Shown in pieces: positions 1 to 64,000 of a stretch of 64,000 bases of DNA. The position numbers and the translations under genes are program-made. Under the pieces are notes generated by a model, which did no database searches, was not told the origin of the DNA, and saw only the letters and a list, made by a program, of their open reading frames with translations. Position 1 is the stretch's first letter, and the number at the start of each line of letters is the position of its first letter. The DNA is taken from positions 1 to 64,000 of the forward strand of contig JAAVIC010000027.1 in the NCBI GenBank assembly GCA_014799385.1, read 5' to 3'. This stretch comes from Oscillospiraceae bacterium. GTDB lineage: Bacteria > Bacillota > Clostridia > Oscillospirales > Ruminococcaceae.

Positions 1-1
1 T

Positions 2-97
2 AAAGCCAAAACCGGCCGATTAGGCAAGCGCAAAATGATGTTCAAAGCCGCACTAAATCCGGACGTGCTTTTGAATATTTTGCTTTCTTATGCTTAA
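2..97 (+). CDS. C-terminal end of an unidentified protein (partial)
   Basis: An open frame enters from the left edge and runs 31 codons to a TAA. The visible tail is basic (several Lys and Arg) and ends in a short hydrophobic helix-like stretch, LLNILLSYA. Too little is present to name a family. It converges with the next minus-strand gene, whose stop lies three bases beyond. It could be a chance open frame, but lack of another gene here and the tight convergent spacing favour a real 3' end. Confidence 0.4.
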   Translation, partial: KAKTGRLGKRKMMFKAALNPDVLLNILLSYA

Positions 98-99
98 TT

Positions 100-648
100 T
101 TAAATGCTGTTGGTCTGGTCTACCATCCAAGCGATTCGCTTTTCCCGTCCGGCATCTGTTTTTGCGTCAAGATACGCTTTCGTATAGGTTTTCTTTACCG
201 ACATGGACATTGCTTGGAAATTTGTGTAGGCAGGCTCATAGCTTTCAAGCAGCGCGGAAAGTTGGGCAATCTGTTCCTCTGTGACTGCTGCAGGCTTCGG
301 AGCGTCCCACTGACCGTTTTCCTTGGCTTCCTCAATTTTCGTTCTGCCGAAATCCGTCATAAGTCCACGTTCTTCAAGGCTTTTTGCCAATGCCTTGTTT
401 TTCTCCGACCACTTGCTGTTTTTCCTCCGCACAGAAAAATATTTCTTATAAGTTTTATCGTCAATGCTTTGCATCTGTCCGTCAATCCAACCGAAGCAGA
501 GAGCCTCTTCAAGAGCCTCTCCCGCCTTTATTGTTTTTGGACCGCCGGACTTTCCAAATAAAATCCAAATGCCGTCATTTGACAAACAGTTTTCGGAAAG
601 CCATTTCCTGAACTCTTCCCTGTTGGCAAATTCCATTATATCGCTCAC
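100..648 (-). CDS. YdeI/OmpD-associated family protein
   Basis: A 182-residue protein resembling the YdeI/OmpD-associated family (sometimes called bacteriocin-protection proteins), whose biochemical role is not settled. Visible family features are the N-terminal FANREEFRKWL start, a central ALCFGWIDGQ segment followed by a YFSVRRKNSKWSEKN-type basic stretch, and a C-terminal helical region ending in R-x-x-R-I-AWM. A GTG start at 648 is preferred because GGAGG lies seven bases upstream and the GTG overlaps the TAG of the upstream TPR gene by one base (TAGTG), typical of translational coupling. An ATG at 636 is the alternative. It is the last gene of a two-gene minus-strand operon. Confidence 0.75.
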   Translation of the reverse strand: MSDIMEFANREEFRKWLSENCLSNDGIWILFGKSGGPKTIKAGEALEEALCFGWIDGQMQSIDDKTYKKYFSVRRKNSKWSEKNKALAKSLEERGLMTDFGRTKIEEAKENGQWDAPKPAAVTEEQIAQLSALLESYEPAYTNFQAMSMSVKKTYTKAYLDAKTDAGREKRIAWMVDQTNSI

Positions 649-2168
649 TATTCCCCCTCCCTGCCCATAAGCGACAACACCCGAACATCCGTACGGTAAC
701 TCTGATAGAACGCCCACGGAACGGTACTCTGCGCGGCAAAGAAATCAACGGTGGCGTCAAGCACTTCCCTAATATCCCACGCCAGGAAATCAAGATAACA
801 GTTGCCAAGCCCGGAAGCTCCGCCTATAAACACGCAGCTATCTCCCGCCTTATCCTCAATATAATTCTGAAGCTCCTTACGAAAATCAAGAATCTTTTTG
901 CCGCGTTTCGCGTTTTCATCGTCCTCAAAAACGTGTACCGGGAAAAAGATGAATCCCGCCGCCACACCGTCATTGTCGGCTTTGTTTATCATATAATGTT
1001 CATTGTCCATATACTCAATCATAAACAACGGAACAGAGGAACAGAAATAGAACACATCAAACCGCGACGGCGGATATTCGCCCTCGGTGAAGTCGTGCGG
1101 CTTCAATTCATATGCCGTAATGGTACCCAGAAAACTCTCCGCGCTGTCCCAGTCCTCGTTTTCACCAAAACGCTCTTTCATTATATCGCGAAGTTTAGTA
1201 AGCGGAACCGCGTCACCGCTGTTAAAAGGCTTGTCCGAAAGGTCAATGGAATCCACATATCTCATATTGACAATCTCGCCCAAAGCCATATCCAAAAGCA
1301 AATCAAAGCACCAAAACGCTTTTTTTCTGTCTTTGTCAAGCAGCTGAGACAGCTTTTCGCCATACCCAATAATTGTGCATTTTTTGTCTTGCTGTTCTAT
1401 TCTGACAGTGACATCGGAAAGCGAGATTTTCATTTCATCAAATGCAAGCTCAGAGTTCTTGTCGGATGGCTGCCGTCCGAGAATTATGTTCCAGTGCTCT
1501 TTGACGCTTTCGGGAGCATGCCTTTTGAACTCGTCAAAAAGATACAGCATATACTTATCCTCTTCGGGCGAGAGGATAAGGTCGTATTTTTCACCGTTAA
1601 AACCAACCTCAAAGCAGCAATCGGTGAATGTATACGACAAAAGCTCATGACAATACTCGGTTATTTCATCGCTGTCCGACTTTTCGGAAATCAGCTGCCG
1701 GAGCTTTTCCTCGCCTGCGGCAAATTTCTCCCATCCGTCTTCTACCCTTTGAGAGAAGTTTTTATCATAAACAGGCAGCGTCAGCTTATCAAGACACATC
1801 TCAATAAATTCCTTGGTATCCTCATCATCGGGTCTTTCGATAAGCGCAGTTTGGAATCGCTCCAACGCTGCTCCAAAGCGGTCAAGGTAGAAAAGCGCAT
1901 ATCCCATGCGATAGTTGAGAAGATGGTCGTTTTCGGGAAGTTGATCCTCTATGCTCTCCATAATCGAAACCGATTTTTTTAACAGCTCGTAATCTTTATT
2001 ATCGGGATTCTCAAACACCGCCAGATTATTGTAAGCCTTTGCAAGCTCACAAAGAACCACGGGTGTCTTTTCCCTATCGCTAAGGGATTCAATAAATTTC
2101 ACTATCTCGCGGAAGTTGTCCACTTCGTTTAACTCTTCAATCTTACTTAGGATTTCCTTCTCTTTCAT
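648..2168 (-). CDS. TPR-containing protein of unknown function
   Basis: A 506-residue soluble protein without signal peptide or membrane segments. The N-terminal third (about residues 1-125) is helical and has TPR-like repeats: ELAKAYNNLA, then YRMGYALFYLDRFGAALERFQTAL followed by RPDD. The C-terminal two thirds are acidic and aromatic-rich with no catalytic motif I recognise. Similar TPR-plus-unknown architectures occur in Clostridia as possible immunity or chaperone-like proteins, but that is only an inference. It is cotranscribed with the YdeI-like gene downstream and has its own promoter at 2217-2245. The SD before the ATG is AAGGCGG. Confidence 0.7.
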   Translation of the reverse strand: MKEKEILSKIEELNEVDNFREIVKFIESLSDREKTPVVLCELAKAYNNLAVFENPDNKDYELLKKSVSIMESIEDQLPENDHLLNYRMGYALFYLDRFGAALERFQTALIERPDDEDTKEFIEMCLDKLTLPVYDKNFSQRVEDGWEKFAAGEEKLRQLISEKSDSDEITEYCHELLSYTFTDCCFEVGFNGEKYDLILSPEEDKYMLYLFDEFKRHAPESVKEHWNIILGRQPSDKNSELAFDEMKISLSDVTVRIEQQDKKCTIIGYGEKLSQLLDKDRKKAFWCFDLLLDMALGEIVNMRYVDSIDLSDKPFNSGDAVPLTKLRDIMKERFGENEDWDSAESFLGTITAYELKPHDFTEGEYPPSRFDVFYFCSSVPLFMIEYMDNEHYMINKADNDGVAAGFIFFPVHVFEDDENAKRGKKILDFRKELQNYIEDKAGDSCVFIGGASGLGNCYLDFLAWDIREVLDATVDFFAAQSTVPWAFYQSYRTDVRVLSLMGREGE

Positions 2169-2216
2169 TTTGACCGCCTTTCTAAACGTAACTCCAACTT
2201 AATTGCCATCACTTTA

Positions 2217-2245
2217 ATTATAACACATCATCTCTAAAAAGTCAA
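2217..2245 (-). promoter_or_regulatory. Sigma-A promoter of the TPR gene
   Basis: On the minus strand TTGACT and TATAAT are separated by exactly 17 bases, about 50 bases upstream of the TPR gene start. Five of six -35 bases and all -10 bases match the housekeeping consensus. Confidence 0.7.
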
Positions 2246-2278
2246 CCGCAAACAAGCAAAACGGCACTAAGTTCATTG

Positions 2279-2764
2279 TTACATCTCCTTTTTGTAAGTT
2301 GGTTTTGCAATCATTCCGAAATCAAAAGTATTTTGATAGTCGAAACAGTGCCCATCACGTATTATTGTTGTGCTGAATTTCATCAGTGCTGACTTAATTA
2401 TGTCAATAATATCCTCTTGTTCACCTTCAAGCGATTTTGGCATAATGATTTCAGTGATGTTATATACGCTATGAAGTTTCATCGGATTGTCCTGAGTGGG
2501 TGTATCATATGTATCCATTGTACAATATAAAACCACTTTTTCCCCATTATATATTAAATTAAATTGCATTGGATGGGCTTCATTTTGGCCGCCGATTACA
2601 TATATAAAGTATATTTCCCGTTCGCGATCCACAACCCATTCTCTTCTCTCCGGCAGCCATTTGTAAATGTAGACTTTATCGCGCTCGTCTAACTCGTCCT
2701 TAATTTCAAAGGAATTATACAGTTCTTTGTCAGCCTCAGGGACAATCTCTTTAACAAATGCCAT
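2279..2764 (-). CDS. Hypothetical protein, 161 aa
   Basis: A small acidic soluble protein with alternating beta-strand-like stretches and no family that I recognise. It starts MAFVKEIVPEADKEL and contains an aromatic-rich middle (REIYFIYVIGG). A textbook GGAGGT lies seven bases before the ATG, and a consensus promoter sits at 2822-2850, so it is very likely a real single-gene transcript. It lies back to back with the rubrerythrin gene. No catalytic residues, signal peptide or membrane segments are apparent. Confidence 0.7.
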   Translation of the reverse strand: MAFVKEIVPEADKELYNSFEIKDELDERDKVYIYKWLPERREWVVDREREIYFIYVIGGQNEAHPMQFNLIYNGEKVVLYCTMDTYDTPTQDNPMKLHSVYNITEIIMPKSLEGEQEDIIDIIKSALMKFSTTIIRDGHCFDYQNTFDFGMIAKPTYKKEM

Positions 2765-2821
2765 TGCAAATACCTCCTATAATTCATCGAGCCGTGCAAA
2801 CGGCATACTTCTTACAACAAC

Positions 2822-2850
2822 ATTATACACCATCTTTTGCCAAAAATCAA
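2822..2850 (-). promoter_or_regulatory. Sigma-A promoter of the 161-aa hypothetical gene
   Basis: Minus-strand TTGATT and TATAAT with 17-base spacing, about 55 bases upstream of the ATG at 2764. Confidence 0.7.
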
Positions 2851-2909
2851 CCGCTAAATGAATAAATTCCCGAAATTGCCGCACAATAACCAAAAAGGAG
2901 GATTTTAAT

Positions 2910-3566
2910 ATGGCACAATTCAAATGTAAAGTATGCGGAGAGGTTTTCGAGGCTCCCAACCATGCGGAGGCAGTCTGCCCGGTGTGCGGAGTTACGGGCG
3001 CGGATATTGAGGAGATTGAAGGCGGCAACCAAAACAAATACGCGGGGACACAGACCGAACGCAATCTCGAAGCTGCGTTCGCTGGGGAATCGCAAGCGCG
3101 GAACAAATACACCTATTTTGCCGCGAAAGCCCGCCAAGACGGATTCGAGCAAATCGCGCAGATTTTTGAAACCACTGCCGACAACGAAAAAGAGCACGCT
3201 GAAATCTGGTTTCGAGAGCTTGGCGGAATCGGCGCAACCTCACAAAATCTGAAGTCCGCCGCCGAGGGTGAGAATTTCGAGTGGACGAATATGTACGAAA
3301 ACTTCGCGAAAACCGCCGATGAGGAGGGTTTTGCCGAGCTGGCAGCGAAATTCCGACTGGTCGCTGAAATCGAAAAGCACCACGAGGAGCGTTATCGCGC
3401 GCTTTTGAACAACGTGGAAATGCAGGAGGTTTTCAAAAAAAGCTCCGTCAAAGTGTGGGAGTGTCGGAATTGCGGGCATATCGTGGTAGGAACGGACGCT
3501 CCGCAAACCTGCCCCGTCTGCGGAAAGCCGCAGAGCTACTTCCAAATCTGCCCCGAAAATTACTGA
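2910..3566 (+). CDS. rbr: Rubrerythrin with rubredoxin-like domains at both ends
   Basis: A 218-residue cytoplasmic oxidative-stress protein that reduces hydrogen peroxide with a diiron centre. The order is an N-terminal rubredoxin-like knuckle pair (C6-x2-C9 and C23-x2-C26), a ferritin-like four-helix diiron domain (about residues 45-175, with [16 protein letters not shown] and [10 protein letters not shown] holding the usual Glu and His ligands), and a C-terminal rubredoxin domain (C-x2-C ... CPVC). Classical rubrerythrin has only the C-terminal domain and reverse rubrerythrin only the N-terminal one; this protein has both. The start is fixed by AAAGGAGG upstream. It appears monocistronic, ending at a strong hairpin terminator. 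Confidence 0.95.
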
Positions 3567-3571
3567 AATCA

Positions 3572-3597
3572 AAAATCCGCCTATTCGGGCGGATTTT
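3572..3597. terminator. Bidirectional terminator between rbr and dprA
   Basis: A perfect 10-bp stem (AAAATCCGCC pairing with GGCGGATTTT) around a six-base loop, with A and T tracts on its two flanks. It can end rbr on the plus strand and dprA on the minus strand. Confidence 0.85.
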
Positions 3598-3598
3598 C

Positions 3599-4465
3599 CT
3601 ATTTATATCTGTTGTTTATAAAATCGACAATATCCTGAGGGGAAAGCACAAATTCAACGCCATCTTTGTGAAGTTCCATTTGACCGCGGTAACGGTCGCC
3701 GTAAATACAACTCGGAGGAATCGCAAACACCTCTCTCCCCTGCTCCGCAGCATGAGATACCGTATTAAGCGCGCCGCTCCTTGAAGATGCCTCAACCACC
3801 GTCACACATTCGCAAAGTCCGCTGATAATGCGGTTTCGCGTGGGGAAATAATCCCGCTGCGGCGGCTCATACGGCAAAAACTCGGAAATCACCGCTCCGC
3901 GAACCGCAATAGATTGCTTCAATCTTAATGAGTTGCTCGGATAGTCACACAAAATTCCGCAGCCAAGCACCGAGATAGTGATTCCGCCCGCATTTACAGC
4001 TCCCCAATGTGCGGCGCTGTCCACACCCCGTGCACAGCCGCTGACTACGGTAATTCCCTGTCGCGCCAACTCGTATCCGAAGTTATTTGCCACACGGCTC
4101 GAATAGTCGCTGCAATTACGCGCGCCGACAATCGCAGCCGAGTGAGGAGTATTCAGACTTTTCGGGTCTCCGTAAACGAACAGCACGGGCGGCGGGTCGA
4201 TGATGTGACGCAGCATTCCCGGGTAATCCTTGTCGGTATAGTTCAGAATTGTGATACGGTTATTGACGCAAAGCTCCCGAAGCTGTTCAATGTCGCAATC
4301 TCGGATATTCCGCGCACGGCGGACATATTGGTTATCCAAACGGTCGCTCGCAAGGAATCTTTCAAGGCTCTCCGAGGGATTGTCAATATCCACGCACTCC
4401 CAGAAGTGATAGCTCGAATACCCGAATGCCAACATCGCGCGCAGCCATTTCGCCGTATTATCCAC
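3599..4465 (-). CDS. dprA: DNA-processing protein DprA/Smf
   Basis: A 288-residue cytoplasmic protein of the DprA family, which loads RecA onto incoming single-stranded DNA during transformation. The Rossmann-like core is clear: VGARNCSDYS, SGCARGVDSAAH, the EFLP...FPTRNRIISGL block and SSRSGALNT. An N-terminal helical region of about 90 residues precedes it. The protein ends soon after the core and lacks the C-terminal winged-helix domain of many DprA proteins, so it is at the short end of the family. Start is a GTG with GGTGAT upstream. It has its own promoter at 4504-4532 and is divergent from pyrB. Confidence 0.93.
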   Translation of the reverse strand: MDNTAKWLRAMLAFGYSSYHFWECVDIDNPSESLERFLASDRLDNQYVRRARNIRDCDIEQLRELCVNNRITILNYTDKDYPGMLRHIIDPPPVLFVYGDPKSLNTPHSAAIVGARNCSDYSSRVANNFGYELARQGITVVSGCARGVDSAAHWGAVNAGGITISVLGCGILCDYPSNSLRLKQSIAVRGAVISEFLPYEPPQRDYFPTRNRIISGLCECVTVVEASSRSGALNTVSHAAEQGREVFAIPPSCIYGDRYRGQMELHKDGVEFVLSPQDIVDFINNRYK

Positions 4466-4503
4466 AATATCACCGCCGTTCCCATAATTTTTTCACCCTC
4501 TTC

Positions 4504-4532
4504 ATTTTATCATATTTTGTCAAGATTGTCAA
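4504..4532 (-). promoter_or_regulatory. Sigma-A promoter of dprA
   Basis: Minus-strand TTGACA and TAAAAT with a 17-base spacer, about 40 bases upstream of the dprA GTG start. Confidence 0.65.
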
Positions 4533-4560
4533 GAAATTTCACGTTTTTCGACAAAAAGCC

Positions 4561-4589
4561 TTGCAATTTTTTCAGAAAAGTGTTATAAT
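4561..4589 (+). promoter_or_regulatory. Sigma-A promoter of pyrB
   Basis: TTGCAA and a perfect TATAAT with a 17-base spacer. The predicted transcription start near 4596 lies after the first possible pyrB ATG (4593), so translation must start at the ATG at 4614, which has GAGGTGG five bases upstream. Confidence 0.75.
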
Positions 4590-4613
4590 TATATGGAATA
4601 CGAGGTGGAACAT

Positions 4614-5690
4614 ATGGACAATTTTAACAATCTGATTGATATGGACGATTATACCGTTTCACAGTGGAACGAGATAATCTCCCTAGCCGAGAAAATCAAG
4701 GCGAATCCTATGGAATATTCCGAAAAGTGCCGCGGAAAGATTATGGCAACACTGTTCTACGAGCCGTCTACGCGCACTCAGATGAGCTTCCAGGCGGCAA
4801 TGATAAGGCTTGGCGGCAACATCATCGGATTTGACAACCCGAACAACTCATCGGTTGCCAAGGGCGAGAGTCTGAAAGACACCGTAAAAATCGTAAGCTC
4901 ATACTCGGATATCCTGGTGATGCGGCACTCACAGGAAGGCTCTGCTAAGGCGGCTGCGCTTTGCGCGGACTGCCACATCATTAACGCGGGCGACGGCGGA
5001 CACCTCCACCCCACCCAAACACTCACCGACCTGTTGACGCTGAAAACCGAGCTTGGGCGGCTGGACAACCTTACCGTGGGGTTGTGCGGCGACCTTAAAT
5101 ACGGGCGGACAACCCACTCGCTTGTCAAGGCGTTGTCGAGCTTTCCAAACAATCGGTTTGTACTGATTTCCACACCGAGTCTGGCACTGCCAAGCTACAT
5201 AAAGGACGTAATCCGCGCGCACGGTTCCAACTTCACCGAAGTGGATACGATAGACGAAACAATTAAAGACCTTGATATGCTCTATATGACGCGGATTCAA
5301 CGAGAACGCTTCGCAAGCTCGGAGGAATATGAACGTCAAAAGGACGTGTACTGTCTTACCAAGGCAAAAATGCAGTACGCGCGACCCGATATGATTGTAA
5401 TGCACCCGCTGCCGCGCGTGAATGAAATTGAGGTTGCTGTGGACGATGACCCTCGCGCCGCGTATTTTCGTCAAGCTAACAACGGAATGTATGTGCGAAT
5501 GGCACTGATTTTGTTCACCTTAACCGAAAAGCCGAAGATTCGTCCGTTACTTATAGGAGAAATTCACAACAACGTATGCTGCACGAATCCCAAATGTGTC
5601 ACACAGACTGAAAAATACCTGCCACACAGCTTCATCAACCGCGGAGATATTCTAATTTGCGAATATTGCGATGAACGCATATTACTATAA
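4614..5690 (+). CDS. pyrB: Aspartate carbamoyltransferase with fused PyrI-type zinc domain
   Basis: A 358-residue catalytic subunit that condenses carbamoyl phosphate and aspartate in pyrimidine synthesis. FYEPSTRTQMSF is the carbamoyl-phosphate site, SVAKGESLKDT holds the active-site lysine loop, and MRHSQEG, HPTQTLTDL and MHPLPRVNEI follow in family order. After the normal PyrB end (about residue 310) comes a 45-residue extension with C-x4-C and C-x2-C pairs (CTNPKC ... CEYC) that matches the zinc domain of the regulatory chain PyrI. The allosteric nucleotide-binding half of PyrI is absent. The gene stands alone between its own promoter and a terminator. The N-terminal part is certain; assignment of the tail is by motif. 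Confidence 0.95.
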   Translation: MDNFNNLIDMDDYTVSQWNEIISLAEKIKANPMEYSEKCRGKIMATLFYEPSTRTQMSFQAAMIRLGGNIIGFDNPNNSSVAKGESLKDTVKIVSSYSDILVMRHSQEGSAKAAALCADCHIINAGDGGHLHPTQTLTDLLTLKTELGRLDNLTVGLCGDLKYGRTTHSLVKALSSFPNNRFVLISTPSLALPSYIKDVIRAHGSNFTEVDTIDETIKDLDMLYMTRIQRERFASSEEYERQKDVYCLTKAKMQYARPDMIVMHPLPRVNEIEVAVDDDPRAAYFRQANNGMYVRMALILFTLTEKPKIRPLLIGEIHNNVCCTNPKCVTQTEKYLPHSFINRGDILICEYCDERILL

Positions 5691-5693
5691 ACC

Positions 5694-5723
5694 AAAATGC
5701 CGAGTAATACACTCGGCATTTTG
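5694..5723 (+). terminator. Terminator after pyrB
   Basis: A 10-bp stem built on AATGCCGAGT and ACTCGGCATT with a five-base loop, followed by TTG and A/T-rich sequence, three bases after the pyrB stop. Confidence 0.85.
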
Positions 5724-5801
5724 TATTTCCTGAGATTTTCTCATCAGATATTCCCGTCCTTTTTTATGTAATTGATGTCACCATGCTCAAAGCAAATCGA
5801 G

Positions 5802-5830
5802 TTGACAACTTGAAAAAAATGGTGTATAAT
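5802..5830 (+). promoter_or_regulatory. Consensus sigma-A promoter of the sulfatase gene
   Basis: Perfect TTGACA and perfect TATAAT with a 17-base spacer, 45 bases upstream of the sulfatase ATG. All twelve consensus bases match. Confidence 0.85.
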
Positions 5831-5875
5831 ATATTTGTCTGCAAAATTACATATCAACATTTCGGAGGAAATATT

Positions 5876-7548
5876 ATGAGCACTAAACCCCAATCGTTCA
5901 AGGATTCATTAAAGGAGCTTGCTCCTGCGTATGTAGTATCGTTTGTTCTTTGCTATATGCTGTTTTTCTTTGAACCGCTCAACACATATGCATCCAATAT
6001 GCTTAATTTCAACTATGACTTAAAAATCTATTTTTTCCTATTCTGGGATTATTTGGAATATTTTTCATCGGTCTTTCGGCAATTTTTTCTGTGGTTTATT
6101 TTATATGTAGAAAATTCAAGAAAATGATGCCGTATAAAATCCTTACCGTTATATTTTTTTTCCTTTTCTTTCCTCTATATATTCAGAATACGTTTCTAAA
6201 TTCTGAGCTTCCGATTCTTGATGGAAGCCCTATTATCTGGGGTGATTATGTTCATTTTGATTTATATTGGCTATTGTTTACGGTTTGCTTGGGAGCGATT
6301 TTTATATACTGTATCATCAAATTCGGCATAGATAAAATCTTGAAATACTCCTCATTAATAACCTTGGCAGTTTTCGTAATGCTTACAGCCGGGATGGTTG
6401 CAACAATATTGGAAAATGGCGCGCTTAAATCTAAAAACAATATCATTATCACCAACGAAAATTTCAATACAATGTCCTCCGAAAAGAACTTTGTGATATT
6501 TGTTGTTGATACGGTTTCCGCTGGAGCTTTTGATGAAGTCCTTTACGAGAGTCAAAAATACGCGGATATTTTTGACGATTTCACATTTTACACTGATGTA
6601 ATGTCTGTTTACCCTTACACCATATATTCTATTCCGCTTATTTTAACGGGACAAACTTCAAAAGCCGAATCATCATATGAAAATTTTTGCACAAACGCGT
6701 ACAATAACTCCCCTCTATTTTCCACACTGGACGAAAAGGATTACGATATAAATCTGTATGAGGAAAATCTTTATTGGATGGGTGAAAGAAATTTCGATAT
6801 ACTAAACGGAGATTCTATTTATGAATATGATGTCAAATTTGGTGGCTTTTCAAATCAATTACGGTATTTATGGTTTAAGTTTGTTCCTTATACATTAAAA
6901 CGGTTTTCGAACATCGAGAGTGTCGATTTTAAGTTCGGCGCAATCATAAGAAGCGATGCTTTCAGTTGGAAAAACGATTACTTCTATAAAATGGTAATAG
7001 AAAATCCCGAAATTGAAAAGCAGCAGAGAAACACCTTTCAGTTTATTCACACCGAAGGTGCGCACATGCCGTTTATTTATGATGAGAATGTAAACAAAGT
7101 CGAGGGCGGAACATCATATAACGAATCAATTAAAGCCACAATAACAACCATCAAGGCATATATCGACCGTCTGAAAACCAACGGACTTTACGACAATACG
7201 ACTATCATCATTATAGCAGATCACGGGAATACCGATACCGGTGATGAACAAGATATTGATTTGCTCTCACGACTTAATCCCATTCTGCTTATCAAGGGTG
7301 TAAATGAAAAGCACGAGCTTATCCGCAGCGATTTGCCGCTTATTCAAACAGACCTTATGGACGCTTATCAGCAGCTTCTTGATGGAAAGCAAAGCACTGA
7401 CCTGTTTACGGATATTGAAAAATCGCGTACACGAACGGTATTGACACACATTAACGAATATACCTTTACAGAATATACAACCGATGGAAAAGCCAGAGAA
7501 TATGACAAATTTAAGCCTACAGGGAATGTTTACGAGAATCCGCAATAA
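5876..7548 (+). pseudogene. Membrane sulfatase/phosphoglycerol transferase-like gene, interrupted by a -1 frameshift
   Basis: Two overlapping frames together encode one 557-residue membrane protein of the alkaline phosphatase/sulfatase superfamily. The first frame starts at ATG 5876 (GGAGG upstream) and gives the N-terminus and first membrane helix. At a run of six T (6031-6036) the coding sense passes to the -1 frame, which continues with hydrophobic helices and then an extracellular catalytic domain: VVDTVSAG with the likely Thr nucleophile, IHTEGAHMPF, and IIIIADHGNTDTG with metal ligands. The junction reads T TTT TTC in the first frame, a slippery heptamer. It may be a disrupted gene, a phase-variable or programmed-shift gene, or a one-base sequencing loss. 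Substrate is unknown; LTA synthase-like enzymes are relatives. Confidence 0.75.
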
Positions 7549-7594
7549 CCGCTAAAAATATTGCGTTCCGGTTAATTAAAAAAGGAGTTCAATT

Positions 7595-8014
7595 ATGATA
7601 AGATATGCCTCAAATTCGGATTTAGACACGCTCACTGCTTTGGATAAGCATGTTTCCGCGAGTGAGCTTGAACATTGTATAAACCTCCGCCGTGTTATTA
7701 TAGACGAGGAGGACGGCAAACTCGTTGGCTGGCTGCGTTTCGGGTTGTTCTGGGACAATACGCCGTTTATGAATATGCTGTTTATAGTCGATAGAGAACG
7801 CGGCAAGGGTTACGGTACTGCACTGTGTAATTTCTGGGAAAGCGAAATGAAAACTCAAGGTTATGACACGGTATTGACCTCTACCCTTTCAAACGAATCG
7901 GCGCAGCACTTCTACCGCAAGCGCGGATATAAGGACTGCGGTTCGCTGATATTGCCGAACGAGCCGTTGGAAATTATACTGATGAAAGGGCTTGGCTGTG
8001 CGGATTTCGTTTGA
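7595..8014 (+). CDS. GNAT family N-acetyltransferase
   Basis: A 139-residue acetyl-CoA-dependent acetyltransferase. The acetyl-CoA pyrophosphate loop is visible as DRERGKGYGTAL (R-x-x-G-x-G pattern, about residues 68-79), preceded by the LFIV strand and followed by NESAQHFYRKRGY, the usual GNAT motif B. Substrate cannot be told. AAAGGAG precedes the ATG. It overlaps the next gene by 17 bases, so the two are cotranscribed. Confidence 0.85.
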   Translation: MIRYASNSDLDTLTALDKHVSASELEHCINLRRVIIDEEDGKLVGWLRFGLFWDNTPFMNMLFIVDRERGKGYGTALCNFWESEMKTQGYDTVLTSTLSNESAQHFYRKRGYKDCGSLILPNEPLEIILMKGLGCADFV

Positions 8015-8468
8015 CTTGGACGACACGCTGTTCGTAAACCCCGATAAATTTGCTGTTGAAAAGCCACTGTGGTTTCCGCTGAACAAGCTCTTCAAGGAGC
8101 GGCTGCGGCTTGGCACGATTGATTTGTTCAAAAAGCTGTCCGAAAAAGGTATCGAAGTGTGGATTTACACCACCTCGTTCCGCTCGGAATGGTATATCCG
8201 CAGGCTGTTCCGATGTTACGGAATCCGCCTTGACGGTGTTGTGAACGGAAAACGTCACACCGCCGAGGTTCAGAACGGCAAGCACGAACCAATGCCGTCC
8301 AAATACCCGTCAAAATACAAAATCGACTTGCATATTGACGATGACATTTCCGTAAAGCAAAACGGTGACACATACGGATTCCGCGTGATGATAATCGGCG
8401 AGAACGACCCCGACTGGACAAAGAAGATAATCAAACACGTTGAGCAAATCGCACAATCAAATTTATGA
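7998..8468 (+). CDS. HAD superfamily hydrolase
   Basis: A 156-residue haloacid dehalogenase-fold protein. Motif I is FDLDDTLF near the N-terminus (nucleophile and acid Asp), motif II is the TTS after VWIY, a Lys lies in the middle, and HIDDDIS is motif III/IV. A GTG at 7998 is preferred because AAAGGG is seven bases upstream; a TTG at 7992 is too close to it. It overlaps the GNAT gene upstream and converges with the TauE/SafE pair, overlapping the last of them by six bases. The substrate is unknown; a small-molecule phosphatase is the likely class. Confidence 0.8.
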   Translation: MRISFDLDDTLFVNPDKFAVEKPLWFPLNKLFKERLRLGTIDLFKKLSEKGIEVWIYTTSFRSEWYIRRLFRCYGIRLDGVVNGKRHTAEVQNGKHEPMPSKYPSKYKIDLHIDDDISVKQNGDTYGFRVMIIGENDPDWTKKIIKHVEQIAQSNL

Positions 8469-8849
8469 TTTCCCGCGCTGCACCTTGTCTGTGTTCTTTT
8501 CGGGATTCCGCGAGAACAGCTCCTTTAGACCGAATATCAGCAGAAACACCGCGAACAGCTTCCGCAAGAGGCTGTTGTCGATCCACATCGCGCCGAATGT
8601 TCCGATTACTGCTCCTAAAATCCCGCCGAGGGCGAGCTTTTTCACAAGTGTTTTGTTCACCAATCCATTTTTGATGTGTATTATTAATGAGATAAACGCA
8701 ATCGGCAAAAAGAACAGCAGATTGATCCCCTGAGCGGCTTTCTGCTCTACCTCAGCGAATACCGTCAGCCATACCACCAGAATAAATCCGCCGCCCAAGC
8801 CCATTGACGCGATAACACCCGTCAGAAACCCCACAACCGCCTCAATCAT
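8463..8849 (-). CDS. Half-size TauE/SafE (TSUP) membrane protein B
   Basis: A 128-residue membrane protein with about four hydrophobic helices. It starts MIEAVVGFLTGVIASMGLGGGF, the glycine-rich first helix repeated in each half of TauE/SafE anion exporters. Full-length TSUP transporters are about 250 residues with two such halves; here each half is a separate gene. Its ATG overlaps the TGA of the partner gene (ATGA, 8846-8849), so the two are translationally coupled and probably form a heterodimeric exporter for sulfite or organic sulfonates. The substrate is inferred from the family only. The C-terminus is basic and cytoplasmic. Confidence 0.8.
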   Translation of the reverse strand: MIEAVVGFLTGVIASMGLGGGFILVVWLTVFAEVEQKAAQGINLLFFLPIAFISLIIHIKNGLVNKTLVKKLALGGILGAVIGTFGAMWIDNSLLRKLFAVFLLIFGLKELFSRNPEKNTDKVQRGKS

Positions 8850-9187
8850 ACAAACAACATCCTCACCGCCGCAATGGTTACAATGCCGCCGAAAAGCCGC
8901 TTTAACCATTGCGCTTTTATTTTTTTCAGAAATATCGCTCCCGTAACCGCGCCCGCGATTCCCCACGGAATGTAGCTCCACGCGCCGCCGAAGTCCAGAT
9001 TTCCGGAGAAACCGTAAAATACGGCGGTTACAAGGCTCAATATGAAAATCAGCGCAACGGAAGTCGCGTGCGCCTCATTCGTTTCCGCACCCTCTTTTTC
9101 CAGAATCGGCACGGCTGTCACTCCCCCGCCCGACCCGAAGAATCCGTTCAAAAATCCGCACAATCCGCCCTCGAAAAACTTACGCAA
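8846..9187 (-). CDS. Half-size TauE/SafE (TSUP) membrane protein A
   Basis: A 113-residue membrane protein equal to one TSUP half: GFLNGFFGSGGGVTAVP is the glycine-rich first helix, followed by EAHATSVALIF and two more helices. It is the first gene of the coupled pair and overlaps gene B by four bases. Both genes carry their own start of the repeated half, so this is a real split transporter rather than a frameshift. A TTGACA-type signal for the pair was not found; the upstream 173 bases are shared with the divergent ilvB promoter. Confidence 0.8.
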   Translation of the reverse strand: MRKFFEGGLCGFLNGFFGSGGGVTAVPILEKEGAETNEAHATSVALIFILSLVTAVFYGFSGNLDFGGAWSYIPWGIAGAVTGAIFLKKIKAQWLKRLFGGIVTIAAVRMLFV

Positions 9188-9295
9188 TGTAAATCACCTC
9201 AAGGTTAGGTTGCGCAAATTGCGTGATTTTATCGAGGTTGGAAAAAGATACAAATTTAATATAATAATATATCGAAATTTTTTTGTGTTATATCA

Positions 9296-9324
9296 TTGAC
9301 AATATATCCATTATGTGTTATAAT
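9296..9324 (+). promoter_or_regulatory. Consensus sigma-A promoter of ilvBN
   Basis: Perfect TTGACA, 17-base spacer and perfect TATAAT, followed by a short leader of about 30 bases and AAGGAG before ilvB. The leader is too short for a T-box or a classical attenuator. Confidence 0.85.
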
Positions 9325-9360
9325 AAATATGTATATAATTTTATATAAAGGAGACTTGTT

Positions 9361-11058
9361 ATGTTATTATCGGGTTCGGATATTATTGTCGAATGCCTTT
9401 TGGAACAGGGCGCGGATACCGTTTTCGGGTATCCGGGCGGCGCTGTTCTGAACATTTACGACAGCTTGTACAAATACAGCGACAAAATCCGTCACATCAT
9501 CACCTCGCACGAGCAAGGCGCGTGCCATGCGGCGGACGGATTCGCGCGCGCAACCGGCAAAACGGGCGTTGTTATCGCGACTTCGGGTCCCGGCGCGACC
9601 AACCTCACAACGGGAATTGCGACCGCATATATGGATTCCATTCCGCTGGTGGCGATTACGGGCAACGTTTCCTGTAATCTCCTCGGACTGGACAGCTTCC
9701 AGGAGGTCGACATCACGGGTGTTACAATGCCAATCACCAAGCACAATTTCATTGTTAAGGATATTCACGACCTCGCGGATACTCTGCGGCTTGCATTTAA
9801 AATCGCGGGCAGCGGACGTAAAGGTCCGGTTCTGGTAGATATTCCCAAGGACGTAACCGCAGCAAAGTGCGAGTTTCCAAAAAGCGAAATCCTCTGTATC
9901 AATGCGGAATGTACGTATATGGGCAGCGACTTGTCCAACAACATTAACAATGCTGTTGAACTGATACAAAGTTCCGAGAGACCGTATATCTACGCGGGTG
10001 GAGGGGTTATCTCGTCCAACGCGGAAGAGGAGCTTAAAACTCTCGCGGAACTGTGCGACGCGCCCGTGTCCTGTTCTCTGATGGGTCAAGGCGCTTATGA
10101 CCAAACAGACCGCCGATATATCGGTATGCTCGGTATGCACGGCACGGTGAAAGCAGTTGAGGCTCTAAATTCCTGCGACCTGATTATCGGAATAGGAACG
10201 CGATTCTCCGACCGCGTTATCGGCGACCCGTCCGTTTTCGGCAAAAACGCAAAAATAATCCACATTGACATTGATCCGGCAGAGTTCAACAAGAATGTTG
10301 AAACATATATAGCTGTTCCCGGAGATGTGAAAGAGGTGCTTAAATACCTCTGCGAAAAAATATCTCAAAAGAAGAACGCGTGGACGGACGAACTTATTGC
10401 CAAGGACTGCGGCGAACCTGTTCAGCACGGCACAAATGAGTTCCCCGTAACGCCTCAGGCGGTTATCGAGAAGCTGGACGAGTTGACTGGCGGCAATGCC
10501 GTAATCTCCACCGAGGTCGGACAGAATCAAATGTGGGCAGCGCAGTATTACCGCTTTAAGAACCCGCGCAGTTTCATCTCCTCGGGCGGCTTGGGAACAA
10601 TGGGCTTTGGTCTGGGCGCGGCAATCGGCGCAAAGATCGGCTGTCCCGACAAAACGGTGGTAAACATCGCGGGTGACGGCAGCTTTGCAATGAACCTCAA
10701 CGAACTGATTACGGCAAGCGCACACAATATCCCGATTATCGAGATAGTTATCAACAACAATGTTCTTGGAATGGTGCGTCAATGGCAGCGGCTGTTCTAT
10801 GACAAGCATTTTTCCCAGACTACTTTGGATAACCGCCACATAGACTATATTAAGCTGGGCGAGAGCTTTGGAATCAAAACGTTCGTCATCGAAAAGAACG
10901 AGGACATCGAATCGGTTTTGAAACAAGCATTGGAAATCTCGAAATCCGCGCCGTGTATGATTGAGGTGCGTATCGACCGCGACTTGAACGTTTTACCGAT
11001 GATTCCTGCGGGCACGCCCGTTGAGAATCCGATTACCGAAATTGACTTGGAGGCGTAA
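9361..11058 (+). CDS. ilvB: Acetolactate synthase large subunit
   Basis: A 565-residue thiamine-diphosphate enzyme making acetolactate from two pyruvates, the first common step of valine, leucine and isoleucine synthesis. The three domains are in order: N-terminal PYR domain with the catalytic Glu in SHEQGACHAADG, a central domain, and the C-terminal PP domain with the ThDP/Mg motif GDGSFAMN ... NN (about residues 438-465). It ends two bases before ilvN and clearly forms an operon with it. Length is normal for the biosynthetic enzyme. Confidence 0.96.
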   Translation: MLLSGSDIIVECLLEQGADTVFGYPGGAVLNIYDSLYKYSDKIRHIITSHEQGACHAADGFARATGKTGVVIATSGPGATNLTTGIATAYMDSIPLVAITGNVSCNLLGLDSFQEVDITGVTMPITKHNFIVKDIHDLADTLRLAFKIAGSGRKGPVLVDIPKDVTAAKCEFPKSEILCINAECTYMGSDLSNNINNAVELIQSSERPYIYAGGGVISSNAEEELKTLAELCDAPVSCSLMGQGAYDQTDRRYIGMLGMHGTVKAVEALNSCDLIIGIGTRFSDRVIGDPSVFGKNAKIIHIDIDPAEFNKNVETYIAVPGDVKEVLKYLCEKISQKKNAWTDELIAKDCGEPVQHGTNEFPVTPQAVIEKLDELTGGNAVISTEVGQNQMWAAQYYRFKNPRSFISSGGLGTMGFGLGAAIGAKIGCPDKTVVNIAGDGSFAMNLNELITASAHNIPIIEIVINNNVLGMVRQWQRLFYDKHFSQTTLDNRHIDYIKLGESFGIKTFVIEKNEDIESVLKQALEISKSAPCMIEVRIDRDLNVLPMIPAGTPVENPITEIDLEA

Positions 11059-11060
11059 AA

Positions 11061-11537
11061 ATGCAGGAACAAGAACACGTTTTATCCGTAAAGGTTGCAA
11101 ATAACAATGGCGTTTTACAGCGCGTTTCGGGGCTTTTCAGCCGCCGCTGCTTCAATATCAAGAGCCTGAATGCCGCCGAAACCGAAATGTCGAATGTTTC
11201 GCGGCTGACGATTGTCGTTGCGGGAGATTTGAAAGTCCTGACGCAAATCAAAAATCAGCTTATGAAACTGTATGACGTATACGAAGTAAGGATTCTTGAA
11301 GACGCTGTTACGCGTGAGCATATTCTTATCCGCGCGGGGAAATCTGCGGAGGATCGGCATAAAATCATTGAAATCGCGAACCTCTATCGAGCAAAGCCCG
11401 TTGACGTAGGCGCGGACTCAATTATGCTGGAACTTACGGGCGAACCGGCGAAAATCGACAGTTTCATCGACCTGTTGAAACCGTTCGGAATCATCAAGAT
11501 GGTGCGCTCGGGAATCACGGCACTGGAGCGCGATTAA
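11061..11537 (+). CDS. ilvN: Acetolactate synthase small (regulatory) subunit
   Basis: A 158-residue regulatory subunit that stimulates IlvB and gives feedback inhibition by branched-chain amino acids. An N-terminal ACT domain (VKVANNNGVLQRVSGLFSRR and the following IKSLNAAETE) covers about residues 8-80; the C-terminal half has the family stretch ELTGEPAKIDSFIDLLKPFGI. It follows ilvB with only two bases between stop and start. Confidence 0.95.
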   Translation: MQEQEHVLSVKVANNNGVLQRVSGLFSRRCFNIKSLNAAETEMSNVSRLTIVVAGDLKVLTQIKNQLMKLYDVYEVRILEDAVTREHILIRAGKSAEDRHKIIEIANLYRAKPVDVGADSIMLELTGEPAKIDSFIDLLKPFGIIKMVRSGITALERD

Positions 11538-11566
11538 TCGGCATTTTGCGCGAAGGAGGCGGAGTT

Positions 11567-12487
11567 ATGAACATACTTCACCTGAAATACGCGGTTGAGG
11601 TAGCGAAAACCCAATCCATAAGCAAGGCTGCGGAGAATCTGTATATGGGGCAGCCCAACCTTTCACGCGCCATCAAGGAGCTTGAGGAATCACTGGGAAT
11701 CACGATATTCCGCCGAACCTCAAAAGGCATCACCACCACTCCCGATGGCGAAGAGTTTCTGCGGCGCGCGCGGCGGATAGTTGAACAAATCGAAGAGGTC
11801 GAGGAAATCTACCGTAACGAGAAAATCAACAAGCAGGTCTTTTCGGTATGCGTGCCGCGCGCGGGGTATTTTTCACAGGCGGTGACAAGATTCTCTCGAA
11901 AGCTATCCCCTGATGAACCGGCGAATATTTCGTTTATGGAAACAAACATTCAGGAAGCGATTTCCGCAGTTTCGCGCGGAGATTGTTCTATTGGATTCGC
12001 GCGATACAGTACAGAGTTGGAAAAGCATTTCAAGGAACTGTTCGAGGAAAAGAAGCTGGTTTTTGAGATAGTGGCTGAATTTTCGCCGCTGTTAGCGACA
12101 AAGAAAGATAGCTCACCTGGGAAATCGGAAAAAATTTCCACCGAAATCTTGCGAAAATGCGTTGAAATCACGTTTGGAGATTTATTTGTTCCCTCCCCCG
12201 CCGACACGAAAAAATCCGATTCGGCGCAACTCTCAAACAAACGGATTTTTGTCTATGATCTAACCACGGGATTTTCGCTTTTGGAAAATGTTCCCAATTC
12301 ATATATGTATACCTCGCCGCTGCCGAAAAGCATTATCGAACACTATGGACTTACTTCCAGGAGAATCGATTTGCGCGGCTTTACTTGCAAGGATATACTG
12401 ATTTACCGACGAGACTATAAGCTCTCCGAATTGGACAAAAGATTCATTACGGAGGTATGCAATGCAAAGCGCGAATGCTTTCCATAA
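11567..12487 (+). CDS. LysR family transcriptional regulator
   Basis: A 306-residue regulator with the N-terminal winged HTH of LysR proteins: LKYAVEVAKTQSISKAAENLYMGQPNLSR then ELEESLGITIFRR. The C-terminal part is a weakly conserved co-inducer domain. The ATG at 11567 is chosen because AAGGAGG lies eight bases upstream. It is 29 bases downstream of ilvN and in the same direction, so it is probably cotranscribed and may regulate ilvBN or another target; unlike most LysR genes it is not divergent from its neighbour. Confidence 0.88.
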   Translation: MNILHLKYAVEVAKTQSISKAAENLYMGQPNLSRAIKELEESLGITIFRRTSKGITTTPDGEEFLRRARRIVEQIEEVEEIYRNEKINKQVFSVCVPRAGYFSQAVTRFSRKLSPDEPANISFMETNIQEAISAVSRGDCSIGFARYSTELEKHFKELFEEKKLVFEIVAEFSPLLATKKDSSPGKSEKISTEILRKCVEITFGDLFVPSPADTKKSDSAQLSNKRIFVYDLTTGFSLLENVPNSYMYTSPLPKSIIEHYGLTSRRIDLRGFTCKDILIYRRDYKLSELDKRFITEVCNAKRECFP

Positions 12488-12507
12488 TTTGTAAATTTTG
12501 ACGCAAT

Positions 12508-12559
12508 CGATATGTGAAATAATGATATGAGATATGCTTTATTTACATTTCACATATCG
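12508..12559. repeat. 13-bp perfect inverted repeat upstream of the adhE operon
   Basis: CGATATGTGAAAT at 12508-12520 is repeated in perfect inverted form as ATTTCACATATCG at 12547-12559, with 26 bases between. No T-tract follows, so it is a poor terminator for the lysR gene. Its right arm contains the candidate -35 of the adhE promoter, so it may be a pair of regulator half-sites instead. Confidence 0.7.
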
Positions 12560-12577
12560 TATATATTGTGTTAAAAT
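12549..12577 (+). promoter_or_regulatory. Candidate promoter of the adhE-hydrogenase operon
   Basis: TTCACA and TAAAAT with a 17-base spacer, each one base off consensus. The -10 is covered by the Rex-like operator, which would allow repression when NAD is oxidised. Confidence 0.55.
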
Positions 12578-12585
12578 ATTAACAA
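12568..12585. promoter_or_regulatory. Rex-like operator
   Basis: GTGTTAA-AATA-TTAACAA matches the clostridial Rex consensus TTGTTAA-N4-TTAACAA at 13 of 14 fixed positions. Rex represses fermentation genes such as adhE at low NADH/NAD, which fits the genes downstream. The site overlaps the candidate -10 and the predicted transcription start. Confidence 0.7.
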
Positions 12586-12595
12586 GGACGGAAAT

Positions 12596-12724
12596 ATGGG
12601 TTTTTTGTCGAAAAAAACGGCATTTTCCGAACACATAATTAAAAAGGCTCACATGGAAATTTGTGACAATCAGCTTGACATATCAGACGTATATCCGCGA
12701 CACCCGATAATAAGCGGGCTGTAA
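12596..12724 (+). CDS. Possible 42-aa leader peptide ahead of adhE
   Basis: A 42-codon open frame starts with ATG seven bases after AAGGA and ends 87 bases before adhE. The peptide begins MGFLSKKTAFSEHIIKKAH. No family is recognised. It begins directly after the Rex-like operator, so it would be the first translated item on the operon mRNA. It fills much of an otherwise gene-free 324-base stretch (12488-12811), but such a short frame could also be chance. Confidence 0.3.
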   Translation: MGFLSKKTAFSEHIIKKAHMEICDNQLDISDVYPRHPIISGL

Positions 12725-12760
12725 CGGCTATAACGGCTATTTTAGAGTTATTGCGCCTAT

Positions 12761-12787
12761 TTGAATGTGCGCCGTGTAAGCTATAAT
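12761..12787 (+). promoter_or_regulatory. Weak second promoter candidate before adhE
   Basis: A perfect TATAAT at 12782-12787 preceded by TTGAAT with a short 15-base spacer, 25 bases before the adhE start. The spacing is suboptimal. Confidence 0.35.
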
Positions 12788-12811
12788 TATATATTTAAGG
12801 AGAAGATGACT

Positions 12812-15448
12812 ATGAATTACGAAATCGTTGACAGCGCCGAGAGCTTTGAAGCTGCGCTTGCCAGAGTCAGAGAAGCGCAGAAAAAATTCGGCGAGTTCAC
12901 TCAAGAACAGGTCGATAAGATTTTCCTCGCTGCCGCTTCAGCAGCTAACAAGCAGAGAATCCCTCTTGCGAAGATGGCTGTCGAAGAAACAGGCATGGGT
13001 ATTGTTGAGGACAAGGTTATCAAAAACAACTATGCCTCGGAGCATATCTACAACGCTTATAAGGACGTAAAGACCTGCGGCGTTATCGAAACCGATGAAT
13101 CTTTCGGAATCACCAAGATTGCGGAGCCTATCGGCGTTATCGGCGCGGTTATTCCGACCACAAACCCCACATCTACCGCTATTTTCAAGACCCTTATCAG
13201 CTTGAAAACCAGAAACGGTATTATCATCAGCCCGCACCCCCGTGCAAAGAACTGCACTATCGAGGCGGCTAAGATCGTTTATGAGGCAGCTGTAAAGGCG
13301 GGCGCTCCCGAGGGCATTATCGCGTGGATTGACGTACCTTCGTTGGATCTTACCAACCAGTTGATGAGAGATGTAGACCTCATTCTCGCAACGGGCGGTC
13401 CCGGAATGGTTAAGGCTGCATACTCTTCTGGTACTCCGGCGCTCGGCGTAGGCGCGGGCAACGCTTCCGCGATTATCGACCCCTCCGCTGACATTATAAA
13501 TGCTGTTAACTCGATTCTTCACTCCAAGACGTTCGATAACGGTATGATCTGCGCAACCGAGCAGACCGTTATCGCGGATAAGACCATCTACAACGAGGTC
13601 AAGAATGAGTTCATCAAGAGAGGCGCGTACTTCCTGAACGAAAAGGAAGCGCAGATGATCAGAAATACAATGCTTATCAACGGCGCGCTTAACGCGAAAA
13701 TCGTTGGTCAGCGTCCCGTAACCATCGCTAAGATGGCTGGATTTGAGATTCCCGATGACGTTAAGGTTCTCATCGGTGAGGCGACAAGCACCGATCCCGA
13801 TGAGGCATTCGGTCACGAGAAGCTCACCACTATTCTCGGTATGTATAAGTCCGAGGATTTCAACAACGCTCTGGATATCGCGGACACTCTGCTTCGCAAT
13901 AACGGCGGTCTGGGTCACACTGCGGTTCTGTGGATCAATCCCGGCGAGAGAGAGAAGCTCCTCAAGTTCGCACACAGAATGAAGACCTGCCGTCTTATCG
14001 TCAATACTCCGTCGTCTTTGGGCGGTATCGGCGACCTTTACAACTTCAAGTTTGCTCCTTCGCTTACTCTGGGCTGCGGCTCGTGGGGCGGCAACTCCGT
14101 ATCCGAAAACGTTGGAGTTAAGCACCTTATCAATATCAAGACCGTTGCCGAGAGGAGAGAGAATATGTTGTGGTTCCGCGCACCCGAAAAGGTTTACATC
14201 AAGAAAGGCTGTCTGCCTGTTGCTCTTAAGGAGCTTAAGGACGTTCTGGGCAAGAAGAGAGCGTTTATCGTTACCGACTCGTTTATGTTCAAGAGCGGGT
14301 TTACAAAGCACATCACCGACAGACTTGAGGAAATGGGCATTACTTACACCATCTTCTCCGATGTTGAGCCTGATCCTTCGCTGAAGTCCGCACAGATGGG
14401 TGCAGAGGCTATGCGCAAGTTTGAGCCTGACTGCATTATCGCAATGGGCGGCGGTTCGGCTATGGATGCCGGCAAGATCATGTGGGTTCTGTATGAGCAC
14501 CCCGATGCAGACTTCCAGGATATGGCAATGCGCTTTATCGATATCCGCAAGAGAGTTTATACCTTCCCGCATATGGGCGACAAGGCATACTTCATCGCGG
14601 TTCCGACCTCTGCGGGTACAGGTTCCGAGGTTACTCCGTTCGCGGTAATCACCGACCAGGATACCGGTGTTAAGTATCCGTTGGCTGACTATGAGCTGAT
14701 GCCGAAGATGGCTATCGTAGATCCCGATTTGATGGAAACCGGTCCTAAGGGACTGACCTCCGCTTCCGGTATTGACGCGGTTACTCACAACCTCGAAGCT
14801 ATCGCTTCCGTTATGGCAACCGACTATACGGACGGTTTGGCTAAGCAGTCTCTGAAGATGATCTTCAACTATCTGCCCAGAGCTTACGATGCCGCTCCCT
14901 CCAAGGATACCCCCAACCCCGCTCCCGACCACGAGGCTCGCGAGAAGATGGCAAACGCAGCTACAATGGCTGGTATGGCTTTCGCAAACGCATTCCTCGG
15001 TATTTGCCACTCTATGGCACACAAGCTCGGTGCGTTCCACCACATTCCTCACGGTGTTGCCAACGCTCTGCTGATTGACGAGGTTATCCGCTTTAACTCC
15101 GCTGAGAAGCCCACAAAGATGGGTACTTTCTCGCAGTACACTCACCCGCACACTCTGCGTCGTTACGCTGAGGTTGCCGAAGAGCTTGGCTGCAAGGGCA
15201 AGACCGATGAAGAGAAGGTTGAGGCTATGATCGCTAAGATCGATGAGCTTAAGGATTACATCGGCATTAAGAAGACTATTCGCGACTATGTTCCCGATGA
15301 GAAGGACTTCCTTGACAGACTCGATGCAATGGTTGAGCAGGCATTCGATGACCAGTGCACCGGCGCTAACCCGCGCTATCCGCTGATGAGCGAAATCAAG
15401 CAGATATACCTGAACACATACTACGGCAAGACCACAAAGCTTTGCTGA
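12812..15448 (+). CDS. adhE: Bifunctional aldehyde/alcohol dehydrogenase AdhE
   Basis: An 878-residue enzyme converting acetyl-CoA to acetaldehyde and then ethanol, oxidising two NADH. The N-terminal CoA-acylating aldehyde dehydrogenase (about residues 1-440) has the catalytic Cys at 247 in FDNGMICATEQ and the IPTTNPTSTAIFK cofactor region. The C-terminal iron-dependent alcohol dehydrogenase has GGGSAMDAGK, PTSAGTGSEVTPFAV and the iron ligands in SGIDAVTHNLEA and CHSMAHKLGAFHHIPHG. AAGGAGA lies nine bases before the ATG at 12812; an ATG six bases earlier is too close to it. It is the first large gene of the Rex-controlled operon. Its codon use is notably more regular than its neighbours, as expected for a highly expressed gene. 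Confidence 0.97.
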   Translation: MNYEIVDSAESFEAALARVREAQKKFGEFTQEQVDKIFLAAASAANKQRIPLAKMAVEETGMGIVEDKVIKNNYASEHIYNAYKDVKTCGVIETDESFGITKIAEPIGVIGAVIPTTNPTSTAIFKTLISLKTRNGIIISPHPRAKNCTIEAAKIVYEAAVKAGAPEGIIAWIDVPSLDLTNQLMRDVDLILATGGPGMVKAAYSSGTPALGVGAGNASAIIDPSADIINAVNSILHSKTFDNGMICATEQTVIADKTIYNEVKNEFIKRGAYFLNEKEAQMIRNTMLINGALNAKIVGQRPVTIAKMAGFEIPDDVKVLIGEATSTDPDEAFGHEKLTTILGMYKSEDFNNALDIADTLLRNNGGLGHTAVLWINPGEREKLLKFAHRMKTCRLIVNTPSSLGGIGDLYNFKFAPSLTLGCGSWGGNSVSENVGVKHLINIKTVAERRENMLWFRAPEKVYIKKGCLPVALKELKDVLGKKRAFIVTDSFMFKSGFTKHITDRLEEMGITYTIFSDVEPDPSLKSAQMGAEAMRKFEPDCIIAMGGGSAMDAGKIMWVLYEHPDADFQDMAMRFIDIRKRVYTFPHMGDKAYFIAVPTSAGTGSEVTPFAVITDQDTGVKYPLADYELMPKMAIVDPDLMETGPKGLTSASGIDAVTHNLEAIASVMATDYTDGLAKQSLKMIFNYLPRAYDAAPSKDTPNPAPDHEAREKMANAATMAGMAFANAFLGICHSMAHKLGAFHHIPHGVANALLIDEVIRFNSAEKPTKMGTFSQYTHPHTLRRYAEVAEELGCKGKTDEEKVEAMIAKIDELKDYIGIKKTIRDYVPDEKDFLDRLDAMVEQAFDDQCTGANPRYPLMSEIKQIYLNTYYGKTTKLC

Positions 15449-15460
15449 TAAAACCGGCAG

Positions 15461-15490
15461 TTCGCGTGCCGCAATTTTGCGGTACGTGAA
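15461..15490 (+). other. Intercistronic hairpin between adhE and the kinase gene
   Basis: TTCGCGTGCCGCA pairs with TGCGGTACGTGAA (13 bp including two G-U pairs) around a four-base loop. No T-run follows directly, so it may be an RNA-processing or stability element that sets different levels of adhE and downstream mRNA. Confidence 0.5.
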
Positions 15491-15531
15491 TATGCCTAAA
15501 TTCAAAAATAATTTTTAGGAGGAAAAGCTAT

Positions 15532-16278
15532 ATGTCTGATAGAATTATTGCCGTTCGTACCCGTAAGACGGTTTACCATGAAGGCGATACCGCTGTAAAG
15601 GTATTTGACGAGGATTACGCAAAATATGACATTCTGAACGAGGCTCTTAACCAAGCTCGTGTTGAAAATATAGGAATAAACGTACCCAAGGTTCTCGAAG
15701 TTAAGATGATTGACGGTAAGTGGGCTATCGTTTCCGAATTTGTTCAGGGAAAGACACTCGCGCAGCTTATGAAGGACAATCCTCAGAAGAAGGATGAGTA
15801 CTTAAATATGTTCGTTGACCTGCAAATGCAGGTTCACGCGGCAAAGTGCCCGATGCTCAACAAGCTGAAGGACAAGATGAGCCGCAAAATCAGCGAGGCT
15901 GATTTGGACGCTACCACCCGTTACGAGCTGCACACCCGCCTGGAGTCTATGCCTAAGCACGTTAAGGTTTGCCATGGCGACTTCAACCCCTCCAACATTA
16001 TTGTTAAAGATGATGGAACACCGTACATTCTTGACTGGAGTCACGCTACACAGGGTAACGCTTCCGCAGATGTTGCGAGAACCTATTTGCTGTTCTGGCT
16101 GAACGGCGAGATTGATATGGCTGAGAAGTATCTCGACCTGTTCTGCAAGAAGAGTGACACCGCAAAGCAGTATATCCAGAAGTGGCTGCCTATCGTTGCG
16201 GCTTCGCAGTCCGTAAAGGGCAAGCCCGAGGAGCGCGAGTTCCTGATCAACTGGGTAAACGTTGTTGAATACGATTAA
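15532..16278 (+). CDS. APH/choline-kinase-fold phosphotransferase
   Basis: A 248-residue small kinase of the aminoglycoside phosphotransferase fold. The catalytic loop is HGDFNPSN (about residues 147-154) and the metal-binding motif is ILDWSHA (about 163-169), both standard for APH-type kinases; the N-terminal lobe is short. AGGAGG is well placed before the ATG. It sits between adhE and hydrogenase genes, 15 bases before the ferredoxin gene, so it is part of the fermentation operon. The substrate is unknown: it could be a small molecule, or, given the phosphatase gene in the same operon, a protein. An antibiotic-resistance role is unlikely from context. Confidence 0.8.
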   Translation: MSDRIIAVRTRKTVYHEGDTAVKVFDEDYAKYDILNEALNQARVENIGINVPKVLEVKMIDGKWAIVSEFVQGKTLAQLMKDNPQKKDEYLNMFVDLQMQVHAAKCPMLNKLKDKMSRKISEADLDATTRYELHTRLESMPKHVKVCHGDFNPSNIIVKDDGTPYILDWSHATQGNASADVARTYLLFWLNGEIDMAEKYLDLFCKKSDTAKQYIQKWLPIVAASQSVKGKPEEREFLINWVNVVEYD

Positions 16279-16293
16279 TAGGAGGAATCTCAA

Positions 16294-16533
16294 ATGAAGG
16301 TTACTGTTTGTATTGGAAGCTCTTGCCATCTTAAGGGTTCGCGCCGTGTTGTTGAAGGTATTCAATACCTTATCGCGGAAAACAACCTTAAGGACAAGGT
16401 GGAGCTTGGCGGTACTTTTTGTATGAATAACTGCCAGAACGGCGTATGCGTTACCGTTGATGACAAGAGTTTCTCGGTTTCGCCCGATACAGTCGAGGAT
16501 TTCTTCAAGACGAATATCCTTGCCAACGTGTAA
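16294..16533 (+). CDS. Thioredoxin-like [2Fe-2S] ferredoxin
   Basis: A 79-residue electron carrier like the C-terminal domain of NuoE/HydC proteins. It has CIGSSCHLKG (C6 and C11) and TFCMNNCQNGVC (C43, C47), giving the C-x4-C ... C-x3-C ligand set of thioredoxin-fold 2Fe-2S proteins. It follows the kinase gene by 15 bases with GGAGG upstream. It most likely passes electrons to or from the hydrogenases encoded next. Confidence 0.9.
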   Translation: MKVTVCIGSSCHLKGSRRVVEGIQYLIAENNLKDKVELGGTFCMNNCQNGVCVTVDDKSFSVSPDTVEDFFKTNILANV

Positions 16534-16551
16534 TTTGACGAATATCTCCAC

Positions 16552-16581
16552 TTCCCGCTGCAATATATTTTGTGGCGGGAA
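16552..16581 (+). other. Intercistronic hairpin before the sensory hydrogenase gene
   Basis: TTCCCGC pairs with GCGGGAA around a 16-base loop in the 89-base gap between the ferredoxin and hydrogenase genes. No T-run follows; it may be an mRNA stability element. Confidence 0.35.
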
Positions 16582-16622
16582 ATTGTCGGTTGTTATGCAT
16601 TAATCAATAAGGAGTAATTTTT

Positions 16623-18296
16623 ATGGCGGAATTTTTGAAGCTCAAAAAATCGAACTGCAAGAACTGTTATAAGTGCATACGGCACTGCCCCGTCAAATCA
16701 ATCCGATTTTCGGGAAATCAAGCGAATATTATCGGCGATGAGTGCATTCTCTGCGGACAGTGCTTTGTGGTTTGCCCGCAAAACGCAAAAGAGATTGCCG
16801 ACTCAACCGAGCGCGTGAAATATCTCATCACCTCGGGCGAGAAAGTTTATGCTTCCGTTGCGCCGAGCTTTGTGGCGAATTATGGCGTTGGCATCGATTC
16901 CCTTACCGAAGCACTTAAGAAGCTTGGGTTTGCTGGTGCGGAGGAAACCGCCATCGGAGCGACAATTGTAAAGACGGAGTATGAGCGTCTGATTCGCGAG
17001 GACAAGCGCGATGTGTTGATTTCATCTTGCTGCAACTCTGTGAATCTGTTGATTCAGAAGTACTATCCCGAAGCGCTGGAATATCTTGCGGACGTGCTCT
17101 CCCCTATGCAGGCACACTGCCAAGACCTCAAAAATCGTTACAGCGGCTGCAAGACCGTATTTATCGGTCCGTGCGTTTCCAAGAAAGAGGAAGCGGCGCG
17201 GTATGGCGGATACACAGACGATGTCCTCACATTCGAGGAGCTGACCAACTGGTTCAAGGAAGCGGGTGTTACTCCCGAAAAGTCCATTGATAACAATAAT
17301 CAGAGCCGCGCGCGGTTGTTCCCGACAACCGGAGGAATTTTGCGTACAATGCGCGAACGCGACCCCGACTTTACATATCTCGCGTTTGACGGAGTGGAAA
17401 ACTGCAAAGAAGCACTTGAGGAAATCCTTGAGGGCAAGCTGCACAACTGCTTCATTGAGATGTCTGCTTGCGCCGGAAGCTGCGCCAACGGACCGGTTAT
17501 GGAGAAATACAAGAAGTCTCCGGTTGCGTCCGCGATGGCAATCAACAAATACGCGGGCAGCGAGGATTATGTTGTTAAGCAACCCGACAAGAGCGAATTG
17601 CACAAGAAAATGACATTCCTGAACGCCAAGTCATCAATGCCTACCGAAGAGGAAATTACTGCTATCCTGCGGAAAATGGGCAAGACACGTCCCGATCAAG
17701 AGCTGAACTGCGGCTCCTGCGGATATGAAACCTGCCGCGAGAAAGCTATCGCGATTTACCACGGAAAAGCAGACATTTCAATGTGTCTGCCGTTCCTGAA
17801 GGACAAAGCGGAGAGCTTTTCGGACAATATTATTTCCAGTTCGCCGAACGCTATTATTGCGATGAATGAGAATCTTGAGATTCAGCAGATCAACAAATCG
17901 GCGCTGCAGCTTATGAATATTTCCAGAGCATCGGACGTTATGGGTGAGCAGATTATCCGCTTGCTTGACCCTGCCGTGTTTATAGAGGTTATGCAAAGCA
18001 ACAAACCCATTCATAATGAGCGGAGATACTTGACAGAATATGACAAATTCGTTGAGCAAACGGTAATTTACGACTCCGAATATCGGATTGTAATCTGCCT
18101 TATGCGCGATGTGACCAATGAGGAAAAGGCGAAGGTCCGCAAGGAGAACGTTGGCAGAACCACTGCGGATATTGCCGATAAGGTGGTTGAAAACCAGATG
18201 CGAATCGTCCAGGAAATTGCCTCGCTGTTGGGCGAAACCGCCGCCGAAACAAAGGTTGCGCTTATGAAACTGAAGGAGTCGATTGCCAATGAATAA
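16623..18296 (+). CDS. PAS-containing [FeFe] hydrogenase, putative sensory (HydS-type)
   Basis: A 557-residue protein. Residues 1-55 carry two 4Fe-4S motifs (C12/15/18/22 and C41/44/47/51). The H-cluster domain follows, with L1 as SSCCNSV (C136, C137), L2 as GPCVSKKEEA (C184) and L3 as EMSACAGSCANG (C283, C287). Next is a further Cys motif, CGSCGYETC ... C (363-388), then a PAS domain (about 398-495) and a helical tail. This order (hydrogenase, FeS domain, PAS) is that of group C hydrogenases thought to sense H2 or redox state. L1 lacks the Pro and Trp of the catalytic TSCCPxW motif, in keeping with low turnover. It overlaps the phosphatase gene, which suggests signal output through it. Confidence 0.9.
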   Translation: MAEFLKLKKSNCKNCYKCIRHCPVKSIRFSGNQANIIGDECILCGQCFVVCPQNAKEIADSTERVKYLITSGEKVYASVAPSFVANYGVGIDSLTEALKKLGFAGAEETAIGATIVKTEYERLIREDKRDVLISSCCNSVNLLIQKYYPEALEYLADVLSPMQAHCQDLKNRYSGCKTVFIGPCVSKKEEAARYGGYTDDVLTFEELTNWFKEAGVTPEKSIDNNNQSRARLFPTTGGILRTMRERDPDFTYLAFDGVENCKEALEEILEGKLHNCFIEMSACAGSCANGPVMEKYKKSPVASAMAINKYAGSEDYVVKQPDKSELHKKMTFLNAKSSMPTEEEITAILRKMGKTRPDQELNCGSCGYETCREKAIAIYHGKADISMCLPFLKDKAESFSDNIISSSPNAIIAMNENLEIQQINKSALQLMNISRASDVMGEQIIRLLDPAVFIEVMQSNKPIHNERRYLTEYDKFVEQTVIYDSEYRIVICLMRDVTNEEKAKVRKENVGRTTADIADKVVENQMRIVQEIASLLGETAAETKVALMKLKESIANE

Positions 18297-19461
18297 TTTG
18301 TGCGCCGATATTGGCTGGAAAAGCCTGAACCATGTTGGAGAACAGCTCTGCGGCGATCACATTGAGATTATCGAAATGCCGGACGATTCCACGGTTTTGG
18401 TGCTGGCGGACGGCTTGGGAAGCGGTGTTAAGGCATCTATCCTCTCAACGCTCACCTCAAAAATCATCGCTACTATGACCTCTCAGGGCATTTCGTTGGA
18501 AGAATGTGTAAAGACCATCGCCGCTACCCTGCCCATCTGCAAGGTTCGCGATGTGGCTTACTCCACGTTCACGATTATCCGCTTGATTCACAACGAAGAG
18601 GCGGAAATTATCTGCTATGACAATCCCGATGTAATTATGTTCAGGAATGGACAACAATACGAAATTCCGCTCCAGAATATGAACATCGAGGGCAAGCTGA
18701 TTCATAAGGGGCACATAATGCTCCAGGAAAATGATACGTTTATTGCGATGAGTGACGGCTGTATTCACGCAGGTGTGGGAATGTCGCTGAATTTCGGCTG
18801 GGAGCGCAAGGAAATCGCCGAATTTATGGAAACGCTCTCTGATGTGGGATTTACGGCGAAAACGCTTGCAACCGTGCTTACCGACCAGTGCTTGAAGCTG
18901 TACGGCGGCAATCCCGGAGACGATACGACCGCTCTTGCTGTGAGAATCCGTGCGCGGCAGCAGATAAACCTGATGATAGGTCCGCCCTCCGACCGCAACG
19001 ACTGCGAGAAGATGGTTTCACTGTTCCTGTCAAAGGGCGGAAAGCACATCGTTTGCGGCGGAACAACGTCCACAATCGTATCGAAGTACCTCAACAAGCC
19101 GATCGTTCCGAATATTAACTATTTCGACCCCGAAATTCCCCCGACAGCGACAATCGAGGGTGTGGATCTGGTGACTGAGGGCGTTATCACGATAAACCGC
19201 GTGAACGAATACGCAAAGGACTATCTCTCGGACAACGAGAGCTATAAGCAGTGGAACTACAAACAGGACGGCGCGGCACTTATTTCGCGTATGCTGTTTG
19301 AGGAAGCCACAGATATAAACTTCTATGTCGGCAGAGCAATTAATCCCGCCCATCAGAACCCAAATCTGCCAATTAATTTTAACATTAAAATGCAGCTTGT
19401 AAGCGAGCTTTCGGAAAGCTTGAAAAGGATGGGCAAAAAAATTAAGGTAAACTATTTTTAA
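18289..19461 (+). CDS. PP2C/SpoIIE-type serine phosphatase linked to the sensory hydrogenase
   Basis: A 390-residue protein with a PPM-fold phosphatase domain in its first 225 residues: LADGLGSG, AMSDGCIHAG and NPGDDTTALAV supply the metal-binding aspartates. A further 160-residue C-terminal region (IVCGGTTSTIVSKYLNK onward) is not part of the phosphatase fold and I do not recognise it. The ATG at 18289 overlaps the end of the hydrogenase gene by eight bases, with AAGGAG upstream inside that gene. Phosphatases beside PAS-hydrogenases are known in clostridial clusters. The partner is probably a phosphoprotein or anti-sigma-antagonist-like switch; none is encoded nearby. Confidence 0.88.
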   Translation: MNNLCADIGWKSLNHVGEQLCGDHIEIIEMPDDSTVLVLADGLGSGVKASILSTLTSKIIATMTSQGISLEECVKTIAATLPICKVRDVAYSTFTIIRLIHNEEAEIICYDNPDVIMFRNGQQYEIPLQNMNIEGKLIHKGHIMLQENDTFIAMSDGCIHAGVGMSLNFGWERKEIAEFMETLSDVGFTAKTLATVLTDQCLKLYGGNPGDDTTALAVRIRARQQINLMIGPPSDRNDCEKMVSLFLSKGGKHIVCGGTTSTIVSKYLNKPIVPNINYFDPEIPPTATIEGVDLVTEGVITINRVNEYAKDYLSDNESYKQWNYKQDGAALISRMLFEEATDINFYVGRAINPAHQNPNLPINFNIKMQLVSELSESLKRMGKKIKVNYF

Positions 19462-19473
19462 GGAGAAGCTATT

Positions 19474-20949
19474 ATGGAAACACCCGTGCAGAACAAACCT
19501 GCCGCAAAAAGGCAATATAAATTCGACACCAAGGTTCAATACTTAAAATATAAGGTGTTGAGGGAGGTCGCGCGCGAGGCGTGGGCGGGAACACTGCTTG
19601 AAAACATTCTCGACATTCCAAAGATAATTGTACCCGGAAAGGTTCCGACAATGCGCTGCTGCGTTTACAAAGAGCGCGCTATTCTCGGAGAGCGCGTTAA
19701 AATCGCAATGGGCGGCGACAAGAACAATCCAAATGTTATCGAGGTAATCGAAACCGCCTGTGACGAGTGTCCGATGGGCGGATACGAGGTGACGAACGCT
19801 TGCCGCGGCTGTCTGGCGCACCGCTGCGAGGACGCTTGCCGCAAAGGCGCGATTTCGTTCGACCACAACCAAAAGGCACATATCGACAAGTCGAAATGTG
19901 TGGAGTGCGGAATGTGCGCGAAAAACTGTCCGTATTCCGCAATTATGAACTTCAAGCGTCCGTGTGTAAGCGCGTGCAAGGTGAACGCAATCTCCATGAA
20001 CGAAGATAAAGCGGCTAAAATCGACAACAGCAAGTGCATTTCTTGCGGAGCGTGCGTTTATCAGTGCCCGTTCGGCGCAATTACAGACAAGTCGTTCATC
20101 ATCAACGTAATCGATATGATTCAGAAGAGCGATGATAATAACAAATACAAGGTCTACGCGCTGGTAGCTCCGGCAATTGGGTCGCAGTACTCCTACGCAA
20201 AGTTAGGTCAGGTGATTCAGGGAATCAAGGAGCTTGGATTCTTCACGACTATCGAGGCGGCTCTCGGCGCAGATATGGTCGCGTGGATGGAAAGTAAGGA
20301 GCTTGCGGAATGCGGCGACTACCTCACATCAAGTTGCTGCCCCGCGTTTGTGGACTTTATCCACAAGAATTTCCCCGATATGGTGGAGCACATCTCGCAT
20401 AACCTCTCCCCTGCCGCAACTATCGCAAGGTACATAAAGTCCACCGATCCAAGCAGCAAGATTGTTTTCATTGGTCCGTGCACCGCGAAAAAGATGGAGT
20501 TCCAAAAAGAAAGCGTTCGTCCGTATATTGATTGTGTAATCACATTTGAGGAGCTTCAAGCGCTGTTTGACAGCAAGGATATCGACATCACCACCCTTTC
20601 CGAGGCTCATCTGGACAACGCGTCCTACTTCGGACGTATCTTCGCGCGAAGCGGAGGTCTGGCTGACGCGGTTAAACAGGCGCTTACAGAGCAGAATCTG
20701 AACGATTTCGAGCTTAAGGCTGTTTCCTGTGACGGAATCGAAGCGTGCAAGGCGGCACTGCTCAAGAAGAACAAGGGCGTTCTGGATGCAAATTTCATCG
20801 AGGGTATGGCGTGTGTCGGCGGCTGCATAGGCGGCGCGGGCTGCCTTACTCACGGAGAAAAGAACAAGGCAGAGGTCGACAAGTACGGCAAGGAGGCTCT
20901 TGAAAAGACGATCAGCGAGGCAATCAGCGTGGTAAAGCTGCCGGAATAA
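19474..20949 (+). CDS. [FeFe] hydrogenase with N-terminal ferredoxin domains (group B-like)
   Basis: A 491-residue hydrogenase. The N-terminal 205 residues hold many Cys, including CDEC, CRGCLAHRCEDAC, CVECGMCAKNC and CISCGACVYQC, enough for at least three 4Fe-4S clusters. The H-cluster motifs are canonical: TSSCCPAF (C288, C289), GPCTAKKMEF (C336) and FIEGMACVGGCIGG (C447, C451). Unlike the upstream hydrogenase it has no PAS domain, and unlike group A enzymes it starts with a long leader carrying CC and CDEC motifs, as in group B proteins. It is the likely catalytic H2-evolving partner. It starts 12 bases after the phosphatase gene with AAGGAG upstream. Confidence 0.9.
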   Translation: METPVQNKPAAKRQYKFDTKVQYLKYKVLREVAREAWAGTLLENILDIPKIIVPGKVPTMRCCVYKERAILGERVKIAMGGDKNNPNVIEVIETACDECPMGGYEVTNACRGCLAHRCEDACRKGAISFDHNQKAHIDKSKCVECGMCAKNCPYSAIMNFKRPCVSACKVNAISMNEDKAAKIDNSKCISCGACVYQCPFGAITDKSFIINVIDMIQKSDDNNKYKVYALVAPAIGSQYSYAKLGQVIQGIKELGFFTTIEAALGADMVAWMESKELAECGDYLTSSCCPAFVDFIHKNFPDMVEHISHNLSPAATIARYIKSTDPSSKIVFIGPCTAKKMEFQKESVRPYIDCVITFEELQALFDSKDIDITTLSEAHLDNASYFGRIFARSGGLADAVKQALTEQNLNDFELKAVSCDGIEACKAALLKKNKGVLDANFIEGMACVGGCIGGAGCLTHGEKNKAEVDKYGKEALEKTISEAISVVKLPE

Positions 20950-20962
20950 TAAGGAGATATGA

Positions 20963-21448
20963 ATGCTCAGTAAAATTCTGGATAAATCCTCTTGCGCGAA
21001 ATGCCGTGTCTGCTGCGGATTCGTGGAGGACGATAAATGGGAAATTCCACTGATTTTCACGGAAATGCGCAGCGCGGTGGAGCAAAAACTCGGTGTGAAG
21101 CTGATTCCGCGCGGCAATGAGTTCGTATTTGATATGGAGTTTGATGATGATAAGCTCGTGTACTGCCCCGCCGTTTCGGAAAACGGCTGCACTCTCGGCG
21201 AACTTAAACCGTTCGACTGTATGATATGGCCGTTCCGTGTAAACCGGCTTGGAGAAAGGCAAGTAATTACAGTATCCCCGGTGTGCGAGGCGGTAAGCGA
21301 TTTGCCGCTGTCAAAGATTACGGAATTTGTCCACGCGGACGGTTTCGCGGAGCGACTGTTCGAGGAATCCCGCAAACACCCCGATATGGTGAAATCGTAC
21401 ATTGACGGTTATCCGATTGTTGCGGTGGAAAATGTAAACCAAAAATAA
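20963..21448 (+). CDS. YkgJ-like cysteine-cluster protein
   Basis: A 161-residue protein of the YkgJ/CxxC cluster type (putative zinc- or iron-binding). CAKCRVCCG near the N-terminus, CPAVSENGC and later single Cys (DCMIWPFR, PVC) form the family pattern of about eight Cys. It is 13 bases behind the hydrogenase gene with AAGGAG upstream and ends the operon before a hairpin. Role unknown; with its position a function in metal-cluster delivery or protection is possible but unproven. Confidence 0.8.
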   Translation: MLSKILDKSSCAKCRVCCGFVEDDKWEIPLIFTEMRSAVEQKLGVKLIPRGNEFVFDMEFDDDKLVYCPAVSENGCTLGELKPFDCMIWPFRVNRLGERQVITVSPVCEAVSDLPLSKITEFVHADGFAERLFEESRKHPDMVKSYIDGYPIVAVENVNQK

Positions 21449-21458
21449 CATAATTGTA

Positions 21459-21489
21459 ATCTCCGGTTGGTTGAAATCCACCGGAGATT
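21459..21489 (+). terminator. Probable terminator of the adhE-hydrogenase operon
   Basis: AATCTCCGGT pairs with ACCGGAGATT (10 bp) around an 11-base loop, ten bases after the last stop codon. The following tract is only AT-rich, so termination may be partial. Confidence 0.6.
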
Positions 21490-21494
21490 ATTGT

Positions 21495-21608
21495 ATAATA
21501 GAAGCATAAGCTTTTATTATACTTTTTGTCCACGCGCATACGCTCACTACACTCGCTCCGCGCGGTTATGGACAATTATACAATAAATTCTGAGAATTTA
21601 TTGTATAA
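21495..21608. repeat. Composite hairpin repeat, copy 1
   Basis: Three consecutive hairpins: 21495-21520 (ATAATAGAAGC with GCTTTTATTAT), 21526-21575 (TTGTCCA with TGGACAA, plus CGCG pairing inside), and 21576-21608 (a perfect 15-bp stem). The first two recur at 61153-61239. No coding frame is supported here. It lies between the hydrogenase operon and the XRE-AbrB gene. Confidence 0.75.
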
Positions 21609-21639
21609 TAATGATGTATGATGAGATGAGGTGAAAGAA

Positions 21640-22026
21640 ATGGACTTTAACAACTTAAAATTATTCCGAAAGAAATTCGGATTAACACAAGAACAAATCG
21701 CGGAACGGCTTGGGGTATCGCGCCAGGCGGTCGCAAAGTGGGAACGCGGCGATTCGCTGCCCGATATTGACAACATCATTGCATTGGCAGATATGTACGA
21801 GGTTACGATCGATTCACTTGTTCGTAATATGACAACAATAGGTGACACAACCGATGAAAAAAAGCATATGTTTGGGGTGACAAAGGTCAACGATAAGGGG
21901 CAAATCACTCTGCCGAAAAAATGCCGAGATGTGTTTGACATCAAAACCGGAGACGCACTTCTGCTGCTCGGGGACGAGGAACGTGGATTGGCACTTGTGA
22001 AGATTGATGAAATTATTGATAAATGA
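21640..22026 (+). CDS. XRE-AbrB fusion transcriptional regulator
   Basis: A 128-residue protein with two DNA-binding domains. Residues 1-62 are an XRE/Cro HTH (FRKKFGLTQEQIAERLGVSRQAVAKWERGDSLPD). Residues about 78-128 are a SpoVT-AbrB swapped-hairpin domain (VTKVNDKGQITLPKKCRDVFDIKTGDALLLLGDEERGLALVK). The ATG at 21640 is preferred, with GAGGTGA five bases upstream. It ends ten bases before the ABC ATPase start, so it probably regulates that exporter. Confidence 0.88.
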   Translation: MDFNNLKLFRKKFGLTQEQIAERLGVSRQAVAKWERGDSLPDIDNIIALADMYEVTIDSLVRNMTTIGDTTDEKKHMFGVTKVNDKGQITLPKKCRDVFDIKTGDALLLLGDEERGLALVKIDEIIDK

Positions 22027-22036
22027 GGTAGCAATT

Positions 22037-22777
22037 ATGTTAGCGATCGAAACTAAAGTCTTGACAAAAAAGTACAAGTCCAAAACCGTAGTTGACGGTC
22101 TGAATCTGACGGTCGAGGAGGGTGAACTTTTCGCGCTGTTGGGTGTGAACGGAGCGGGAAAAACCACGACGATCCGTATGCTGACTTGCCTGGCGAAGCC
22201 ATCAAGCGGAGAATGCTCCGTATGCGGACATAACTGCGTTTCGGATTCCGCGGCAGTTAAGAAGTTGGTGGGAATCTCGCCGCAGGATACCGCTGTTGCG
22301 GAGAACCTTACCGTTCGTGAAAATCTGGAGCTTATGTGCGGAATTTACGGATTTTCACGCGAAAAAGCCCAATCACGAATCAACGAGATGATTGAGCTGT
22401 TCAATATGCAAGATGTAGAAAATTCACGTGCGAAAACGCTTTCCGGCGGTTGGAAACGCAAGCTGTCCATTGCGATGGCATTGATTTCCGAGCCGAAGCT
22501 GCTGTTTCTGGACGAACCTACGCTTGGTCTGGACGTAATCGCGCGGCGGGAACTTTGGAAAGTAATCCGCGAGTTGAAAAGTCGCATTACCATTATACTG
22601 ACGACCCACTATATGGAAGAGGCTGAGAACCTTGCCGACCGTATAGCTGTTATGATCAGCGGGCATATGGCAGCATTGGGAACACTCTCCGAACTGGAGC
22701 AGCAAACAGGCGAGAGTGGTCTGGAAAATGTTTTCGTGAAGATTACGGATAACTTCGGGAAAGGAGAATCAAAATGA
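22037..22777 (+). CDS. ABC transporter ATP-binding protein
   Basis: A 246-residue ATPase of an ABC-2 type exporter. Walker A is GVNGAGKTTT, the Q-loop is in ISPQDTAV, the signature is LSGGWKRKLSIAMAL (an LSGGW variant of LSGGQ), Walker B is LLFLDEPTLGLD, and the H-loop is in LTTHYMEEAE. The ATG at 22037 has GAGGT upstream. It overlaps the permease start by four bases (ATGA). Likely substrates are drugs, lipids or peptides; not resolvable. Confidence 0.92.
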   Translation: MLAIETKVLTKKYKSKTVVDGLNLTVEEGELFALLGVNGAGKTTTIRMLTCLAKPSSGECSVCGHNCVSDSAAVKKLVGISPQDTAVAENLTVRENLELMCGIYGFSREKAQSRINEMIELFNMQDVENSRAKTLSGGWKRKLSIAMALISEPKLLFLDEPTLGLDVIARRELWKVIRELKSRITIILTTHYMEEAENLADRIAVMISGHMAALGTLSELEQQTGESGLENVFVKITDNFGKGESK

Positions 22778-23583
22778 ATAAAATAAGCGCGTTTTCGCGG
22801 CGGAATTTCAAGGAGATTATCCGCGACCCGCTGAGTTACATCTTCTGCTTGGGCTTTCCGCTGATTATGCTTGTTGTTATGACGGTAATCAACAACGGAA
22901 TCGAACAGAGCGCAAAATCTGCAATAGAGAGCTTGCCGCCGGGAGCGGCGGCTTCCGAAACAATGACCATTTTCCGAATTGATAATCTCGCGGGCGGAAT
23001 CGCGGTTTTCGGACTGACATTTGTGATGCTGTTCTGTACGCTAACTCTTGCAAAAGACCGCTCGGGAGCGCTTTTGGTGCGGCTTTACGCAACACCGATG
23101 CGCTCGGGAGATTTCATTCTCGGATACACGCTGCCGACATTTCTGCTTGCGGTATTGCAAATTATCGTGACATTTGCGGCTTCGTTTGTGGTATCGCTAA
23201 TTGTAGATATTAAACTTAATGTTTTTGGTTTACTTATATCACTGTTATCGCTGCTTCCGACAGTGATTATGATGATTATGTTTGGACTGCTGTTCGGAAC
23301 GTTGTTCAGCGATAAAGCTGCGCCGGGACTGTGCTCCATCGTGATTTCACTCGCGTCCTTTTTCGGCGGAGTATGGTTTGACGCGGAAAGCCTTGGCGGT
23401 GTTATGCTCAAAATCTGCGAGGTCCTCCCCTTCTATCATGGTGTGAAAGCCGCGCGGCTTGCGTGCGCACTAGACTTTACCGACTGGACTTCGCACTTCA
23501 TGATTACCCTTGCGTATGCCGTTGTGGTAACAGCCGCGGCAATAATTACATTCAATCAAAAAATGCGGGCTGATTTGCAATAA
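22774..23583 (+). CDS. ABC-2 type transporter permease
   Basis: A 269-residue integral membrane protein with about six helices. The first helix (IFCLGFPLIMLVVMTVI) is followed by an extracytoplasmic loop, then IAVFGLTFVMLFCTLTLAKDR, and helices ending AVVVTAAAIITFNQ. This is the ABC-2/DrrB layout. It is coupled to the ATPase by an ATGA overlap. It completes a regulator-ATPase-permease set. Confidence 0.88.
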   Translation: MNKISAFSRRNFKEIIRDPLSYIFCLGFPLIMLVVMTVINNGIEQSAKSAIESLPPGAAASETMTIFRIDNLAGGIAVFGLTFVMLFCTLTLAKDRSGALLVRLYATPMRSGDFILGYTLPTFLLAVLQIIVTFAASFVVSLIVDIKLNVFGLLISLLSLLPTVIMMIMFGLLFGTLFSDKAAPGLCSIVISLASFFGGVWFDAESLGGVMLKICEVLPFYHGVKAARLACALDFTDWTSHFMITLAYAVVVTAAAIITFNQKMRADLQ

Positions 23584-23608
23584 AATCTGTACATGAGAGG
23601 TTATCAAT

Positions 23609-24538
23609 ATGGTAGAGAAAAAAGTTTATCAAAAGAACGGTGTGCGGCTCAATTATTATGAAATAAAAAATAATTTACAGCCCTTGGTTATGATTCATGC
23701 GCAAGGGGTAGACGCGACAAGTTTTCATAATGTATGGAAACAGCTATCTAAGTACTATCATGTTTACTCGGTGGATTGCTATGGACATGGTGAAAGCCTG
23801 CACGATTCAAAGCAATATAATATAGTGGACAACAGTAAGGCGATGATCTGTTTTATTGAGGATATAATCAAGGAGAGAGTTGTTCTTTTGGGACATTCTT
23901 CCGGCGGATTAATTGCTGCGTACATAGCCTCTGAATCCGAGCTTTGCGGCTGCTTGATTTTGGAGGATCCTCCATTTTTTTCCTCGCAAGGAGAAAGACG
24001 AAAGAGCAGTTACAACTATATCGACTTATCCACGGTTTGTCATAGTTTCCTTAATCAATCGGAGGAATCGGATTTCGTACTGTACTATTTCCAAAACCAA
24101 TACGCATGGAATTTTTTCCCCGAAAAATCACGGGAAAACATTAAACAAAAAATGTCAAAATCAGCAGAGAATTATCGAAAAAAACACCCGAATAAAAACT
24201 TGAAATTGATGTTTTGGCCAAAATCGGCATTGAGTGCTTATGAGGGTATGAACAATTACGACCCCCTGTTCGGAGAGAATTTTTATAACGACAGCTTTCA
24301 TAACGGGATTCCCCACGAGGATATATTGAAGAAAATCAAATGCAGGACTGTCTTTATGAAGGCGAAAACCAATACAGATGAAAACGGTATTCTTTTGGCA
24401 GCATTAAACGAAGACGACCTGAAAAAGGTTACGGAGCTTGTTGACGATTGTCAAACCGTTCGTTTCAACTGCGGGCATGGTATTCACATTGAAAAGCCAA
24501 ATGAATTTATAGAGTGCTTAAAGAAGTTGAGGGAATAA
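23609..24538 (+). CDS. Alpha/beta hydrolase
   Basis: A 309-residue protein with the alpha/beta hydrolase fold. LGHSSGG is the nucleophile elbow (Ser at about residue 98), MIHAQGVD is the HG-like oxyanion region, and NCGHGIHIEKP near the C-terminus holds the catalytic His. The acid is probably in the MKAKTNTDENG strand-turn. It begins 25 bases after the permease gene with GAGAGG upstream and ends at a strong terminator. Its codon usage is more AT-rich than the ABC genes. Substrate unknown. Confidence 0.85.
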   Translation: MVEKKVYQKNGVRLNYYEIKNNLQPLVMIHAQGVDATSFHNVWKQLSKYYHVYSVDCYGHGESLHDSKQYNIVDNSKAMICFIEDIIKERVVLLGHSSGGLIAAYIASESELCGCLILEDPPFFSSQGERRKSSYNYIDLSTVCHSFLNQSEESDFVLYYFQNQYAWNFFPEKSRENIKQKMSKSAENYRKKHPNKNLKLMFWPKSALSAYEGMNNYDPLFGENFYNDSFHNGIPHEDILKKIKCRTVFMKAKTNTDENGILLAALNEDDLKKVTELVDDCQTVRFNCGHGIHIEKPNEFIECLKKLRE

Positions 24539-24543
24539 AAAAC

Positions 24544-24577
24544 CGCGTATGGAGAAATCCATACGCGATACTTTTTT
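24544..24577 (+). terminator. Terminator after the alpha/beta hydrolase gene
   Basis: CGCGTATGGA pairs with TCCATACGCG over a GAAA loop, followed four bases later by six T. Confidence 0.9.
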
Positions 24578-24578
24578 G

Positions 24579-26201
24579 TTAAAACCGCTTTGCGGAGGTG
24601 AAATTCACGGTTTTGGTGAACGGATTATACAGCAGATCGCTGATATCCGCGCCGGTGAAAAAGTACTCGTTTTTATAGTAGAGCGGCACAAATTCCGCGT
24701 TGTCAATCAGAATCTGCTCGGCTTGGAGGAATATCCCCGCGCCCTCCGACAGCTCAGCGGCGGAGTTCGCCGAAACGAACTTTGCGTCAAACGCATTATC
24801 CAAGACGTTGGAATAATTATCCGAGCTGCCCGTGGTAAACTGTTCGAGATATGCTGCGGGGCTGTTATAATCCCCGGAAATTTCCAACAGCGCAATATCA
24901 AAATCCCCGTCTCTCAGTCTTGTGCGGTATTCCCTCTCGCCCAACACTTGAACCACGCAATAAAAACCAAATTCGCGTTGCCACTCCTGCATTATATAGG
25001 ACACAGCGGTTTCCGCTACGGTGTTTGGTACGATTATCACCGCGCCCGTAAACAGCTCCATATCCAGTGAGCTTTTGGCAGATTGAAACAGCGTCCGAGC
25101 CTTTTCGAGGCTGTACTCCAAAAGCTCGCAATCTCCCACCTCAACGCGATAGCTTTGCTCCAAAAGAGAAACCTGCTTGGGGACGATTCCTCCGGCAGCT
25201 TCATAATCGGGAATCGCTTTCATAACGGTTTCCCTGTCAACAAGCCGCGACAGCGCACGTCGGAAGTCCGCGTTTTGAAAGAGCTTAAAATCCGTATTGA
25301 ATACCAATCCGCAAGTGATATTGCAAAACTCCTCGCACTTATTCTTTCCCTTAACACGCGATTTATCGGAAATTCCCACTGCCACACAATTGATGTCACC
25401 GTTCAAAAAATCGTCGATGAAATCCTCTTCGTCCTCAATAAAGAAGTTCAATCCCGAGGGACAAATCTCAACGGATTCGGCATTTTTCTCGTTTCTTTTA
25501 AGAATCAGGTTGTTGGTATCGGTGGCAGCATGCGGATCGTAAGTCCAGCTTTTCACATAGAACGAGCCGTTAGACGGCGTACACTCCGCGGAAAGTCCGT
25601 ACTTTCCCTGCGACTGAAGAAAAAACTCCTCGTTGCACGGCATTGCGGGTGGCTCGGCAAGCATTTCAGGCAGACGCGGATTGGCATACTCCAACGTTAT
25701 TTCAAGCTCGAAATCTCCTTTTGCTTTCACACCCAGCAAGTCCGGGGAGGTGATTTCTCCGTTGTGGAATTTCTCGGAATTTTTAATGCAATAGTACTCG
25801 CAAGCTCGCGGCGCAGAGGTTTCGGGCAAGAACAGCCGCTTGAATCCGTAGACGAAATCTTTCGCGGTACACTGCCGCTGAAAGCCCTCGCTGTTCACCC
25901 AATAAATATCATTTCGGAGCTTAAATTCATACTTCAAGCCATCATCGGAAACCACGAAGTCTGTTGCCGCCGCTGCTTTCACCGAACCGTCCGCGTTTAT
26001 CGCCATAAGCCCCATATAGACGTTCTCAATAATGATGTCTGAGTTCGGCTCGTTCGCCTGCTGAGGGTCGAGCGTTGCGGGGTTGTCGGAAATATCATAT
26101 TTCAAGACACGATCTTTTCCATCGCTCTTACCACAAGCAGTCAGGTTCAAAAGCAATGTCGCTGCTAAAATTGTGCAGGTAATCTTTTTTATGATGTTTA
26201 T
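24579..26201 (-). CDS. Oligopeptide-binding lipoprotein (SBP family 5) with apparent ATA start
   Basis: A 540-residue extracytoplasmic solute-binding lipoprotein of the OppA/DppA type. A lipoprotein signal peptide ends in the lipobox LTAC. Family features follow: YDISDNPATLDPQQANEP, the VYMGL region, LKYEFKLRNDIYW, and a C-terminal EFVPLYYKNEYFF. The only start codon that yields a full signal peptide and is properly placed behind AAGGAG (8-base spacing) is ATA at 26201; the first TTG, at 26156, would leave only seven residues before the lipid-bearing Cys. It lies 43 bases after the GH3 gene, so the two form an operon. No permease genes adjoin, so it may serve an orphan or shared transporter. 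Confidence 0.85.
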   Translation of the reverse strand: MNIIKKITCTILAATLLLNLTACGKSDGKDRVLKYDISDNPATLDPQQANEPNSDIIIENVYMGLMAINADGSVKAAAATDFVVSDDGLKYEFKLRNDIYWVNSEGFQRQCTAKDFVYGFKRLFLPETSAPRACEYYCIKNSEKFHNGEITSPDLLGVKAKGDFELEITLEYANPRLPEMLAEPPAMPCNEEFFLQSQGKYGLSAECTPSNGSFYVKSWTYDPHAATDTNNLILKRNEKNAESVEICPSGLNFFIEDEEDFIDDFLNGDINCVAVGISDKSRVKGKNKCEEFCNITCGLVFNTDFKLFQNADFRRALSRLVDRETVMKAIPDYEAAGGIVPKQVSLLEQSYRVEVGDCELLEYSLEKARTLFQSAKSSLDMELFTGAVIIVPNTVAETAVSYIMQEWQREFGFYCVVQVLGEREYRTRLRDGDFDIALLEISGDYNSPAAYLEQFTTGSSDNYSNVLDNAFDAKFVSANSAAELSEGAGIFLQAEQILIDNAEFVPLYYKNEYFFTGADISDLLYNPFTKTVNFTSAKRF

Positions 26202-26244
26202 GTCAATCTCTCCTTATTATGATTTGCCTATGTTGTCAATCAAA

Positions 26245-27663
26245 TTACGGGGGAGGCAGAATCCCCATTTTATATTTTACCGTTAGGATTCGTGTGACGC
26301 TTTCATTTATGCGCTGCTCGGAGATTTCTCCGGACTTTACTGCGTTCAGCACGCCTTTATACGCGGCATTGAAATCTGCGGGCGACAAAATCATATCGAT
26401 CCCCGCTTTGATGGACAATACCGCCGCCGTCCCGGAATCGTACACGGTCGAAATTGTGTTCATACGATGAGCGTCGGTTATCGCAATTCCGGTGAATCCC
26501 AACTCGCCGCGGAGCATTGTGGTTACCGCCGTGTAGGACAAATCCGCTGGGAGATTATCGCCGAATGATGTTACTTGCTGATGTCCCACCATTACGAAAT
26601 CCGCACCCGCGCGAATCCCCTCCCGAAACGGAACAAATTCCTCGGCGCGGAGCTGTTCGAGAGTACGGTCGATCACGATAAAGGAATCCGTATGCGTGTT
26701 GCCGTCCTCTGCGCCCAGACCCGGAAAATGCTTAAGCGTTGCTGCTACTCCCGAACTGTTCAACCCGCGAACCACTCCAGCCGTCATATTCGCAACAACT
26801 TGCGGGTCATCGCTGAAAATGCGGCTGCCAAGCTCGTTATTCGGGTGAATATCCACATCGGCAACGGGCGCGAAATCCACATTAAAGCCCAGCGCGCGGA
26901 TATCCGAGCCGATGGTTTTTCCGATATAGAACGCCTCGTTGGAGTCATTTCTCGCGCCGTATGAAGCCATATTGCTAAAAGCGGTCGTACCGAGTTTTTT
27001 CGCACAGCGAGCAACTCCTCCGCCCTCCTCGTCCACTCCGAAGAACACTCCGACTCCGTTTGAAAGAGCGCTTTCCTGTGTTTTCGAGAGCATTTCGCGC
27101 GTTTGACGGACGCTCTCCAAATTGTCGCCCATACAGATTATTCCACCAACAGGTTTATTGCTTAAATCAAGCGGTGTGAGAACCGTTCCGCCGCCCGTAA
27201 TCTGTTCGGGATTCACGAAAAATAATTGATACACGCGCTCTTCAAGCGTCATTTGCGCGATTCGGCTTTGAATCGGATCATCGGAGATTATCGGTTCGGG
27301 AGGAACTATAATTTCCGAACTGCTCGAACTTTCGCTTTCTGTGGAGCTTGACGAAATTATGGGAGCGGGCTGACTTGATGAACTTATGGGTTCGGGAGAA
27401 ATCTCCGAACTTGTTGAGTTGGGGAACTCCGATGAAACGGGTGACTGCGATGAGCTTTCGGGGTTTGATGAACTCTCCATGCTTGACTGTTCCGATGATG
27501 TTGGTAAGCTCGAAGAAACCTCGGGAATGGTGGAATGAGTGCTGCTTGAAATAATGTCGGGAATTTTGATCTCACTCCCCGAATCGCGTTTTTCTCCGGC
27601 GCTGCACCCTGTAAACATTGCTAATACCATAATAACTGCTATCCGTTTTATAATGCTTTTCAT
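26245..27663 (-). CDS. GH3 beta-N-acetylglucosaminidase-like lipoprotein
   Basis: A 472-residue surface lipoprotein. The signal peptide ends in FTGC. Residues about 30-125 are a Ser/Pro/Glu-rich low-complexity linker. The rest is a glycoside hydrolase family 3 domain of the NagZ type: VGVDEEGGGVARC, NVDFAPVADV, LKHFPGLGAEDGNTHTDS (with the His/Asp acid-base loop of NagZ enzymes), VMVGHQQ and GFTGIAITDAHRM containing the catalytic Asp nucleophile. It likely trims muropeptides at the cell surface. ATG 27663 has AAAGGA upstream; an earlier start would precede the signal peptide unnaturally. It is first in an operon with the peptide-binding lipoprotein. Confidence 0.9.
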   Translation of the reverse strand: MKSIIKRIAVIMVLAMFTGCSAGEKRDSGSEIKIPDIISSSTHSTIPEVSSSLPTSSEQSSMESSSNPESSSQSPVSSEFPNSTSSEISPEPISSSSQPAPIISSSSTESESSSSSEIIVPPEPIISDDPIQSRIAQMTLEERVYQLFFVNPEQITGGGTVLTPLDLSNKPVGGIICMGDNLESVRQTREMLSKTQESALSNGVGVFFGVDEEGGGVARCAKKLGTTAFSNMASYGARNDSNEAFYIGKTIGSDIRALGFNVDFAPVADVDIHPNNELGSRIFSDDPQVVANMTAGVVRGLNSSGVAATLKHFPGLGAEDGNTHTDSFIVIDRTLEQLRAEEFVPFREGIRAGADFVMVGHQQVTSFGDNLPADLSYTAVTTMLRGELGFTGIAITDAHRMNTISTVYDSGTAAVLSIKAGIDMILSPADFNAAYKGVLNAVKSGEISEQRINESVTRILTVKYKMGILPPP

Positions 27664-27710
27664 TTTGTAATCCTTTCCGAGTGGGTATAATCCTATTACT
27701 TGATACTTAT

Positions 27711-27739
27711 ATTGTATCACATTAGTGCGGATAATTCAA
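27711..27739 (-). promoter_or_regulatory. Sigma-A promoter of the GH3 gene
   Basis: Minus-strand TTGAAT and TACAAT with a 17-base spacer, about 45 bases upstream of the GH3 start and just behind the feo operon. Confidence 0.65.
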
Positions 27740-27742
27740 GAA

Positions 27743-27886
27743 CTAATTTTTGCTATTCTCACAACCGGAGCATTGTGAACAGTCCCCGCAGCAGCTCCCC
27801 TTCTTTCTACGCTTTCGTATTCCGAAAATCGCCGCCGCAATCACTGCCGCGAGGATTATCACCACCACAATATCCGCAGTATTCAT
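27743..27886 (-). CDS. FeoB-associated Cys-rich membrane protein
   Basis: A 47-residue single-span protein: MNTADIVVVIILAAVIAAAI is the membrane helix, followed by a basic stretch (RKRRKK) and the Cys-rich tail CCGDCSQCSGC. This is the hallmark of the small FeoB-associated family found downstream of feoB. GAGGTG precedes the ATG, which lies nine bases after the feoB stop. It probably assists ferrous iron uptake at the membrane. Confidence 0.92.
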   Translation of the reverse strand: MNTADIVVVIILAAVIAAAIFGIRKRRKKGSCCGDCSQCSGCENSKN

Positions 27887-27895
27887 TATTACACC

Positions 27896-30238
27896 TCACA
27901 TTCCGCACACGAGACACACTGCGCGCGCAATAAATGCCACGAGCCACGCAACTATACACTGCCACAGAACCACACCGACTGCCCATTTTGAGCCAAGCTC
28001 CCGCCGAATCGCGGCAATGGATGCCACGCACGGAGTGTACAACAACGAAAATACCAGCATAGTCGCAGCGGAAACAGCCGACAACGCCATTTGTATCCCA
28101 TCACCGAACAGTATCTCCATTGTGGAAACCACGCTCTCTTTTGCCATGAATCCGCTGATAAGCGAAGTGACGATTCTCCAATCGCCCAATCCAAGCGGTG
28201 TAAAAATCGGCACTAACCACCCCGCAACGCTTGCCATAATACTTTCCGAGGAGTCCGAAACGGGATTGAAGCTCCAACTGAAGCTCTGCAAAAACCACAC
28301 CGCAACAGCCGCGATAAGAATTACCGTGAATGCCTTGCTGAGGAAGTCCTTTGCCTTTTCCCACAAGAGCTGCGCAACGTTCTTTATTCCGGGAAGGCGA
28401 TAATTCGGAAGCTCCATAACAAACGGAACTGCCTCGCCCTTAAACAATGTTCCTTTGAATAAAAACGCTATCAGAATCCCCACCAAAATTCCCAACAGGT
28501 ACAGCCCTGTCATTATCAGTCCTCCCTGTTTCGGGAAAAACGCGTCCACAAAAAACGCGTAAATCGGCAGCTTTGCGGTGCAGCTCATAAACGGCGTAAG
28601 AAGAATCGTCATTTTACGGTCGCGCTTGCTCGGCAAAGTTCTTGTGGACATTACCGCGGGCACAGTACAGCCGAACCCTATCAACATTGGCACGATACTT
28701 CTTCCCGACAAGCCGATTTTACGCAGCAGCTTATCCATAAAGAACGCAACACGCGCAATATATCCGCTGTCCTCCATAATCGACAAGAAAAAGAACATCG
28801 TCACCACTATCGGCAAAAAGCTCAATACACTGCCTACTCCGCCGAAAATTCCGTCTATCACCAATCCTTGGAGCGTTTCGTTGACATTAGCGTTGACCAT
28901 CAACGTTTCCACAATCTCCGAAAGCGCGTCAATTCCCGTTTCAAGAAGACTTTGGAGAAACGCTCCGATTACATTGAATGTCAGCAGAAATACCGTCGCC
29001 ATAATCAACACAAAGCATGGAATCGATGTCCATTTGCCTGTGAGGATTTTGTCGATTTTCTCGGAACGCAGCCGCTCCTTGCTTTGCTGCGGCTTTTGCA
29101 CGGTTCGCTCGCAGACGTACTCAATAAAGTCGAAACGCATATCCGCGATTGCCGCGCTACGGTCCATTCCGCCCTCGCGCTCCATTTGGATAACGGTATG
29201 CTCGATAAGTTCTTTTTCGTTTTGGTCGAGGTTCAGCTTATCGATAATCAGCGTATCGCCCTCAATGGTCTTGGTTGCGGCAAATTTCAGCGGGATTCCC
29301 GCCTTTTCCGCGTGATCCTCAACGATTGATTCCACCGCGTGAATCGCACGGTGAATCGCTCCGCCGTGGTTGTCCTTACTGCAAAAGTCCTGCTTTCTCG
29401 GTCTTTCTTGATACCGTGCAATGTGCAGAGCGTGCTCCACAAGCTCGTAAACACCCTCGTTCTTTGCGGCTGAAATCGGCACTACGGGCACACCGAGCAT
29501 TTCCTCCATACAGTTGATGTCGATTGCGCCGTTGTTTCCTGTAACTTCGTCCATCATATTCAGTGCAACGACCATCGGAACATCCATTTCAAGGAGTTGC
29601 ATCGTGAGATACAAATTACGCTCGATATTGGTCGCATCCACGATATTGATTATCGCAGCAGGCTTCTCCTCAAGTACAAAATTCCGCGAAACGATCTCCT
29701 CGCTGCTGTACGGCGACATCGAGTATATTCCGGGTAGGTCGGTAACAATGGTATTAGGATAACCCTTAATCGGACCGTCCTTACGGTCAACGGTAACACC
29801 TGGGAAATTCCCCACGTGCTGATTCGCGCCCGTAAGACGATTAAACAGTGTGGTTTTACCGCAATTCTGATTGCCAACCAGAGCATATGTAAGCTTTGCC
29901 CCCTCGGGGAGCGGGTTTTCTCCTGCTTTATCATGATATTTGCCGTCCTCGCCAAGTCCGGGGTGGGGCTTTGGATAAATTCGGGCTATTCTCCTATGAG
30001 GATTGCTGCGCTCCTTAATCGGCTCTATATCTATATTATCGGCGTCCGCAAGACGCAGCGTAAGCTCGTATCCGTGGATCTGCAACTCCATCGGGTCGCC
30101 CATCGGCGCGAATTTCACCACTGTAACTTCCGCACCCGGAATCACGCCCATATCCAGGAAGTGCTGCCGCAGTGCGCCCTCCCCGCCGACATTCGTAATT
30201 ATGGCGCTTTCGCCTACCCTTAGTTCCTTTAACCTCAT
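27896..30238 (-). CDS. feoB: Ferrous iron transporter, FeoA-FeoB fusion
   Basis: A 780-residue Fe2+ uptake protein. Residues 1-75 are a FeoA SH3-like domain (LRVGESAIITNVGGEGALRQHFLDMG). A linker leads to the GTPase domain (G1 GNQNCGKTTLFN, G3 DLPGIYSMSPYS, G4 NMMD, G5 SAAKNEG), a GDI helical region, then about ten membrane helices with Gate motifs (GFGCTVPAVMSTR, MSCTAKLPIYAF and LLYTPCVASIAAI). FeoA is more often a separate gene. GGAGG precedes the ATG. The gene is first in a two-gene operon with the Cys-rich protein. It may be iron-regulated: an AT-rich palindrome lies upstream at 30279-30297. Confidence 0.96.
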   Translation of the reverse strand: MRLKELRVGESAIITNVGGEGALRQHFLDMGVIPGAEVTVVKFAPMGDPMELQIHGYELTLRLADADNIDIEPIKERSNPHRRIARIYPKPHPGLGEDGKYHDKAGENPLPEGAKLTYALVGNQNCGKTTLFNRLTGANQHVGNFPGVTVDRKDGPIKGYPNTIVTDLPGIYSMSPYSSEEIVSRNFVLEEKPAAIINIVDATNIERNLYLTMQLLEMDVPMVVALNMMDEVTGNNGAIDINCMEEMLGVPVVPISAAKNEGVYELVEHALHIARYQERPRKQDFCSKDNHGGAIHRAIHAVESIVEDHAEKAGIPLKFAATKTIEGDTLIIDKLNLDQNEKELIEHTVIQMEREGGMDRSAAIADMRFDFIEYVCERTVQKPQQSKERLRSEKIDKILTGKWTSIPCFVLIMATVFLLTFNVIGAFLQSLLETGIDALSEIVETLMVNANVNETLQGLVIDGIFGGVGSVLSFLPIVVTMFFFLSIMEDSGYIARVAFFMDKLLRKIGLSGRSIVPMLIGFGCTVPAVMSTRTLPSKRDRKMTILLTPFMSCTAKLPIYAFFVDAFFPKQGGLIMTGLYLLGILVGILIAFLFKGTLFKGEAVPFVMELPNYRLPGIKNVAQLLWEKAKDFLSKAFTVILIAAVAVWFLQSFSWSFNPVSDSSESIMASVAGWLVPIFTPLGLGDWRIVTSLISGFMAKESVVSTMEILFGDGIQMALSAVSAATMLVFSLLYTPCVASIAAIRRELGSKWAVGVVLWQCIVAWLVAFIARAVCLVCGM

Positions 30239-30278
30239 TTAATTGCCTCCGATTTTGCCAATTCTGCACATTGATTTT

Positions 30279-30297
30279 ATATATTTATCGAATATAT
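30279..30297. promoter_or_regulatory. Imperfect 19-bp palindrome upstream of feoAB
   Basis: ATATATT-(5)-AATATAT arms, 41 bases upstream of the feoAB start. It could be a metalloregulator (DtxR- or Fur-type) site, but the AT-rich arms are low in information. Confidence 0.25.
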
Positions 30298-30319
30298 TAA
30301 TTATGCCTTTTTTCAATCC

Positions 30320-30369
30320 CCAATGAAACATTTATTTTAGTTAAACGTTTTCACTGTAAGGCTATAGTG
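30320..30369. repeat. Single copy of an intergenic repeat, upstream of feoAB
   Basis: The core ACGTTTTCACTGTAAGGCTA (30345-30364, continuing TAGTG) matches the units repeated at 32479-32640 with few changes. It can form a 7-bp hairpin CACTGTA-AGGC-TATAGTG with one G-T pair. Between 30370 and 30427 nothing else is seen. Confidence 0.6.
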
Positions 30370-30427
30370 TTGTTTTTATTATACCACTTTTTATTGCCGT
30401 TGTCAATATTCTTGTTGTTCAAATTGC

Positions 30428-30457
30428 AAAAAGACGGAGAACAAACCGCTCTCCGCC
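30428..30457 (-). terminator. Terminator of the sigma/anti-sigma operon
   Basis: On the minus strand GGCGGAGA pairs with TCTCCGTC around a nine-base loop (7 of 8 pairs plus G-T), followed by five T. Confidence 0.8.
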
Positions 30458-30473
30458 CTTACATATTATTTTA

Positions 30474-31847
30474 TCACTCTTTCGGAAGTCCCATAGGCTG
30501 CGATTGCCAATCTCCCAGATATTCATCGGCTATCGCAGGAACATAATATTCAAAATACCTTATCTCGCTGTTGTCGACGAGCTCTATTTGCTCGGCTGTT
30601 AATCCAACCTCAAAATGATAATACGGCATTATATACTCATGTTCTCTGCGATACAAATACACAAGTTCAACCGCGTCGATTTGCTCTGTGCCGTTAAAAT
30701 CGTAATCAACAGTTCCCATCATCGACAAAAACCGATTATCGTAAAGCCTCTCTGCTGCCTCATTAACAGAAATAATCGGATAATCGCCAATCTTTTTTAT
30801 ACCCGCAGCGCGGAACTTCATTGAAACGATATCCCCTTTGGGATTAAATTCAAACGAAACTCTGTCTAATTGATAATTGGTAAATTCTTCCGCATCGGTA
30901 CCTCCCTCATAATATTCCACACGGTTATCAGACGAGGACTTGATACTGAGCACGGGATTGCTTATTCCAAACATATTGTGGTATGTCTCCAGCACATATC
31001 TTCCCGCCTTGTCCATTTCCGTTATTGTGAGATTTGCAGGCTTATACTCATCGGGAATTGAAAAGCAATTACCGTAATACCACTTCACATTAACATCAAG
31101 TCTAAAATTATAATTCAAGGAAATTTCAATTTCTCTACCAAAAGATGCGATTATTTGCCCATTCATCGTCTTAAGAATACGAATTATCCGCTGAATCTCT
31201 TCTTCGGGCGCGCCATAGCTCTCCCACTGTTCTCTGATTCCGCGCTCTCCTTCCTCCGTCATAAAATTATCCTTAATCTCCATTTCCGAAATGTCATAGC
31301 CAAGCGTTTCGGTAACGCATTTAAGCGTTTGAATCATAAAATCGTGTTCGGAGCTATCCGAAAAATTATAGTACACGGGCAGCGTTTCAAAATTCATTTC
31401 CGCGCTCCATGGGTTTCCAATATCCGTCTCAGGCTTAACAGAGCCAGTCGGTCCTCCCATTCCCGCGGAGGAGTAATACCAAGGCGTCAGCTTGGGGAGT
31501 TCTCCGTTAGTTTCGGGCAATGTCGGAGCAGTCGGAAAAACAACATCATTTCGTGGTTCGCGGTCGATAGATACGACATTTGGAGAATCATCGATTGAAT
31601 TCGCATTATTGTTCGCCGCGCTGGGTATTCCTTCCTGATTGATTCCGTTGGTCGGACCGCTTGTGGATATTTGATTGCTGCCAAGCCTTGAGGTTACGCT
31701 TATCGCCGTAACCGCAATAACCGCAACGGCAGCAGCCGACATAACACCGATAAATAAATTGCGGCGATTGGCAGGCTTTTTCTCCGCCTCGATTATGTGC
31801 TTATCGTCAACATCGGTCATAGCGTTCAAAAAATCATTTCCGTTCAT
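30474..31847 (-). CDS. Probable anti-sigma factor, single-span membrane protein
   Basis: A 457-residue protein encoded directly after a sigma factor. The first 30 residues are cytoplasmic and charged (FLNAMTDVDDKHIIEAEKKP), residues about 31-52 form one membrane helix (LFIGVMSAAAVAVIAVTAISV), and about 400 residues lie outside, beginning with an Asn/Ser/Pro-rich linker. The extracellular domain has no family I recognise. This layout and the position 12 bases after the sigma gene are typical of clostridial membrane anti-sigma proteins. The signal it responds to is unknown. Confidence 0.75.
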   Translation of the reverse strand: MNGNDFLNAMTDVDDKHIIEAEKKPANRRNLFIGVMSAAAVAVIAVTAISVTSRLGSNQISTSGPTNGINQEGIPSAANNNANSIDDSPNVVSIDREPRNDVVFPTAPTLPETNGELPKLTPWYYSSAGMGGPTGSVKPETDIGNPWSAEMNFETLPVYYNFSDSSEHDFMIQTLKCVTETLGYDISEMEIKDNFMTEEGERGIREQWESYGAPEEEIQRIIRILKTMNGQIIASFGREIEISLNYNFRLDVNVKWYYGNCFSIPDEYKPANLTITEMDKAGRYVLETYHNMFGISNPVLSIKSSSDNRVEYYEGGTDAEEFTNYQLDRVSFEFNPKGDIVSMKFRAAGIKKIGDYPIISVNEAAERLYDNRFLSMMGTVDYDFNGTEQIDAVELVYLYRREHEYIMPYYHFEVGLTAEQIELVDNSEIRYFEYYVPAIADEYLGDWQSQPMGLPKE

Positions 31848-31859
31848 AGTCTCTCCTTT

Positions 31860-32420
31860 CTATATGGAATAACCCTCTTTTTCGAGATACTTGCGCAGTT
31901 CATTTCGCATTCGGTGCAGCACAACATTAACATTGTTCACGCTCATATCGAAACGTTCCGCGATGGATTCAACCGAATCGAAAAACCAATATCTGCGCAT
32001 AAAGATATCACGATTCCGCGCGGGCTTGGTATCGAGAAACGCGCTGATTTTCGCCGACAACAGCTTACTGTCAAAGTCCTCCTCGGTGCGTGCCTTATCG
32101 GGAATGCACTGTTCCATCTCCTCGGAAAGCTCCACAATAACCGCATTGCGCTTAAGTGCCTTTTTGGAGCGCACAATCGAAATCGACAAATTCCGCGCAA
32201 TTTTTGCCAGATACGCGAAAAAACTGTTGTACGGCTCATTCGGCGGAATGCTCTCCCACGCCTTTAAGTAGGTGTCGTTTTCGACCTCCTCAGCCGCGCA
32301 TTGATCGTTGGTTATTCCGCGTGAAACCGCGCGAATACGCGTTCCGTATTTGTCACGGGTATGCCCGATTGCGGCTTCATCGCGTTGTAAGTACATTTTA
32401 ACGATTTGTTCGTCGTTCAT
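31860..32420 (-). CDS. ECF-type RNA polymerase sigma factor
   Basis: A 186-residue sigma-70 family protein. Region 2 is at about residues 1-85 (KYGTRIRAVSRGITNDQCAAEEVENDTYLKAWESIPP, then FFAYLAKIARNLSI) and region 4 at about 125-180 (MRRYWFFDSVESIAERFDMSVNNVNVVLHRMRNELRKYL). It starts with ATG preceded by AAAGGA and is followed by the membrane anti-sigma gene. Upstream is a set of tandem repeats (32479-32640) that may carry its own control sites. Confidence 0.9.
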   Translation of the reverse strand: MNDEQIVKMYLQRDEAAIGHTRDKYGTRIRAVSRGITNDQCAAEEVENDTYLKAWESIPPNEPYNSFFAYLAKIARNLSISIVRSKKALKRNAVIVELSEEMEQCIPDKARTEEDFDSKLLSAKISAFLDTKPARNRDIFMRRYWFFDSVESIAERFDMSVNNVNVVLHRMRNELRKYLEKEGYSI

Positions 32421-32478
32421 TACTAAAATGTCCTTTCATATATGTTAACGCAAAAATACATAGTTATATTACATAAAT

Positions 32479-32640
32479 TTTTTTAGTTCTCAATATTATG
32501 TTTCCTTTAGTCAAACTTTTTTTAGTTCCCAATATTATGTTGACTTTAATCGAACGTTTTCGCTGTAAGGTTATAGCGTTTTTTAGTTCCCAATATTACG
32601 TTGACTTTGGACGAACGTTTTCGCTGTAAGGTTATAACAT
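32479..32640. repeat. Tandem 61-bp intergenic repeats upstream of the sigma gene
   Basis: Two near-complete units of 61 bp (about 32517-32577 and 32578-32638) and one shortened unit (32479-32516). Each starts with TTTTTTAGTTCYCAATATTA and the two long units end in ACGTTTTCGCTGTAAGGTTA. A further diverged copy lies at 30320-30369. The unit core can fold CGCTGTA-AGGT-TATAGCG. No gene is present between 32421 and 32799; the rest of that spacer holds the promoter at 32718-32746. Confidence 0.8.
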
Positions 32641-32717
32641 TGTCTTTAATTATAACATATTTTTATGAAATTGTCAATATAAACACAAAAAATTCCGTAA
32701 TAAGCAATTATTCTTCA

Positions 32718-32746
32718 TTGACAAAAGAGAATTTATCTGATATAAT
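32718..32746 (+). promoter_or_regulatory. Consensus sigma-A promoter of the membrane/OST-HTH gene pair
   Basis: Perfect TTGACA, 17-base spacer and perfect TATAAT, about 50 bases before the ATG at 32800. All twelve consensus bases match. Confidence 0.85.
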
Positions 32747-32799
32747 AAAATTGACACCGTTTTTCGGTGATTTATATTTCAGAGAAAGGAGGTTTAATT

Positions 32800-33804
32800 A
32801 TGGAAGTTGAAAACGAAAAATTAGTCGACACCACATCAGAAGAATCCGTTGGCGGCGCTGTAACCGCCAATAATCCGGTTGATATTCCGCAAGTTACGGA
32901 CGAGGCGCGGGCTTTCGCGGAAAAATCCGCAGAGATGGAAAAACAGCAGGCGGAGCTTCGAGAACAAGATCAAAAACTCCTGGAAGCGTTGGACAACGTG
33001 CTGGAGCGCCGCGAAAAACAAAACCACAGCGCAGTCAACCAAACGCGAGAGGCAACCAAAATAAGGTCTTTCTCGGGAACGGCTGTAAACCGAGGCGTGG
33101 GGTTTCTGTCGCTTGGGCTGATCCTTGTCTTTATGGGGATTGTCACGCTGATTTGCCTGTTCTCACAGACGCCGAACTTTCTGCTGCCGTTGAAGCTATC
33201 GCCGATTTGCGCGATTCTGGTGGGAATAGAACTGCTTGCCCACATGGTGACAACACGCGGGAAAATCAGAGTGAATATTCCGTGCTTGATTATCTCCGCG
33301 CTGATTGTCGCGGGCAGCTGTACGATGAGCGTCTTGTTAAACAAAAACTATACCAAACAAGAGGTACTGTACGACAATCGCTCAATAGCGTCCGAGATTT
33401 ATGAGCTTAGCTACGTCAACCTGAAAGACATCGCGGATATTGAAACGCTGAAAATCGATGTTGACTTGAATCTCGATGGTATGGGAAAATACAACGGAAC
33501 ACTTTCCGCGGACGATTATGTAACTGTCAGCGTCGCGCTTGCGGGAGTGTATGATTCCCCGAAGTTATTCGCCGCCGAATGTAAAAAGATTATAGACAGC
33601 TACAAAAAAATGGGAATTAATGTTAGCTATTACAACTTCTCCAATGATAGTATGTTTAATTCTTTCAGACTAAATATTGAGGGAAAATATGCTCAGGATT
33701 TCTCAATCGATCGTCTGGAGGAACGGGTAAATTACATCTACATCGAATCTAACGAATTTGCCCTTACTGATTTGACAGATCCCGATGATGAGGAATCGGA
33801 TTAA
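32800..33804 (+). CDS. Membrane protein of unknown function, partner of the OST-HTH protein
   Basis: A 334-residue protein. Residues 1-35 are acidic and Thr/Ser-rich; about 35-85 form a charged coiled coil (EKSAEMEKQQAELREQDQKL...); then three membrane helices follow at about 100-122 (VGFLSLGLILVFMGIVTLICLF), 135-152 and 160-182. The last 150 residues form a soluble domain with no recognised family, ending in acidic residues. AAAGGAGG is seven bases before the ATG at 32800. Its stop is only 13 bases before the OST-HTH/DUF3825 gene, so the two form an operon behind a perfect promoter. No signal peptide is seen; the N-terminal coiled coil is probably cytoplasmic. Confidence 0.75.
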   Translation: MEVENEKLVDTTSEESVGGAVTANNPVDIPQVTDEARAFAEKSAEMEKQQAELREQDQKLLEALDNVLERREKQNHSAVNQTREATKIRSFSGTAVNRGVGFLSLGLILVFMGIVTLICLFSQTPNFLLPLKLSPICAILVGIELLAHMVTTRGKIRVNIPCLIISALIVAGSCTMSVLLNKNYTKQEVLYDNRSIASEIYELSYVNLKDIADIETLKIDVDLNLDGMGKYNGTLSADDYVTVSVALAGVYDSPKLFAAECKKIIDSYKKMGINVSYYNFSNDSMFNSFRLNIEGKYAQDFSIDRLEERVNYIYIESNEFALTDLTDPDDEESD

Positions 33805-33817
33805 AGAAAGGAAAAAA

Positions 33818-36103
33818 ATGATTACAACAGAAAAGAAAGCAGCGTTATATAGCTGTATTGTCAGACAGTTCCCCGATGTGGGTCTTTATCGTATGTCAAG
33901 AGTAAATGAGTGGCTTTATACCAACGGTTATTCCGTGGAGGAAATGGGATATAGTTCTTTCCGCGAGTTCGCGGCGGATTTTCCGGAGGTGTTCAGATTT
34001 CAGGACGACAACAACGATGAATTTATCGAAATAAAAAGGTGGAATAACGGCACGGAGAAACGCGATTCGGAAATCCACCCCGCAGATAATTTCTTCGGCT
34101 CTATGGATATTATTCTGAATGATGACATTATTGAAATGTCTCAAAGGTCACTGTATGCGCTTACAAAAATCCTAGGAAACGGACTTACCATACAGGAAAT
34201 GAAGCAGGAGATTTATGACCAATTTGAGGAAGCCAAACGCCGAAACGAGTTGATTTTCTCTGCGGAACGCTACACTTTCCCGATTGGATATTGTCGCGAT
34301 GGGGCGCAGGTAAGCGGTCTTGTTACCAAGAATATAAATCCTTACGGAAAAAGCCTATATTTTGCGTTTGAAAAGGCATCTGTTTACAATTCGACCGTTG
34401 AAACGGCTGAGAAAAAATCACCCCAAGGCTCTATCCCCGAGGCGGAAAAGGAAAGAATTTACAGAATGCTCACCACCAGCTTTCCTTGTGAACAGGAGCT
34501 GCATTTGTCGCCCGTAAGCAAGTTTCTCATCGATCACGGAATTATCGCGTCACGTTACAATTACAACAAGATGAAAGACTTCATTAAGGATCTGGGATAT
34601 GTTACGCTTACCGAAGTGATAATGCGTGATTGTCCGCAATTTATGATAACGATTCATGCAAAGAATTTTGCCGCTCCGACGATGACGTCAACCGAGCCGC
34701 GTCCGTATTTTGACAAACAAAGCACAAACGTTTACTCCAACAGCGCGCACCCAGCGAATACCTATTCCAACAATTTCCAACCCGTAAATCGTTACAGCGA
34801 GCCTTCCCAGTCGGCGGATCACGGCTCTGTTTCACGTGGAGAGCAGCTTTCGGAAATATGCAATCTTCCGAACAAGCCGATAAGCATTCTGGAAAATTAT
34901 TTGATGAAAAAAGGCTTGAACGCGGATTATTTTGAGGTTATCCGCGAATTAAACGAGGATTTTGACAAAGCACGCTCCGAGGGAAAAATCAAAATGTTTG
35001 AGGGGAAAATGGTTTTCCCGATTCGTTACTTAAAAGAGGACAATACCAATATTGAACTTACGCTGAAACCCAGCGCTTATGAGGGCAAAAAGTGGTTTTT
35101 GTACTTCGTTGATCTGATTCCGCATGACAAATCACGAAAGCCCATAAATCCGGGCAAGCAGCTTGAGAGCTTCGCGTTTCTGGGAAGCTGGTCGAGCTTC
35201 CTCAGTGAGCTTGCGGCAAAGGCGGTTGACGAGGAGTGGGATTTTCCAAATTCCACCCGCAGAAGCTATCAGATTCTGATTCAGTACATCAAATATACGT
35301 TCAGCAGACTCTCCCGCGAGAAAAAGATCTGCATCTCCTCTGACAGAGAGTTTGCGGCGTTCAACACGGGGCTTGCGGACAATCATTACGATGACATTTA
35401 TGCGTGCTTTATCCCCAACGCTCCGGGCAGCGACACCGAGTGGAAGTTTTCCGGATTTTGCACCGCAGCGTCCGGAGGACTTGGCAAGCAGCTTGTAAAC
35501 TACTTCAATCCCCTGCCCGAACCTCCGTCCTATTTCAACCGCAACGAGGACTTGTTCTACGACCATACCAAACAGCTCCACACGGACTTCGAGCACATCA
35601 TCATCGACAACATCAAGCGTCTGCCGCTACAATTTCTGTATGACCAATTCTTTGATACCCCAGATGCGCGCGGACTTGTAGACAAAATCCGCACCGAAAG
35701 CGACAGATACGCTTGTGACGCGGTATACGAGCAGCTTAAGGAAATTATTACGAGTAACAGCCGATTGTTTGTTCGGATTCAAAACCGCATTAAAGATTCC
35801 ATCGAGTTGGCGCAGAAACGCGTTCGGTGGAATTATAAGACTGCCGTGCCGTCATATTTTCCGAAACGCGACTCAATGTCGCTTATGCTTCCGTTGGCAT
35901 TGGTTGACGAATCCAAACCCGATGTGGCACTCGTGGTCGAGCTGACGCGCTCGGGGAGCTATCAAGGGCAGACGATACTCACACTGGCGCAAGCGTACAT
36001 TGACGCGCGTCTTATGTGCCGCCTGACCGGCGACTGGCTGATTCCCGAGAATATTGTTATTGATTCCGAACAGCCCGATGAGGATCTTACGGATATTGGG
36101 TAA
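33818..36103 (+). CDS. OST-HTH (LOTUS)-like and DUF3825 domain protein
   Basis: A 761-residue soluble protein. Residues about 5-70 look like an OST-HTH/LOTUS winged helix (YSCIVRQFPDVGLYRMSRVN ... GYSSFREFAADFPEVF), a predicted RNA-binding domain, and about 208-280 look like a second copy (ERIYRMLTTSFP ... FIKDLGYVTLTEVI). Two related 85-residue segments, about 107-186 and 348-433, share FxxA, FPIxY and a final aromatic strand. Residues about 290-340 are an Asn/Ser/Tyr-rich linker. Residues about 445-740 match the DUF3825 type (FAFLGSWSSFLSELA, SGGLGKQLVNYFNPLPEPP, VVELTRSGSYQGQTILTL). DUF3825 is linked to OST-HTH domains in bacterial genomes, with no proven biochemical role. Function is unknown. 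Confidence 0.8.
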   Translation: MITTEKKAALYSCIVRQFPDVGLYRMSRVNEWLYTNGYSVEEMGYSSFREFAADFPEVFRFQDDNNDEFIEIKRWNNGTEKRDSEIHPADNFFGSMDIILNDDIIEMSQRSLYALTKILGNGLTIQEMKQEIYDQFEEAKRRNELIFSAERYTFPIGYCRDGAQVSGLVTKNINPYGKSLYFAFEKASVYNSTVETAEKKSPQGSIPEAEKERIYRMLTTSFPCEQELHLSPVSKFLIDHGIIASRYNYNKMKDFIKDLGYVTLTEVIMRDCPQFMITIHAKNFAAPTMTSTEPRPYFDKQSTNVYSNSAHPANTYSNNFQPVNRYSEPSQSADHGSVSRGEQLSEICNLPNKPISILENYLMKKGLNADYFEVIRELNEDFDKARSEGKIKMFEGKMVFPIRYLKEDNTNIELTLKPSAYEGKKWFLYFVDLIPHDKSRKPINPGKQLESFAFLGSWSSFLSELAAKAVDEEWDFPNSTRRSYQILIQYIKYTFSRLSREKKICISSDREFAAFNTGLADNHYDDIYACFIPNAPGSDTEWKFSGFCTAASGGLGKQLVNYFNPLPEPPSYFNRNEDLFYDHTKQLHTDFEHIIIDNIKRLPLQFLYDQFFDTPDARGLVDKIRTESDRYACDAVYEQLKEIITSNSRLFVRIQNRIKDSIELAQKRVRWNYKTAVPSYFPKRDSMSLMLPLALVDESKPDVALVVELTRSGSYQGQTILTLAQAYIDARLMCRLTGDWLIPENIVIDSEQPDEDLTDIG

Positions 36104-36110
36104 TTCACAC

Positions 36111-36140
36111 AAAAAGCAGACTCGTTGGAGTCTGCTTTTT
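36111..36140 (+). terminator. Terminator after the OST-HTH/DUF3825 gene
   Basis: A perfect 13-bp stem (AAAAAGCAGACTC with GAGTCTGCTTTTT) over a GTTG loop, ending in five T. Confidence 0.9.
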
Positions 36141-36152
36141 GCGGCACTGAAC

Positions 36153-36181
36153 AAAAAAACCGCGGCAACACTCGTTGCCGC
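36153..36181 (-). terminator. Terminator after gap
   Basis: On the minus strand GCGGCAAC pairs with GTTGCCGC over a four-base loop, followed by seven T. Confidence 0.9.
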
Positions 36182-36204
36182 AGTTAGTTTCACTTATTCG
36201 GGAA

Positions 36205-37239
36205 TTAAAGCTCCGCGAAGTACTTGATGGTTCTAACCATCTGAGAAGTGTAGGAGTTCTCGTTATCGTACCAAGAAACAACTTGTACCTCAAAGAGGTC
36301 ATCGGAAATCTGAGAAACCATGGTCTGTGTAGCGTCAAACAGCGAACCATATCTCATACCGATAACATCGGAGGAAACGATCTGGTCGGTGTTGTAGCCG
36401 AAGCTCTCGGAAGCAGCAGCCTTCATAGCCTCGTTAATGCCCTCCTTGGTAACACCGGACTTCTTAACAACAGCGGTAAGAATGGTGGTCGAACCTGTGG
36501 TAACGGGAACACGCTGTGCGGAACCGATCAGCTTGCCATTCAGCTCGGGGATTACCAGACCGATAGCCTTAGCAGCACCGGTGGAGTTCGGAACAATGTT
36601 AGCAGCACCTGCTCTTGCACGTCTGAGGTCGCCCTTTCTGTGCGGACCGTCCAGAATCATCTGGTCGCCGGTGTAAGCGTGAATGGTGCTCATAATACCG
36701 CTCTGAATGGGAGCGTAATCGTTCAGTGCCTTAGCCATAGGAGCAAGGCAATTGGTTGTGCAGGAAGCAGCGGAGATAATCGTATCGTCCTTGGTAAGGG
36801 TCTTCTCATTTACGGAGAATACGATGGTCTTAAGGTCGTTGCCTGCGGGAGCGGAAATAACTACCTTCTTTGCGCCTGCGTCAATGTGAGCCTGGCTCTT
36901 CTCCTTAGAGCAGTAGAAACCTGTACACTCAAGAACAACGTCAACGCCGAGTTCTCCCCAAGGACAATCCTTAGCGTCCTTCTCTGCGTAAATCTTCAGG
37001 GTCTTGCCGTCTACGGTGATGGTGTTAGCGTCATCGTCAGCGGAAACGGTGTGAAGATTCTCGCCGATGACACCGCAGTAGCCCTTCTGCGCGGTGTCAT
37101 ACTTCAAAAGATTAGCCAGCATAGAGGGCTTGGTAAGGTCGTTGATAGCAACTACCTCGTAGCCGTCTGCGCCGAACATCTGTCTGAAAGCCAGACGACC
37201 GATTCTTCCGAAACCATTGATTGCAACTTTAACTGCCAT
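36205..37239 (-). CDS. gap: Glyceraldehyde-3-phosphate dehydrogenase
   Basis: A 344-residue NAD-linked glycolytic enzyme. The Rossmann start [17 protein letters not shown], the catalytic Cys in [12 protein letters not shown], the catalytic His in [11 protein letters not shown], the phosphate-binding [20 protein letters not shown] and the final [13 protein letters not shown] are all present. The ATG at 37239 is chosen because GGAGGA lies eight bases upstream. It is a single-gene transcript between promoter 37308-37336 and terminator 36153-36181. Codon use is strongly biased, as for a highly expressed gene. Confidence 0.97.
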
Positions 37240-37269
37240 TGGAATATTCCTCCTGAAATTATGAAATTT

Positions 37270-37285
37270 ACGGTTGTAAAACCGT
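37270..37285 (-). other. Small hairpin in the gap leader
   Basis: ACGGTT pairs with AACCGT over a four-base loop within the 60-base gap 5' leader, just upstream of the ribosome site. It is likely a 5' mRNA stabiliser. Confidence 0.4.
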
Positions 37286-37307
37286 ATGATATTTCCTATC
37301 AACTACT

Positions 37308-37336
37308 ATTATACTAAATTTTCTAATCTTTATCAA
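37308..37336 (-). promoter_or_regulatory. Sigma-A promoter of gap
   Basis: Minus-strand TTGATA and TATAAT with a 17-base spacer. The 130 bases between this promoter and the next gene (37337-37465) hold nothing I can identify. Confidence 0.75.
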
Positions 37337-37465
37337 GAGATTTTGCCAAATTTTTCTCATATTTGATGTAAATTTTCGATGGTTGATTTTGTGCATTTTG
37401 TACAAAACGCGGATTTTTCTACCACCTCATATATGAATTTCCGCAGAAAAAGGCACAATATTTTG

Positions 37466-38434
37466 TCACTCACGGAACAGTTTCACGAACCACAAGCTGT
37501 CTTTATCGGCAATTTCAAACTCTTTATTATTAAGATAGCCGAGAATCCCCGCATCGGTAGTGAAACGGAACGCAAGTTTGTAAGAGCACAGTGCCTGAGT
37601 TTTTACGCCAAACTGCTTATTGAACGCGTTATCGCCGTACTTTCCATCACTGAGCAGCGCGTGCCCGATGTGCGCGAAATGTGCACGAATCTGATGAGTT
37701 CGCCCCGTCAGCAAATCCACCTCGACCAGCGACAGCTCTCCCCTGCTCTCCAGAACACGGTATTTTGTCTTAATGGTGAGAAATTCGGGCTTGGGAGTGT
37801 CGGAAATTATCACGCGATTCTCATCGCCGAGCTTTTTCAGATACGCGGTAAGAGTTCCGCTTTTCGGTTCGGGAATCCCACGAACCGCGCAAAGATACAG
37901 CTTTTGCATTTCTCTGTCGCGAACCTTTTGACTGAGGATTCGCAAGCTTTCGGCATTTTTCGCCGCGATGACAATTCCGCAAGTGTTGCGGTCGATTCGG
38001 TTCACCAGCGCGGGCGTAAAGCTGTTCTCGCGTTCGGGATCATATTCGCCGCGTTGGTAAAGATAACTCAGAACGCGGTTTATCAGCGTGTCGGCGGTGT
38101 TGTCGTTATCCTCGTGAACCACCAATCCAACGGGCTTGTCAATCAGCAGAATATTCTCGTCCTCATAAATGACGTTTATTTCCGGGGAAATATCCCGAAA
38201 ATCGGTCTTGTCTGCCAACGGTTCCTTTGAGAGAAGCTCATCGCTCAAATAAAATCGGAACACATCGCCCTCTTTTAAGATGACATTCGGCTCTGTTTTC
38301 GCGCCGTTCATCTTGATACGTTTTTTACGCATCAGCTTGCACACCAACGAGCTTTTCAGATTCGGATACGCTTTCGCGAGAAAACGGTCGGCGCGTTGTC
38401 CCGCGTCGTTTTTTTGTATGGTGATTTCTGTCAT
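37466..38434 (-). CDS. RluA family pseudouridine synthase
   Basis: A 322-residue RNA pseudouridine synthase of the RluC/RluD type. An S4 RNA-binding domain is at about residues 14-75 (ADRFLAKAYPNLKSSLVCKLMRKKRIKMNG); the catalytic domain has VIYEDENILLIDKPVGLVVH, the motif II NRIDRNTCG with the catalytic Asp (an HRLDxxTSG variant), QKLYLCAVRG, and LLTGRTHQIRAHFAHIGH. It modifies rRNA or tRNA; the exact site cannot be told. It lies just after the twin 99-aa genes, separated by seven bases, and may be cotranscribed with them and the CPBP gene. Confidence 0.93.
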   Translation of the reverse strand: MTEITIQKNDAGQRADRFLAKAYPNLKSSLVCKLMRKKRIKMNGAKTEPNVILKEGDVFRFYLSDELLSKEPLADKTDFRDISPEINVIYEDENILLIDKPVGLVVHEDNDNTADTLINRVLSYLYQRGEYDPERENSFTPALVNRIDRNTCGIVIAAKNAESLRILSQKVRDREMQKLYLCAVRGIPEPKSGTLTAYLKKLGDENRVIISDTPKPEFLTIKTKYRVLESRGELSLVEVDLLTGRTHQIRAHFAHIGHALLSDGKYGDNAFNKQFGVKTQALCSYKLAFRFTTDAGILGYLNNKEFEIADKDSLWFVKLFRE

Positions 38435-38441
38435 GTCGCCC

Positions 38442-38741
38442 TCATTTCTTTCTGTACCATTTCAGCCAATGCCGATACGCTTCTTTCCAATTTTGGAATC
38501 TTCTGCGTTCCCAATCAAATTCACGGTCGGACCTGTCGAACCATTTGCGGCGGTACTCCTCGGCGGTATAGAACACCTCCCTGTTGCGAAAGTTGCAGAT
38601 GTTCCACCCATAGTAAAACCGCTTGAATTCGCCGCCGTTCGGGATTTCGCCGCTTCTGCGCACAACCTTGCTTGCCTGACGCTTGGCGAATCGCCTGTTT
38701 TTATACTTATAGATAACAGCTTTCTTGTGACTTCGGCTCAT
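38442..38741 (-). CDS. Arg/Trp-rich 99-aa protein, twin copy 2
   Basis: A small, very basic protein beginning MSRSHKKAVIYKYKNRRFAKR and rich in Arg, Lys, Trp and Tyr. It is about 60 percent identical over its whole length to the adjacent copy, including the shared ends RRKWFDR...EFDWERRRFQ and WKEAYRHWLKWYR. No family is recognised and no signal peptide is present. High charge suggests nucleic-acid binding. It is six bases from its twin and eight bases before the pseudouridine synthase gene. Confidence 0.75.
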   Translation of the reverse strand: MSRSHKKAVIYKYKNRRFAKRQASKVVRRSGEIPNGGEFKRFYYGWNICNFRNREVFYTAEEYRRKWFDRSDREFDWERRRFQNWKEAYRHWLKWYRKK

Positions 38742-38747
38742 ACTCCC

Positions 38748-39047
38748 CTACTTCATTCTGTACCATTGCAGCCAGTGCCTGTATGCCTCTTTCCATGTGC
38801 GAAACCGTCCGCGTTCCCAATCCAATTCGCGGTCGTTTCTGTCGAACCATTTACGGCGAAACTCCTCGGCGGTGTAGAGCGTTTCCTTGCACCGATAATC
38901 GCAGATGTTCCAACTGCAGTAAAACCGCTTGAATTTCATACCGTTCGGGACATTGCGGCTTCTTCGCACGGCTCTGCTAGCCTGACGCTTACCGAACTTG
39001 CTATTTTGATCCTTGCAAACAATGAATCTCTTGTAACTGCGGCTCAT
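38748..39047 (-). CDS. Arg/Trp-rich 99-aa protein, twin copy 1
   Basis: Same length and design as its neighbour: MSRSYKRFIVCKDQNSKFGKR at the start, KRFYCSWNICDY in the middle and WKEAYRHWLQWYRMK at the end. Its ATG overlaps the stop of the CPBP gene by four bases (ATGA), so it is translationally coupled to it. The pair arose by tandem duplication. Function unknown. Confidence 0.75.
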   Translation of the reverse strand: MSRSYKRFIVCKDQNSKFGKRQASRAVRRSRNVPNGMKFKRFYCSWNICDYRCKETLYTAEEFRRKWFDRNDRELDWERGRFRTWKEAYRHWLQWYRMK

Positions 39048-39874
39048 GTCTTACTCCCTTTTCGCTGCCGTATGTAAATGATAACCAAAACCACGCATAA
39101 TACAGCCATTATCGCGGCACACAAAATACTTTCCGTAAGCTCATCGGCCCTTACGGAAAGCCAGTGCTTTGCTCCGTCCTCATTCAATCCGAAAATCGAA
39201 ATTTCAACCCAATCCCACGCCACGTGTAATCCGATTGGAAGCCAAAGACTTTTCGTCACCTCACGCAGCAGAGAAAATAATAATCCTCCCGCAATCAGAT
39301 AGATTAGCGAAACGGCACTGTACGAGGAATTAAGCAGATGAATCGCCGCAAAAAGTACAGCCGTTACAACTATACCAAGAACCTTTTTCTCTCCGAAAAG
39401 ACCCTGAATATATCCGCGAAACAACAGCTCCTCCGACAGTCCGACGCTTGCGTATATCACCAGTCCGAACAACACCGCCGCAACGGCTTGCGCTCTATGA
39501 GAGAAAATCGTCACTTGAGTCTTTTCAATCACGCACAGCAATCCTATTTCTGCGGAAATAATCAACGCACCTGCTAAAAAACCCAAAACCAGCTTTGCTA
39601 CTGCCCTTTTCGGGGATTCATCAAGACCGAGAGAATCCCGTGTTGTGAAACCCTTTTTCACCGCAAATGCAACGATTCCGATTATCATAGCAATCGTCAG
39701 TGCGCTTTGCAGACCGCTCCCTACGGAAGTGCTCATTGTGGCATTTATCATATCCGGGAATCCCAGACTGAAATTGCATATTACACTCGCAATCAACATC
39801 GGAATTGCCGAAACTGCGGCAAACAGTACAAAAGCAATCAGCCCTTTTCCGATGTTTTTCAAAATGACTTTCAT
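39044..39874 (-). CDS. CPBP family intramembrane metalloprotease
   Basis: A 276-residue membrane protein with about seven or eight helices. The CPBP/Abi motifs are EELLFRGYIQGLFG (Glu-Glu ... Arg) followed by FAAIHLLN and GLHVAWDW with the second and third His-containing motifs. Such proteases process prenylated or other peptides and occur in bacteriocin self-immunity. The ATG at 39874 is preferred over an upstream TTG; GGACGG lies upstream. Promoter 39932-39960 drives it, with the twin 99-aa genes and the pseudouridine synthase downstream in the same run. Confidence 0.88.
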   Translation of the reverse strand: MKVILKNIGKGLIAFVLFAAVSAIPMLIASVICNFSLGFPDMINATMSTSVGSGLQSALTIAMIIGIVAFAVKKGFTTRDSLGLDESPKRAVAKLVLGFLAGALIISAEIGLLCVIEKTQVTIFSHRAQAVAAVLFGLVIYASVGLSEELLFRGYIQGLFGEKKVLGIVVTAVLFAAIHLLNSSYSAVSLIYLIAGGLLFSLLREVTKSLWLPIGLHVAWDWVEISIFGLNEDGAKHWLSVRADELTESILCAAIMAVLCVVLVIIYIRQRKGSKT

Positions 39875-39931
39875 AATAAATCCGTCCTTTTCTTTGATTG
39901 TGAAAATGTTCAAGCATTTTCTTACAATAAT

Positions 39932-39960
39932 ATTATATCATACAGTACTATGTTTTGCAA
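39932..39960 (-). promoter_or_regulatory. Promoter of the CPBP gene run
   Basis: Minus-strand TTGCAA and TATAAT with a 17-base spacer. The stretch CTATTGCAAAA-ATAGTA is shared with the promoter at 40816-40844. The spacer 39964-40084 beyond it holds nothing I recognise. Confidence 0.7.
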
Positions 39961-40084
39961 TAGACTAATATCACCAATAAATCAAAGAGGAAACGTCGAA
40001 AAATTGTATATATTACACAATCCTAACTATATATACTTTCAACTCCTCCTACCATAGATAGGGAGAGCCAAAATTCCGGGATAA

Positions 40085-40732
40085 TTACTGTTCAATCGCG
40101 ATTCCTATTTCTTCGAGTGCTGTTATACAATCCTCATAACCGGCGCAATCTTGGTTGATAATGGAAACTTGCTCAAGCTTAACAGGCTCGTGATTCGCGA
40201 AGTGCTTGTAAATCAATTCGACCGCGGAAACCTCCTCATCGCTGAGATTGTACTCCTCGCGCCAATAAGAACACAATTCATCGTAACTTACCGCGATAGT
40301 AATAAGATACGCTCCGCCGTTCTTCTTGAACGAATCAATATCCTCATCAATGACAACTTCGCCGCCAACGCTCCAGAAAGCGACCGTTGCCATCGGCTGA
40401 GTTACACCGTCCCACTCGTCGTACAGATACTCCAGAGCCTCTTTCCGTGCGAGCTGTTTTATATTATCGGGAGCGTTCTCAAACAATTGTATCGCCTTAA
40501 AGCCCGGATATTTTCTCACCCGTTCGCTTTCATCACCACAAGCCGCGCCCGCCATTATCCCCTCATCGGGGTCAAATGATATTGTACATCTTGTTCCGCA
40601 GAAATCATTGAAACAGTAGTTCATTCCGTCCCAAGACTGCCCTGCTGCAAAGAACGGCTCTCTAAGAATGAAAATCGCGTGCGCTATTGACGAGTAAACG
40701 CAATTGTCATAAAGCTGTGAAAGATCAATCAT
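40085..40732 (-). CDS. Hypothetical protein, 215 aa
   Basis: An acidic soluble protein without signal peptide or membrane helices. It begins MIDLSQLYDNCVYSSIAHAI and contains scattered Cys (CFNDFCGTRC, CGDE) and a C-terminal CAGYEDC. I do not recognise a family; the size and acidity recall immunity-like or SMI1-like proteins but no motif supports that. AAGGT precedes the ATG. It is a single-gene unit with promoter 40816-40844 and a leader hairpin at 40760-40785. Confidence 0.65.
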   Translation of the reverse strand: MIDLSQLYDNCVYSSIAHAIFILREPFFAAGQSWDGMNYCFNDFCGTRCTISFDPDEGIMAGAACGDESERVRKYPGFKAIQLFENAPDNIKQLARKEALEYLYDEWDGVTQPMATVAFWSVGGEVVIDEDIDSFKKNGGAYLITIAVSYDELCSYWREEYNLSDEEVSAVELIYKHFANHEPVKLEQVSIINQDCAGYEDCITALEEIGIAIEQ

Positions 40733-40759
40733 TTTGTACCTTCGATGCTACTCCGCTGC

Positions 40760-40785
40760 AATTCTCTCCCCGATGGGAGAGAATT
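40760..40785 (-). other. Leader hairpin before the 215-aa gene
   Basis: A perfect 11-bp stem, AATTCTCTCCC with GGGAGAGAATT, over a four-base loop, between the predicted transcription start and the ATG. Without a T-run it is a 5'-leader structure rather than a terminator. Confidence 0.6.
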
Positions 40786-40815
40786 ACGGATTTTTCCAAT
40801 TTCTCTTACATTGAT

Positions 40816-40844
40816 ATTATATCACGTTATACTATATTTTGCAA
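40816..40844 (-). promoter_or_regulatory. Promoter of the 215-aa hypothetical gene
   Basis: Minus-strand TTGCAA and TATAAT with a 17-base spacer, sharing the surrounding CTATTGCAAAA-ATAGTA sequence with the CPBP promoter. Confidence 0.7.
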
Positions 40845-40913
40845 TAGCCTAATTTCACAAACAAAACAAATTCACGAACCGGATTTGTTGTGCACTTTAT
40901 ACAACCCGACATA

Positions 40914-42251
40914 TCACAACCGTTTCATACTTCTTATGTACCACAAATAGAGCACAGCGGACATCACTCCGGAGATTACCCAGCCCACGGGCCACGAGAG
41001 CCAGATTCCGGTCGCGCCGAATCTTGGTTTGAAGATAAACGCGAATATCACGCGGAGAATCAAATCGCTGAACGTAGTCACCATAAACGCGGTCATTCTC
41101 CTACCGCCGCGCAAGACTCCATCGCATACCAACTTTACACTCACAGCGAAGTAGAACGGCGAAACCACCGTCAGGAAATGTCGTCCCGCTTCCGCTGCCG
41201 CGGCGGTGTTCTCCTTGGTCTGATCCATAAACAGGTAAATCAGCCCGTTTGAGAATATGATGTAAAGAGCCGAAAACAACACCGCGATTCCAACACTCAG
41301 CAGTGCGCCGACCTTAAATCCTTTGCGAACGCGCGGATACTCCCCCGCCCCAACATTCTGCGCGGTAAAGCTCGATACCGAGTTTCCGACTGTCGAAAAA
41401 CACGTCACCACAAAGGTGTTCAGCTTGATTGCCGAAGCATAACCCGCAACGACCTCTTTTCCGCACGAATTCACAAGGCTCTGGATAAACAGATTCCCCA
41501 CCGAAACAAAGCTCTGCTGGAGAATACTGGGAATCGACAACACGGCGATTTTCCCAAGCATTGCGCAGTCGAAATACTTGAACTTTTCGCTCTTGATTTT
41601 ACCGATTCTGCGAATCAGCACGAAAAATGCCAGAATCGAGCATATCCCTTGACAGATAAAGGTCGCCCAAGCCGTTCCCGCAACTCCCATCTTGAACACC
41701 GCCACAAACAGCAAGTCCATCGCGATGTTACCGAGAGATGAACCGATCAGAAAATACAGCGGTGTGTTTCCGTCACCGAGAGCAGTAAAAATTCCTGTGC
41801 AGATGTTGTAAATGAACAAAAACAGCAACCCGAACACATAGATATTCAAGTAGGTCTGCGAATCCGGGAAAATCGTTTCGTCCGTACCGAGCATTCTCAA
41901 AAACATTCCACTTGTGAAATACCCGACCGCTGTAAGAACCACCGCGAGAACTCCCGTGGAAATCAATGATGTGAAAACAGCCGTTTTCATTTGCTTATAG
42001 TCTTTTGCGCCGAACAGCGTGGAAATCACCACAGAACAGCCCACATTCATACCCATACCGATTGCGAGGAAAATCATCGTTATCGGGTAGCTTGCGCCAA
42101 TCGCCGAGAGCGCGTCATTGTTGATGAACCGCCCCGCAATTATGCTGTCCGAGATGTTGTAAAGCTGCTGGAAAATCACACTTACCAGCAGCGGCAGCGA
42201 AAATTTCAGCAGAATCGGAGTAACCGCGCCCTTAGTCATATCCTTAACCAT
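40914..42251 (-). CDS. MATE family efflux transporter
   Basis: A 445-residue multidrug and toxin extrusion antiporter with about twelve helices in two homologous halves. The first helix region PILLKFSLPLLVSVIFQQLYNISDSIIAGRF, followed by ALSAIGASYPI, is the usual N-terminal MATE block; the second half repeats it with SIPSILQQSFVSVGNLFIQSLVN. It exports cationic compounds with Na+ or H+; substrate not known. Start ATG 42251 is taken because the family normally begins a few residues before TKGAVTP. Confidence 0.92.
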   Translation of the reverse strand: MVKDMTKGAVTPILLKFSLPLLVSVIFQQLYNISDSIIAGRFINNDALSAIGASYPITMIFLAIGMGMNVGCSVVISTLFGAKDYKQMKTAVFTSLISTGVLAVVLTAVGYFTSGMFLRMLGTDETIFPDSQTYLNIYVFGLLFLFIYNICTGIFTALGDGNTPLYFLIGSSLGNIAMDLLFVAVFKMGVAGTAWATFICQGICSILAFFVLIRRIGKIKSEKFKYFDCAMLGKIAVLSIPSILQQSFVSVGNLFIQSLVNSCGKEVVAGYASAIKLNTFVVTCFSTVGNSVSSFTAQNVGAGEYPRVRKGFKVGALLSVGIAVLFSALYIIFSNGLIYLFMDQTKENTAAAAEAGRHFLTVVSPFYFAVSVKLVCDGVLRGGRRMTAFMVTTFSDLILRVIFAFIFKPRFGATGIWLSWPVGWVISGVMSAVLYLWYIRSMKRL

Positions 42252-42329
42252 TAAAATCACCCACCCAATATGTTGTGAATTAAAAGCCCGGAATTTTCGC
42301 TTTCGCAAAAAACCGAGCTTACAATTCGT

Positions 42330-44189
42330 TTATTTCCTCTGTTTAGCTTCTGCCTTCAAGCGAAGATCACGCTCCAGAATCGTCTTTCTGATACGGACAT
42401 TCTTGGGAGTAACCTCAACCAGTTCATCGTCCTGAATAAACTCAAGACAGTCCTCAAGGCTCATCTGTCTGTACGGAATCAGCTTCAGCGCGTCATCGGA
42501 GCCGCTTGCGCGGGTATTGGTGAGGTGCTTTTTCTTGCAGACGTTCACGACAATATCCCCCGCCTTGGGCGAAACACCGACTATCATTCCCTCGTACACG
42601 GGAGTTCCCGCGTCAATGAACAGCGTGCCGCGCTCCTGAGCGTTATACAATCCGTAGGTAACAGCCGTTCCCGTTTCCCACGCAACCAGCGAACCCACCG
42701 TTCTGCGCGGAATATCTCCATAGTAGGGCTTGTAACTGTCGAACACTGCGTTCATTACACCCTCGCCCTTGGTGTCGGTCATAAACTCGCTTCTGTATCC
42801 GAAAAGACCGCGCGAAGGCACCAGATATTCAAGACGCGTGCGGTTTCCGACAGGGTGCATAGAAATCATCTCGCCCTTGCGCTGTCCCATCTTCTCCATA
42901 ACCGCGCCGACAGCCGTTTCGGGAACATCAATCAGCAGACGCTCCACAGGCTCGCACATCACGCCGTCAATCTCCTTGTAGAGTACTCTCGGAGTAGAAA
43001 CGGACAACTCATAGCCCTCTCTTCTCATCGTTTCGATAAGTATCGAGAGGTGCATTTCGCCGCGCCCCGCAACGTTCATCGCGTCCGAGGTTTCGCTGTC
43101 GGAAACACGCAGCGAAACGTCCTTCAGCGTTTCTTTCATCAATCTCTCGCGAATCTGACGAGAAGTAACAAACTTGCCCTCGCGCCCCGCAAACGGCGAG
43201 GAGTTGACCGCGAATGTCATTTCAACAGTCGGCTCGGAAATCTTCACGAACGGCAGCGGCTCGGGGTTGCTTACGGAGGTGATGGTCTGCCCGATTGTGA
43301 TGCCCTCGATTCCCGAAAAGCAAACAATATCTCCAACGCTTGCCGTTTCACACGGAATCTTGTTCAGACCCTCGAACTGATACAGCGAAACGATTTTTGC
43401 CTTAAACGGGGCGGTACGGTTATGATAATCGCACACCATAACCTCCTGATTTTGCTTGATTACTCCGCGCTCTACGCGTCCAACGGCGATTCTTCCCACA
43501 TAGTCGTTGTAATCGATTGAAGATACGAGAACCTGCAAATCGCCCTCTTCATCGCCCTCCGGCGGGTCGATATGTTCCAGAATCTTGTCGAACAGCGGCT
43601 TGAAGTCCGTACCCATTTCATCGGGATTGTATGACGAACAGCCCAATCTTCCCGAACAGAACACAACCGGACTGTCCAACTGCTCCTCGGTTGCGTCAAG
43701 GTCGAGCAGCAGCTCCAGAACCTCGTCCACGACCTCGTGATTGCGCGCATCGGGGCGGTCGGTCTTGTTTACGACTACAATAATTTTATGACCAAGCTCC
43801 AGAGCTTTCTGCAATACGAAACGCGTCTGCGGCATAGTTCCCTCGAACGAGTCTACCAACAGCAGAACGCCGTTTACCATTTTGAGGATACGCTCTACCT
43901 CTCCCGAGAAATCCGCGTGACCGGGGGTATCAACAATGTTGATTTTCACACCGTTGTACATACACGAGGTGTTCTTCGCCAGAATCGTGATTCCGCGCTC
44001 GCGTTCAAGGTCGTTGTTGTCCATCACGCGGTCGGCAACCTCTTGATTCTCGCGAAACGCTCCGCCTTGTTTGAGCATCTCATCGACCAATGTGGTCTTG
44101 CCGTGGTCAACGTGCGCGATAATCGCGATATTTCTTAAATCATTTCTAACCAATTCAGTGTCACTTTCCTTTTCTACAAACTTAGGCAT
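42330..44189 (-). CDS. typA: Ribosome-associated GTPase TypA/BipA
   Basis: A translation-factor GTPase of about 610-620 residues acting in ribosome assembly and stress adaptation. Motifs are [15 protein letters not shown] (G1), [13 protein letters not shown] (G2), [12 protein letters not shown] (G3), NKTDRPDAR (G4) and SGRLG (G5), followed by EF-Tu-like domain II, EF-G-like domains III and V and the BipA C-terminal domain. The first ATG (44216) overlaps a perfect -10 hexamer, so it is unlikely to be in the mRNA. ATG 44189 is used here; a TTG at 44153, giving the typical start [11 protein letters not shown], is equally possible. Confidence 0.95.
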
Positions 44190-44214
44190 ATCCGCCGAAA
44201 TATTTCCACTTTCC

Positions 44215-44243
44215 ATTATACAACATTTTAATCGTCACTACAA
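44215..44243 (-). promoter_or_regulatory. Promoter of typA
   Basis: Minus-strand TTGTAG and perfect TATAAT with a 17-base spacer. The -10 overlaps the first in-frame ATG of typA, which decides against that start. Confidence 0.6.
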
Positions 44244-44311
44244 GACAATTCCACAAAAAACGTGTTTTTATTCACATTTATTACAAAATCCGCAGTTGTT
44301 TTTGTGCATTA

Positions 44312-45310
44312 TTACAATACCAACGCGTAATTTTTCTCAACTACAACGCGCAAATCCGTTCCATTGGTAACAATTACCACGTTTCCGTTGTTCGAGGTGG
44401 AGTATGTTGTGGAGCAGCCTGCGTCCTTAAGTCGATAAATCACTGCAGTGCGCGGGTGTTGAAAACTGTTATCCGCGCCGGCACTTATAACGGCTATCTC
44501 GGGAGAAACCGCACTCAGAAACTCCTCGGAACTGGAGTTCGCGCTGCCGTGATGAGGAACTTTCAACACATCCGACTTAATTTCCACGCCCGATTCCACC
44601 AAATCCAATTCACCCATTCGTTCAAGGTCGCCGGTAAACAGAAACGAACGCTCTCCGTGAACAAACCGCGCCACAATCGAGAAATTATTCATATCATCAT
44701 AATCGTCATAAATCGGCGACAAAATATCGATATGACAATCATCCTCCAACACAAAGCATTCACCCGCCTTAGTGTATCTTATGGGAATTTCCAGCTTTTC
44801 AAGCGTCCTCATCAAATTCACATAATTGTAGTCAGTGGGAACCATATCATCCGGAAGCCGTGGCATTATAACCTGACCAACATCGAAACGTTCAAGAACA
44901 TCAGCCATTTCGGCATAATGATCATCGTGAGGGTGTGTGATGATAACCATATCCAACTTTGTAATTCCAAGATGCCGAAGAAAATTGATCACTACTCCCG
45001 CCATATGTACGTCGCCGCTGTCTATAAGAACATTGTGATTCGTCGTGCGAATAAGCTCACAATCACCTTGCCCAATATCGATAAAGCTCACCGAGGATTC
45101 GCCCTCCGCAAGCTCCACATACGGCTTAGGACCGCAATCTAACGCCCGCGCGATCTCTAGCGATTTGGTAAGCACGCCGCTGCTTAGCTCACCCGCACCG
45201 ATAATCAGCGCAATCACCAACAGAACAAACCGAGCGGTGTTCTTGATCGTGTTTACTATTAGCTTTGTGGAGGGTCTTCTTTTACGATGGTTCAATTTTG
45301 TCGGTTTCAT
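44312..45310 (-). CDS. Membrane-anchored ComEC-like metallo-beta-lactamase-fold hydrolase
   Basis: A 332-residue protein with a basic N-terminus, one membrane anchor (about residues 25-45) and an extracellular MBL-fold domain like the C-terminal domain of ComEC. Metal-ligand motifs are ITHPHDDHYAEM, LFTGDLE and VPHHGSANSSS; SFIDIGQGDCELI is the typical first strand. The membrane part of ComEC is missing, so it is not a DNA channel by itself; such stand-alone enzymes may be nucleases or phosphodiesterases. Its ATG overlaps the stop of the amidohydrolase gene (ATGA), and it is the last gene of the six-gene metal operon. Confidence 0.88.
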   Translation of the reverse strand: MKPTKLNHRKRRPSTKLIVNTIKNTARFVLLVIALIIGAGELSSGVLTKSLEIARALDCGPKPYVELAEGESSVSFIDIGQGDCELIRTTNHNVLIDSGDVHMAGVVINFLRHLGITKLDMVIITHPHDDHYAEMADVLERFDVGQVIMPRLPDDMVPTDYNYVNLMRTLEKLEIPIRYTKAGECFVLEDDCHIDILSPIYDDYDDMNNFSIVARFVHGERSFLFTGDLERMGELDLVESGVEIKSDVLKVPHHGSANSSSEEFLSAVSPEIAVISAGADNSFQHPRTAVIYRLKDAGCSTTYSTSNNGNVVIVTNGTDLRVVVEKNYALVL

Positions 45311-46569
45311 CCGCAGATTTTCATTGTGAGATTATTGGCGCGCTCGTAGATTTCACCCTCATCAATCGTGGTGAATTTGCCGTCCTCATAGAGGATTTTT
45401 CCGTTTATAACAGTCATTTTTACATTATCCTTACTGCCCGAATATACGAGGTTTTTCGCGATATTGTGAATCGGCTGCATATTTGGTTTTTTAAGGTCAA
45501 CAACCGCGAAATCAGCATATTTTCCCGCCGCGAGAACATCACAGTCTTTAAGCCCCATCGCCAGCGCGCCGCCCTTGGTCGCCATTTCCAAAACGTCAAA
45601 CGCGGGACACGCCGCAGCGTCCTCCTCGCGAACCTTTTGCAATCCCGCCACGAGGAACATCTCGCGGAACATATCCAGACAGTTGTTTGAAGCCGCTCCG
45701 TCCGTTCCAATAGCGAAATTCTTCATTCCGTGGCGGCGCATCTCGCAAATCGGCGCGATTCCGCTCGCCAGCTTGAGATTGGACGCGGGATTAGTAACCA
45801 TCCACAGTCCCCTGTCACGAAAAATCTCCATATCACGCTCGTCAAACCACGCGCAGTGAAACCCGCCACCGCCGTACTCGAACATTCCAAGTTCATCGAA
45901 AAGCTGCGTGGGCGACATTCCGTAACGCTCGCGGCAGCCCTCTACCTCGGCTTTGGTTTCACTGTTGTGCGCGAAAAGCGGAGATTTGTACTTCCGTGAC
46001 AATTCTGCCATTCCCTCGAGAATTTCACGCTTGGTAGTGTATTCCGCGTGGAATCCCAACTGATATGTAATCAGCGGATTCCCCGAATTATAGGTATTGT
46101 ACTCCTCCTCGCAGCCCTCGACCGTGCCGCCGAAGTCGTTTATCGAACCGCATAAAACGCTCCTGAATCCCATATCGGTACACGCTTTAACATACGCTGG
46201 TATCTTCATGTACATATCAAACGCGGCTGTGATTCCGCTTGTAAGATACTCCATAATGCCAAGCTGTGTGAACACATAGACCGATTCCTCGGTGAGCTTT
46301 GCCTCATGCGGGAAAACCTGATTGTAAAGCCAGTCGTTCAGCGGCAAATCGTCCGCGAACGAGCGCAGAAACGTCATCGCGGTGTGAGTATGCGCGTCCT
46401 TGAATCCGGGAATAATCAGATTTCCGCCAAGGTCAATCTCACGGTCAAATTCGCCGGGCTTTGCCGCTCCGATATATGAGATTCGCTCGTTATCGGTGTG
46501 CAGCTCGCCCTCGATTATATTCTCGTCCTCCATCGTAAGGATTTTCGCGTTGTAAAATCTAAGCCTCAT
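45307..46569 (-). CDS. Amidohydrolase, S-adenosylhomocysteine/methylthioadenosine deaminase-like
   Basis: A 420-residue metal-dependent deaminase of the ATZ/TRZ-MtaD group. IIPGFKDAHTHTAMTFLRSFADDLPLNDWL holds the HxH metal ligands and typical substrate-gate residues, LGFHAEYTT the third His, FAHNSET and HCAWFDERD the fourth region, and GTDGAASNN the metal-binding Asp. It probably deaminates SAH, MTA or a related purine nucleoside. It sits in the operon led by metallochaperone GTPases, 18 bases after the epimerase gene. Confidence 0.9.
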   Translation of the reverse strand: MRLRFYNAKILTMEDENIIEGELHTDNERISYIGAAKPGEFDREIDLGGNLIIPGFKDAHTHTAMTFLRSFADDLPLNDWLYNQVFPHEAKLTEESVYVFTQLGIMEYLTSGITAAFDMYMKIPAYVKACTDMGFRSVLCGSINDFGGTVEGCEEEYNTYNSGNPLITYQLGFHAEYTTKREILEGMAELSRKYKSPLFAHNSETKAEVEGCRERYGMSPTQLFDELGMFEYGGGGFHCAWFDERDMEIFRDRGLWMVTNPASNLKLASGIAPICEMRRHGMKNFAIGTDGAASNNCLDMFREMFLVAGLQKVREEDAAACPAFDVLEMATKGGALAMGLKDCDVLAAGKYADFAVVDLKKPNMQPIHNIAKNLVYSGSKDNVKMTVINGKILYEDGKFTTIDEGEIYERANNLTMKICG

Positions 46570-46587
46570 TTTATGTCCTTTCCGAAT

Positions 46588-47481
46588 TTATGCCAAATTC
46601 TCCGCAATAAACTCCAACAGCGGTTTCACGCGCACCTGATCTTTATTATCATGATACCACTCGTACGACTGCGCAAGCCCCGTTTCAAGCAGCTTCAGAG
46701 AAGGCATAAGCTCCGACATTGAAGTGGTATCCAGCTCGTAGCCATAGTCATAAAACGGGAAATAGCTCCGTTGGTCAAGATTTTGGTTAACATAGACTAA
46801 TTTTGGAGTTTTCCCTAAAACACCGTAACACAGCCGTACCCACTCGTTAATATCAACGCACGGATTTCCGACATTGAACACGCGCTGTTCGGGCTTTTTC
46901 ACAAGCAGAACCTCGATAAATTTGCACAGATCCTCAATATCAAAAAACTGGAGCGGCATTTTTCCGTCCTTGGGGATATAGAACGGCAGACCGCGCTCAG
47001 CGCAATCAAACACGAATGCCTCACGATAGAGGTTATTCATCTTTCCGTAAAGGTATGGCGGACGTATGATATACGCATCTGGAACGCGCTCCACAAGCCG
47101 TTTTTCGGCGGCGATTTTGTACGTTCCGTATGCGCCCCAGATTGAATTTGCGCCAACCTGTTGACTTTCCGTGAACGGCTGTGGTAGAGTTTCGGGGTAC
47201 ACCGCCGAGGAGCTTACCATTATATAACTGCCAAATTCCCCCAGCGCGTCCAACAGGTCGTCAATATCGGATGCGTTATAAGCGCACACGTCCAGAACCG
47301 CATCGAACCGCTGCCCCTTAAGTGTGTCGCCGAGCGAATGCTTGTCCGCCTTGATAAGCGTAACACCATCTGCTTGCGGACGGCTTCCGCGATTGAGCAC
47401 AAAAACTTCGTTCTCACGCGCGAAATATTCCGCCGTAAAACGACTCGCGAAAACCGTTCCGCCTGTTACCAGAATTTTCAT
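46588..47481 (-). CDS. NAD-dependent epimerase/dehydratase-like protein
   Basis: A 297-residue extended short-chain dehydrogenase fold protein. The nucleotide-binding turn is KILVTGGTVFASRFTAEYF (a TGGTxFxxxx variant), and the YxxxK pair is in GAYGTYKIAAEK. SSSAVYPETLPQPFTE precedes it as in sugar epimerases. ATG 47481 has GGAGG seven bases upstream and overlaps the stop of the DUF1871 gene. Substrate unknown; RNA-binding or sugar-nucleotide relatives both exist. Confidence 0.87.
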   Translation of the reverse strand: MKILVTGGTVFASRFTAEYFARENEVFVLNRGSRPQADGVTLIKADKHSLGDTLKGQRFDAVLDVCAYNASDIDDLLDALGEFGSYIMVSSSAVYPETLPQPFTESQQVGANSIWGAYGTYKIAAEKRLVERVPDAYIIRPPYLYGKMNNLYREAFVFDCAERGLPFYIPKDGKMPLQFFDIEDLCKFIEVLLVKKPEQRVFNVGNPCVDINEWVRLCYGVLGKTPKLVYVNQNLDQRSYFPFYDYGYELDTTSMSELMPSLKLLETGLAQSYEWYHDNKDQVRVKPLLEFIAENLA

Positions 47482-47744
47482 AATGCACCTCCGCATTTCT
47501 CCAATTCGCGCCGAATCTCTTCCGCTACCACGAGAAACTTATCCGCCGAAACATTCTCGGCGAATGACCGCGAAAAAACATTCGCGCAAATCACGGCAAT
47601 TTCCTCGGCGGAATCCTCATCGGAAATCATAGCCGCGATTTCCGCCGATTCATCGTCATACTCGTCCAACGGAGCATGGCAATCCAATAAGCCGCACGGA
47701 TCGGCATTATCAATCGCTTTTTTCACTATCGAAAACTTGTCCAT
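47478..47744 (-). CDS. DUF1871-like small protein
   Basis: An 88-residue acidic helical protein. VKKAIDNADPCGLLDCHAPLDEYDDE resembles the start of DUF1871 proteins (IxxWDPxGLL ... PxDEYDxE), which are of unknown function. It overlaps the epimerase gene by four bases and begins one base after the stop region of the GTPase gene, so it belongs to the operon. Confidence 0.7.
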   Translation of the reverse strand: MDKFSIVKKAIDNADPCGLLDCHAPLDEYDDESAEIAAMISDEDSAEEIAVICANVFSRSFAENVSADKFLVVAEEIRRELEKCGGAL

Positions 47745-47745
47745 C

Positions 47746-48705
47746 TTAGTTAAAGTAAACCAACTCGCTCTCTGCCTTTTCGGTCGGGAGAATACTGTCC
47801 GCGAGAATTACGGGTCCCATTCCCTTGTAGCACTGCTGTTTCTCGGCGGTTACACTGCCTGTAACCTCCACCCAATCGCCGTCCTTGAACTTCGCCTCAT
47901 CGGGAGATTTCACGAGTATTCCGACAACCTGAATATCGTCCGCGCAGCAAGTCATCGCGCGGCGCGAGATCACGAAATACCCCTTGGGAATATTTGACGC
48001 TCTGAACACCATTCCGCGCACGCGGACGTTCTTGCCCTTGTAACGCGGCGCGTTGCTCATAATGTCGATATACCACAGCCCGAAATCATCGTGGACAATG
48101 TTAATCGGGTCCGCTTTCACGTCAAACGGCATTTCGTCCTCGCCCTGGAACCCCTGTTCGATTTCGCCGTTTACATACTCGAAAATCATATCGATTCGCG
48201 GATTCAACGCCTTAACCGCTCTGCGCAGGCGCGTCTTGTCCACCTTTCCGGGTTCGCAGCGGTTGAAGATAATAACGTCAGACACGGAAATATCGTCCGA
48301 GATAAGCTGACGCATATTGTTCATATACATATCGAACGTGGAATGGTTCACGAACATAAATATCTGGTAGAAAATCCAGTCCTTTGGAGCTTTTACCGCC
48401 ATATCGCGCAAGCTCCACATACCGTTATACTCCAGCATAATGCGCGTAGGCTTGTGCTTTTGAACCAACGCGGTGAGGTTTTCGGGGTTAAAGTCCTCCT
48501 CATTCTCGATGTACTCAACCACGGACTTGGAAGCCTTGATAATCCGCTCGTCAAACTCCACCTCGCCCTGTTCGCAGGCGATAACCAAAGTTCTCTCGCC
48601 GCGGCTGAACTGCTTGTCGTTCAGCGTTTCAAGTATAAACGAGGTCTTTCCGCTCTCCAGAAAACCTGTCATCAAATATACGGGAATTTCAGCCAACTCA
48701 ATCAC
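47746..48705 (-). CDS. COG0523-like GTPase with fused TIGR03943-type C-terminal domain
   Basis: A 319-residue protein. The N-terminal G domain has Walker A GFLESGKTSFI, an acidic switch region and NRCEPGKVD as the N/TKxD-like base motif; it resembles COG0523 GTPases but lacks the CxCC motif. The C-terminal 110 residues (KNVRVRGMVFRASNIPKGYFVISRRAMTCCADDIQVVGILV ... DGDWVEVTGSV) resemble the small-domain of TIGR03943/YcgQ proteins, usually encoded beside COG0523 genes. It starts three bases after the His-rich GTPase gene. A role in zinc or other metal handling is inferred. Confidence 0.78.
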   Translation of the reverse strand: MIELAEIPVYLMTGFLESGKTSFILETLNDKQFSRGERTLVIACEQGEVEFDERIIKASKSVVEYIENEEDFNPENLTALVQKHKPTRIMLEYNGMWSLRDMAVKAPKDWIFYQIFMFVNHSTFDMYMNNMRQLISDDISVSDVIIFNRCEPGKVDKTRLRRAVKALNPRIDMIFEYVNGEIEQGFQGEDEMPFDVKADPINIVHDDFGLWYIDIMSNAPRYKGKNVRVRGMVFRASNIPKGYFVISRRAMTCCADDIQVVGILVKSPDEAKFKDGDWVEVTGSVTAEKQQCYKGMGPVILADSILPTEKAESELVYFN

Positions 48706-48708
48706 CCC

Positions 48709-49860
48709 TTAAACGTTGAACAAGCTTCTGATCTTGTCCTCGGCGAGCTTAGAACCGATTACGCACATTCTGCCCGTAACATCAGCCGAACCCGTTCTTA
48801 CCTCGTACTCCTCAGGAACAAAGTCGAAATGATACCACACGCCGTCCGCTCCGGGAACGATTCCCTTTGCGCGCAGAACCATTCCAAACTCCTCACCGGA
48901 CAGCTTGGACAGCGCGCTCTCAAGTTCTTCCTTAGTGAACTTCTTCGCGCTCTCGATTCCCATAGATGTGAACACCTCATCAGCATGGTGATGATGGTGA
49001 TGCTCGTGGTCATGATGGCAGCATTCGTGCTCGTCACCGTGGTGATGGTGTTCGTGGTCGTGGTGGCAGCACTCGTCCTCGTCATCATGGTGATGATGTT
49101 CGTGATCATGGTGGCAGCACTCATCCTCGTCATCGTGGTGGTGATGTTCGTGATCGTGGTGGCAGCACTCATCCTCGTCATCGTGGTGGTGATGTTCGTG
49201 ATCGTGGTGCGAATGTCCGCAGACGGGACAAATATCCTCGCTTTTGAGCAGCTCTTCGGCAAACTTGTTCTCGGTTTCCATCGCCAAGAGAATCTGATCT
49301 CCGCCGATTTCCTCCCACGGAGTGGTGACAATAGTTGCGTGCTTGTTCAGCTCACGGAGCATCTGAATCGCCTCGTCCAGCTTTTCCTCGGAGAGCTTCT
49401 GCGTACGCGACAGAACGATAGTTTTCGCGGTTTCCACCTGATTCTTGTAGAACTCGCCGAAGTTTTTCATATACATCTTGATTTTGGTTGCGTCCGCAAC
49501 GGTGGTGTAGCTGTTCAGCGTGATTTTGTCGCTGTCGATTTCCATAACCGCCTTGATTACATCGGACAGCTTGCCTACTCCGGATGGCTCAATGAGTATT
49601 CTGTCGGGCGCGAACTCGTCCAGAACCTTTTGTAATGCCTTTCCGAAATCGCCGACCAACGAGCAGCAAATGCAGCCCTGATTCATTTCGGTGACTTCGA
49701 TTCCCGCGTCCTTCATAAATCCGCCGTCAATGCCGATTTCACCGAACTCGTTCTCGATAAGCACCAGCTTCTCGCCGTTGTAGCCCTCTTTAAGCAGCTT
49801 TTTGATGAGAGTGGTCTTGCCCGCTCCCAAAAATCCCGAAAAAACGTCTATTTTAGTCAT
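48709..49860 (-). CDS. COG0523 metallochaperone GTPase with a His-rich repeat
   Basis: A 383-residue CobW/YeiR-type GTPase. Walker A is GFLGAGKTTLI, the switch is ENEFGEIGIDG, and the metal-binding GCICC motif (CxCC, residues 63-66) is intact; SRTQKL stands in place of the NKxD base-recognition motif. Residues about 216-295 are five 16-residue units of the form CCHHDHEHHHHDDEDE, with 39 His and 8 Cys. A CobW C-terminal domain follows. The family moves zinc, cobalt or nickel into target proteins. ATG 49860 is chosen with GGAGG eight bases upstream. It is first in a six-gene operon behind promoter 49918-49946. Confidence 0.93.
   Translation of the reverse strand: MTKIDVFSGFLGAGKTTLIKKLLKEGYNGEKLVLIENEFGEIGIDGGFMKDAGIEVTEMNQGCICCSLVGDFGKALQKVLDEFAPDRILIEPSGVGKLSDVIKAVMEIDSDKITLNSYTTVADATKIKMYMKNFGEFYKNQVETAKTIVLSRTQKLSEEKLDEAIQMLRELNKHATIVTTPWEEIGGDQILLAMETENKFAEELLKSEDICPVCGHSHHDHEHHHHDDEDECCHHDHEHHHHDDEDECCHHDHEHHHHDDEDECCHHDHEHHHHGDEHECCHHDHEHHHHHHADEVFTSMGIESAKKFTKEELESALSKLSGEEFGMVLRAKGIVPGADGVWYHFDFVPEEYEVRTGSADVTGRMCVIGSKLAEDKIRSLFNV
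48976..49215 (-). repeat. 48-bp tandem coding repeats (five units) in the GTPase gene
   Basis: Five in-frame 48-bp units encode 16-residue His/Asp/Glu/Cys blocks. The units are nearly identical in DNA (GTGGCAGCACTCRTCCTCGT recurs on the plus strand), so unit number could change by slippage. Confidence 0.9.
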
Positions 49861-49917
49861 TTTCATTACCTCCGAATAATCTTTTTGTTACATATTGAGT
49901 ACAGAACTCCAACTTAT

Positions 49918-49946
49918 ATTGTACCATATTTGGCGGGATATGTCAA
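49918..49946 (-). promoter_or_regulatory. Promoter of the six-gene metal operon
   Basis: Minus-strand TTGACA and TACAAT with a 17-base spacer, about 58 bases upstream of the His-rich GTPase start. No Zur-like palindrome was recognised beside it. Confidence 0.7.
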
Positions 49947-49964
49947 GATGTGGGCAGAAAATTT

Positions 49965-49998
49965 TGCGGATTCCTTGATACAAAGCAAGGAATCCGCA
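49965..49998 (-). terminator. Terminator after the PARG-like gene
   Basis: A perfect 13-bp stem (TGCGGATTCCTTG with CAAGGAATCCGCA) over an eight-base loop; on the minus strand AAAATTTT follows. Confidence 0.75.
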
Positions 49999-50003
49999 TT
50001 GTA

Positions 50004-50774
50004 TTATTTTCCGAAAACTTCCTTAAAAACCCGAAGATTTCCGTTTTTCCCGTCGGGAATCGCGAAAATCACCTTGTCGAACGCGTTTGCGGACTTTTCA
50101 ACGCTCTTGCGGAAAGCCTCGGCGACAACCCTCGGATTGCAGCGGAACGCTCCGCAGCCGAACGCGCCCAGGATCACGTGCGTGTAGCCGCGCCCCGCGA
50201 GAATCTCCACCGCGTAGGATATGCGCCACTCAATGGCGCGGTTGATTTCCGCCTCGGGAACGCCCTTTTTCGCCGCAGCACCGGCATTCGGGGACGCGCA
50301 AGTCAGAAAATCCGCTTGGAAAACGTTTTCGACAGGGACAAATTTCCCGATTCCGCGCGCGATGATCGATACATCATATGTCAGAATAGAGCGGTTTTGG
50401 TACAGGCTGCGGTTCGTAAGACGTTCATTCTCATCATACCACGTGCGCTGCGCCGCTAGCGCGTCATACAGGTTGGTGTGGTGGCAGATATTCTCCTCTT
50501 GCGCCATCGCGCCGGTTATGAATCCGCCGCCGGGGTGACGGAAACTCGCAAAGTTCAGAATCGCGATTTTAGCCGACGAGTCGGAGTGAGCGCTCCACGC
50601 AGCGGAAATCGTGTCCGCGTCAATTACACTTATCTTGCAAGGTTTGTCATACGTCACGGGAGTTTCCGCGTTTGCGGGATTTATAACGCTTCGCGGTTTA
50701 GGAAGTTCATATTTGCCCAGATAATCGAATACTTTATCACGGTTTTCCATCAGGAATTGTCTTCTGTCATTCAT
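50004..50774 (-). CDS. Bacterial-type poly(ADP-ribose) glycohydrolase-like macrodomain protein (TIGR02452)
   Basis: A 256-residue macrodomain protein. ASFRHPGGGFITGAMAQEENICHHTNLY contains the PARG signature GGG-x7-QEE, whose Glu pair is catalytic in poly(ADP-ribose) glycohydrolases; LGAFGCGAFRCNPRVVAEAF is the second substrate-binding loop. It would remove ADP-ribose from proteins or nucleic acids in the cytoplasm. ATG 50774 follows GGAG. It lies after cheV, separated by a terminator, and is probably read alone or by readthrough. Confidence 0.9.
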   Translation of the reverse strand: MNDRRQFLMENRDKVFDYLGKYELPKPRSVINPANAETPVTYDKPCKISVIDADTISAAWSAHSDSSAKIAILNFASFRHPGGGFITGAMAQEENICHHTNLYDALAAQRTWYDENERLTNRSLYQNRSILTYDVSIIARGIGKFVPVENVFQADFLTCASPNAGAAAKKGVPEAEINRAIEWRISYAVEILAGRGYTHVILGAFGCGAFRCNPRVVAEAFRKSVEKSANAFDKVIFAIPDGKNGNLRVFKEVFGK

Positions 50775-50792
50775 AATAATCTCCGTTTCATA

Positions 50793-50824
50793 AAAACCTA
50801 TCCCGGCCGAAATAAGCCGGGATA
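50793..50824 (-). terminator. Terminator after cheV
   Basis: On the minus strand TATCCCGGC pairs with GCCGGGATA over an eight-base loop, followed by GGTTTTTA. Confidence 0.85.
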
Positions 50825-50829
50825 ACACA

Positions 50830-51723
50830 TCAGATGTTTTCGTTGATATGATTGATAAGCAAACCAATCTGAGGCTTGGAGAACTGCGCGTCCGCACCAA
50901 CGCTCTCGCCCTTTATGCGCATCTGCTCGTTAATCAGAGAGGAGAACAGGTATACGGGAATCTTGCACAGAACATTATCGTCCTTGATGAGCTTAGTAAG
51001 GTGATGCCCGTCCATCTGCGGCATCTCGATATCCGAAATAAGGCAGGAAATATGGTCAAGGATATTCCCCGGCATCGACTTATGACCACTGATATAATCC
51101 CACGCGTCCTTGCCGTTGTCGAAGGACACCATATTGCGGTATCCCGCATCGGCAAGCGTGTTCTGAATCAACGTGTTGAGGAACGGGCTGTCCTCGGCAA
51201 TGACAATATGCTTATCCGCCTTTGAACTGTCCGCTTGATTAACACCGGTAGCGTCAAGAGCCGCAGAATGGTTAATATCGGAAACAATCTTCTCAAAGTC
51301 GAGAATCAAGATGATTCTGTCGGAGAGCTTTGCGATACCCGTGGCAATATTATGGATGCCATCGCCGGAAATCCGCGGGGGCTTTTCGATATCCTCCCAC
51401 GAAATGCGCTGGATACCCTTGACGGAGGATACATGGAATCCAACGTCCATTTGGTTAAAGTTGCAGATAATCAGCAAATCATGCGAGGAATCGCCGCTTT
51501 CCTTGTTCAAAACCTTATGCAGATCGATAACCGAAATAACCTTATCACGCGGTGTGAACACACCCTCAAACTCGGGTGGAGAATCGGGAACGGGAATCAT
51601 CGTTTGATGGTTCATAATTTCGCTTACCTTCGCGATATTGATTCCAAAGCTCTGCTGACCCACCATAAACTCCAGCACCTCAAGCTCGTTGGTGCCGCTT
51701 TCAAGGAGAATATTGTTTTCCAT
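50830..51723 (-). CDS. cheV: Chemotaxis protein CheV (CheW-REC fusion)
   Basis: A 297-residue adaptor linking chemoreceptors to CheA. Residues about 12-145 are a CheW domain (LEFMVGQQSFGINIAKVSEIM, VFTPRDKVISVIDLHKVL, ILILDFEKIV). Residues about 170-297 are a receiver domain with the acidic pocket in VIAEDSP, the phosphorylated Asp in LISDIEMPQMDG and the Lys in FSKPQIG. It implies a motile organism. It has its own promoter (51815-51843) and is divergent from the yjfB motility gene. Confidence 0.95.
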   Translation of the reverse strand: MENNILLESGTNELEVLEFMVGQQSFGINIAKVSEIMNHQTMIPVPDSPPEFEGVFTPRDKVISVIDLHKVLNKESGDSSHDLLIICNFNQMDVGFHVSSVKGIQRISWEDIEKPPRISGDGIHNIATGIAKLSDRIILILDFEKIVSDINHSAALDATGVNQADSSKADKHIVIAEDSPFLNTLIQNTLADAGYRNMVSFDNGKDAWDYISGHKSMPGNILDHISCLISDIEMPQMDGHHLTKLIKDDNVLCKIPVYLFSSLINEQMRIKGESVGADAQFSKPQIGLLINHINENI

Positions 51724-51814
51724 AATATGTAAGCTCCTTCATATTTTTTCTGCGATAAACGAAATCTGTCCACAAAAAGCAGTCGGAAACCGCCGTTTAT
51801 CATTCAATACTTAT

Positions 51815-51843
51815 ATTATACAACATTATTTCCAAAAAATCAA
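51815..51843 (-). promoter_or_regulatory. Sigma-A promoter of cheV
   Basis: Minus-strand TTGATT and TATAAT with a 17-base spacer. A sigma-D flagellar-type signal was looked for and not seen. Confidence 0.65.
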
Positions 51844-51902
51844 GAGGAATTTATGTGTTTTTTGTGCTTTTTTTATTTTTTTGAAAAACCATTAAAAATC
51901 AC

Positions 51903-51931
51903 TTGACAAACCAAAAAGAATATGTTATACT
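51903..51931 (+). promoter_or_regulatory. Sigma-A promoter of yjfB
   Basis: Perfect TTGACA and TATACT with a 17-base spacer, 32 bases upstream of the yjfB ATG. Confidence 0.75.
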
Positions 51932-51962
51932 GACTATAAGTACATATTAGGGAGGTATTGGT

Positions 51963-52148
51963 ATGGAAATGCAGATCGCGGCTATGTCAATGTCTATGGC
52001 GAGCGCTAATGCGCAGAACGCTCTGGCTATCGGTATGATGAGGAAAACTATGGATTCTCAGGAGCAGTCTATGGAGCTTATCACCGAAATGCTCGACAAT
52101 ATGCCTTCTCCCGATGGAAGAGGTCAAATTATGGACGTTCGCGCCTGA
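51963..52148 (+). CDS. YjfB family putative motility protein
   Basis: A 61-residue Met-rich, amphipathic protein starting MEMQIAAMSMSMASANAQNA and continuing IGMMRKTMDSQEQSMELITEML, the pattern of the YjfB family of putative motility proteins. AGGGAGGT precedes the ATG and a strong terminator follows, so it is a well-isolated single gene. Position opposite cheV supports a link with motility. Biochemical role unknown. Confidence 0.88.
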   Translation: MEMQIAAMSMSMASANAQNALAIGMMRKTMDSQEQSMELITEMLDNMPSPDGRGQIMDVRA

Positions 52149-52162
52149 ATCGCTCAAACGCA

Positions 52163-52190
52163 AAAGTGCCCCGATGGGGGGCACTTTTTT
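52163..52190 (+). terminator. Terminator after yjfB
   Basis: AAAGTGCCCC pairs with GGGGCACTTT around a five-base loop and is followed by a T-run. Confidence 0.9.
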
Positions 52191-52201
52191 GTTGTCCGAA
52201 A

Positions 52202-53419
52202 TCAAACTACTTGAAATATAAAGAATTTCAGATAATCTGTTTCGGGAACATTCCATAGAATCGGGTGGTCGGGAGATTGCTGACGCGCTTCGATCTGCCG
52301 CAGCGAAACCTCCGCGTCCGCCGCCGCGTCATGGAGCATTTGTTTGAACAGCGGCTCGGTCATAAAATGCGAACACGAACACGTTGCAAGATACCCTCCC
52401 CTGTTGAGCAGACGCATTGCCTTGAGATTGATTTCCTTGTAACCGCGGATCGCGTTTTTCACCGTGAAACTGCTCTTCGTAAACGCGGGGGGGTCCAGAA
52501 TTATGAAGTCATACGGACTGCCGCCGTTCTTGTACATATCGGTCAACAAATCAAAAACATTCGCACAAGTGAACTGCATATTCCCCTCAAGTCCGTTCAA
52601 GCGTGCGTTTGAACGAGCCATTTCCACTGCGTCCTCGGAGATGTCCACCGCGTTGACTAGCTTTGCGCCTGCCGCCGCAGCATTCAGTGCAAATGCGCCC
52701 GTATGCGTAAAGCAATCAAGAACGGTTCTGCCCGCCGCGATTTGCCTAATTGCGCGGCGGTTATACTTCTGGTCGAGGAAAAATCCCGTTTTCTGTCCGT
52801 TCACATAGTCCACCGAGTAGCGAATGCCGTTTTCAACAATCTTGGTAACTCCGGGCAAATCCGTTCGCAAACCGCTCCAAAATCCGGTGTATTGCTCCAT
52901 TCCCTCCAACTCGCGGATTTTCACATCGTTGCGCTCATAAATCGCGGAAACTTGTACTCCGAGAGCGTTCAGCTCCTCTACCAACAGCTCGTACAGCATT
53001 TCCTTGATTCTCTCGATTCCGAGCGACAGAACTTGCGTTACAAGAATTTCACCGAACCTGTCGACCGTGAATCCCGGAAAGCTGTCCGCCTCTCCGAAAA
53101 TCAACCGACAACACGCGAAATCCTCGCCCATAACGGTTTTACGATACTCCAGTGCATAACGAATCCGCCGCCCGTAGAACGCGCGATCAAACTTATCGTT
53201 CGCGTTTCGGGAAATCACCCGAACGCGGATTTTCGAGCAGTCATTGATAAATCCCGTGCCGAGAAACCGATTTTTCGCACTGTAAACGTCAATCAAATCG
53301 CCGTTTTCATAATCACCAACAACTCGTGAAATCTCATCCGAATATACCCAAGGGTGACCGCCGCGCAAGGCTTTCTCACCCTTAGGAGTTATGATTGCTT
53401 TAGGAAAATTACGTTCCAT
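52202..53419 (-). CDS. RlmI-like rRNA (cytosine-C5) methyltransferase
   Basis: A 405-residue class I SAM-dependent RNA methyltransferase. The N-terminal PUA domain (about residues 5-75, LRGGHPWVYSDEISRV) binds RNA; the middle EEHD-type domain precedes the Rossmann domain with VLDCFTHTGAFALNAA (SAM motif I), DISEDAVEMARSN and DFIILDPPAFTKSS (motif IV). CSCSHFM supplies the catalytic Cys pair region. The family methylates C1962 of 23S rRNA. The structured spacer 53420-53715 precedes it. Confidence 0.92.
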   Translation of the reverse strand: MERNFPKAIITPKGEKALRGGHPWVYSDEISRVVGDYENGDLIDVYSAKNRFLGTGFINDCSKIRVRVISRNANDKFDRAFYGRRIRYALEYRKTVMGEDFACCRLIFGEADSFPGFTVDRFGEILVTQVLSLGIERIKEMLYELLVEELNALGVQVSAIYERNDVKIRELEGMEQYTGFWSGLRTDLPGVTKIVENGIRYSVDYVNGQKTGFFLDQKYNRRAIRQIAAGRTVLDCFTHTGAFALNAAAAGAKLVNAVDISEDAVEMARSNARLNGLEGNMQFTCANVFDLLTDMYKNGGSPYDFIILDPPAFTKSSFTVKNAIRGYKEINLKAMRLLNRGGYLATCSCSHFMTEPLFKQMLHDAAADAEVSLRQIEARQQSPDHPILWNVPETDYLKFFIFQVV

Positions 53420-53455
53420 TTTACTCCTTATTCTAATAGCTCGTCTGTGTTCGCT

Positions 53456-53618
53456 GAGCGAGCCGCAACACTACTTCGTAGTATTGCGCCCCGCTCGCGT
53501 TTCGGATTTGCACGATTTCAATAACAAATCCGAAAACATACAGATGAAATCCGCTTAGCGGACTTCATCTGTACTTGCTGAACGACCCACTGCACGCTGC
53601 GCGTGCAGTGCGCCGTTC
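53456..53618. repeat. Two related hairpin modules with a hairpin between them
   Basis: Module A (53456-53496) has outer stem GAGCG/CGCTC and an inner 10-bp stem on GCAACACTAC; module B (53580-53618) has outer stem GAACG/CGTTC and inner stem ACTGCACGC/GCGTGCAGT. Both are followed by TTTCGGATTTGCA. Between them are an inverted repeat TTTCGGATTTG/CAAATCCGAAA (53500-53535) and a 15-bp stem with one mismatch (53540-53572). Inner stems differ fully in sequence but not in form. Confidence 0.8.
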
Positions 53619-53664
53619 ACATTTCGGATTTGCATCGATTGCCAAAACATTGTCTTAAATTATA

Positions 53665-53698
53665 ACGCGCTAAACTCGCACCCCGTAAGGTGGCGCGT
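53665..53698. other. Hairpin downstream of the U32 peptidase gene
   Basis: ACGCGC and CACC pair with GGTG and GCGCGT, an interrupted 10-bp stem, 17 bases after the U32 gene stop on the minus strand. No T-run is present on either side. Confidence 0.45.
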
Positions 53699-53715
53699 GA
53701 TTGATTAATATGCGC

Positions 53716-55767
53716 CTATTCCGCGCCGCGGAAATATAACCCGCGAGTGAGTTTCCCGTTAGGCTTTCCCGCAGACTTATACATCTCGTAGATTGGCTTT
53801 ATCTCGCGCTCCGTGGTGAATTTCAGAATCACAAAATCAAACTGCCGCAAAATCGACGGTTTGTCACTGAGAATCAGCACATCGGGATTAAGCAGCTCTA
53901 TGCTGTTTCCGCCGCATATCACGGGGATTTCCGTGCCGTGGCGGTCGAAAATCGACTTTCCGCATGGTTCTTTACGTCCGCACGGCTTGCCGTTCGCAAT
54001 GGGACACCGCCTTGTAAGCATCAGCGGAAGCCGCCCGTACGCGACAATCCCTTTCGGGCGCAGCGAGTTTATCTCCGCAAGCGTTGCCGCTGTACCCTCG
54101 AACGACAGCGTTATGTCCAAAAAGTCCAAATCCGAGCAAACCCGCGCCGACAGCGAGTTCAAAACATTCATTCGATACCCGCCGAGAACATTGAATCCAC
54201 ACTGCTTCAACAGTCGCGCGTGACCGAGAGTATGCGCCAGACCCTTATTGAATCCCATTTTGCGCAGTTCATCGAGCCGCACCGCCGTTTCCTCCTCGCA
54301 GTCGGTAAGGATCAGCGGCGGGATCACAGCGATTCTGTGCTTATCGGAAGTGCTTTCGTCCAACAACTTCATCGGCGCGTATATGAGGTCGAAATCAAGT
54401 TCTAATGCCTGTCGCAGTTGTTCTGCGGTCGCAACCTCCGCGCGAAATGACAAATCCGACTTGGTTCGCGGCTCGGCTTTTCGCGGAAGAAAATCCGAAA
54501 TATTCTTCTCGGATATGTCGTATTTAGGGGTAGAGTTTTCCAAAATAAACCGTTCCACGCCCTCGCAAAGCTCACGGCGCAGCGCGTTCAAATCCGCCGC
54601 CGAAACATACAATCCATCGTCTACCTCAGCCTTTATTTCACCCGCGTAGAACATCGTTCCGCCGAGCTTTCCCATACGCAAAATCACATCATCGGCGGTG
54701 ATCGGCTTTCCGGTTGCCTCCTCCGGAACGGTTTCGGTGAATGCCGTCATCTGCGAAGTCCAATTATCGTGTGAATATGAGCAACACGCTGTGATTCGTT
54801 CGCCGCGTTTGATTTTAACGTTAATATCGACCTTAAAACGCGGAAATTCCGCTTTGTACAGCTCTTTGATTCCTTTAAGCGCGTTCGCGGAGTTTTCCAC
54901 ATCCTCTTTGCCGCGAATGCCGTTCATATCACGCATCAAGCCGTCATAATAACCCTCGGTAAGTCCCCCGCGAGAGAATATCCCGGAAAGCCGCGCTATG
55001 TCGTAATCCTCGCCGTTAAGCGATTTTCGACACGCGTCCACCGCGCACGCAACGTATTCTGGACGTTTCATTCTCCCCTCGATTTTGAACGAAGAGATTC
55101 CCTCAATCTCAGCCAAATGCGGAATCAGCGAACTGTCTTTCAACGAGAGGACGTTGTGACGCTCTCCGCAAGTGAAATCCAGACGGCAAGGCTGCGCGCA
55201 AAGCCCACGATTGCCGCTTCTGCCGCCAAACAGGCTGCTCATATAGCACTGCCCGCTTACGCACACACATAACGCGCCGTGGACGAAAATTTCCAACTGC
55301 GCGTGAGTTTTTTTGCGTATTCCCTCAATTTCGGATTTGGACAGTTCCCGTCCGATAACCACGCGCGAATATCCCAACTCCTCAGCCGCGAGAACCCCCG
55401 AGACGCTGTTCAGCGTCATCTGCGTGGAAGCGTGAATCGGCAGGTTCGGTGCAATCTCACGCGCAAGCTCTGCCGCGCCGAGGTCCTGCATAATCAACCC
55501 GTCAACACCGCATTGAGCGGCGGTTTTTATGCATTCTGCCAACTCCTCAAATTCGCTGTCGTACACTAAAGTATTCAGAGTTATGTAGAATTTCACACCG
55601 CGCTTGTGACACTCCGTGACAGCTTCACTCAGTTGCTCATCAGTGAAATTCTCAGCATTCTTCCGCGCGGAGAACCGTTTCATTCCCGCGTAGACCGCAT
55701 CCGCGCCGCTGTTCAAAGCCGCCGCGAGAGTTTCATATCCGCCAAGCGGCGCTAAAATCTCGTTCAT
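53716..55767 (-). CDS. U32 family peptidase / RNA hydroxylation protein
   Basis: A 683-residue member of the U32 family, now linked to hydroxylation of rRNA (RlhA) and tRNA (TrhP) as well as to collagenase activity. ILAPLGGYETLAAALNSGADAVYAG is the family start, DLGAAELAREIAPNLPIHASTQMTL follows, and FVHGALCVCVSGQCYMSSLFGGRSGNRGLCAQPCR is the signature with its conserved Cys. The long C-terminal region contains the DUF3656-type part. Its start overlaps the zapA-like gene stop by four bases (ATGA). Confidence 0.92.
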   Translation of the reverse strand: MNEILAPLGGYETLAAALNSGADAVYAGMKRFSARKNAENFTDEQLSEAVTECHKRGVKFYITLNTLVYDSEFEELAECIKTAAQCGVDGLIMQDLGAAELAREIAPNLPIHASTQMTLNSVSGVLAAEELGYSRVVIGRELSKSEIEGIRKKTHAQLEIFVHGALCVCVSGQCYMSSLFGGRSGNRGLCAQPCRLDFTCGERHNVLSLKDSSLIPHLAEIEGISSFKIEGRMKRPEYVACAVDACRKSLNGEDYDIARLSGIFSRGGLTEGYYDGLMRDMNGIRGKEDVENSANALKGIKELYKAEFPRFKVDINVKIKRGERITACCSYSHDNWTSQMTAFTETVPEEATGKPITADDVILRMGKLGGTMFYAGEIKAEVDDGLYVSAADLNALRRELCEGVERFILENSTPKYDISEKNISDFLPRKAEPRTKSDLSFRAEVATAEQLRQALELDFDLIYAPMKLLDESTSDKHRIAVIPPLILTDCEEETAVRLDELRKMGFNKGLAHTLGHARLLKQCGFNVLGGYRMNVLNSLSARVCSDLDFLDITLSFEGTAATLAEINSLRPKGIVAYGRLPLMLTRRCPIANGKPCGRKEPCGKSIFDRHGTEIPVICGGNSIELLNPDVLILSDKPSILRQFDFVILKFTTEREIKPIYEMYKSAGKPNGKLTRGLYFRGAE

Positions 55768-56957
55768 AGAGTCAACTGCCCGTCCTCAAGCATTTCTTTA
55801 AGCTGCTTTTCGAGCGAGGAATTTGTCTTTTTCAGTGCTTTGTTGTCATTTGTAAGCTCTGCGTTTTTGAGATTAATATCCTCAAGCTGCTTTTTCATCT
55901 CGGACATTTGATTGTGCAAATCCTCATTGCTGCCCTCTGCGGATTTCAAAGCCGCGTTCTCGCTCTCAATCTGCGAGAACTTTACCTTCAGCTCGTCCAA
56001 TTCACGCACGCATTCGGCAGATTTTGCAAGCTCCTTATTCTGCTTGTCCAGCTCATCATAAGCGGCGGAAAGCTCCTCATAGTCCTTGGAAAGCGCCGCC
56101 GTCTTCTTTTCATTGTCGGAAACCTGTGCGCGGAGCTTTTCATTATCGGATTTCAAAGACGCGACTTCTTTATCGGACGAGGCGGATTTAGCCTTTTCCA
56201 ACTGTGATTTAAGCTCCTCATTCGCGGATTTCAGCGAATCCCGCTCCTTTTCAACGGAGTTGGCACGGGTTTGTTCACGATGGAACGCTTCCTCGAAATT
56301 CTGCGCCTTTTCCAGTTTCTCGGAGAGCCGCTTGTTCTCCTCAATCACGGTTACGGTCTTGGACTGCTCCTTTTCGAGTGCGGCGATTCGCTTGTCCTTT
56401 TCGGCATTCAGCTTCTTCTGCTCATCCAACTTGACGGTGTTGTCCTTTGCCGCCGCCGATAGCTGTGTGTTTTTCTTTTCGAGATTGTCCGAAAACTTCT
56501 TCGCGTCCTCAAGCTCTTTTTTGATAAGCCCGAAATCCGTGATTTTCTCGTTTGCGCTCTTCAACGTTTCAGCAAGCTGTTCATTTTTGCCTTCAAGCTC
56601 AGAAAAACGCTTGGTGAGTTTTTCGTACTCCTCGGCTATTTTCTTCAGATTGGCATTCTCGGATTTCAGCGCCTTGTTTTCCTCCATTGCCGCCGCTGCG
56701 GATTCCTCGCCCTTTTTCAGACGCTCCACCAATGTTTCAAGAGCATCGCAACGCGCACGCAAGTCTGTGATCTCATTGAAACAATCGAGCGTAGACAGCA
56801 CGGCAGCGTCCTCCTTGCCGAAATCCAGACCGGCAGAACAGTACTCGGCGATCCGTTTCTCGGTGTCTTTAGCCGCCGATTTAAGCCTGTCGGCATTATC
56901 GGTCTTAAGACGGTAGTTTCTCCCGCAGATCGTGACAGTAATTTTCTCGTTAAGCAT
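55764..56957 (-). CDS. zapA: ZapA-domain protein with very long coiled coil
   Basis: A 397-residue protein. Residues 1-75 match ZapA (ITVTICGRNYRLKTDNADRLKSAAKDTEKRIAEY and LSTLDCFNEITDLRARCDAL), the FtsZ-bundling division factor normally of about 85-110 residues. The remaining 320 residues are an almost unbroken coiled coil rich in Lys, Glu, Asn and Leu. It is coupled to the U32 gene by an ATGA overlap. The tail could extend the reach between FtsZ filaments; this is inference. Promoter at 56993-57021. Confidence 0.85.
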   Translation of the reverse strand: MLNEKITVTICGRNYRLKTDNADRLKSAAKDTEKRIAEYCSAGLDFGKEDAAVLSTLDCFNEITDLRARCDALETLVERLKKGEESAAAAMEENKALKSENANLKKIAEEYEKLTKRFSELEGKNEQLAETLKSANEKITDFGLIKKELEDAKKFSDNLEKKNTQLSAAAKDNTVKLDEQKKLNAEKDKRIAALEKEQSKTVTVIEENKRLSEKLEKAQNFEEAFHREQTRANSVEKERDSLKSANEELKSQLEKAKSASSDKEVASLKSDNEKLRAQVSDNEKKTAALSKDYEELSAAYDELDKQNKELAKSAECVRELDELKVKFSQIESENAALKSAEGSNEDLHNQMSEMKKQLEDINLKNAELTNDNKALKKTNSSLEKQLKEMLEDGQLTL

Positions 56958-56992
56958 CAGAGAGCATCCTTTCCAAATAAATACTTATTTTT

Positions 56993-57021
56993 ATTATACC
57001 ACAACATTTTGTGTATTTCAA
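56993..57021 (-). promoter_or_regulatory. Sigma-A promoter of the zapA-U32 operon
   Basis: Minus-strand TTGAAA and TATAAT with a 17-base spacer, about 36 bases upstream of the zapA start. Confidence 0.75.
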
Positions 57022-57075
57022 GGGGTTTTGTGATTTTTTGTCGTCAAAGAATTAGATTCTGTATAAAAAAACGTT

Positions 57076-57231
57076 TCAGACTGTAGAGAAACACTCGCAG
57101 ACGAGGACGAATGTCCGCTTTGCGGACACCCTGCGACTTGCGGCTAGGCTTTGTGCCTGCCGCAAGTCGCTTGACGAAGTAAGCCCCGCCGCTTTGCGGC
57201 GGGGCGGTGCGAGGGTTTATCGACAGACTGA
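57076..57231. repeat. Multi-branched hairpin element between zapA and citrate synthase genes
   Basis: Outer arms 57076-57099 and 57208-57231 are complementary at 20 of 24 positions (TCAGACTGT ... ACAGACTGA). Inside are GTCCGC/GCGGAC (57113-57127), a 12-bp-class stem GCGACTTGCGGC/GCCGCAAGTCGC (57133-57170) and CCCCGCCGC/GCGGCGGGG (57184-57204). It has no supported coding frame and fills most of the 316-base gap 56958-57273. Confidence 0.8.
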
Positions 57232-57262
57232 ATTAATCCCCGCCGTTGGCGAGGGATTAATT
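57231..57262. terminator. Hairpin beside the citrate synthase stop
   Basis: AATTAATCCC pairs with GGGATTAATT over a 12-base loop; on the plus strand TTT follows within AATTTTTA. It lies 11 bases after the citrate synthase stop on the minus strand and is the likely terminator, though the minus-strand T-run is weak. Confidence 0.6.
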
Positions 57263-57273
57263 TTTATATTCCG

Positions 57274-58614
57274 TTAATCATTGGATTCTTCGTGCTTCTT
57301 CATTACGCTGAGATATGCCGGACGGATTATCTTGCTTGCAGTGGTAAGCTCCTCGATACGGTGAGCGCTCCAGCCGACAATGCGCGCGATCGCGAAAATT
57401 GCCGTGTACAGTTCCTCCGGGATACCGAGCATTTCATACACAAATCCGCTGTAAAAGTCCACATTCGGCGATACGCCCTTCATAATCTTGCGCTTTTGTG
57501 CGATGAGCTTTGGTGCAGCTTCTTCTACGTACTTATAGAGCAACAGATCGTCCTCGCGGTGCTTTGCCGCCGCCAGCTTCTCGACATATGACTTGAAAAT
57601 GCGCTCACGCGGGTCGGACAGCGAATATACCGCGTGACCCATTCCGTATATCAGTCCCTTGTGGTCGAACGCCTCACCCGCAAGAATCTTCGCGAGGTAG
57701 TCACTTACTTCATAGTAATCCTTCAAATCGTGAACATTCTCACGGATATTCTGCATCATTTCCATAACCTTGATGTTCGCGCCGCCGTGTTTTGGTCCTT
57801 TAAGCGAACTCATTGCCGCCGCTATCGTGGAATATGTATCCGAACCCGAGGACGTTACCACACGAGTGGTGAACGTGGAGTTGTTTCCGCCGCCGTGCTC
57901 CATATGCAGCATCAGCGCCACATCAAGAACTTTCGCTTCCAGTGTGGTGTAACTCTTGTCGGGGCGGAGCATAAGCAAGAGGTTTTCCGCAGTGGAAAGC
58001 TCGGGGTCGGGGCGGTGAATATACATACTCTCGTCATTCTCGTAGTGATTATACGCGTGATAAGCGTATGCCGCCAACATCGGGAACCGCGCGATAAGCA
58101 GAATACACTGATAAAGGCTGTCGGTAAGCGTTCCGGAAAGCGTGGTGTTATCATACGAGGCGAGCGTCAGAATACTTCGGGTCATGGAGTTCATAATATC
58201 CTTGCCGGGAGCTTTCATAATTACGTCACGCGTGAAATTTGTCGGGAGATTGCGGCAGGCACCCAGAATGCGCTTAAATTCCTCGGATTCCTCGGGGGTA
58301 GGCATTTCGCCGAATATCAGCAAGTATGCGGTGCGCTCGAATCCAAAACCGCTGTCGCCGCACATAGCTACAAGCTCCTTGACATTGTAGCCTCTGTACC
58401 ACAATTCGCCGTCACATGGAGTTTCAATGCCGTCAACATCTTTGAACGAAACCATCTTCGAGATGGCGGTAAGTCCCGTCAGAACGCCCTTTCCGTTGAC
58501 ATCGCGCAGTCCGCGGTTTACACCGTAGCGACTGTAAAGCTCGTCTGAAATAGCGTCATTTTTGCGGCAGATGTTCTGTTTCTTTTCGGCATACTCTCTT
58601 ATTACATTTCCCAT
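57274..58614 (-). CDS. Citrate synthase
   Basis: A 446-residue enzyme condensing oxaloacetate and acetyl-CoA. Family residues are visible in HMEHGGGNNSTFTTRVVTSSGSDTYS, LKGPKHGGANIKV (catalytic His region), GMGHAVYSLSDPR (second His and Arg) and SPNVDFYSGFV (catalytic Asp). In anaerobic Clostridia it serves the oxidative branch leading to 2-oxoglutarate and glutamate. GGAGGT precedes the ATG; promoter at 58692-58720. Confidence 0.95.
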   Translation of the reverse strand: MGNVIREYAEKKQNICRKNDAISDELYSRYGVNRGLRDVNGKGVLTGLTAISKMVSFKDVDGIETPCDGELWYRGYNVKELVAMCGDSGFGFERTAYLLIFGEMPTPEESEEFKRILGACRNLPTNFTRDVIMKAPGKDIMNSMTRSILTLASYDNTTLSGTLTDSLYQCILLIARFPMLAAYAYHAYNHYENDESMYIHRPDPELSTAENLLLMLRPDKSYTTLEAKVLDVALMLHMEHGGGNNSTFTTRVVTSSGSDTYSTIAAAMSSLKGPKHGGANIKVMEMMQNIRENVHDLKDYYEVSDYLAKILAGEAFDHKGLIYGMGHAVYSLSDPRERIFKSYVEKLAAAKHREDDLLLYKYVEEAAPKLIAQKRKIMKGVSPNVDFYSGFVYEMLGIPEELYTAIFAIARIVGWSAHRIEELTTASKIIRPAYLSVMKKHEESND

Positions 58615-58691
58615 TTGTTACCTCCTGTTGTTCCCCCACAATATTCATATACAGCGACAGGGTATACTTTCTTATTTTACTTGATAATTAA

Positions 58692-58720
58692 ATTATAACA
58701 CATTTGTGAAGAAAAATCAA
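58692..58720 (-). promoter_or_regulatory. Sigma-A promoter of the citrate synthase gene
   Basis: Minus-strand TTGATT and TATAAT with a 17-base spacer, back to back with the P-type ATPase promoter. Confidence 0.7.
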
Positions 58721-58759
58721 GTCTTTATTAAAAAAATTCATAAAACCAACACACTTCCC

Positions 58760-58788
58760 TTGACTTTGAGTAAAAAAAGTTATATACT
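58760..58788 (+). promoter_or_regulatory. Sigma-A promoter of the P-type ATPase gene
   Basis: TTGACT and TATACT with a 17-base spacer, about 30 bases before the ATG. Confidence 0.7.
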
Positions 58789-58817
58789 ATATTCAATAGG
58801 GCAATACCGGAGGAATT

Positions 58818-61151
58818 ATGAATCAAACCAATCTTAATATCGGTCTTACCGATGAGGAGGCATATCGCCGCGCCCAAAACGGTCAAAGCAACGGCAGCCT
58901 TAATGTCAGAACGAAAAGCGTTACAATGATTTTCCGAGATAACGTCTGCACGCTTTTTAACCTTATAAATATAATACTCTTTGTATTGATAGCTTCTGTG
59001 GGGAGTTGGCGAAATACGCTGTTTATGGGCGTGGTTCTCTGCAACATCGGTATCGGTATCTTTCAGGAAATCCGCTCCAAGCGCGTGATAGACAGGCTTT
59101 CCATACTCTCTTCCCCAAAAGCGAAAGTTCTGCGTTCGGGTACGGAGAAAACAATCCCCATAAGCGATGTTGTAATCGGTGATGTGGTAATTCTGTCAAA
59201 CGGAATGCAAGTTCCGGCGGACTGCGAGGTCGCGGAGGGAGAGTGCGAGACTGACGAGAGCCTTATCACGGGCGAGAGCGACGGAATCCCGAAACGGCGC
59301 GGCGATGAGCTGCTGTCGGGCAGCTTTGTCACCGAAGGCAGCGTAAAGGCGGTGGCGGTGCGTGTCGGAGAGCAGTCCCAATCGGGAAAAATTACCAAAA
59401 ACGCGAAATATGTAAAAAAACACAATTCCGAAATGATGAAATCCATCAACAGAATAATCAGGGCAGTGTCGATTTGCATTGTTCCGTTCGGGCTTGTTCT
59501 GTTCTACAAAGCATTTTTCGTGTCGGGAGAATCACGCGAAATCGCCGTGACAAGCTCCTGCGCGGCACTGCTGGGAATGATTCCGGAGGGACTGGTTCTG
59601 CTTACATCGGTCGCACTGGCAATCAGCGCAATCAAACTGGCGCGGCGCAATACGCTGTGCCAAGATCTCTACTGTGCCGAGGAGCTTGCACGCGTGGATG
59701 TTCTCTGCCTCGACAAAACCGGAACGCTTACCGAGGGGAATATGGAGGTTTCCGAAATCATCCCACTTGATGAACACTTTGACGCGGAATCCGCTTTGGG
59801 AACGTTCGCGGCGGCATTTCCCGAGGGAAACTCCACTGTCAAGGCACTTAGAGAACGGTTCACGAAATCAACGGGAGCAACGCTTTTGAACACCGTTCCG
59901 TTCAATTCCACGCGGAAATGGAGCGCGGCGGAGTTTTCAGAACTCGGAACGCTGATTCTGGGCGCGCCGAGCTTCGTTCTCGGGGAAAAATACGCGCAAA
60001 TCGCGCTGAAATGCGAAAATTACTCGCAAAACGGATTGCGTGTTCTGGTTCTGGCGCGCTCGAATCAAAGACCGGCAAAGGACAAGCTCCCCGAGGACAT
60101 TTCCGCCGTTGCATTAGTTCTGCTTTCGGACAAGGTTCGCGATTCCGCGAAGGAAACATTGGAGTTCTTCAGACAGCAGGACGTAACCGTAAAGGTCATC
60201 TCGGGGGACGACCCCACGACAGTCGCCAATGTGGCTTTGAGGGCGGGTCTGGAGAATCTCGGGTCAATCGATATGAGAGGGGTATCCGAGGAGGAGATTC
60301 CCGAAATCTGCGAGAAATACGCGATTTTCGGGCGGTCAAATCCCGAACAGAAACTATTGCTTATCAAAGCGTTAAAATCGGCAGGACACAAGGTCGCAAT
60401 GATTGGCGATGGCATAAATGATGTTCCGTCGCTGCGCGAGGCGGACTGCTCGGTGGCTGTTCAGTCGGGCAGTGACGCGGCACGCGCGGCTTCGCAGTTG
60501 GTGCTGATGACCTCGGATTTCGCGGTAATGCCAAAGGTGGTCGAAGAGGGTCGCCGCTGTATCAATAACATCGAACGCTCGGCAACGCTGTTCCTCAGCA
60601 AGACGATTTTCTCGTTCATTCTGGCAGCGGTATTCCTGTTTTTGCCGTTCTCCTATCCGTTCAAGCCGATTCAAATGACGCTTATCAGCGCGATAACTAT
60701 CGGCATTCCATCGTTTCTGCTGACGTTGGAACCCAATTACAACCGCGTTTCGGGAGCGTTTCTCTTCAATGTTCTTAAGAAAGCCGCGCCGGGCGGAATA
60801 TCCGTGGCTGTGGGAATTTGCCTGCTTTCGGGCGCGGAGGCTTTTTACGGAATCCCGCCCGAGAAAATTTCCGTTATTGCCGTACTGATGACAGCGGCGA
60901 TGTGCTTCCGTATACTGTGGAATGTCTGCCGACCGTTCAAGCTGTGGCGCGGGATTATGTTCGGAGGACTGATTGCCGTATTCTGCGAAATCGGCGTATT
61001 ATTCGGAAAGCTTTTCTACATCACCCCGTTAAAGCCCTCGCAATGGATTATATTGGGAATCCTGACAGCGGCAATGTGGCTTGTTCAGTGGATGTTGGAA
61101 ATGATTTTCAAAAATAAAAGATTTTCTCTTGCAAAATGGAACAAAATATGA
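58818..61151 (+). CDS. P-type cation-transporting ATPase
   Basis: A 777-residue ion pump. Order: N-terminal helices, actuator domain with TGES (151-154), PEGL (256-259) in the fourth membrane helix, phosphorylation site DKTGTLTEG (Asp299), GDGINDVPSLREADCSVAV hinge motif, and C-terminal membrane helices. There is no N-terminal heavy-metal domain and no CPC motif, so it is not a P1B pump; PEGL and the overall size resemble CtpE-type, possibly Ca2+- or Mg2+-transporting ATPases. Ion is not certain. GGAGG precedes the ATG. The gene ends two bases before a terminator-like hairpin. Confidence 0.93.
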   Translation: MNQTNLNIGLTDEEAYRRAQNGQSNGSLNVRTKSVTMIFRDNVCTLFNLINIILFVLIASVGSWRNTLFMGVVLCNIGIGIFQEIRSKRVIDRLSILSSPKAKVLRSGTEKTIPISDVVIGDVVILSNGMQVPADCEVAEGECETDESLITGESDGIPKRRGDELLSGSFVTEGSVKAVAVRVGEQSQSGKITKNAKYVKKHNSEMMKSINRIIRAVSICIVPFGLVLFYKAFFVSGESREIAVTSSCAALLGMIPEGLVLLTSVALAISAIKLARRNTLCQDLYCAEELARVDVLCLDKTGTLTEGNMEVSEIIPLDEHFDAESALGTFAAAFPEGNSTVKALRERFTKSTGATLLNTVPFNSTRKWSAAEFSELGTLILGAPSFVLGEKYAQIALKCENYSQNGLRVLVLARSNQRPAKDKLPEDISAVALVLLSDKVRDSAKETLEFFRQQDVTVKVISGDDPTTVANVALRAGLENLGSIDMRGVSEEEIPEICEKYAIFGRSNPEQKLLLIKALKSAGHKVAMIGDGINDVPSLREADCSVAVQSGSDAARAASQLVLMTSDFAVMPKVVEEGRRCINNIERSATLFLSKTIFSFILAAVFLFLPFSYPFKPIQMTLISAITIGIPSFLLTLEPNYNRVSGAFLFNVLKKAAPGGISVAVGICLLSGAEAFYGIPPEKISVIAVLMTAAMCFRILWNVCRPFKLWRGIMFGGLIAVFCEIGVLFGKLFYITPLKPSQWIILGILTAAMWLVQWMLEMIFKNKRFSLAKWNKI

Positions 61152-61152
61152 T

Positions 61153-61239
61153 ATAATAAAAGCGTAAACGCTTTTATTATATGCTATTGTCCACGCACAT
61201 ACGTTCGCCTTCGGCTCGCTCTGTGCGGTTATGGACAAT
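61153..61239. repeat. Composite hairpin repeat, copy 2
   Basis: Hairpin one at 61153-61180 (ATAATAAAAGCG with CGCTTTTATTAT over TAAA) also serves as a terminator-like structure for the ATPase gene. Hairpin two at 61186-61239 (ATTGTCCA with TGGACAAT, plus CGCACA/TGTGCG inside). It matches copy 1 at 21495-21575. Confidence 0.75.
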
Positions 61240-61270
61240 TATATCACAAAAGATGATTGGAATCTAAAAA

Positions 61271-62272
61271 ATGTTTTATTCATTGAACGCCGGAGATTGG
61301 AACAGTGTGTTCGCAGTACCGTCCTCGGTGGTGGACAATTATATCAAACTGGCAAGCGGTAACTCGCTGAAACTGCTGTTGTATCTTCTGCGGCACGGCG
61401 GCGAGAAGATTCCCGGGGAGAAATTGGCGGAAGAGCTTGGATTTACTGAGATGGGTGAACTGGAGGACGCGGCACTGTTCTGGGTTCAGCGCGGAATAAT
61501 CCGCTACAACGGCGCGGATTTGAATGTGCTCTCCCCCTCCGCTCCGACTATGGATGAGTCGTCCGCTACCGTTGAAAAGCCCGCCGTTAAAAACGTGGAG
61601 CTGCCAAAGCCCGTAAAGGTTTCCGCGGGTGAAATCGCCTCGCGGATACAAGACAACGAGGAGATTAAATTTCTGTTCAACGAGGCGCAGCGGCTGTACG
61701 GAAGAATGCTCCGCCAGAGTGAGGAGCAGCTTCTCATCTCGCTTACCGACCACTACGGACTTTCGGGAGCAGTATCGGCAATGTTAATGGGATTTTGCTT
61801 CAAAAACGGTCAGACCGCTCCGAGTTACATCTCCGCTGTTGCCAAAAACTGGGCAGAAGAGGAAATCACCTCGGTAGAGCTTGCGAATGCGAAGATACGC
61901 GCATTGGAAAAGCAAAACGCTATTGAGGAGCGTCTGCGTCGCGCAATGGGTATGAAGTCCCGAATGACCTCCAAAATGCGGAATTTCATTGATAAATGGA
62001 CGAATGAGTGGGGCTTTGGCGAGGAAATGATTATGCTCGCTTACGAGAAAACCGTGAATCAGATTAACGAATGGAAGCCCGAATACGCAAATAAGATCCT
62101 CGAAAGCTGGAACGCGGAGGGCTTGCGCACCCCCGAGGCGGTAGAAAAATCGGAAACCGCATATCGTCAATCGATGAGCAAAAAACAATCTGCCGAGTCA
62201 AGCGGCAAATCCTCGTTTAATGTTGACAGCGTTATGTCGGAGCTTAAAAATCGTTATAAAAACGGGACTTGA
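61271..62272 (+). CDS. DnaD domain protein
   Basis: A 333-residue primosome protein. The N-terminal 75 residues look like the DnaD winged-helix domain (VVDNYIKLASGNSLKLLLYLLRHGG). Two C-terminal DnaD/DnaB2-type repeats follow, at about 135-205 (IKFLFNEAQRLYGRMLRQSEEQLLISL ... YISAVAKNWAEE) and 230-300, the second ending in the YANKILESWNAEG motif typical for DNA binding. It is eight bases ahead of the DnaC/DnaI-type loader, so the two form a helicase-loading unit. A clear ribosome site is not obvious. Confidence 0.9.
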   Translation: MFYSLNAGDWNSVFAVPSSVVDNYIKLASGNSLKLLLYLLRHGGEKIPGEKLAEELGFTEMGELEDAALFWVQRGIIRYNGADLNVLSPSAPTMDESSATVEKPAVKNVELPKPVKVSAGEIASRIQDNEEIKFLFNEAQRLYGRMLRQSEEQLLISLTDHYGLSGAVSAMLMGFCFKNGQTAPSYISAVAKNWAEEEITSVELANAKIRALEKQNAIEERLRRAMGMKSRMTSKMRNFIDKWTNEWGFGEEMIMLAYEKTVNQINEWKPEYANKILESWNAEGLRTPEAVEKSETAYRQSMSKKQSAESSGKSSFNVDSVMSELKNRYKNGT

Positions 62273-62280
62273 GGTAAAAT

Positions 62281-63276
62281 ATGGGATTGGACAAAAGGTT
62301 TTTTCAATTGGCGCAGGAGCGCCTTGCTCAGCGCCGCTCGGACAACCGAGCGCTTGAGATAAAACGCCGCGAGGAGATTTTCGCTAAACTGCCGCAATAT
62401 TCCCGGCTTGCGGACGAGCTTTCGGGAACGATGGCTGAGGTCGCGAGGATTCTGGCGGCAAGAGACCCCGATGCGGAATCCAAGGTCAAGGCGCAATTGG
62501 ACAAAAATGTCAATATCCAGCGGCAAATGGACGAGGCTCTCACACAGGGCGGCTATCCGTTGGACTATTTAGACCGCATATACACCTGTCCGAAATGTCA
62601 CGATAAAGGCTCGGTAGACGGCGAATGGTGCGGGTGCTTTCGGAAGATACTCACGGGAATCGCCGCAGAAGATCTTAACGCGCGTTCACCGCTGCGGTTA
62701 AGCTCGTTCGAGAGCTTTGAAATCGATGCTTATCCCGATGAAGTGGACAAGGAGTTTGGAGTCAGCAAGCGCGAAATTATGAAACAAAACTTCACCGACT
62801 GCGTGAAATTCTCCGAGGAGTTCAACGGGCGAGGCTACGGGCTTTTTATGATTGGCGGCACGGGGCTTGGAAAAACGCACCTGTCGCTTGCTATCGCAAA
62901 TACCCTCATCAAGCGCGGATTCAGCGTGATTTACGGCTCAACCCCGGAGCTGCTGCGAAAACTCCAGAAAGAACAGTTCTCACGCGGCGAAAAAAGCGAT
63001 GATACAATGATGCTGCTTACCGACTGCGATTTGCTGATTCTTGATGATTTGGGAGCCGAAAGCTCCTCGGAGTACACCGCTTCCTTGTTATATGAGGTTA
63101 TAAACGCACGGCAGAGCCGTTCGATTCCGATGATTGTCAATACCAATCTCGATGAAAACGGTTTGAAACAGCGGTATCAAGACAGACTATGGTCAAGATT
63201 ATTCAGTATGAAGGTGCTGTTTTTCCGCGGAAACGACAATCGGCTCGGTTTGGCGATCAACAGTACAAGAAAATAA
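62281..63276 (+). CDS. DnaC/DnaI-like helicase loader ATPase
   Basis: A 331-residue AAA+ protein. The N-terminal domain has a zinc motif (CPKCHDKG ... CGC, about residues 102-121). The AAA+ core has Walker A GGTGLGKTHLS, Walker B LLILDDLGAE, sensor-like VNTNLDENGL and the arginine-finger region RYQDRLWSRLF. It loads the replicative helicase with DnaD-type proteins. GAGG precedes the ATG. Confidence 0.92.
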   Translation: MGLDKRFFQLAQERLAQRRSDNRALEIKRREEIFAKLPQYSRLADELSGTMAEVARILAARDPDAESKVKAQLDKNVNIQRQMDEALTQGGYPLDYLDRIYTCPKCHDKGSVDGEWCGCFRKILTGIAAEDLNARSPLRLSSFESFEIDAYPDEVDKEFGVSKREIMKQNFTDCVKFSEEFNGRGYGLFMIGGTGLGKTHLSLAIANTLIKRGFSVIYGSTPELLRKLQKEQFSRGEKSDDTMMLLTDCDLLILDDLGAESSSEYTASLLYEVINARQSRSIPMIVNTNLDENGLKQRYQDRLWSRLFSMKVLFFRGNDNRLGLAINSTRK

Positions 63277-63291
63277 ACGGGAGGTAATATT

Positions 63292-64000
63292 ATGGGAAAA
63301 CTCAGAATCGGCATTCTTACAAGCGGCGGCGACTGCCCCGGACTTAATGCGACTATTCGCGGTGTTGCCAAAGCAACCTATGAGCAATTCGGCGAGGACA
63401 AGGTTGAAATTGTCGGGATTCACGATGGATACCACGGCTTGATACACGGCGATTACAAGGAGATGTCGCCCTCGGATTTTTCGGGAATCCTCACCACGGG
63501 AGGCACTATCCTCGGAACAAAGCGCACACCGTACAAGATGATGCAGATTATTGAAGATGACAAGGTTGACAAGGTCAAGGAGATGAAGCAGACCTACCGC
63601 AATCTCAAACTGGATTGTCTTTTCACCTTGGGCGGAAACGGAACGCACAAAACCGCAAATATGCTCTCCGAGGAGGGCTTGAACGTTATTGGTCTGCCGA
63701 AAACCATCGACAACGATATTTTCGGCACGGACGTAACGTTCGGATTTCATACCGCAGTTGACATCGGAACGGAAGTCATCGACCGAATCCATACTACCGC
63801 CAACTCCCACAGCCGAATCATGGTAATCGAGATTATGGGAAACAAAGCGGGCTGGCTGACGCTGTACAGCGGCGTTGCGGGCGGCGCGGACATTATCCTC
63901 ATTCCCGAAATTCCGTATAACATTGAAAAGGTCGCGAAGGCTTGCCAAAGACGCGCAGACGCTGGCAAGGCGTTCTCTATCATAGCGGTCGCGGAGGGCG
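63292..64000 (+). CDS. pfkA: 6-phosphofructokinase (3' end outside the window)
   Basis: The first 236 residues of a phosphofructokinase, which makes fructose 1,6-bisphosphate. GILTSGGDCPGLNATIRG is the phosphate-donor loop, TTGGTILGTKR follows, LGGNGTHKTA is the donor-selecting motif, PKTIDNDI ... TFGFHTAVD is the fructose-6-phosphate site, and MVIEIMGNKAGWL follows. Gly in GGNGT in place of the Asp of pyrophosphate enzymes favours ATP as donor. GGGAGG precedes the ATG. The frame is open to the window edge. Confidence 0.93.
   Translation, partial: MGKLRIGILTSGGDCPGLNATIRGVAKATYEQFGEDKVEIVGIHDGYHGLIHGDYKEMSPSDFSGILTTGGTILGTKRTPYKMMQIIEDDKVDKVKEMKQTYRNLKLDCLFTLGGNGTHKTANMLSEEGLNVIGLPKTIDNDIFGTDVTFGFHTAVDIGTEVIDRIHTTANSHSRIMVIEIMGNKAGWLTLYSGVAGGADIILIPEIPYNIEKVAKACQRRADAGKAFSIIAVAEG

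Follow-up and report, generated by a model that had tools for sequence, protein, structure and literature searches.

What is a kinase gene doing in the middle of an operon for ethanol and hydrogen formation, and with which of its neighbours does it belong? An earlier note on this DNA had proposed that the kinase and a phosphatase form a pair built around a hydrogen sensor. Within the window, by which we mean the whole 64,000-nucleotide stretch analysed, we found all seven genes that the note had named, at the place and in the order it described and all on the + strand: adhE, for a bifunctional aldehyde/alcohol dehydrogenase (12812..15448, ATG at 12812; NF010378 1339 bits, cut-off 951); the gene for an APH-family kinase, AdhE's companion (15532..16278; PF01636 55.1 bits, cut-off 23.2); the gene for a thioredoxin-like [2Fe-2S] ferredoxin of 79 amino acids (16294..16533; PF01257 26.7, cut-off 24.8); hydS, for a PAS-containing group C-type [FeFe] hydrogenase (16623..18296; PF02906 161.6, and PF04060); the gene for a SpoIIE-type PP2C phosphatase (18289..19461; PF07228 57.6 bits, cut-off 25); that for a second [FeFe] hydrogenase, HydB1 (19474..20949); and that for a small Cys-motif protein (20963..21448). 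The gaps between them are short, as had been claimed (83, 15, 89, -8, 12 and 13 bases in order); the negative value is the 8-base overlap of the PP2C start with hydS. For the last gene, the gene call held but the name did not gain a family: "YkgJ-like" comes solely from a Cx2Cx2CC motif in the translation, which we take to be a YkgJ-like mark, and the protein had zero Pfam or NCBIfam matches at E 0.001. Present in 4 of 80 kinase loci, it is a lineage passenger. The order of the genes is not due to chance, since the same order is kept in many other genomes.

Upstream, the cluster is bounded by a promoter-like site carrying a Rex-type operator (12549-12585), and downstream by a strong terminator-like hairpin (21493-21522); the claim that it is a single operon is supported as likely. 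The promoter-like site (TTCACA-17-TAAAAT with TG before the second hexamer; 12549..12577, + strand) has 10 of 12 consensus matches and ranks second of the 23 sites scanned in 11400-22100; because shuffles give 13.1 sites, a single site of this kind is weak evidence by itself. Overlapping its -10 hexamer is the Rex-type operator, GTGTTAAAATATTAACAA (12568..12585, no strand assigned), which has one mismatch to the Rex consensus TTGTTAA-N4-TTAACAA and whose first base is the position at which the earlier note had begun the operon. At up to three mismatches the window contains 5 matches against 3.9 expected, so only a close match counts; at one mismatch or fewer, none occurred in 30 simulated 64-kb sequences. 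Relatives carry such an operator (at most two mismatches) upstream of adhE in 40 of 68 cases, against 0.9% of 340 base-shuffled stretches, and it is found both at loci with AdhE and kinase only (24/37) and at loci with HydS (13/26). A rex gene lies in the same genome, away from the cluster (G000:C12; NF003990 271.7 bits, cut-off 233). From the operator at the promoter and the presence of this gene, we predict that the cluster belongs to the Rex regulon.

Two gaps within the cluster contain RNA hairpins, both on the + strand. The one between adhE and the kinase gene is long and intercistronic, with no U-tract directly after it (15456..15496); the surrounding 87 nucleotides fold at -30 kcal/mol (z -5.5, with 0 of 200 shuffles as stable). 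That between the ferredoxin gene and hydS has a 12-bp stem (16552..16581), and its stretch folds at -26.4 kcal/mol (z -3.5, 1 of 200 shuffles as stable). At the downstream end, the intrinsic terminator-like site (21493..21522, + strand) consists of a 13-bp stem followed by TTTTT, the longest stem among 13 sites scanned (shuffles give 12.3 sites), and the stretch 21446-21530 around it has a z of -8.4.

The genes from ferredoxin to the second hydrogenase behave as a block. PP2C lies within 3 kb of HydS in 66 of 70 HydS rows, which bears out the claim of a sensory hydrogenase with an adjoining phosphatase, and the evolutionary distances of ferredoxin, HydS, PP2C and HydB1 correlate at 0.94-0.97 across 25 complete operons. 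Group C hydrogenases are described as having two N-terminal [4Fe-4S] motifs and a C-terminal Cx2Cx4Cx16C motif (PMC8163306, available in part). In HydS, all 35 rows compared share a pair of Cx2Cx2Cx3C motifs near the N terminus and Cx2Cx4Cx16C at 363-388, and a C-terminal PAS domain covers residues 401-496 (PF00989 29.0 bits, cut-off 22.6). Around the H-cluster, the M353 position is Gly in 35 of 35 rows and the M497 position is Ser in 31 and Asn in 4. Cys136, presumably the equivalent of C299 by its place in the motif, is kept as Cys in 33 of 35 rows; Cys occupies this position in 17% of sensory enzymes (PMC10055695, available in part). By its PAS domain and cysteine motifs, HydS is a predicted sensory [FeFe] hydrogenase of group C type. 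The PP2C protein carries D25, D43-G44, D158-G159 and D213-D214 unchanged in 23 of 23 rows, as a catalytic domain should; we assume that the invariant Asp residues bind metal. It matches a solved SpoIIE structure at 4e-9, and its C-terminal domain (about residues 225-392) is conserved, with no fold assigned. The second hydrogenase falls within the group B monomeric [FeFe] hydrogenases of NCBIfam (TIGR04105, FeFe_hydrog_B1, 563 bits against a cut-off of 450).

The kinase scored as a member of the APH family, and APH-family members act mostly on small molecules. K23, E37, H148-G149-D150, N155 and D168 are invariant in 48 of 48 rows; they make up an HGDxxxxN motif, a DW motif and a Lys/Glu pair, to which we assign the catalytic roles by assumption. 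As a Hanks-type Ser/Thr protein kinase it failed: PF00069 (Pkinase) gave only 19.1 bits against the 31.7 required, and the R. albus orthologue also fell below that cut-off at 21.2 bits. Judged by sequence, the kinase is APH-family and not Hanks-type. The closest solved structure by profile is the choline kinase LicA (E 8e-6, profile positions 127-193); a single-sequence search again placed LicA first (0.0025), with aminoglycoside kinases next at 0.01. Among the family models, none assigned a substrate, the best NCBIfam match being TIGR02172 at 73.7 of 228.2 bits.

In its genomic company, the kinase belongs first with AdhE, more than with the hydrogen sensor HydS. A scan of genome contigs gave 80 kinase loci, of which 79 have AdhE as the gene immediately upstream, and HydS lay downstream in only 24 of the 68 loci with room for it. 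Among 61 orthologue places in a 245-genome sample of the class (identity at least 48%, the own-genome paralogue counted in), AdhE was directly upstream in 49, at gaps of 9-288 bases. All 57 genomes with the kinase carry AdhE (54) or HydS (the other 3), and 30 have neither HydS nor PP2C; conversely, 41 of 68 genomes with HydS lack the kinase, and likewise for PP2C. Within this sample the association was stronger with AdhE (odds ratio 41, p 2e-19) than with HydS (odds ratio 3.2, p 3e-4), p values that are only indicative because the genomes are related. The AdhE-kinase pair recurs further afield: at the single match that 299 genomes of the phylum gave beyond the class, in both orthologues from an 80-genome sample of the family to which Treponema parvum belongs (T. 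parvum itself being the chosen centre of that sample), and in Collinsella. In a kinase tree of 102 rows, one of them a duplicate (L135 of L092), 92 have an adjoining AdhE; the label "AdhE plus HydS" needs 15 changes, 5 of them forced by starred branches. Monoglobus has ferredoxin, HydS, PP2C and hydrogenase genes together and no kinase match in that record. These results lend little support to a kinase-phosphatase pair built around the sensor.

The association with AdhE has exceptions: in a minority of cases the kinase gene has hydrogenase genes as neighbours and AdhE is missing. Five of the 61 places adjoin HydS with no recorded upstream AdhE: G010:C13, G177 (where the kinase gene follows a LysR gene and starts 1190 bases from the beginning of the contig), G236, G126 and G008:C72, whose contig begins 443 bases upstream. 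One kinase directly precedes a hydrogenase of group B type (G234:C11, L090), and beside the paralogue in the genome of this DNA (49%) there is neither AdhE nor HydS. The refuting condition set in the note, that the kinase gene is not conserved beside hydrogenase genes in relatives, was half borne out: about a third of relatives have it there, and a few kinases accompany HydS with no AdhE. Reciprocally, among 82 close AdhEs, 33 lack a kinase gene immediately downstream. No AdhE residue cleanly separated kinase-linked from unlinked AdhEs, and so no phosphosite is suggested. In the 25 complete operons, kinase distances correlated with those of module 2, the ferredoxin-to-hydrogenase block, at 0.73-0.76 versus 0.53 with AdhE; with two divergent loci removed (23 operons), the values were 0.66-0.72 and 0.69. 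Partial correlations (AdhE 0.46, HydB1 0.36) do not settle which is the partner.

We propose, with slightly better than even confidence in the whole, that this is a Rex-repressed electron-disposal operon built of two modules: AdhE with an APH-family kinase as its regular genomic companion, and the ferredoxin-HydS-PP2C-hydrogenase block, which is hydA2/hydS (hfs-like). A rise in NADH/NAD+, for example from H2 accumulation, would release Rex from the operator at 12568-12585, and the ethanol and H2 outlets would then be made together; we infer this step from the operator and its conservation in relatives, and from how R. albus and C. thermocellum respond. HydS would read H2 or redox state and act through its PAS domain on PP2C, and the kinase would work on the AdhE side whether or not HydS and PP2C are present. 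Tentatively, the likeliest substrate of the kinase is AdhE or another component of ethanol formation, whose phosphorylation would tune flux; AdhE as the target, which we rate as less likely than not, is the least certain step. A bolder version, which we consider unlikely, is that AdhE has a dedicated and conserved APH-family kinase, encoded directly behind adhE in Clostridia and, in a few cases, in spirochaetes and an actinomycete, and that this kinase sets ethanol flux by phosphorylating AdhE or by controlling AdhE filaments, and that in some lineages the downstream H2-sensing phosphatase module provides an H2-controlled brake or release.

Other explanations have to be weighed against this one. 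The kinase could phosphorylate a small molecule tied to ethanol fermentation, whether to clear a substrate, salvage a cofactor or repair damage, and have no regulatory role. Its APH membership, the LicA and aminoglycoside kinase matches, and catalytic residues kept in a protein that reaches no protein-kinase cut-off all favour such a role, which we nevertheless hold to be somewhat doubtful: no family model assigns a substrate, and the metabolic genes that recur nearby, adhE and hydrogenase genes apart, are confined to particular lineages and name none (upstream, an ilvB-like gene in 12 of 100 loci; downstream, a gene that by eye looks amylase-like in 8 of 100, all Lachnospiraceae). It is also rather doubtful that Rex alone accounts for the operon's response to H2 or redox, with HydS and PP2C tuning something else or passing electrons with the hydrogenase. 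The Rex-type operator here and in relatives, and the rex gene inside the R. albus cluster itself, fit that explanation, as does the response of C. thermocellum to furfural, which is said to deplete NAD(P)H and which lowers the region there as a whole (PMC3848806, in part). Against it, deletion of hfsA or hfsB in Thermoanaerobacterium raises ethanol yield partly via higher adhE expression (PMC5707799, in part), an effect that suggests regulation by the sensory module.

The same deletions, which raise alcohol dehydrogenase activity along with ethanol, also speak for the switch that the earlier note had envisaged, in which kinase and PP2C oppose each other on one target, both set by HydS, and H2 or redox tunes AdhE and H2 output. 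Such a switch is close to a relay from HydS to the adjacent Ser/Thr kinase said to be proposed for R. albus by Zheng et al. 2014, according to the available part of PMC5707799. In its favour, kinase, PP2C and HydS are clustered in this genome, in that of R. albus and, going by annotation, in that of C. thermocellum; four places (G010:C13, G177, G236 and G126) have HydS and no AdhE upstream in the available sequence; and kinase and module 2 distances correlate. We nevertheless think it quite improbable, given the many genomes that carry the kinase or the sensor and phosphatase separately and the kinase's failure to reach the Pkinase cut-off. Moreover, the C. thermocellum hfs deletion spanned Clo1313_1796-1793, as far as the source was available, and the kinase, by inference Clo1313_1797, would have been left in place.

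In many anaerobes AdhE is the principal enzyme of ethanol formation, and biofuel research targets it. The literature searched, which covers few subscription papers, yielded no report of AdhE phosphorylation or of an AdhE kinase, and no function assigned to Cthe_0424. A companion kinase controlling AdhE or its pathway, if real, could be tested in a tractable strain, and such control would also explain why the kinase accompanies some sensory hydrogenases yet is not tied to them.

The cluster itself is already known: this bacterium, which is not in culture, carries its own form of a gene cluster through which fermenting bacteria shed excess electrons as ethanol or hydrogen. The presence of the kinase in it, held in the earlier note to be the least described part, is already annotated in R. 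albus and as C. thermocellum Cthe_0424; what is new is that a conserved kinase, itself uncharacterised, is a regular companion of AdhE. On the R. albus 7 plasmid pRUMAL01 (NC_014824.1, RUMAL_RS17350-17385), the order is LysR, Rex, adhE, phosphotransferase, two ferredoxins, HydS, SpoIIE and hydrogenase, and six of the seven genes here have counterparts in the same order, with the same 8-base hydS/PP2C overlap: AdhE (69% identity), kinase (67%), ferredoxin (70%, the first of the two there), HydS (62%), PP2C (68%) and second hydrogenase (72%, HydA2, RUMAL_RS17385). Here, in contrast, rex is found away from the cluster, there is no second ferredoxin gene, the small Cys-motif gene is appended, and the contig that carries the locus measures 240 kb in an assembly of 2.7 Mb. 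By content and gene count, RUMAL_RS17350-17385 fits the published eight-gene R. albus cluster, which was reported 111-fold down in co-culture when the partner removes H2 (PMC6776011, in part), in support of the note's link to AdhE and H2 output. In C. thermocellum, Cthe_0422-0430 comprises, by annotation alone, rex, adhE, an aminoglycoside phosphotransferase, a small protein, HydS and SpoIIE (PMC3848806 and PMC3561251, both in part), followed by a trimeric bifurcating hydrogenase (hydABC) and not a monomeric one as here; this region, from rex to hydABC, falls together after furfural (PMC3848806). The Thermoanaerobacterium hfsABCD operon, by its description, encodes the PAS hydrogenase HfsB, the serine-phosphatase-like HfsC and the hydrogenase HfsD, and the available part of that source (PMC11837493) names no kinase among the four genes, whereas the kinase is in the operon here. 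Finally, HydS resembles the group C enzyme of Thermotoga maritima in its PAS domain, its C-terminal Cx2Cx4Cx16C motif and the changes of M353 to Gly and M497 to Ser (PMC8163306, in part), but TmHydS has Ala at the C299 position (PMC10055695, in part), where Cys136 is kept here.

The seven-gene stretch is real and probably forms one operon, and the earlier note described it correctly. On the plus strand, at 12812-21448, lie adhE, an APH-family kinase (15532-16278), a 79-residue, thioredoxin-like [2Fe-2S] ferredoxin, a PAS-[FeFe] hydrogenase (HydS, 16623-18296), a SpoIIE-type PP2C phosphatase (18289-19461), a second [FeFe] hydrogenase (19474-20949) and a small Cys-motif protein, with intergenic gaps of 83, 15, 89, -8, 12 and 13 bases in that order. 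The start codon of AdhE is the ATG at 12812 (our AdhE queries took 12815 as first codon); the likely start of PP2C is the ATG at 18289, and its queries began at the TTG at 18283. The upstream edge of the unit carries a promoter-like site (12549-12577) whose -10 box is overlapped by a Rex-type operator (12568-12585), and the downstream edge a terminator-like 13-bp hairpin with a T run (21493-21522). Between adhE and the kinase gene is a very stable hairpin (15456-15496, z -5.5) without a following U-tract, which may set the ratio of adhE to kinase; the same gap in Ruminococcus albus, in contrast, measures only 15 bases. A LysR-type regulator gene (11546-12487) precedes adhE, as it does in R. 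albus, and of the 80 loci kept as the best of 101 kinase relatives, 27 have a relative of this gene no more than 2.5 kb upstream of adhE.

From the kinase and PP2C flanking a putative H2 sensor, the earlier note had proposed a reversible phosphorylation switch. That idea resembles an already published proposal (a relay from HydS to an adjacent Ser/Thr kinase that, according to PMC5707799, Zheng et al. 2014 put forward), and it is weakened because the kinase is tied more strongly to AdhE. When genome contigs were scanned with the kinase, AdhE lay directly upstream in 79 of 80 loci, the sole exception being L080; the scan matched 101 relatives, of which the best 80, at 63-99% identity, were kept, so that close relatives are favoured. 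In 68 of these loci the downstream sequence extends for 3 kb or more; HydS follows the kinase in 24 of them and is missing from 44. We also sampled 245 genomes from the class irrespective of the kinase; with 48% identity as the lower limit, 57 of them carry orthologues, at 61 places in all (including the window genome's own paralogue and two fragments), and these are well separated from a tail at 33% or less. At 49 of these 61 places AdhE is the immediate upstream neighbour in the same orientation. Without correction for contig ends, 20 places have HydS within 12 kb of the kinase and 18 have PP2C. Seen from the other side, the kinase was directly behind 49 of the 82 AdhEs of at least 62% identity, and behind 0 of the 41 more distant ones.

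Gene content was counted in the same sample. Both HydS (E 1e-60) and PP2C (E 1e-10) were missing from 30 of the 57 kinase genomes; AdhE (E 1e-150) was missing from three, all of which carry HydS. The kinase was absent from 41 of the 68 genomes counted with HydS, and Monoglobus has the ferredoxin-HydS-PP2C-hydrogenase block and no kinase. HydS and PP2C themselves stay together: 66 of 70 HydS rows have PP2C within 3 kb. These counts entered 77 of 78 kinase rows (a second fragment in G039 was omitted; 16 of the 77 fall short of 48% identity and did not count as orthologues) and 68 of the 78 genomes matched by HydS and by PP2C, the ten most distant being dropped in each case (34-36% and 24-30% identity, respectively). 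The count of 30 is unchanged by this, because no dropped genome has an orthologous kinase; in four of them (G063, G144, G163 and G244) the remote HydS and PP2C adjoin each other. In L070 (10001-12000), one adhE is followed by two copies of the kinase gene (72% and 68%) with about 0.5 kb between them, and in L092 (G207:C1:318340-321963) the order is reversed, with the kinase about 310 bases before adhE.

The AdhE-kinase pair also occurs more widely. Of 80 genomes from the family of Treponema parvum, the chosen centre, two (T. parvum itself included) have it, both orthologues with AdhE upstream and one with HydS; a further Treponema locus, L050, holds the whole cluster. A Collinsella aerofaciens record contains the pair, with no hydrogenase genes among its annotated neighbours. 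In a phylum sample of 299 genomes, the single kinase match outside the class (G529) has AdhE upstream and neither ferredoxin nor HydS in the 1.5 kb over which its downstream sequence extends. On an AdhE tree of 120 rows, which omits L135 (the same place as L092) and three loci with less than 1 kb downstream (L107, L110 and L132), kinase linkage needs 7 changes versus 31.6 in shuffles. On a kinase tree of 102 rows, AdhE adjoins the kinase in 92, a set that includes hand-picked exceptions and the repeated place L135, and explaining the AdhE-plus-HydS label takes 15 changes, of which 5 or more are forced. The hydrogenase block looks like an add-on to the pair in some lineages, or a part often lost from it, gain and loss not being distinguishable on this tree.

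Several results speak against the kinase as a companion of AdhE. It occurs with HydS and without AdhE in G126 and G236 (upstream sequence present in both), in G177 (LysR upstream) and as a second copy in G010, and in L090 it directly precedes a group B-type hydrogenase. Across 25 complete operons, mirror-tree correlations of kinase distances were higher with the hydrogenase block (0.73-0.76) than with AdhE (0.53); minus two divergent loci they were about equal (0.66-0.72 and 0.69), and partial correlations were mixed, so that this test leaves undecided with which the kinase travels. Comparison of 83 kinase-linked with 29 unlinked AdhEs, 8 far unlinked ones being omitted, revealed no kinase-dependent phosphosite; the only candidate columns were clade-confounded and were rejected.

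The H2 response, for its part, could be explained by Rex alone, given its boxes and genes. In 40 of 68 loci the 400 bases before adhE contain a Rex box with at most two mismatches, versus 0.9% of 340 base-shuffled stretches; split by HydS, such a box occurs in 13 of 26 loci that have the gene and 24 of 37 that lack it. By clustering, 15 of 100 loci contain a Rex gene, 14 at 39-53% identity to R. albus Rex and L050 at 24%; by the order shown it is directly upstream of adhE in 13 of the 15, and its identity was checked with NCBIfam in one, L093. In the window's genome the Rex gene is outside the cluster.

The kinase that accompanies AdhE is the part of the operon worth pursuing. It passes the Pfam models APH (55.1 bits, cut-off 23.2) and RIO1 (41.3, cut-off 22), falls below the Pkinase cut-off (19.1 of 31.7) and reaches no NCBIfam cut-off, the best model being TIGR02172 (73.7 of 228.2). 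A Hanks-type reading of "Ser/Thr kinase" was rejected from the sequence. All 48 rows compared keep its Lys-Glu pair, HGDxxxxN and DW (mean column identity 79%), and with these catalytic motifs conserved the protein is expected to be enzymatically active. Among solved structures, a profile search placed choline kinase LicA nearest, with weak matches to an APH-family protein and to Hanks-type kinases; family and profile matches imply no substrate. Because of the neighbourhood, AdhE or its pathway is our first-ranked target; a small molecule comes close behind, and a common target with PP2C is considered less likely. The genome's own paralogue (G000:C29:3551-4282; L091 3530-4285; 49% identity) is without AdhE and is flanked by an SCP2-domain gene and a gene judged SecA-like by eye; neither the SCP2-domain neighbour nor the unrelated genes beside other paralogues point to a substrate.

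On the sensor side, HydS has a PAS domain, two N-terminal [4Fe-4S] motifs and a C-terminal Cx2Cx4Cx16C, as described for group C in passages of PMC8163306; the M353 and M497 positions, also described there for that group, hold Gly and Ser. Residue 136 is a Cys at the position of the proton-transfer Cys C299, as read from the motif, and is kept in 33 of 35 rows, the window's included. Unlike the window's HydS, most described sensory enzymes lack it (Cys in 17%, according to part of PMC10055695). The catalytic residues of PP2C are invariant, and its C-terminal domain (18955-19461, about 168 residues) matches the catalytic one in conservation (mean share of the top residue 0.78 versus 0.75). This domain has no Pfam match; a weak profile match to phosphoheptose isomerase (E 0.004) hints at a SIS-like fold.

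A tblastn search of plasmid records with the kinase and HydS matched pRUMAL01 of R. albus 7, where the order is LysR, Rex, adhE, phosphotransferase, ferredoxin, ferredoxin, HydS, SpoIIE phosphatase and hydrogenase. Identities to the window are 69% for AdhE, 67% for the kinase, 70% for ferredoxin, 62% for HydS, 68% for PP2C and 72% for the hydrogenase. From rex through hydrogenase this stretch has eight genes and fits the "putative eight-gene cluster" that passages of PMC6776011, which give no locus tags, describe as containing adhE, a ferredoxin-only hydrogenase and a putative sensory hydrogenase and as dropping 111-fold in co-culture with an H2 consumer. The R. albus counterpart of the second hydrogenase, HydA2 (L101 13121-14557), scores 577 bits with the NCBIfam group B model, above its cut-off of 450; the same passages assign it to group A1. 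In Clostridium thermocellum, the part of PMC3848806 that covers the region annotates rex (Cthe_0422), adhE (0423), aminoglycoside phosphotransferase (0424), 0425, an Fe-S protein/HydS (0426) and SpoIIE (0427), then hydrogenase genes, and reports a joint decrease of the rex-adhE-hydrogenase region after furfural; a classification appears in passages of PMC3561251. The window's cluster is thus of an already known kind, to which it adds another member.
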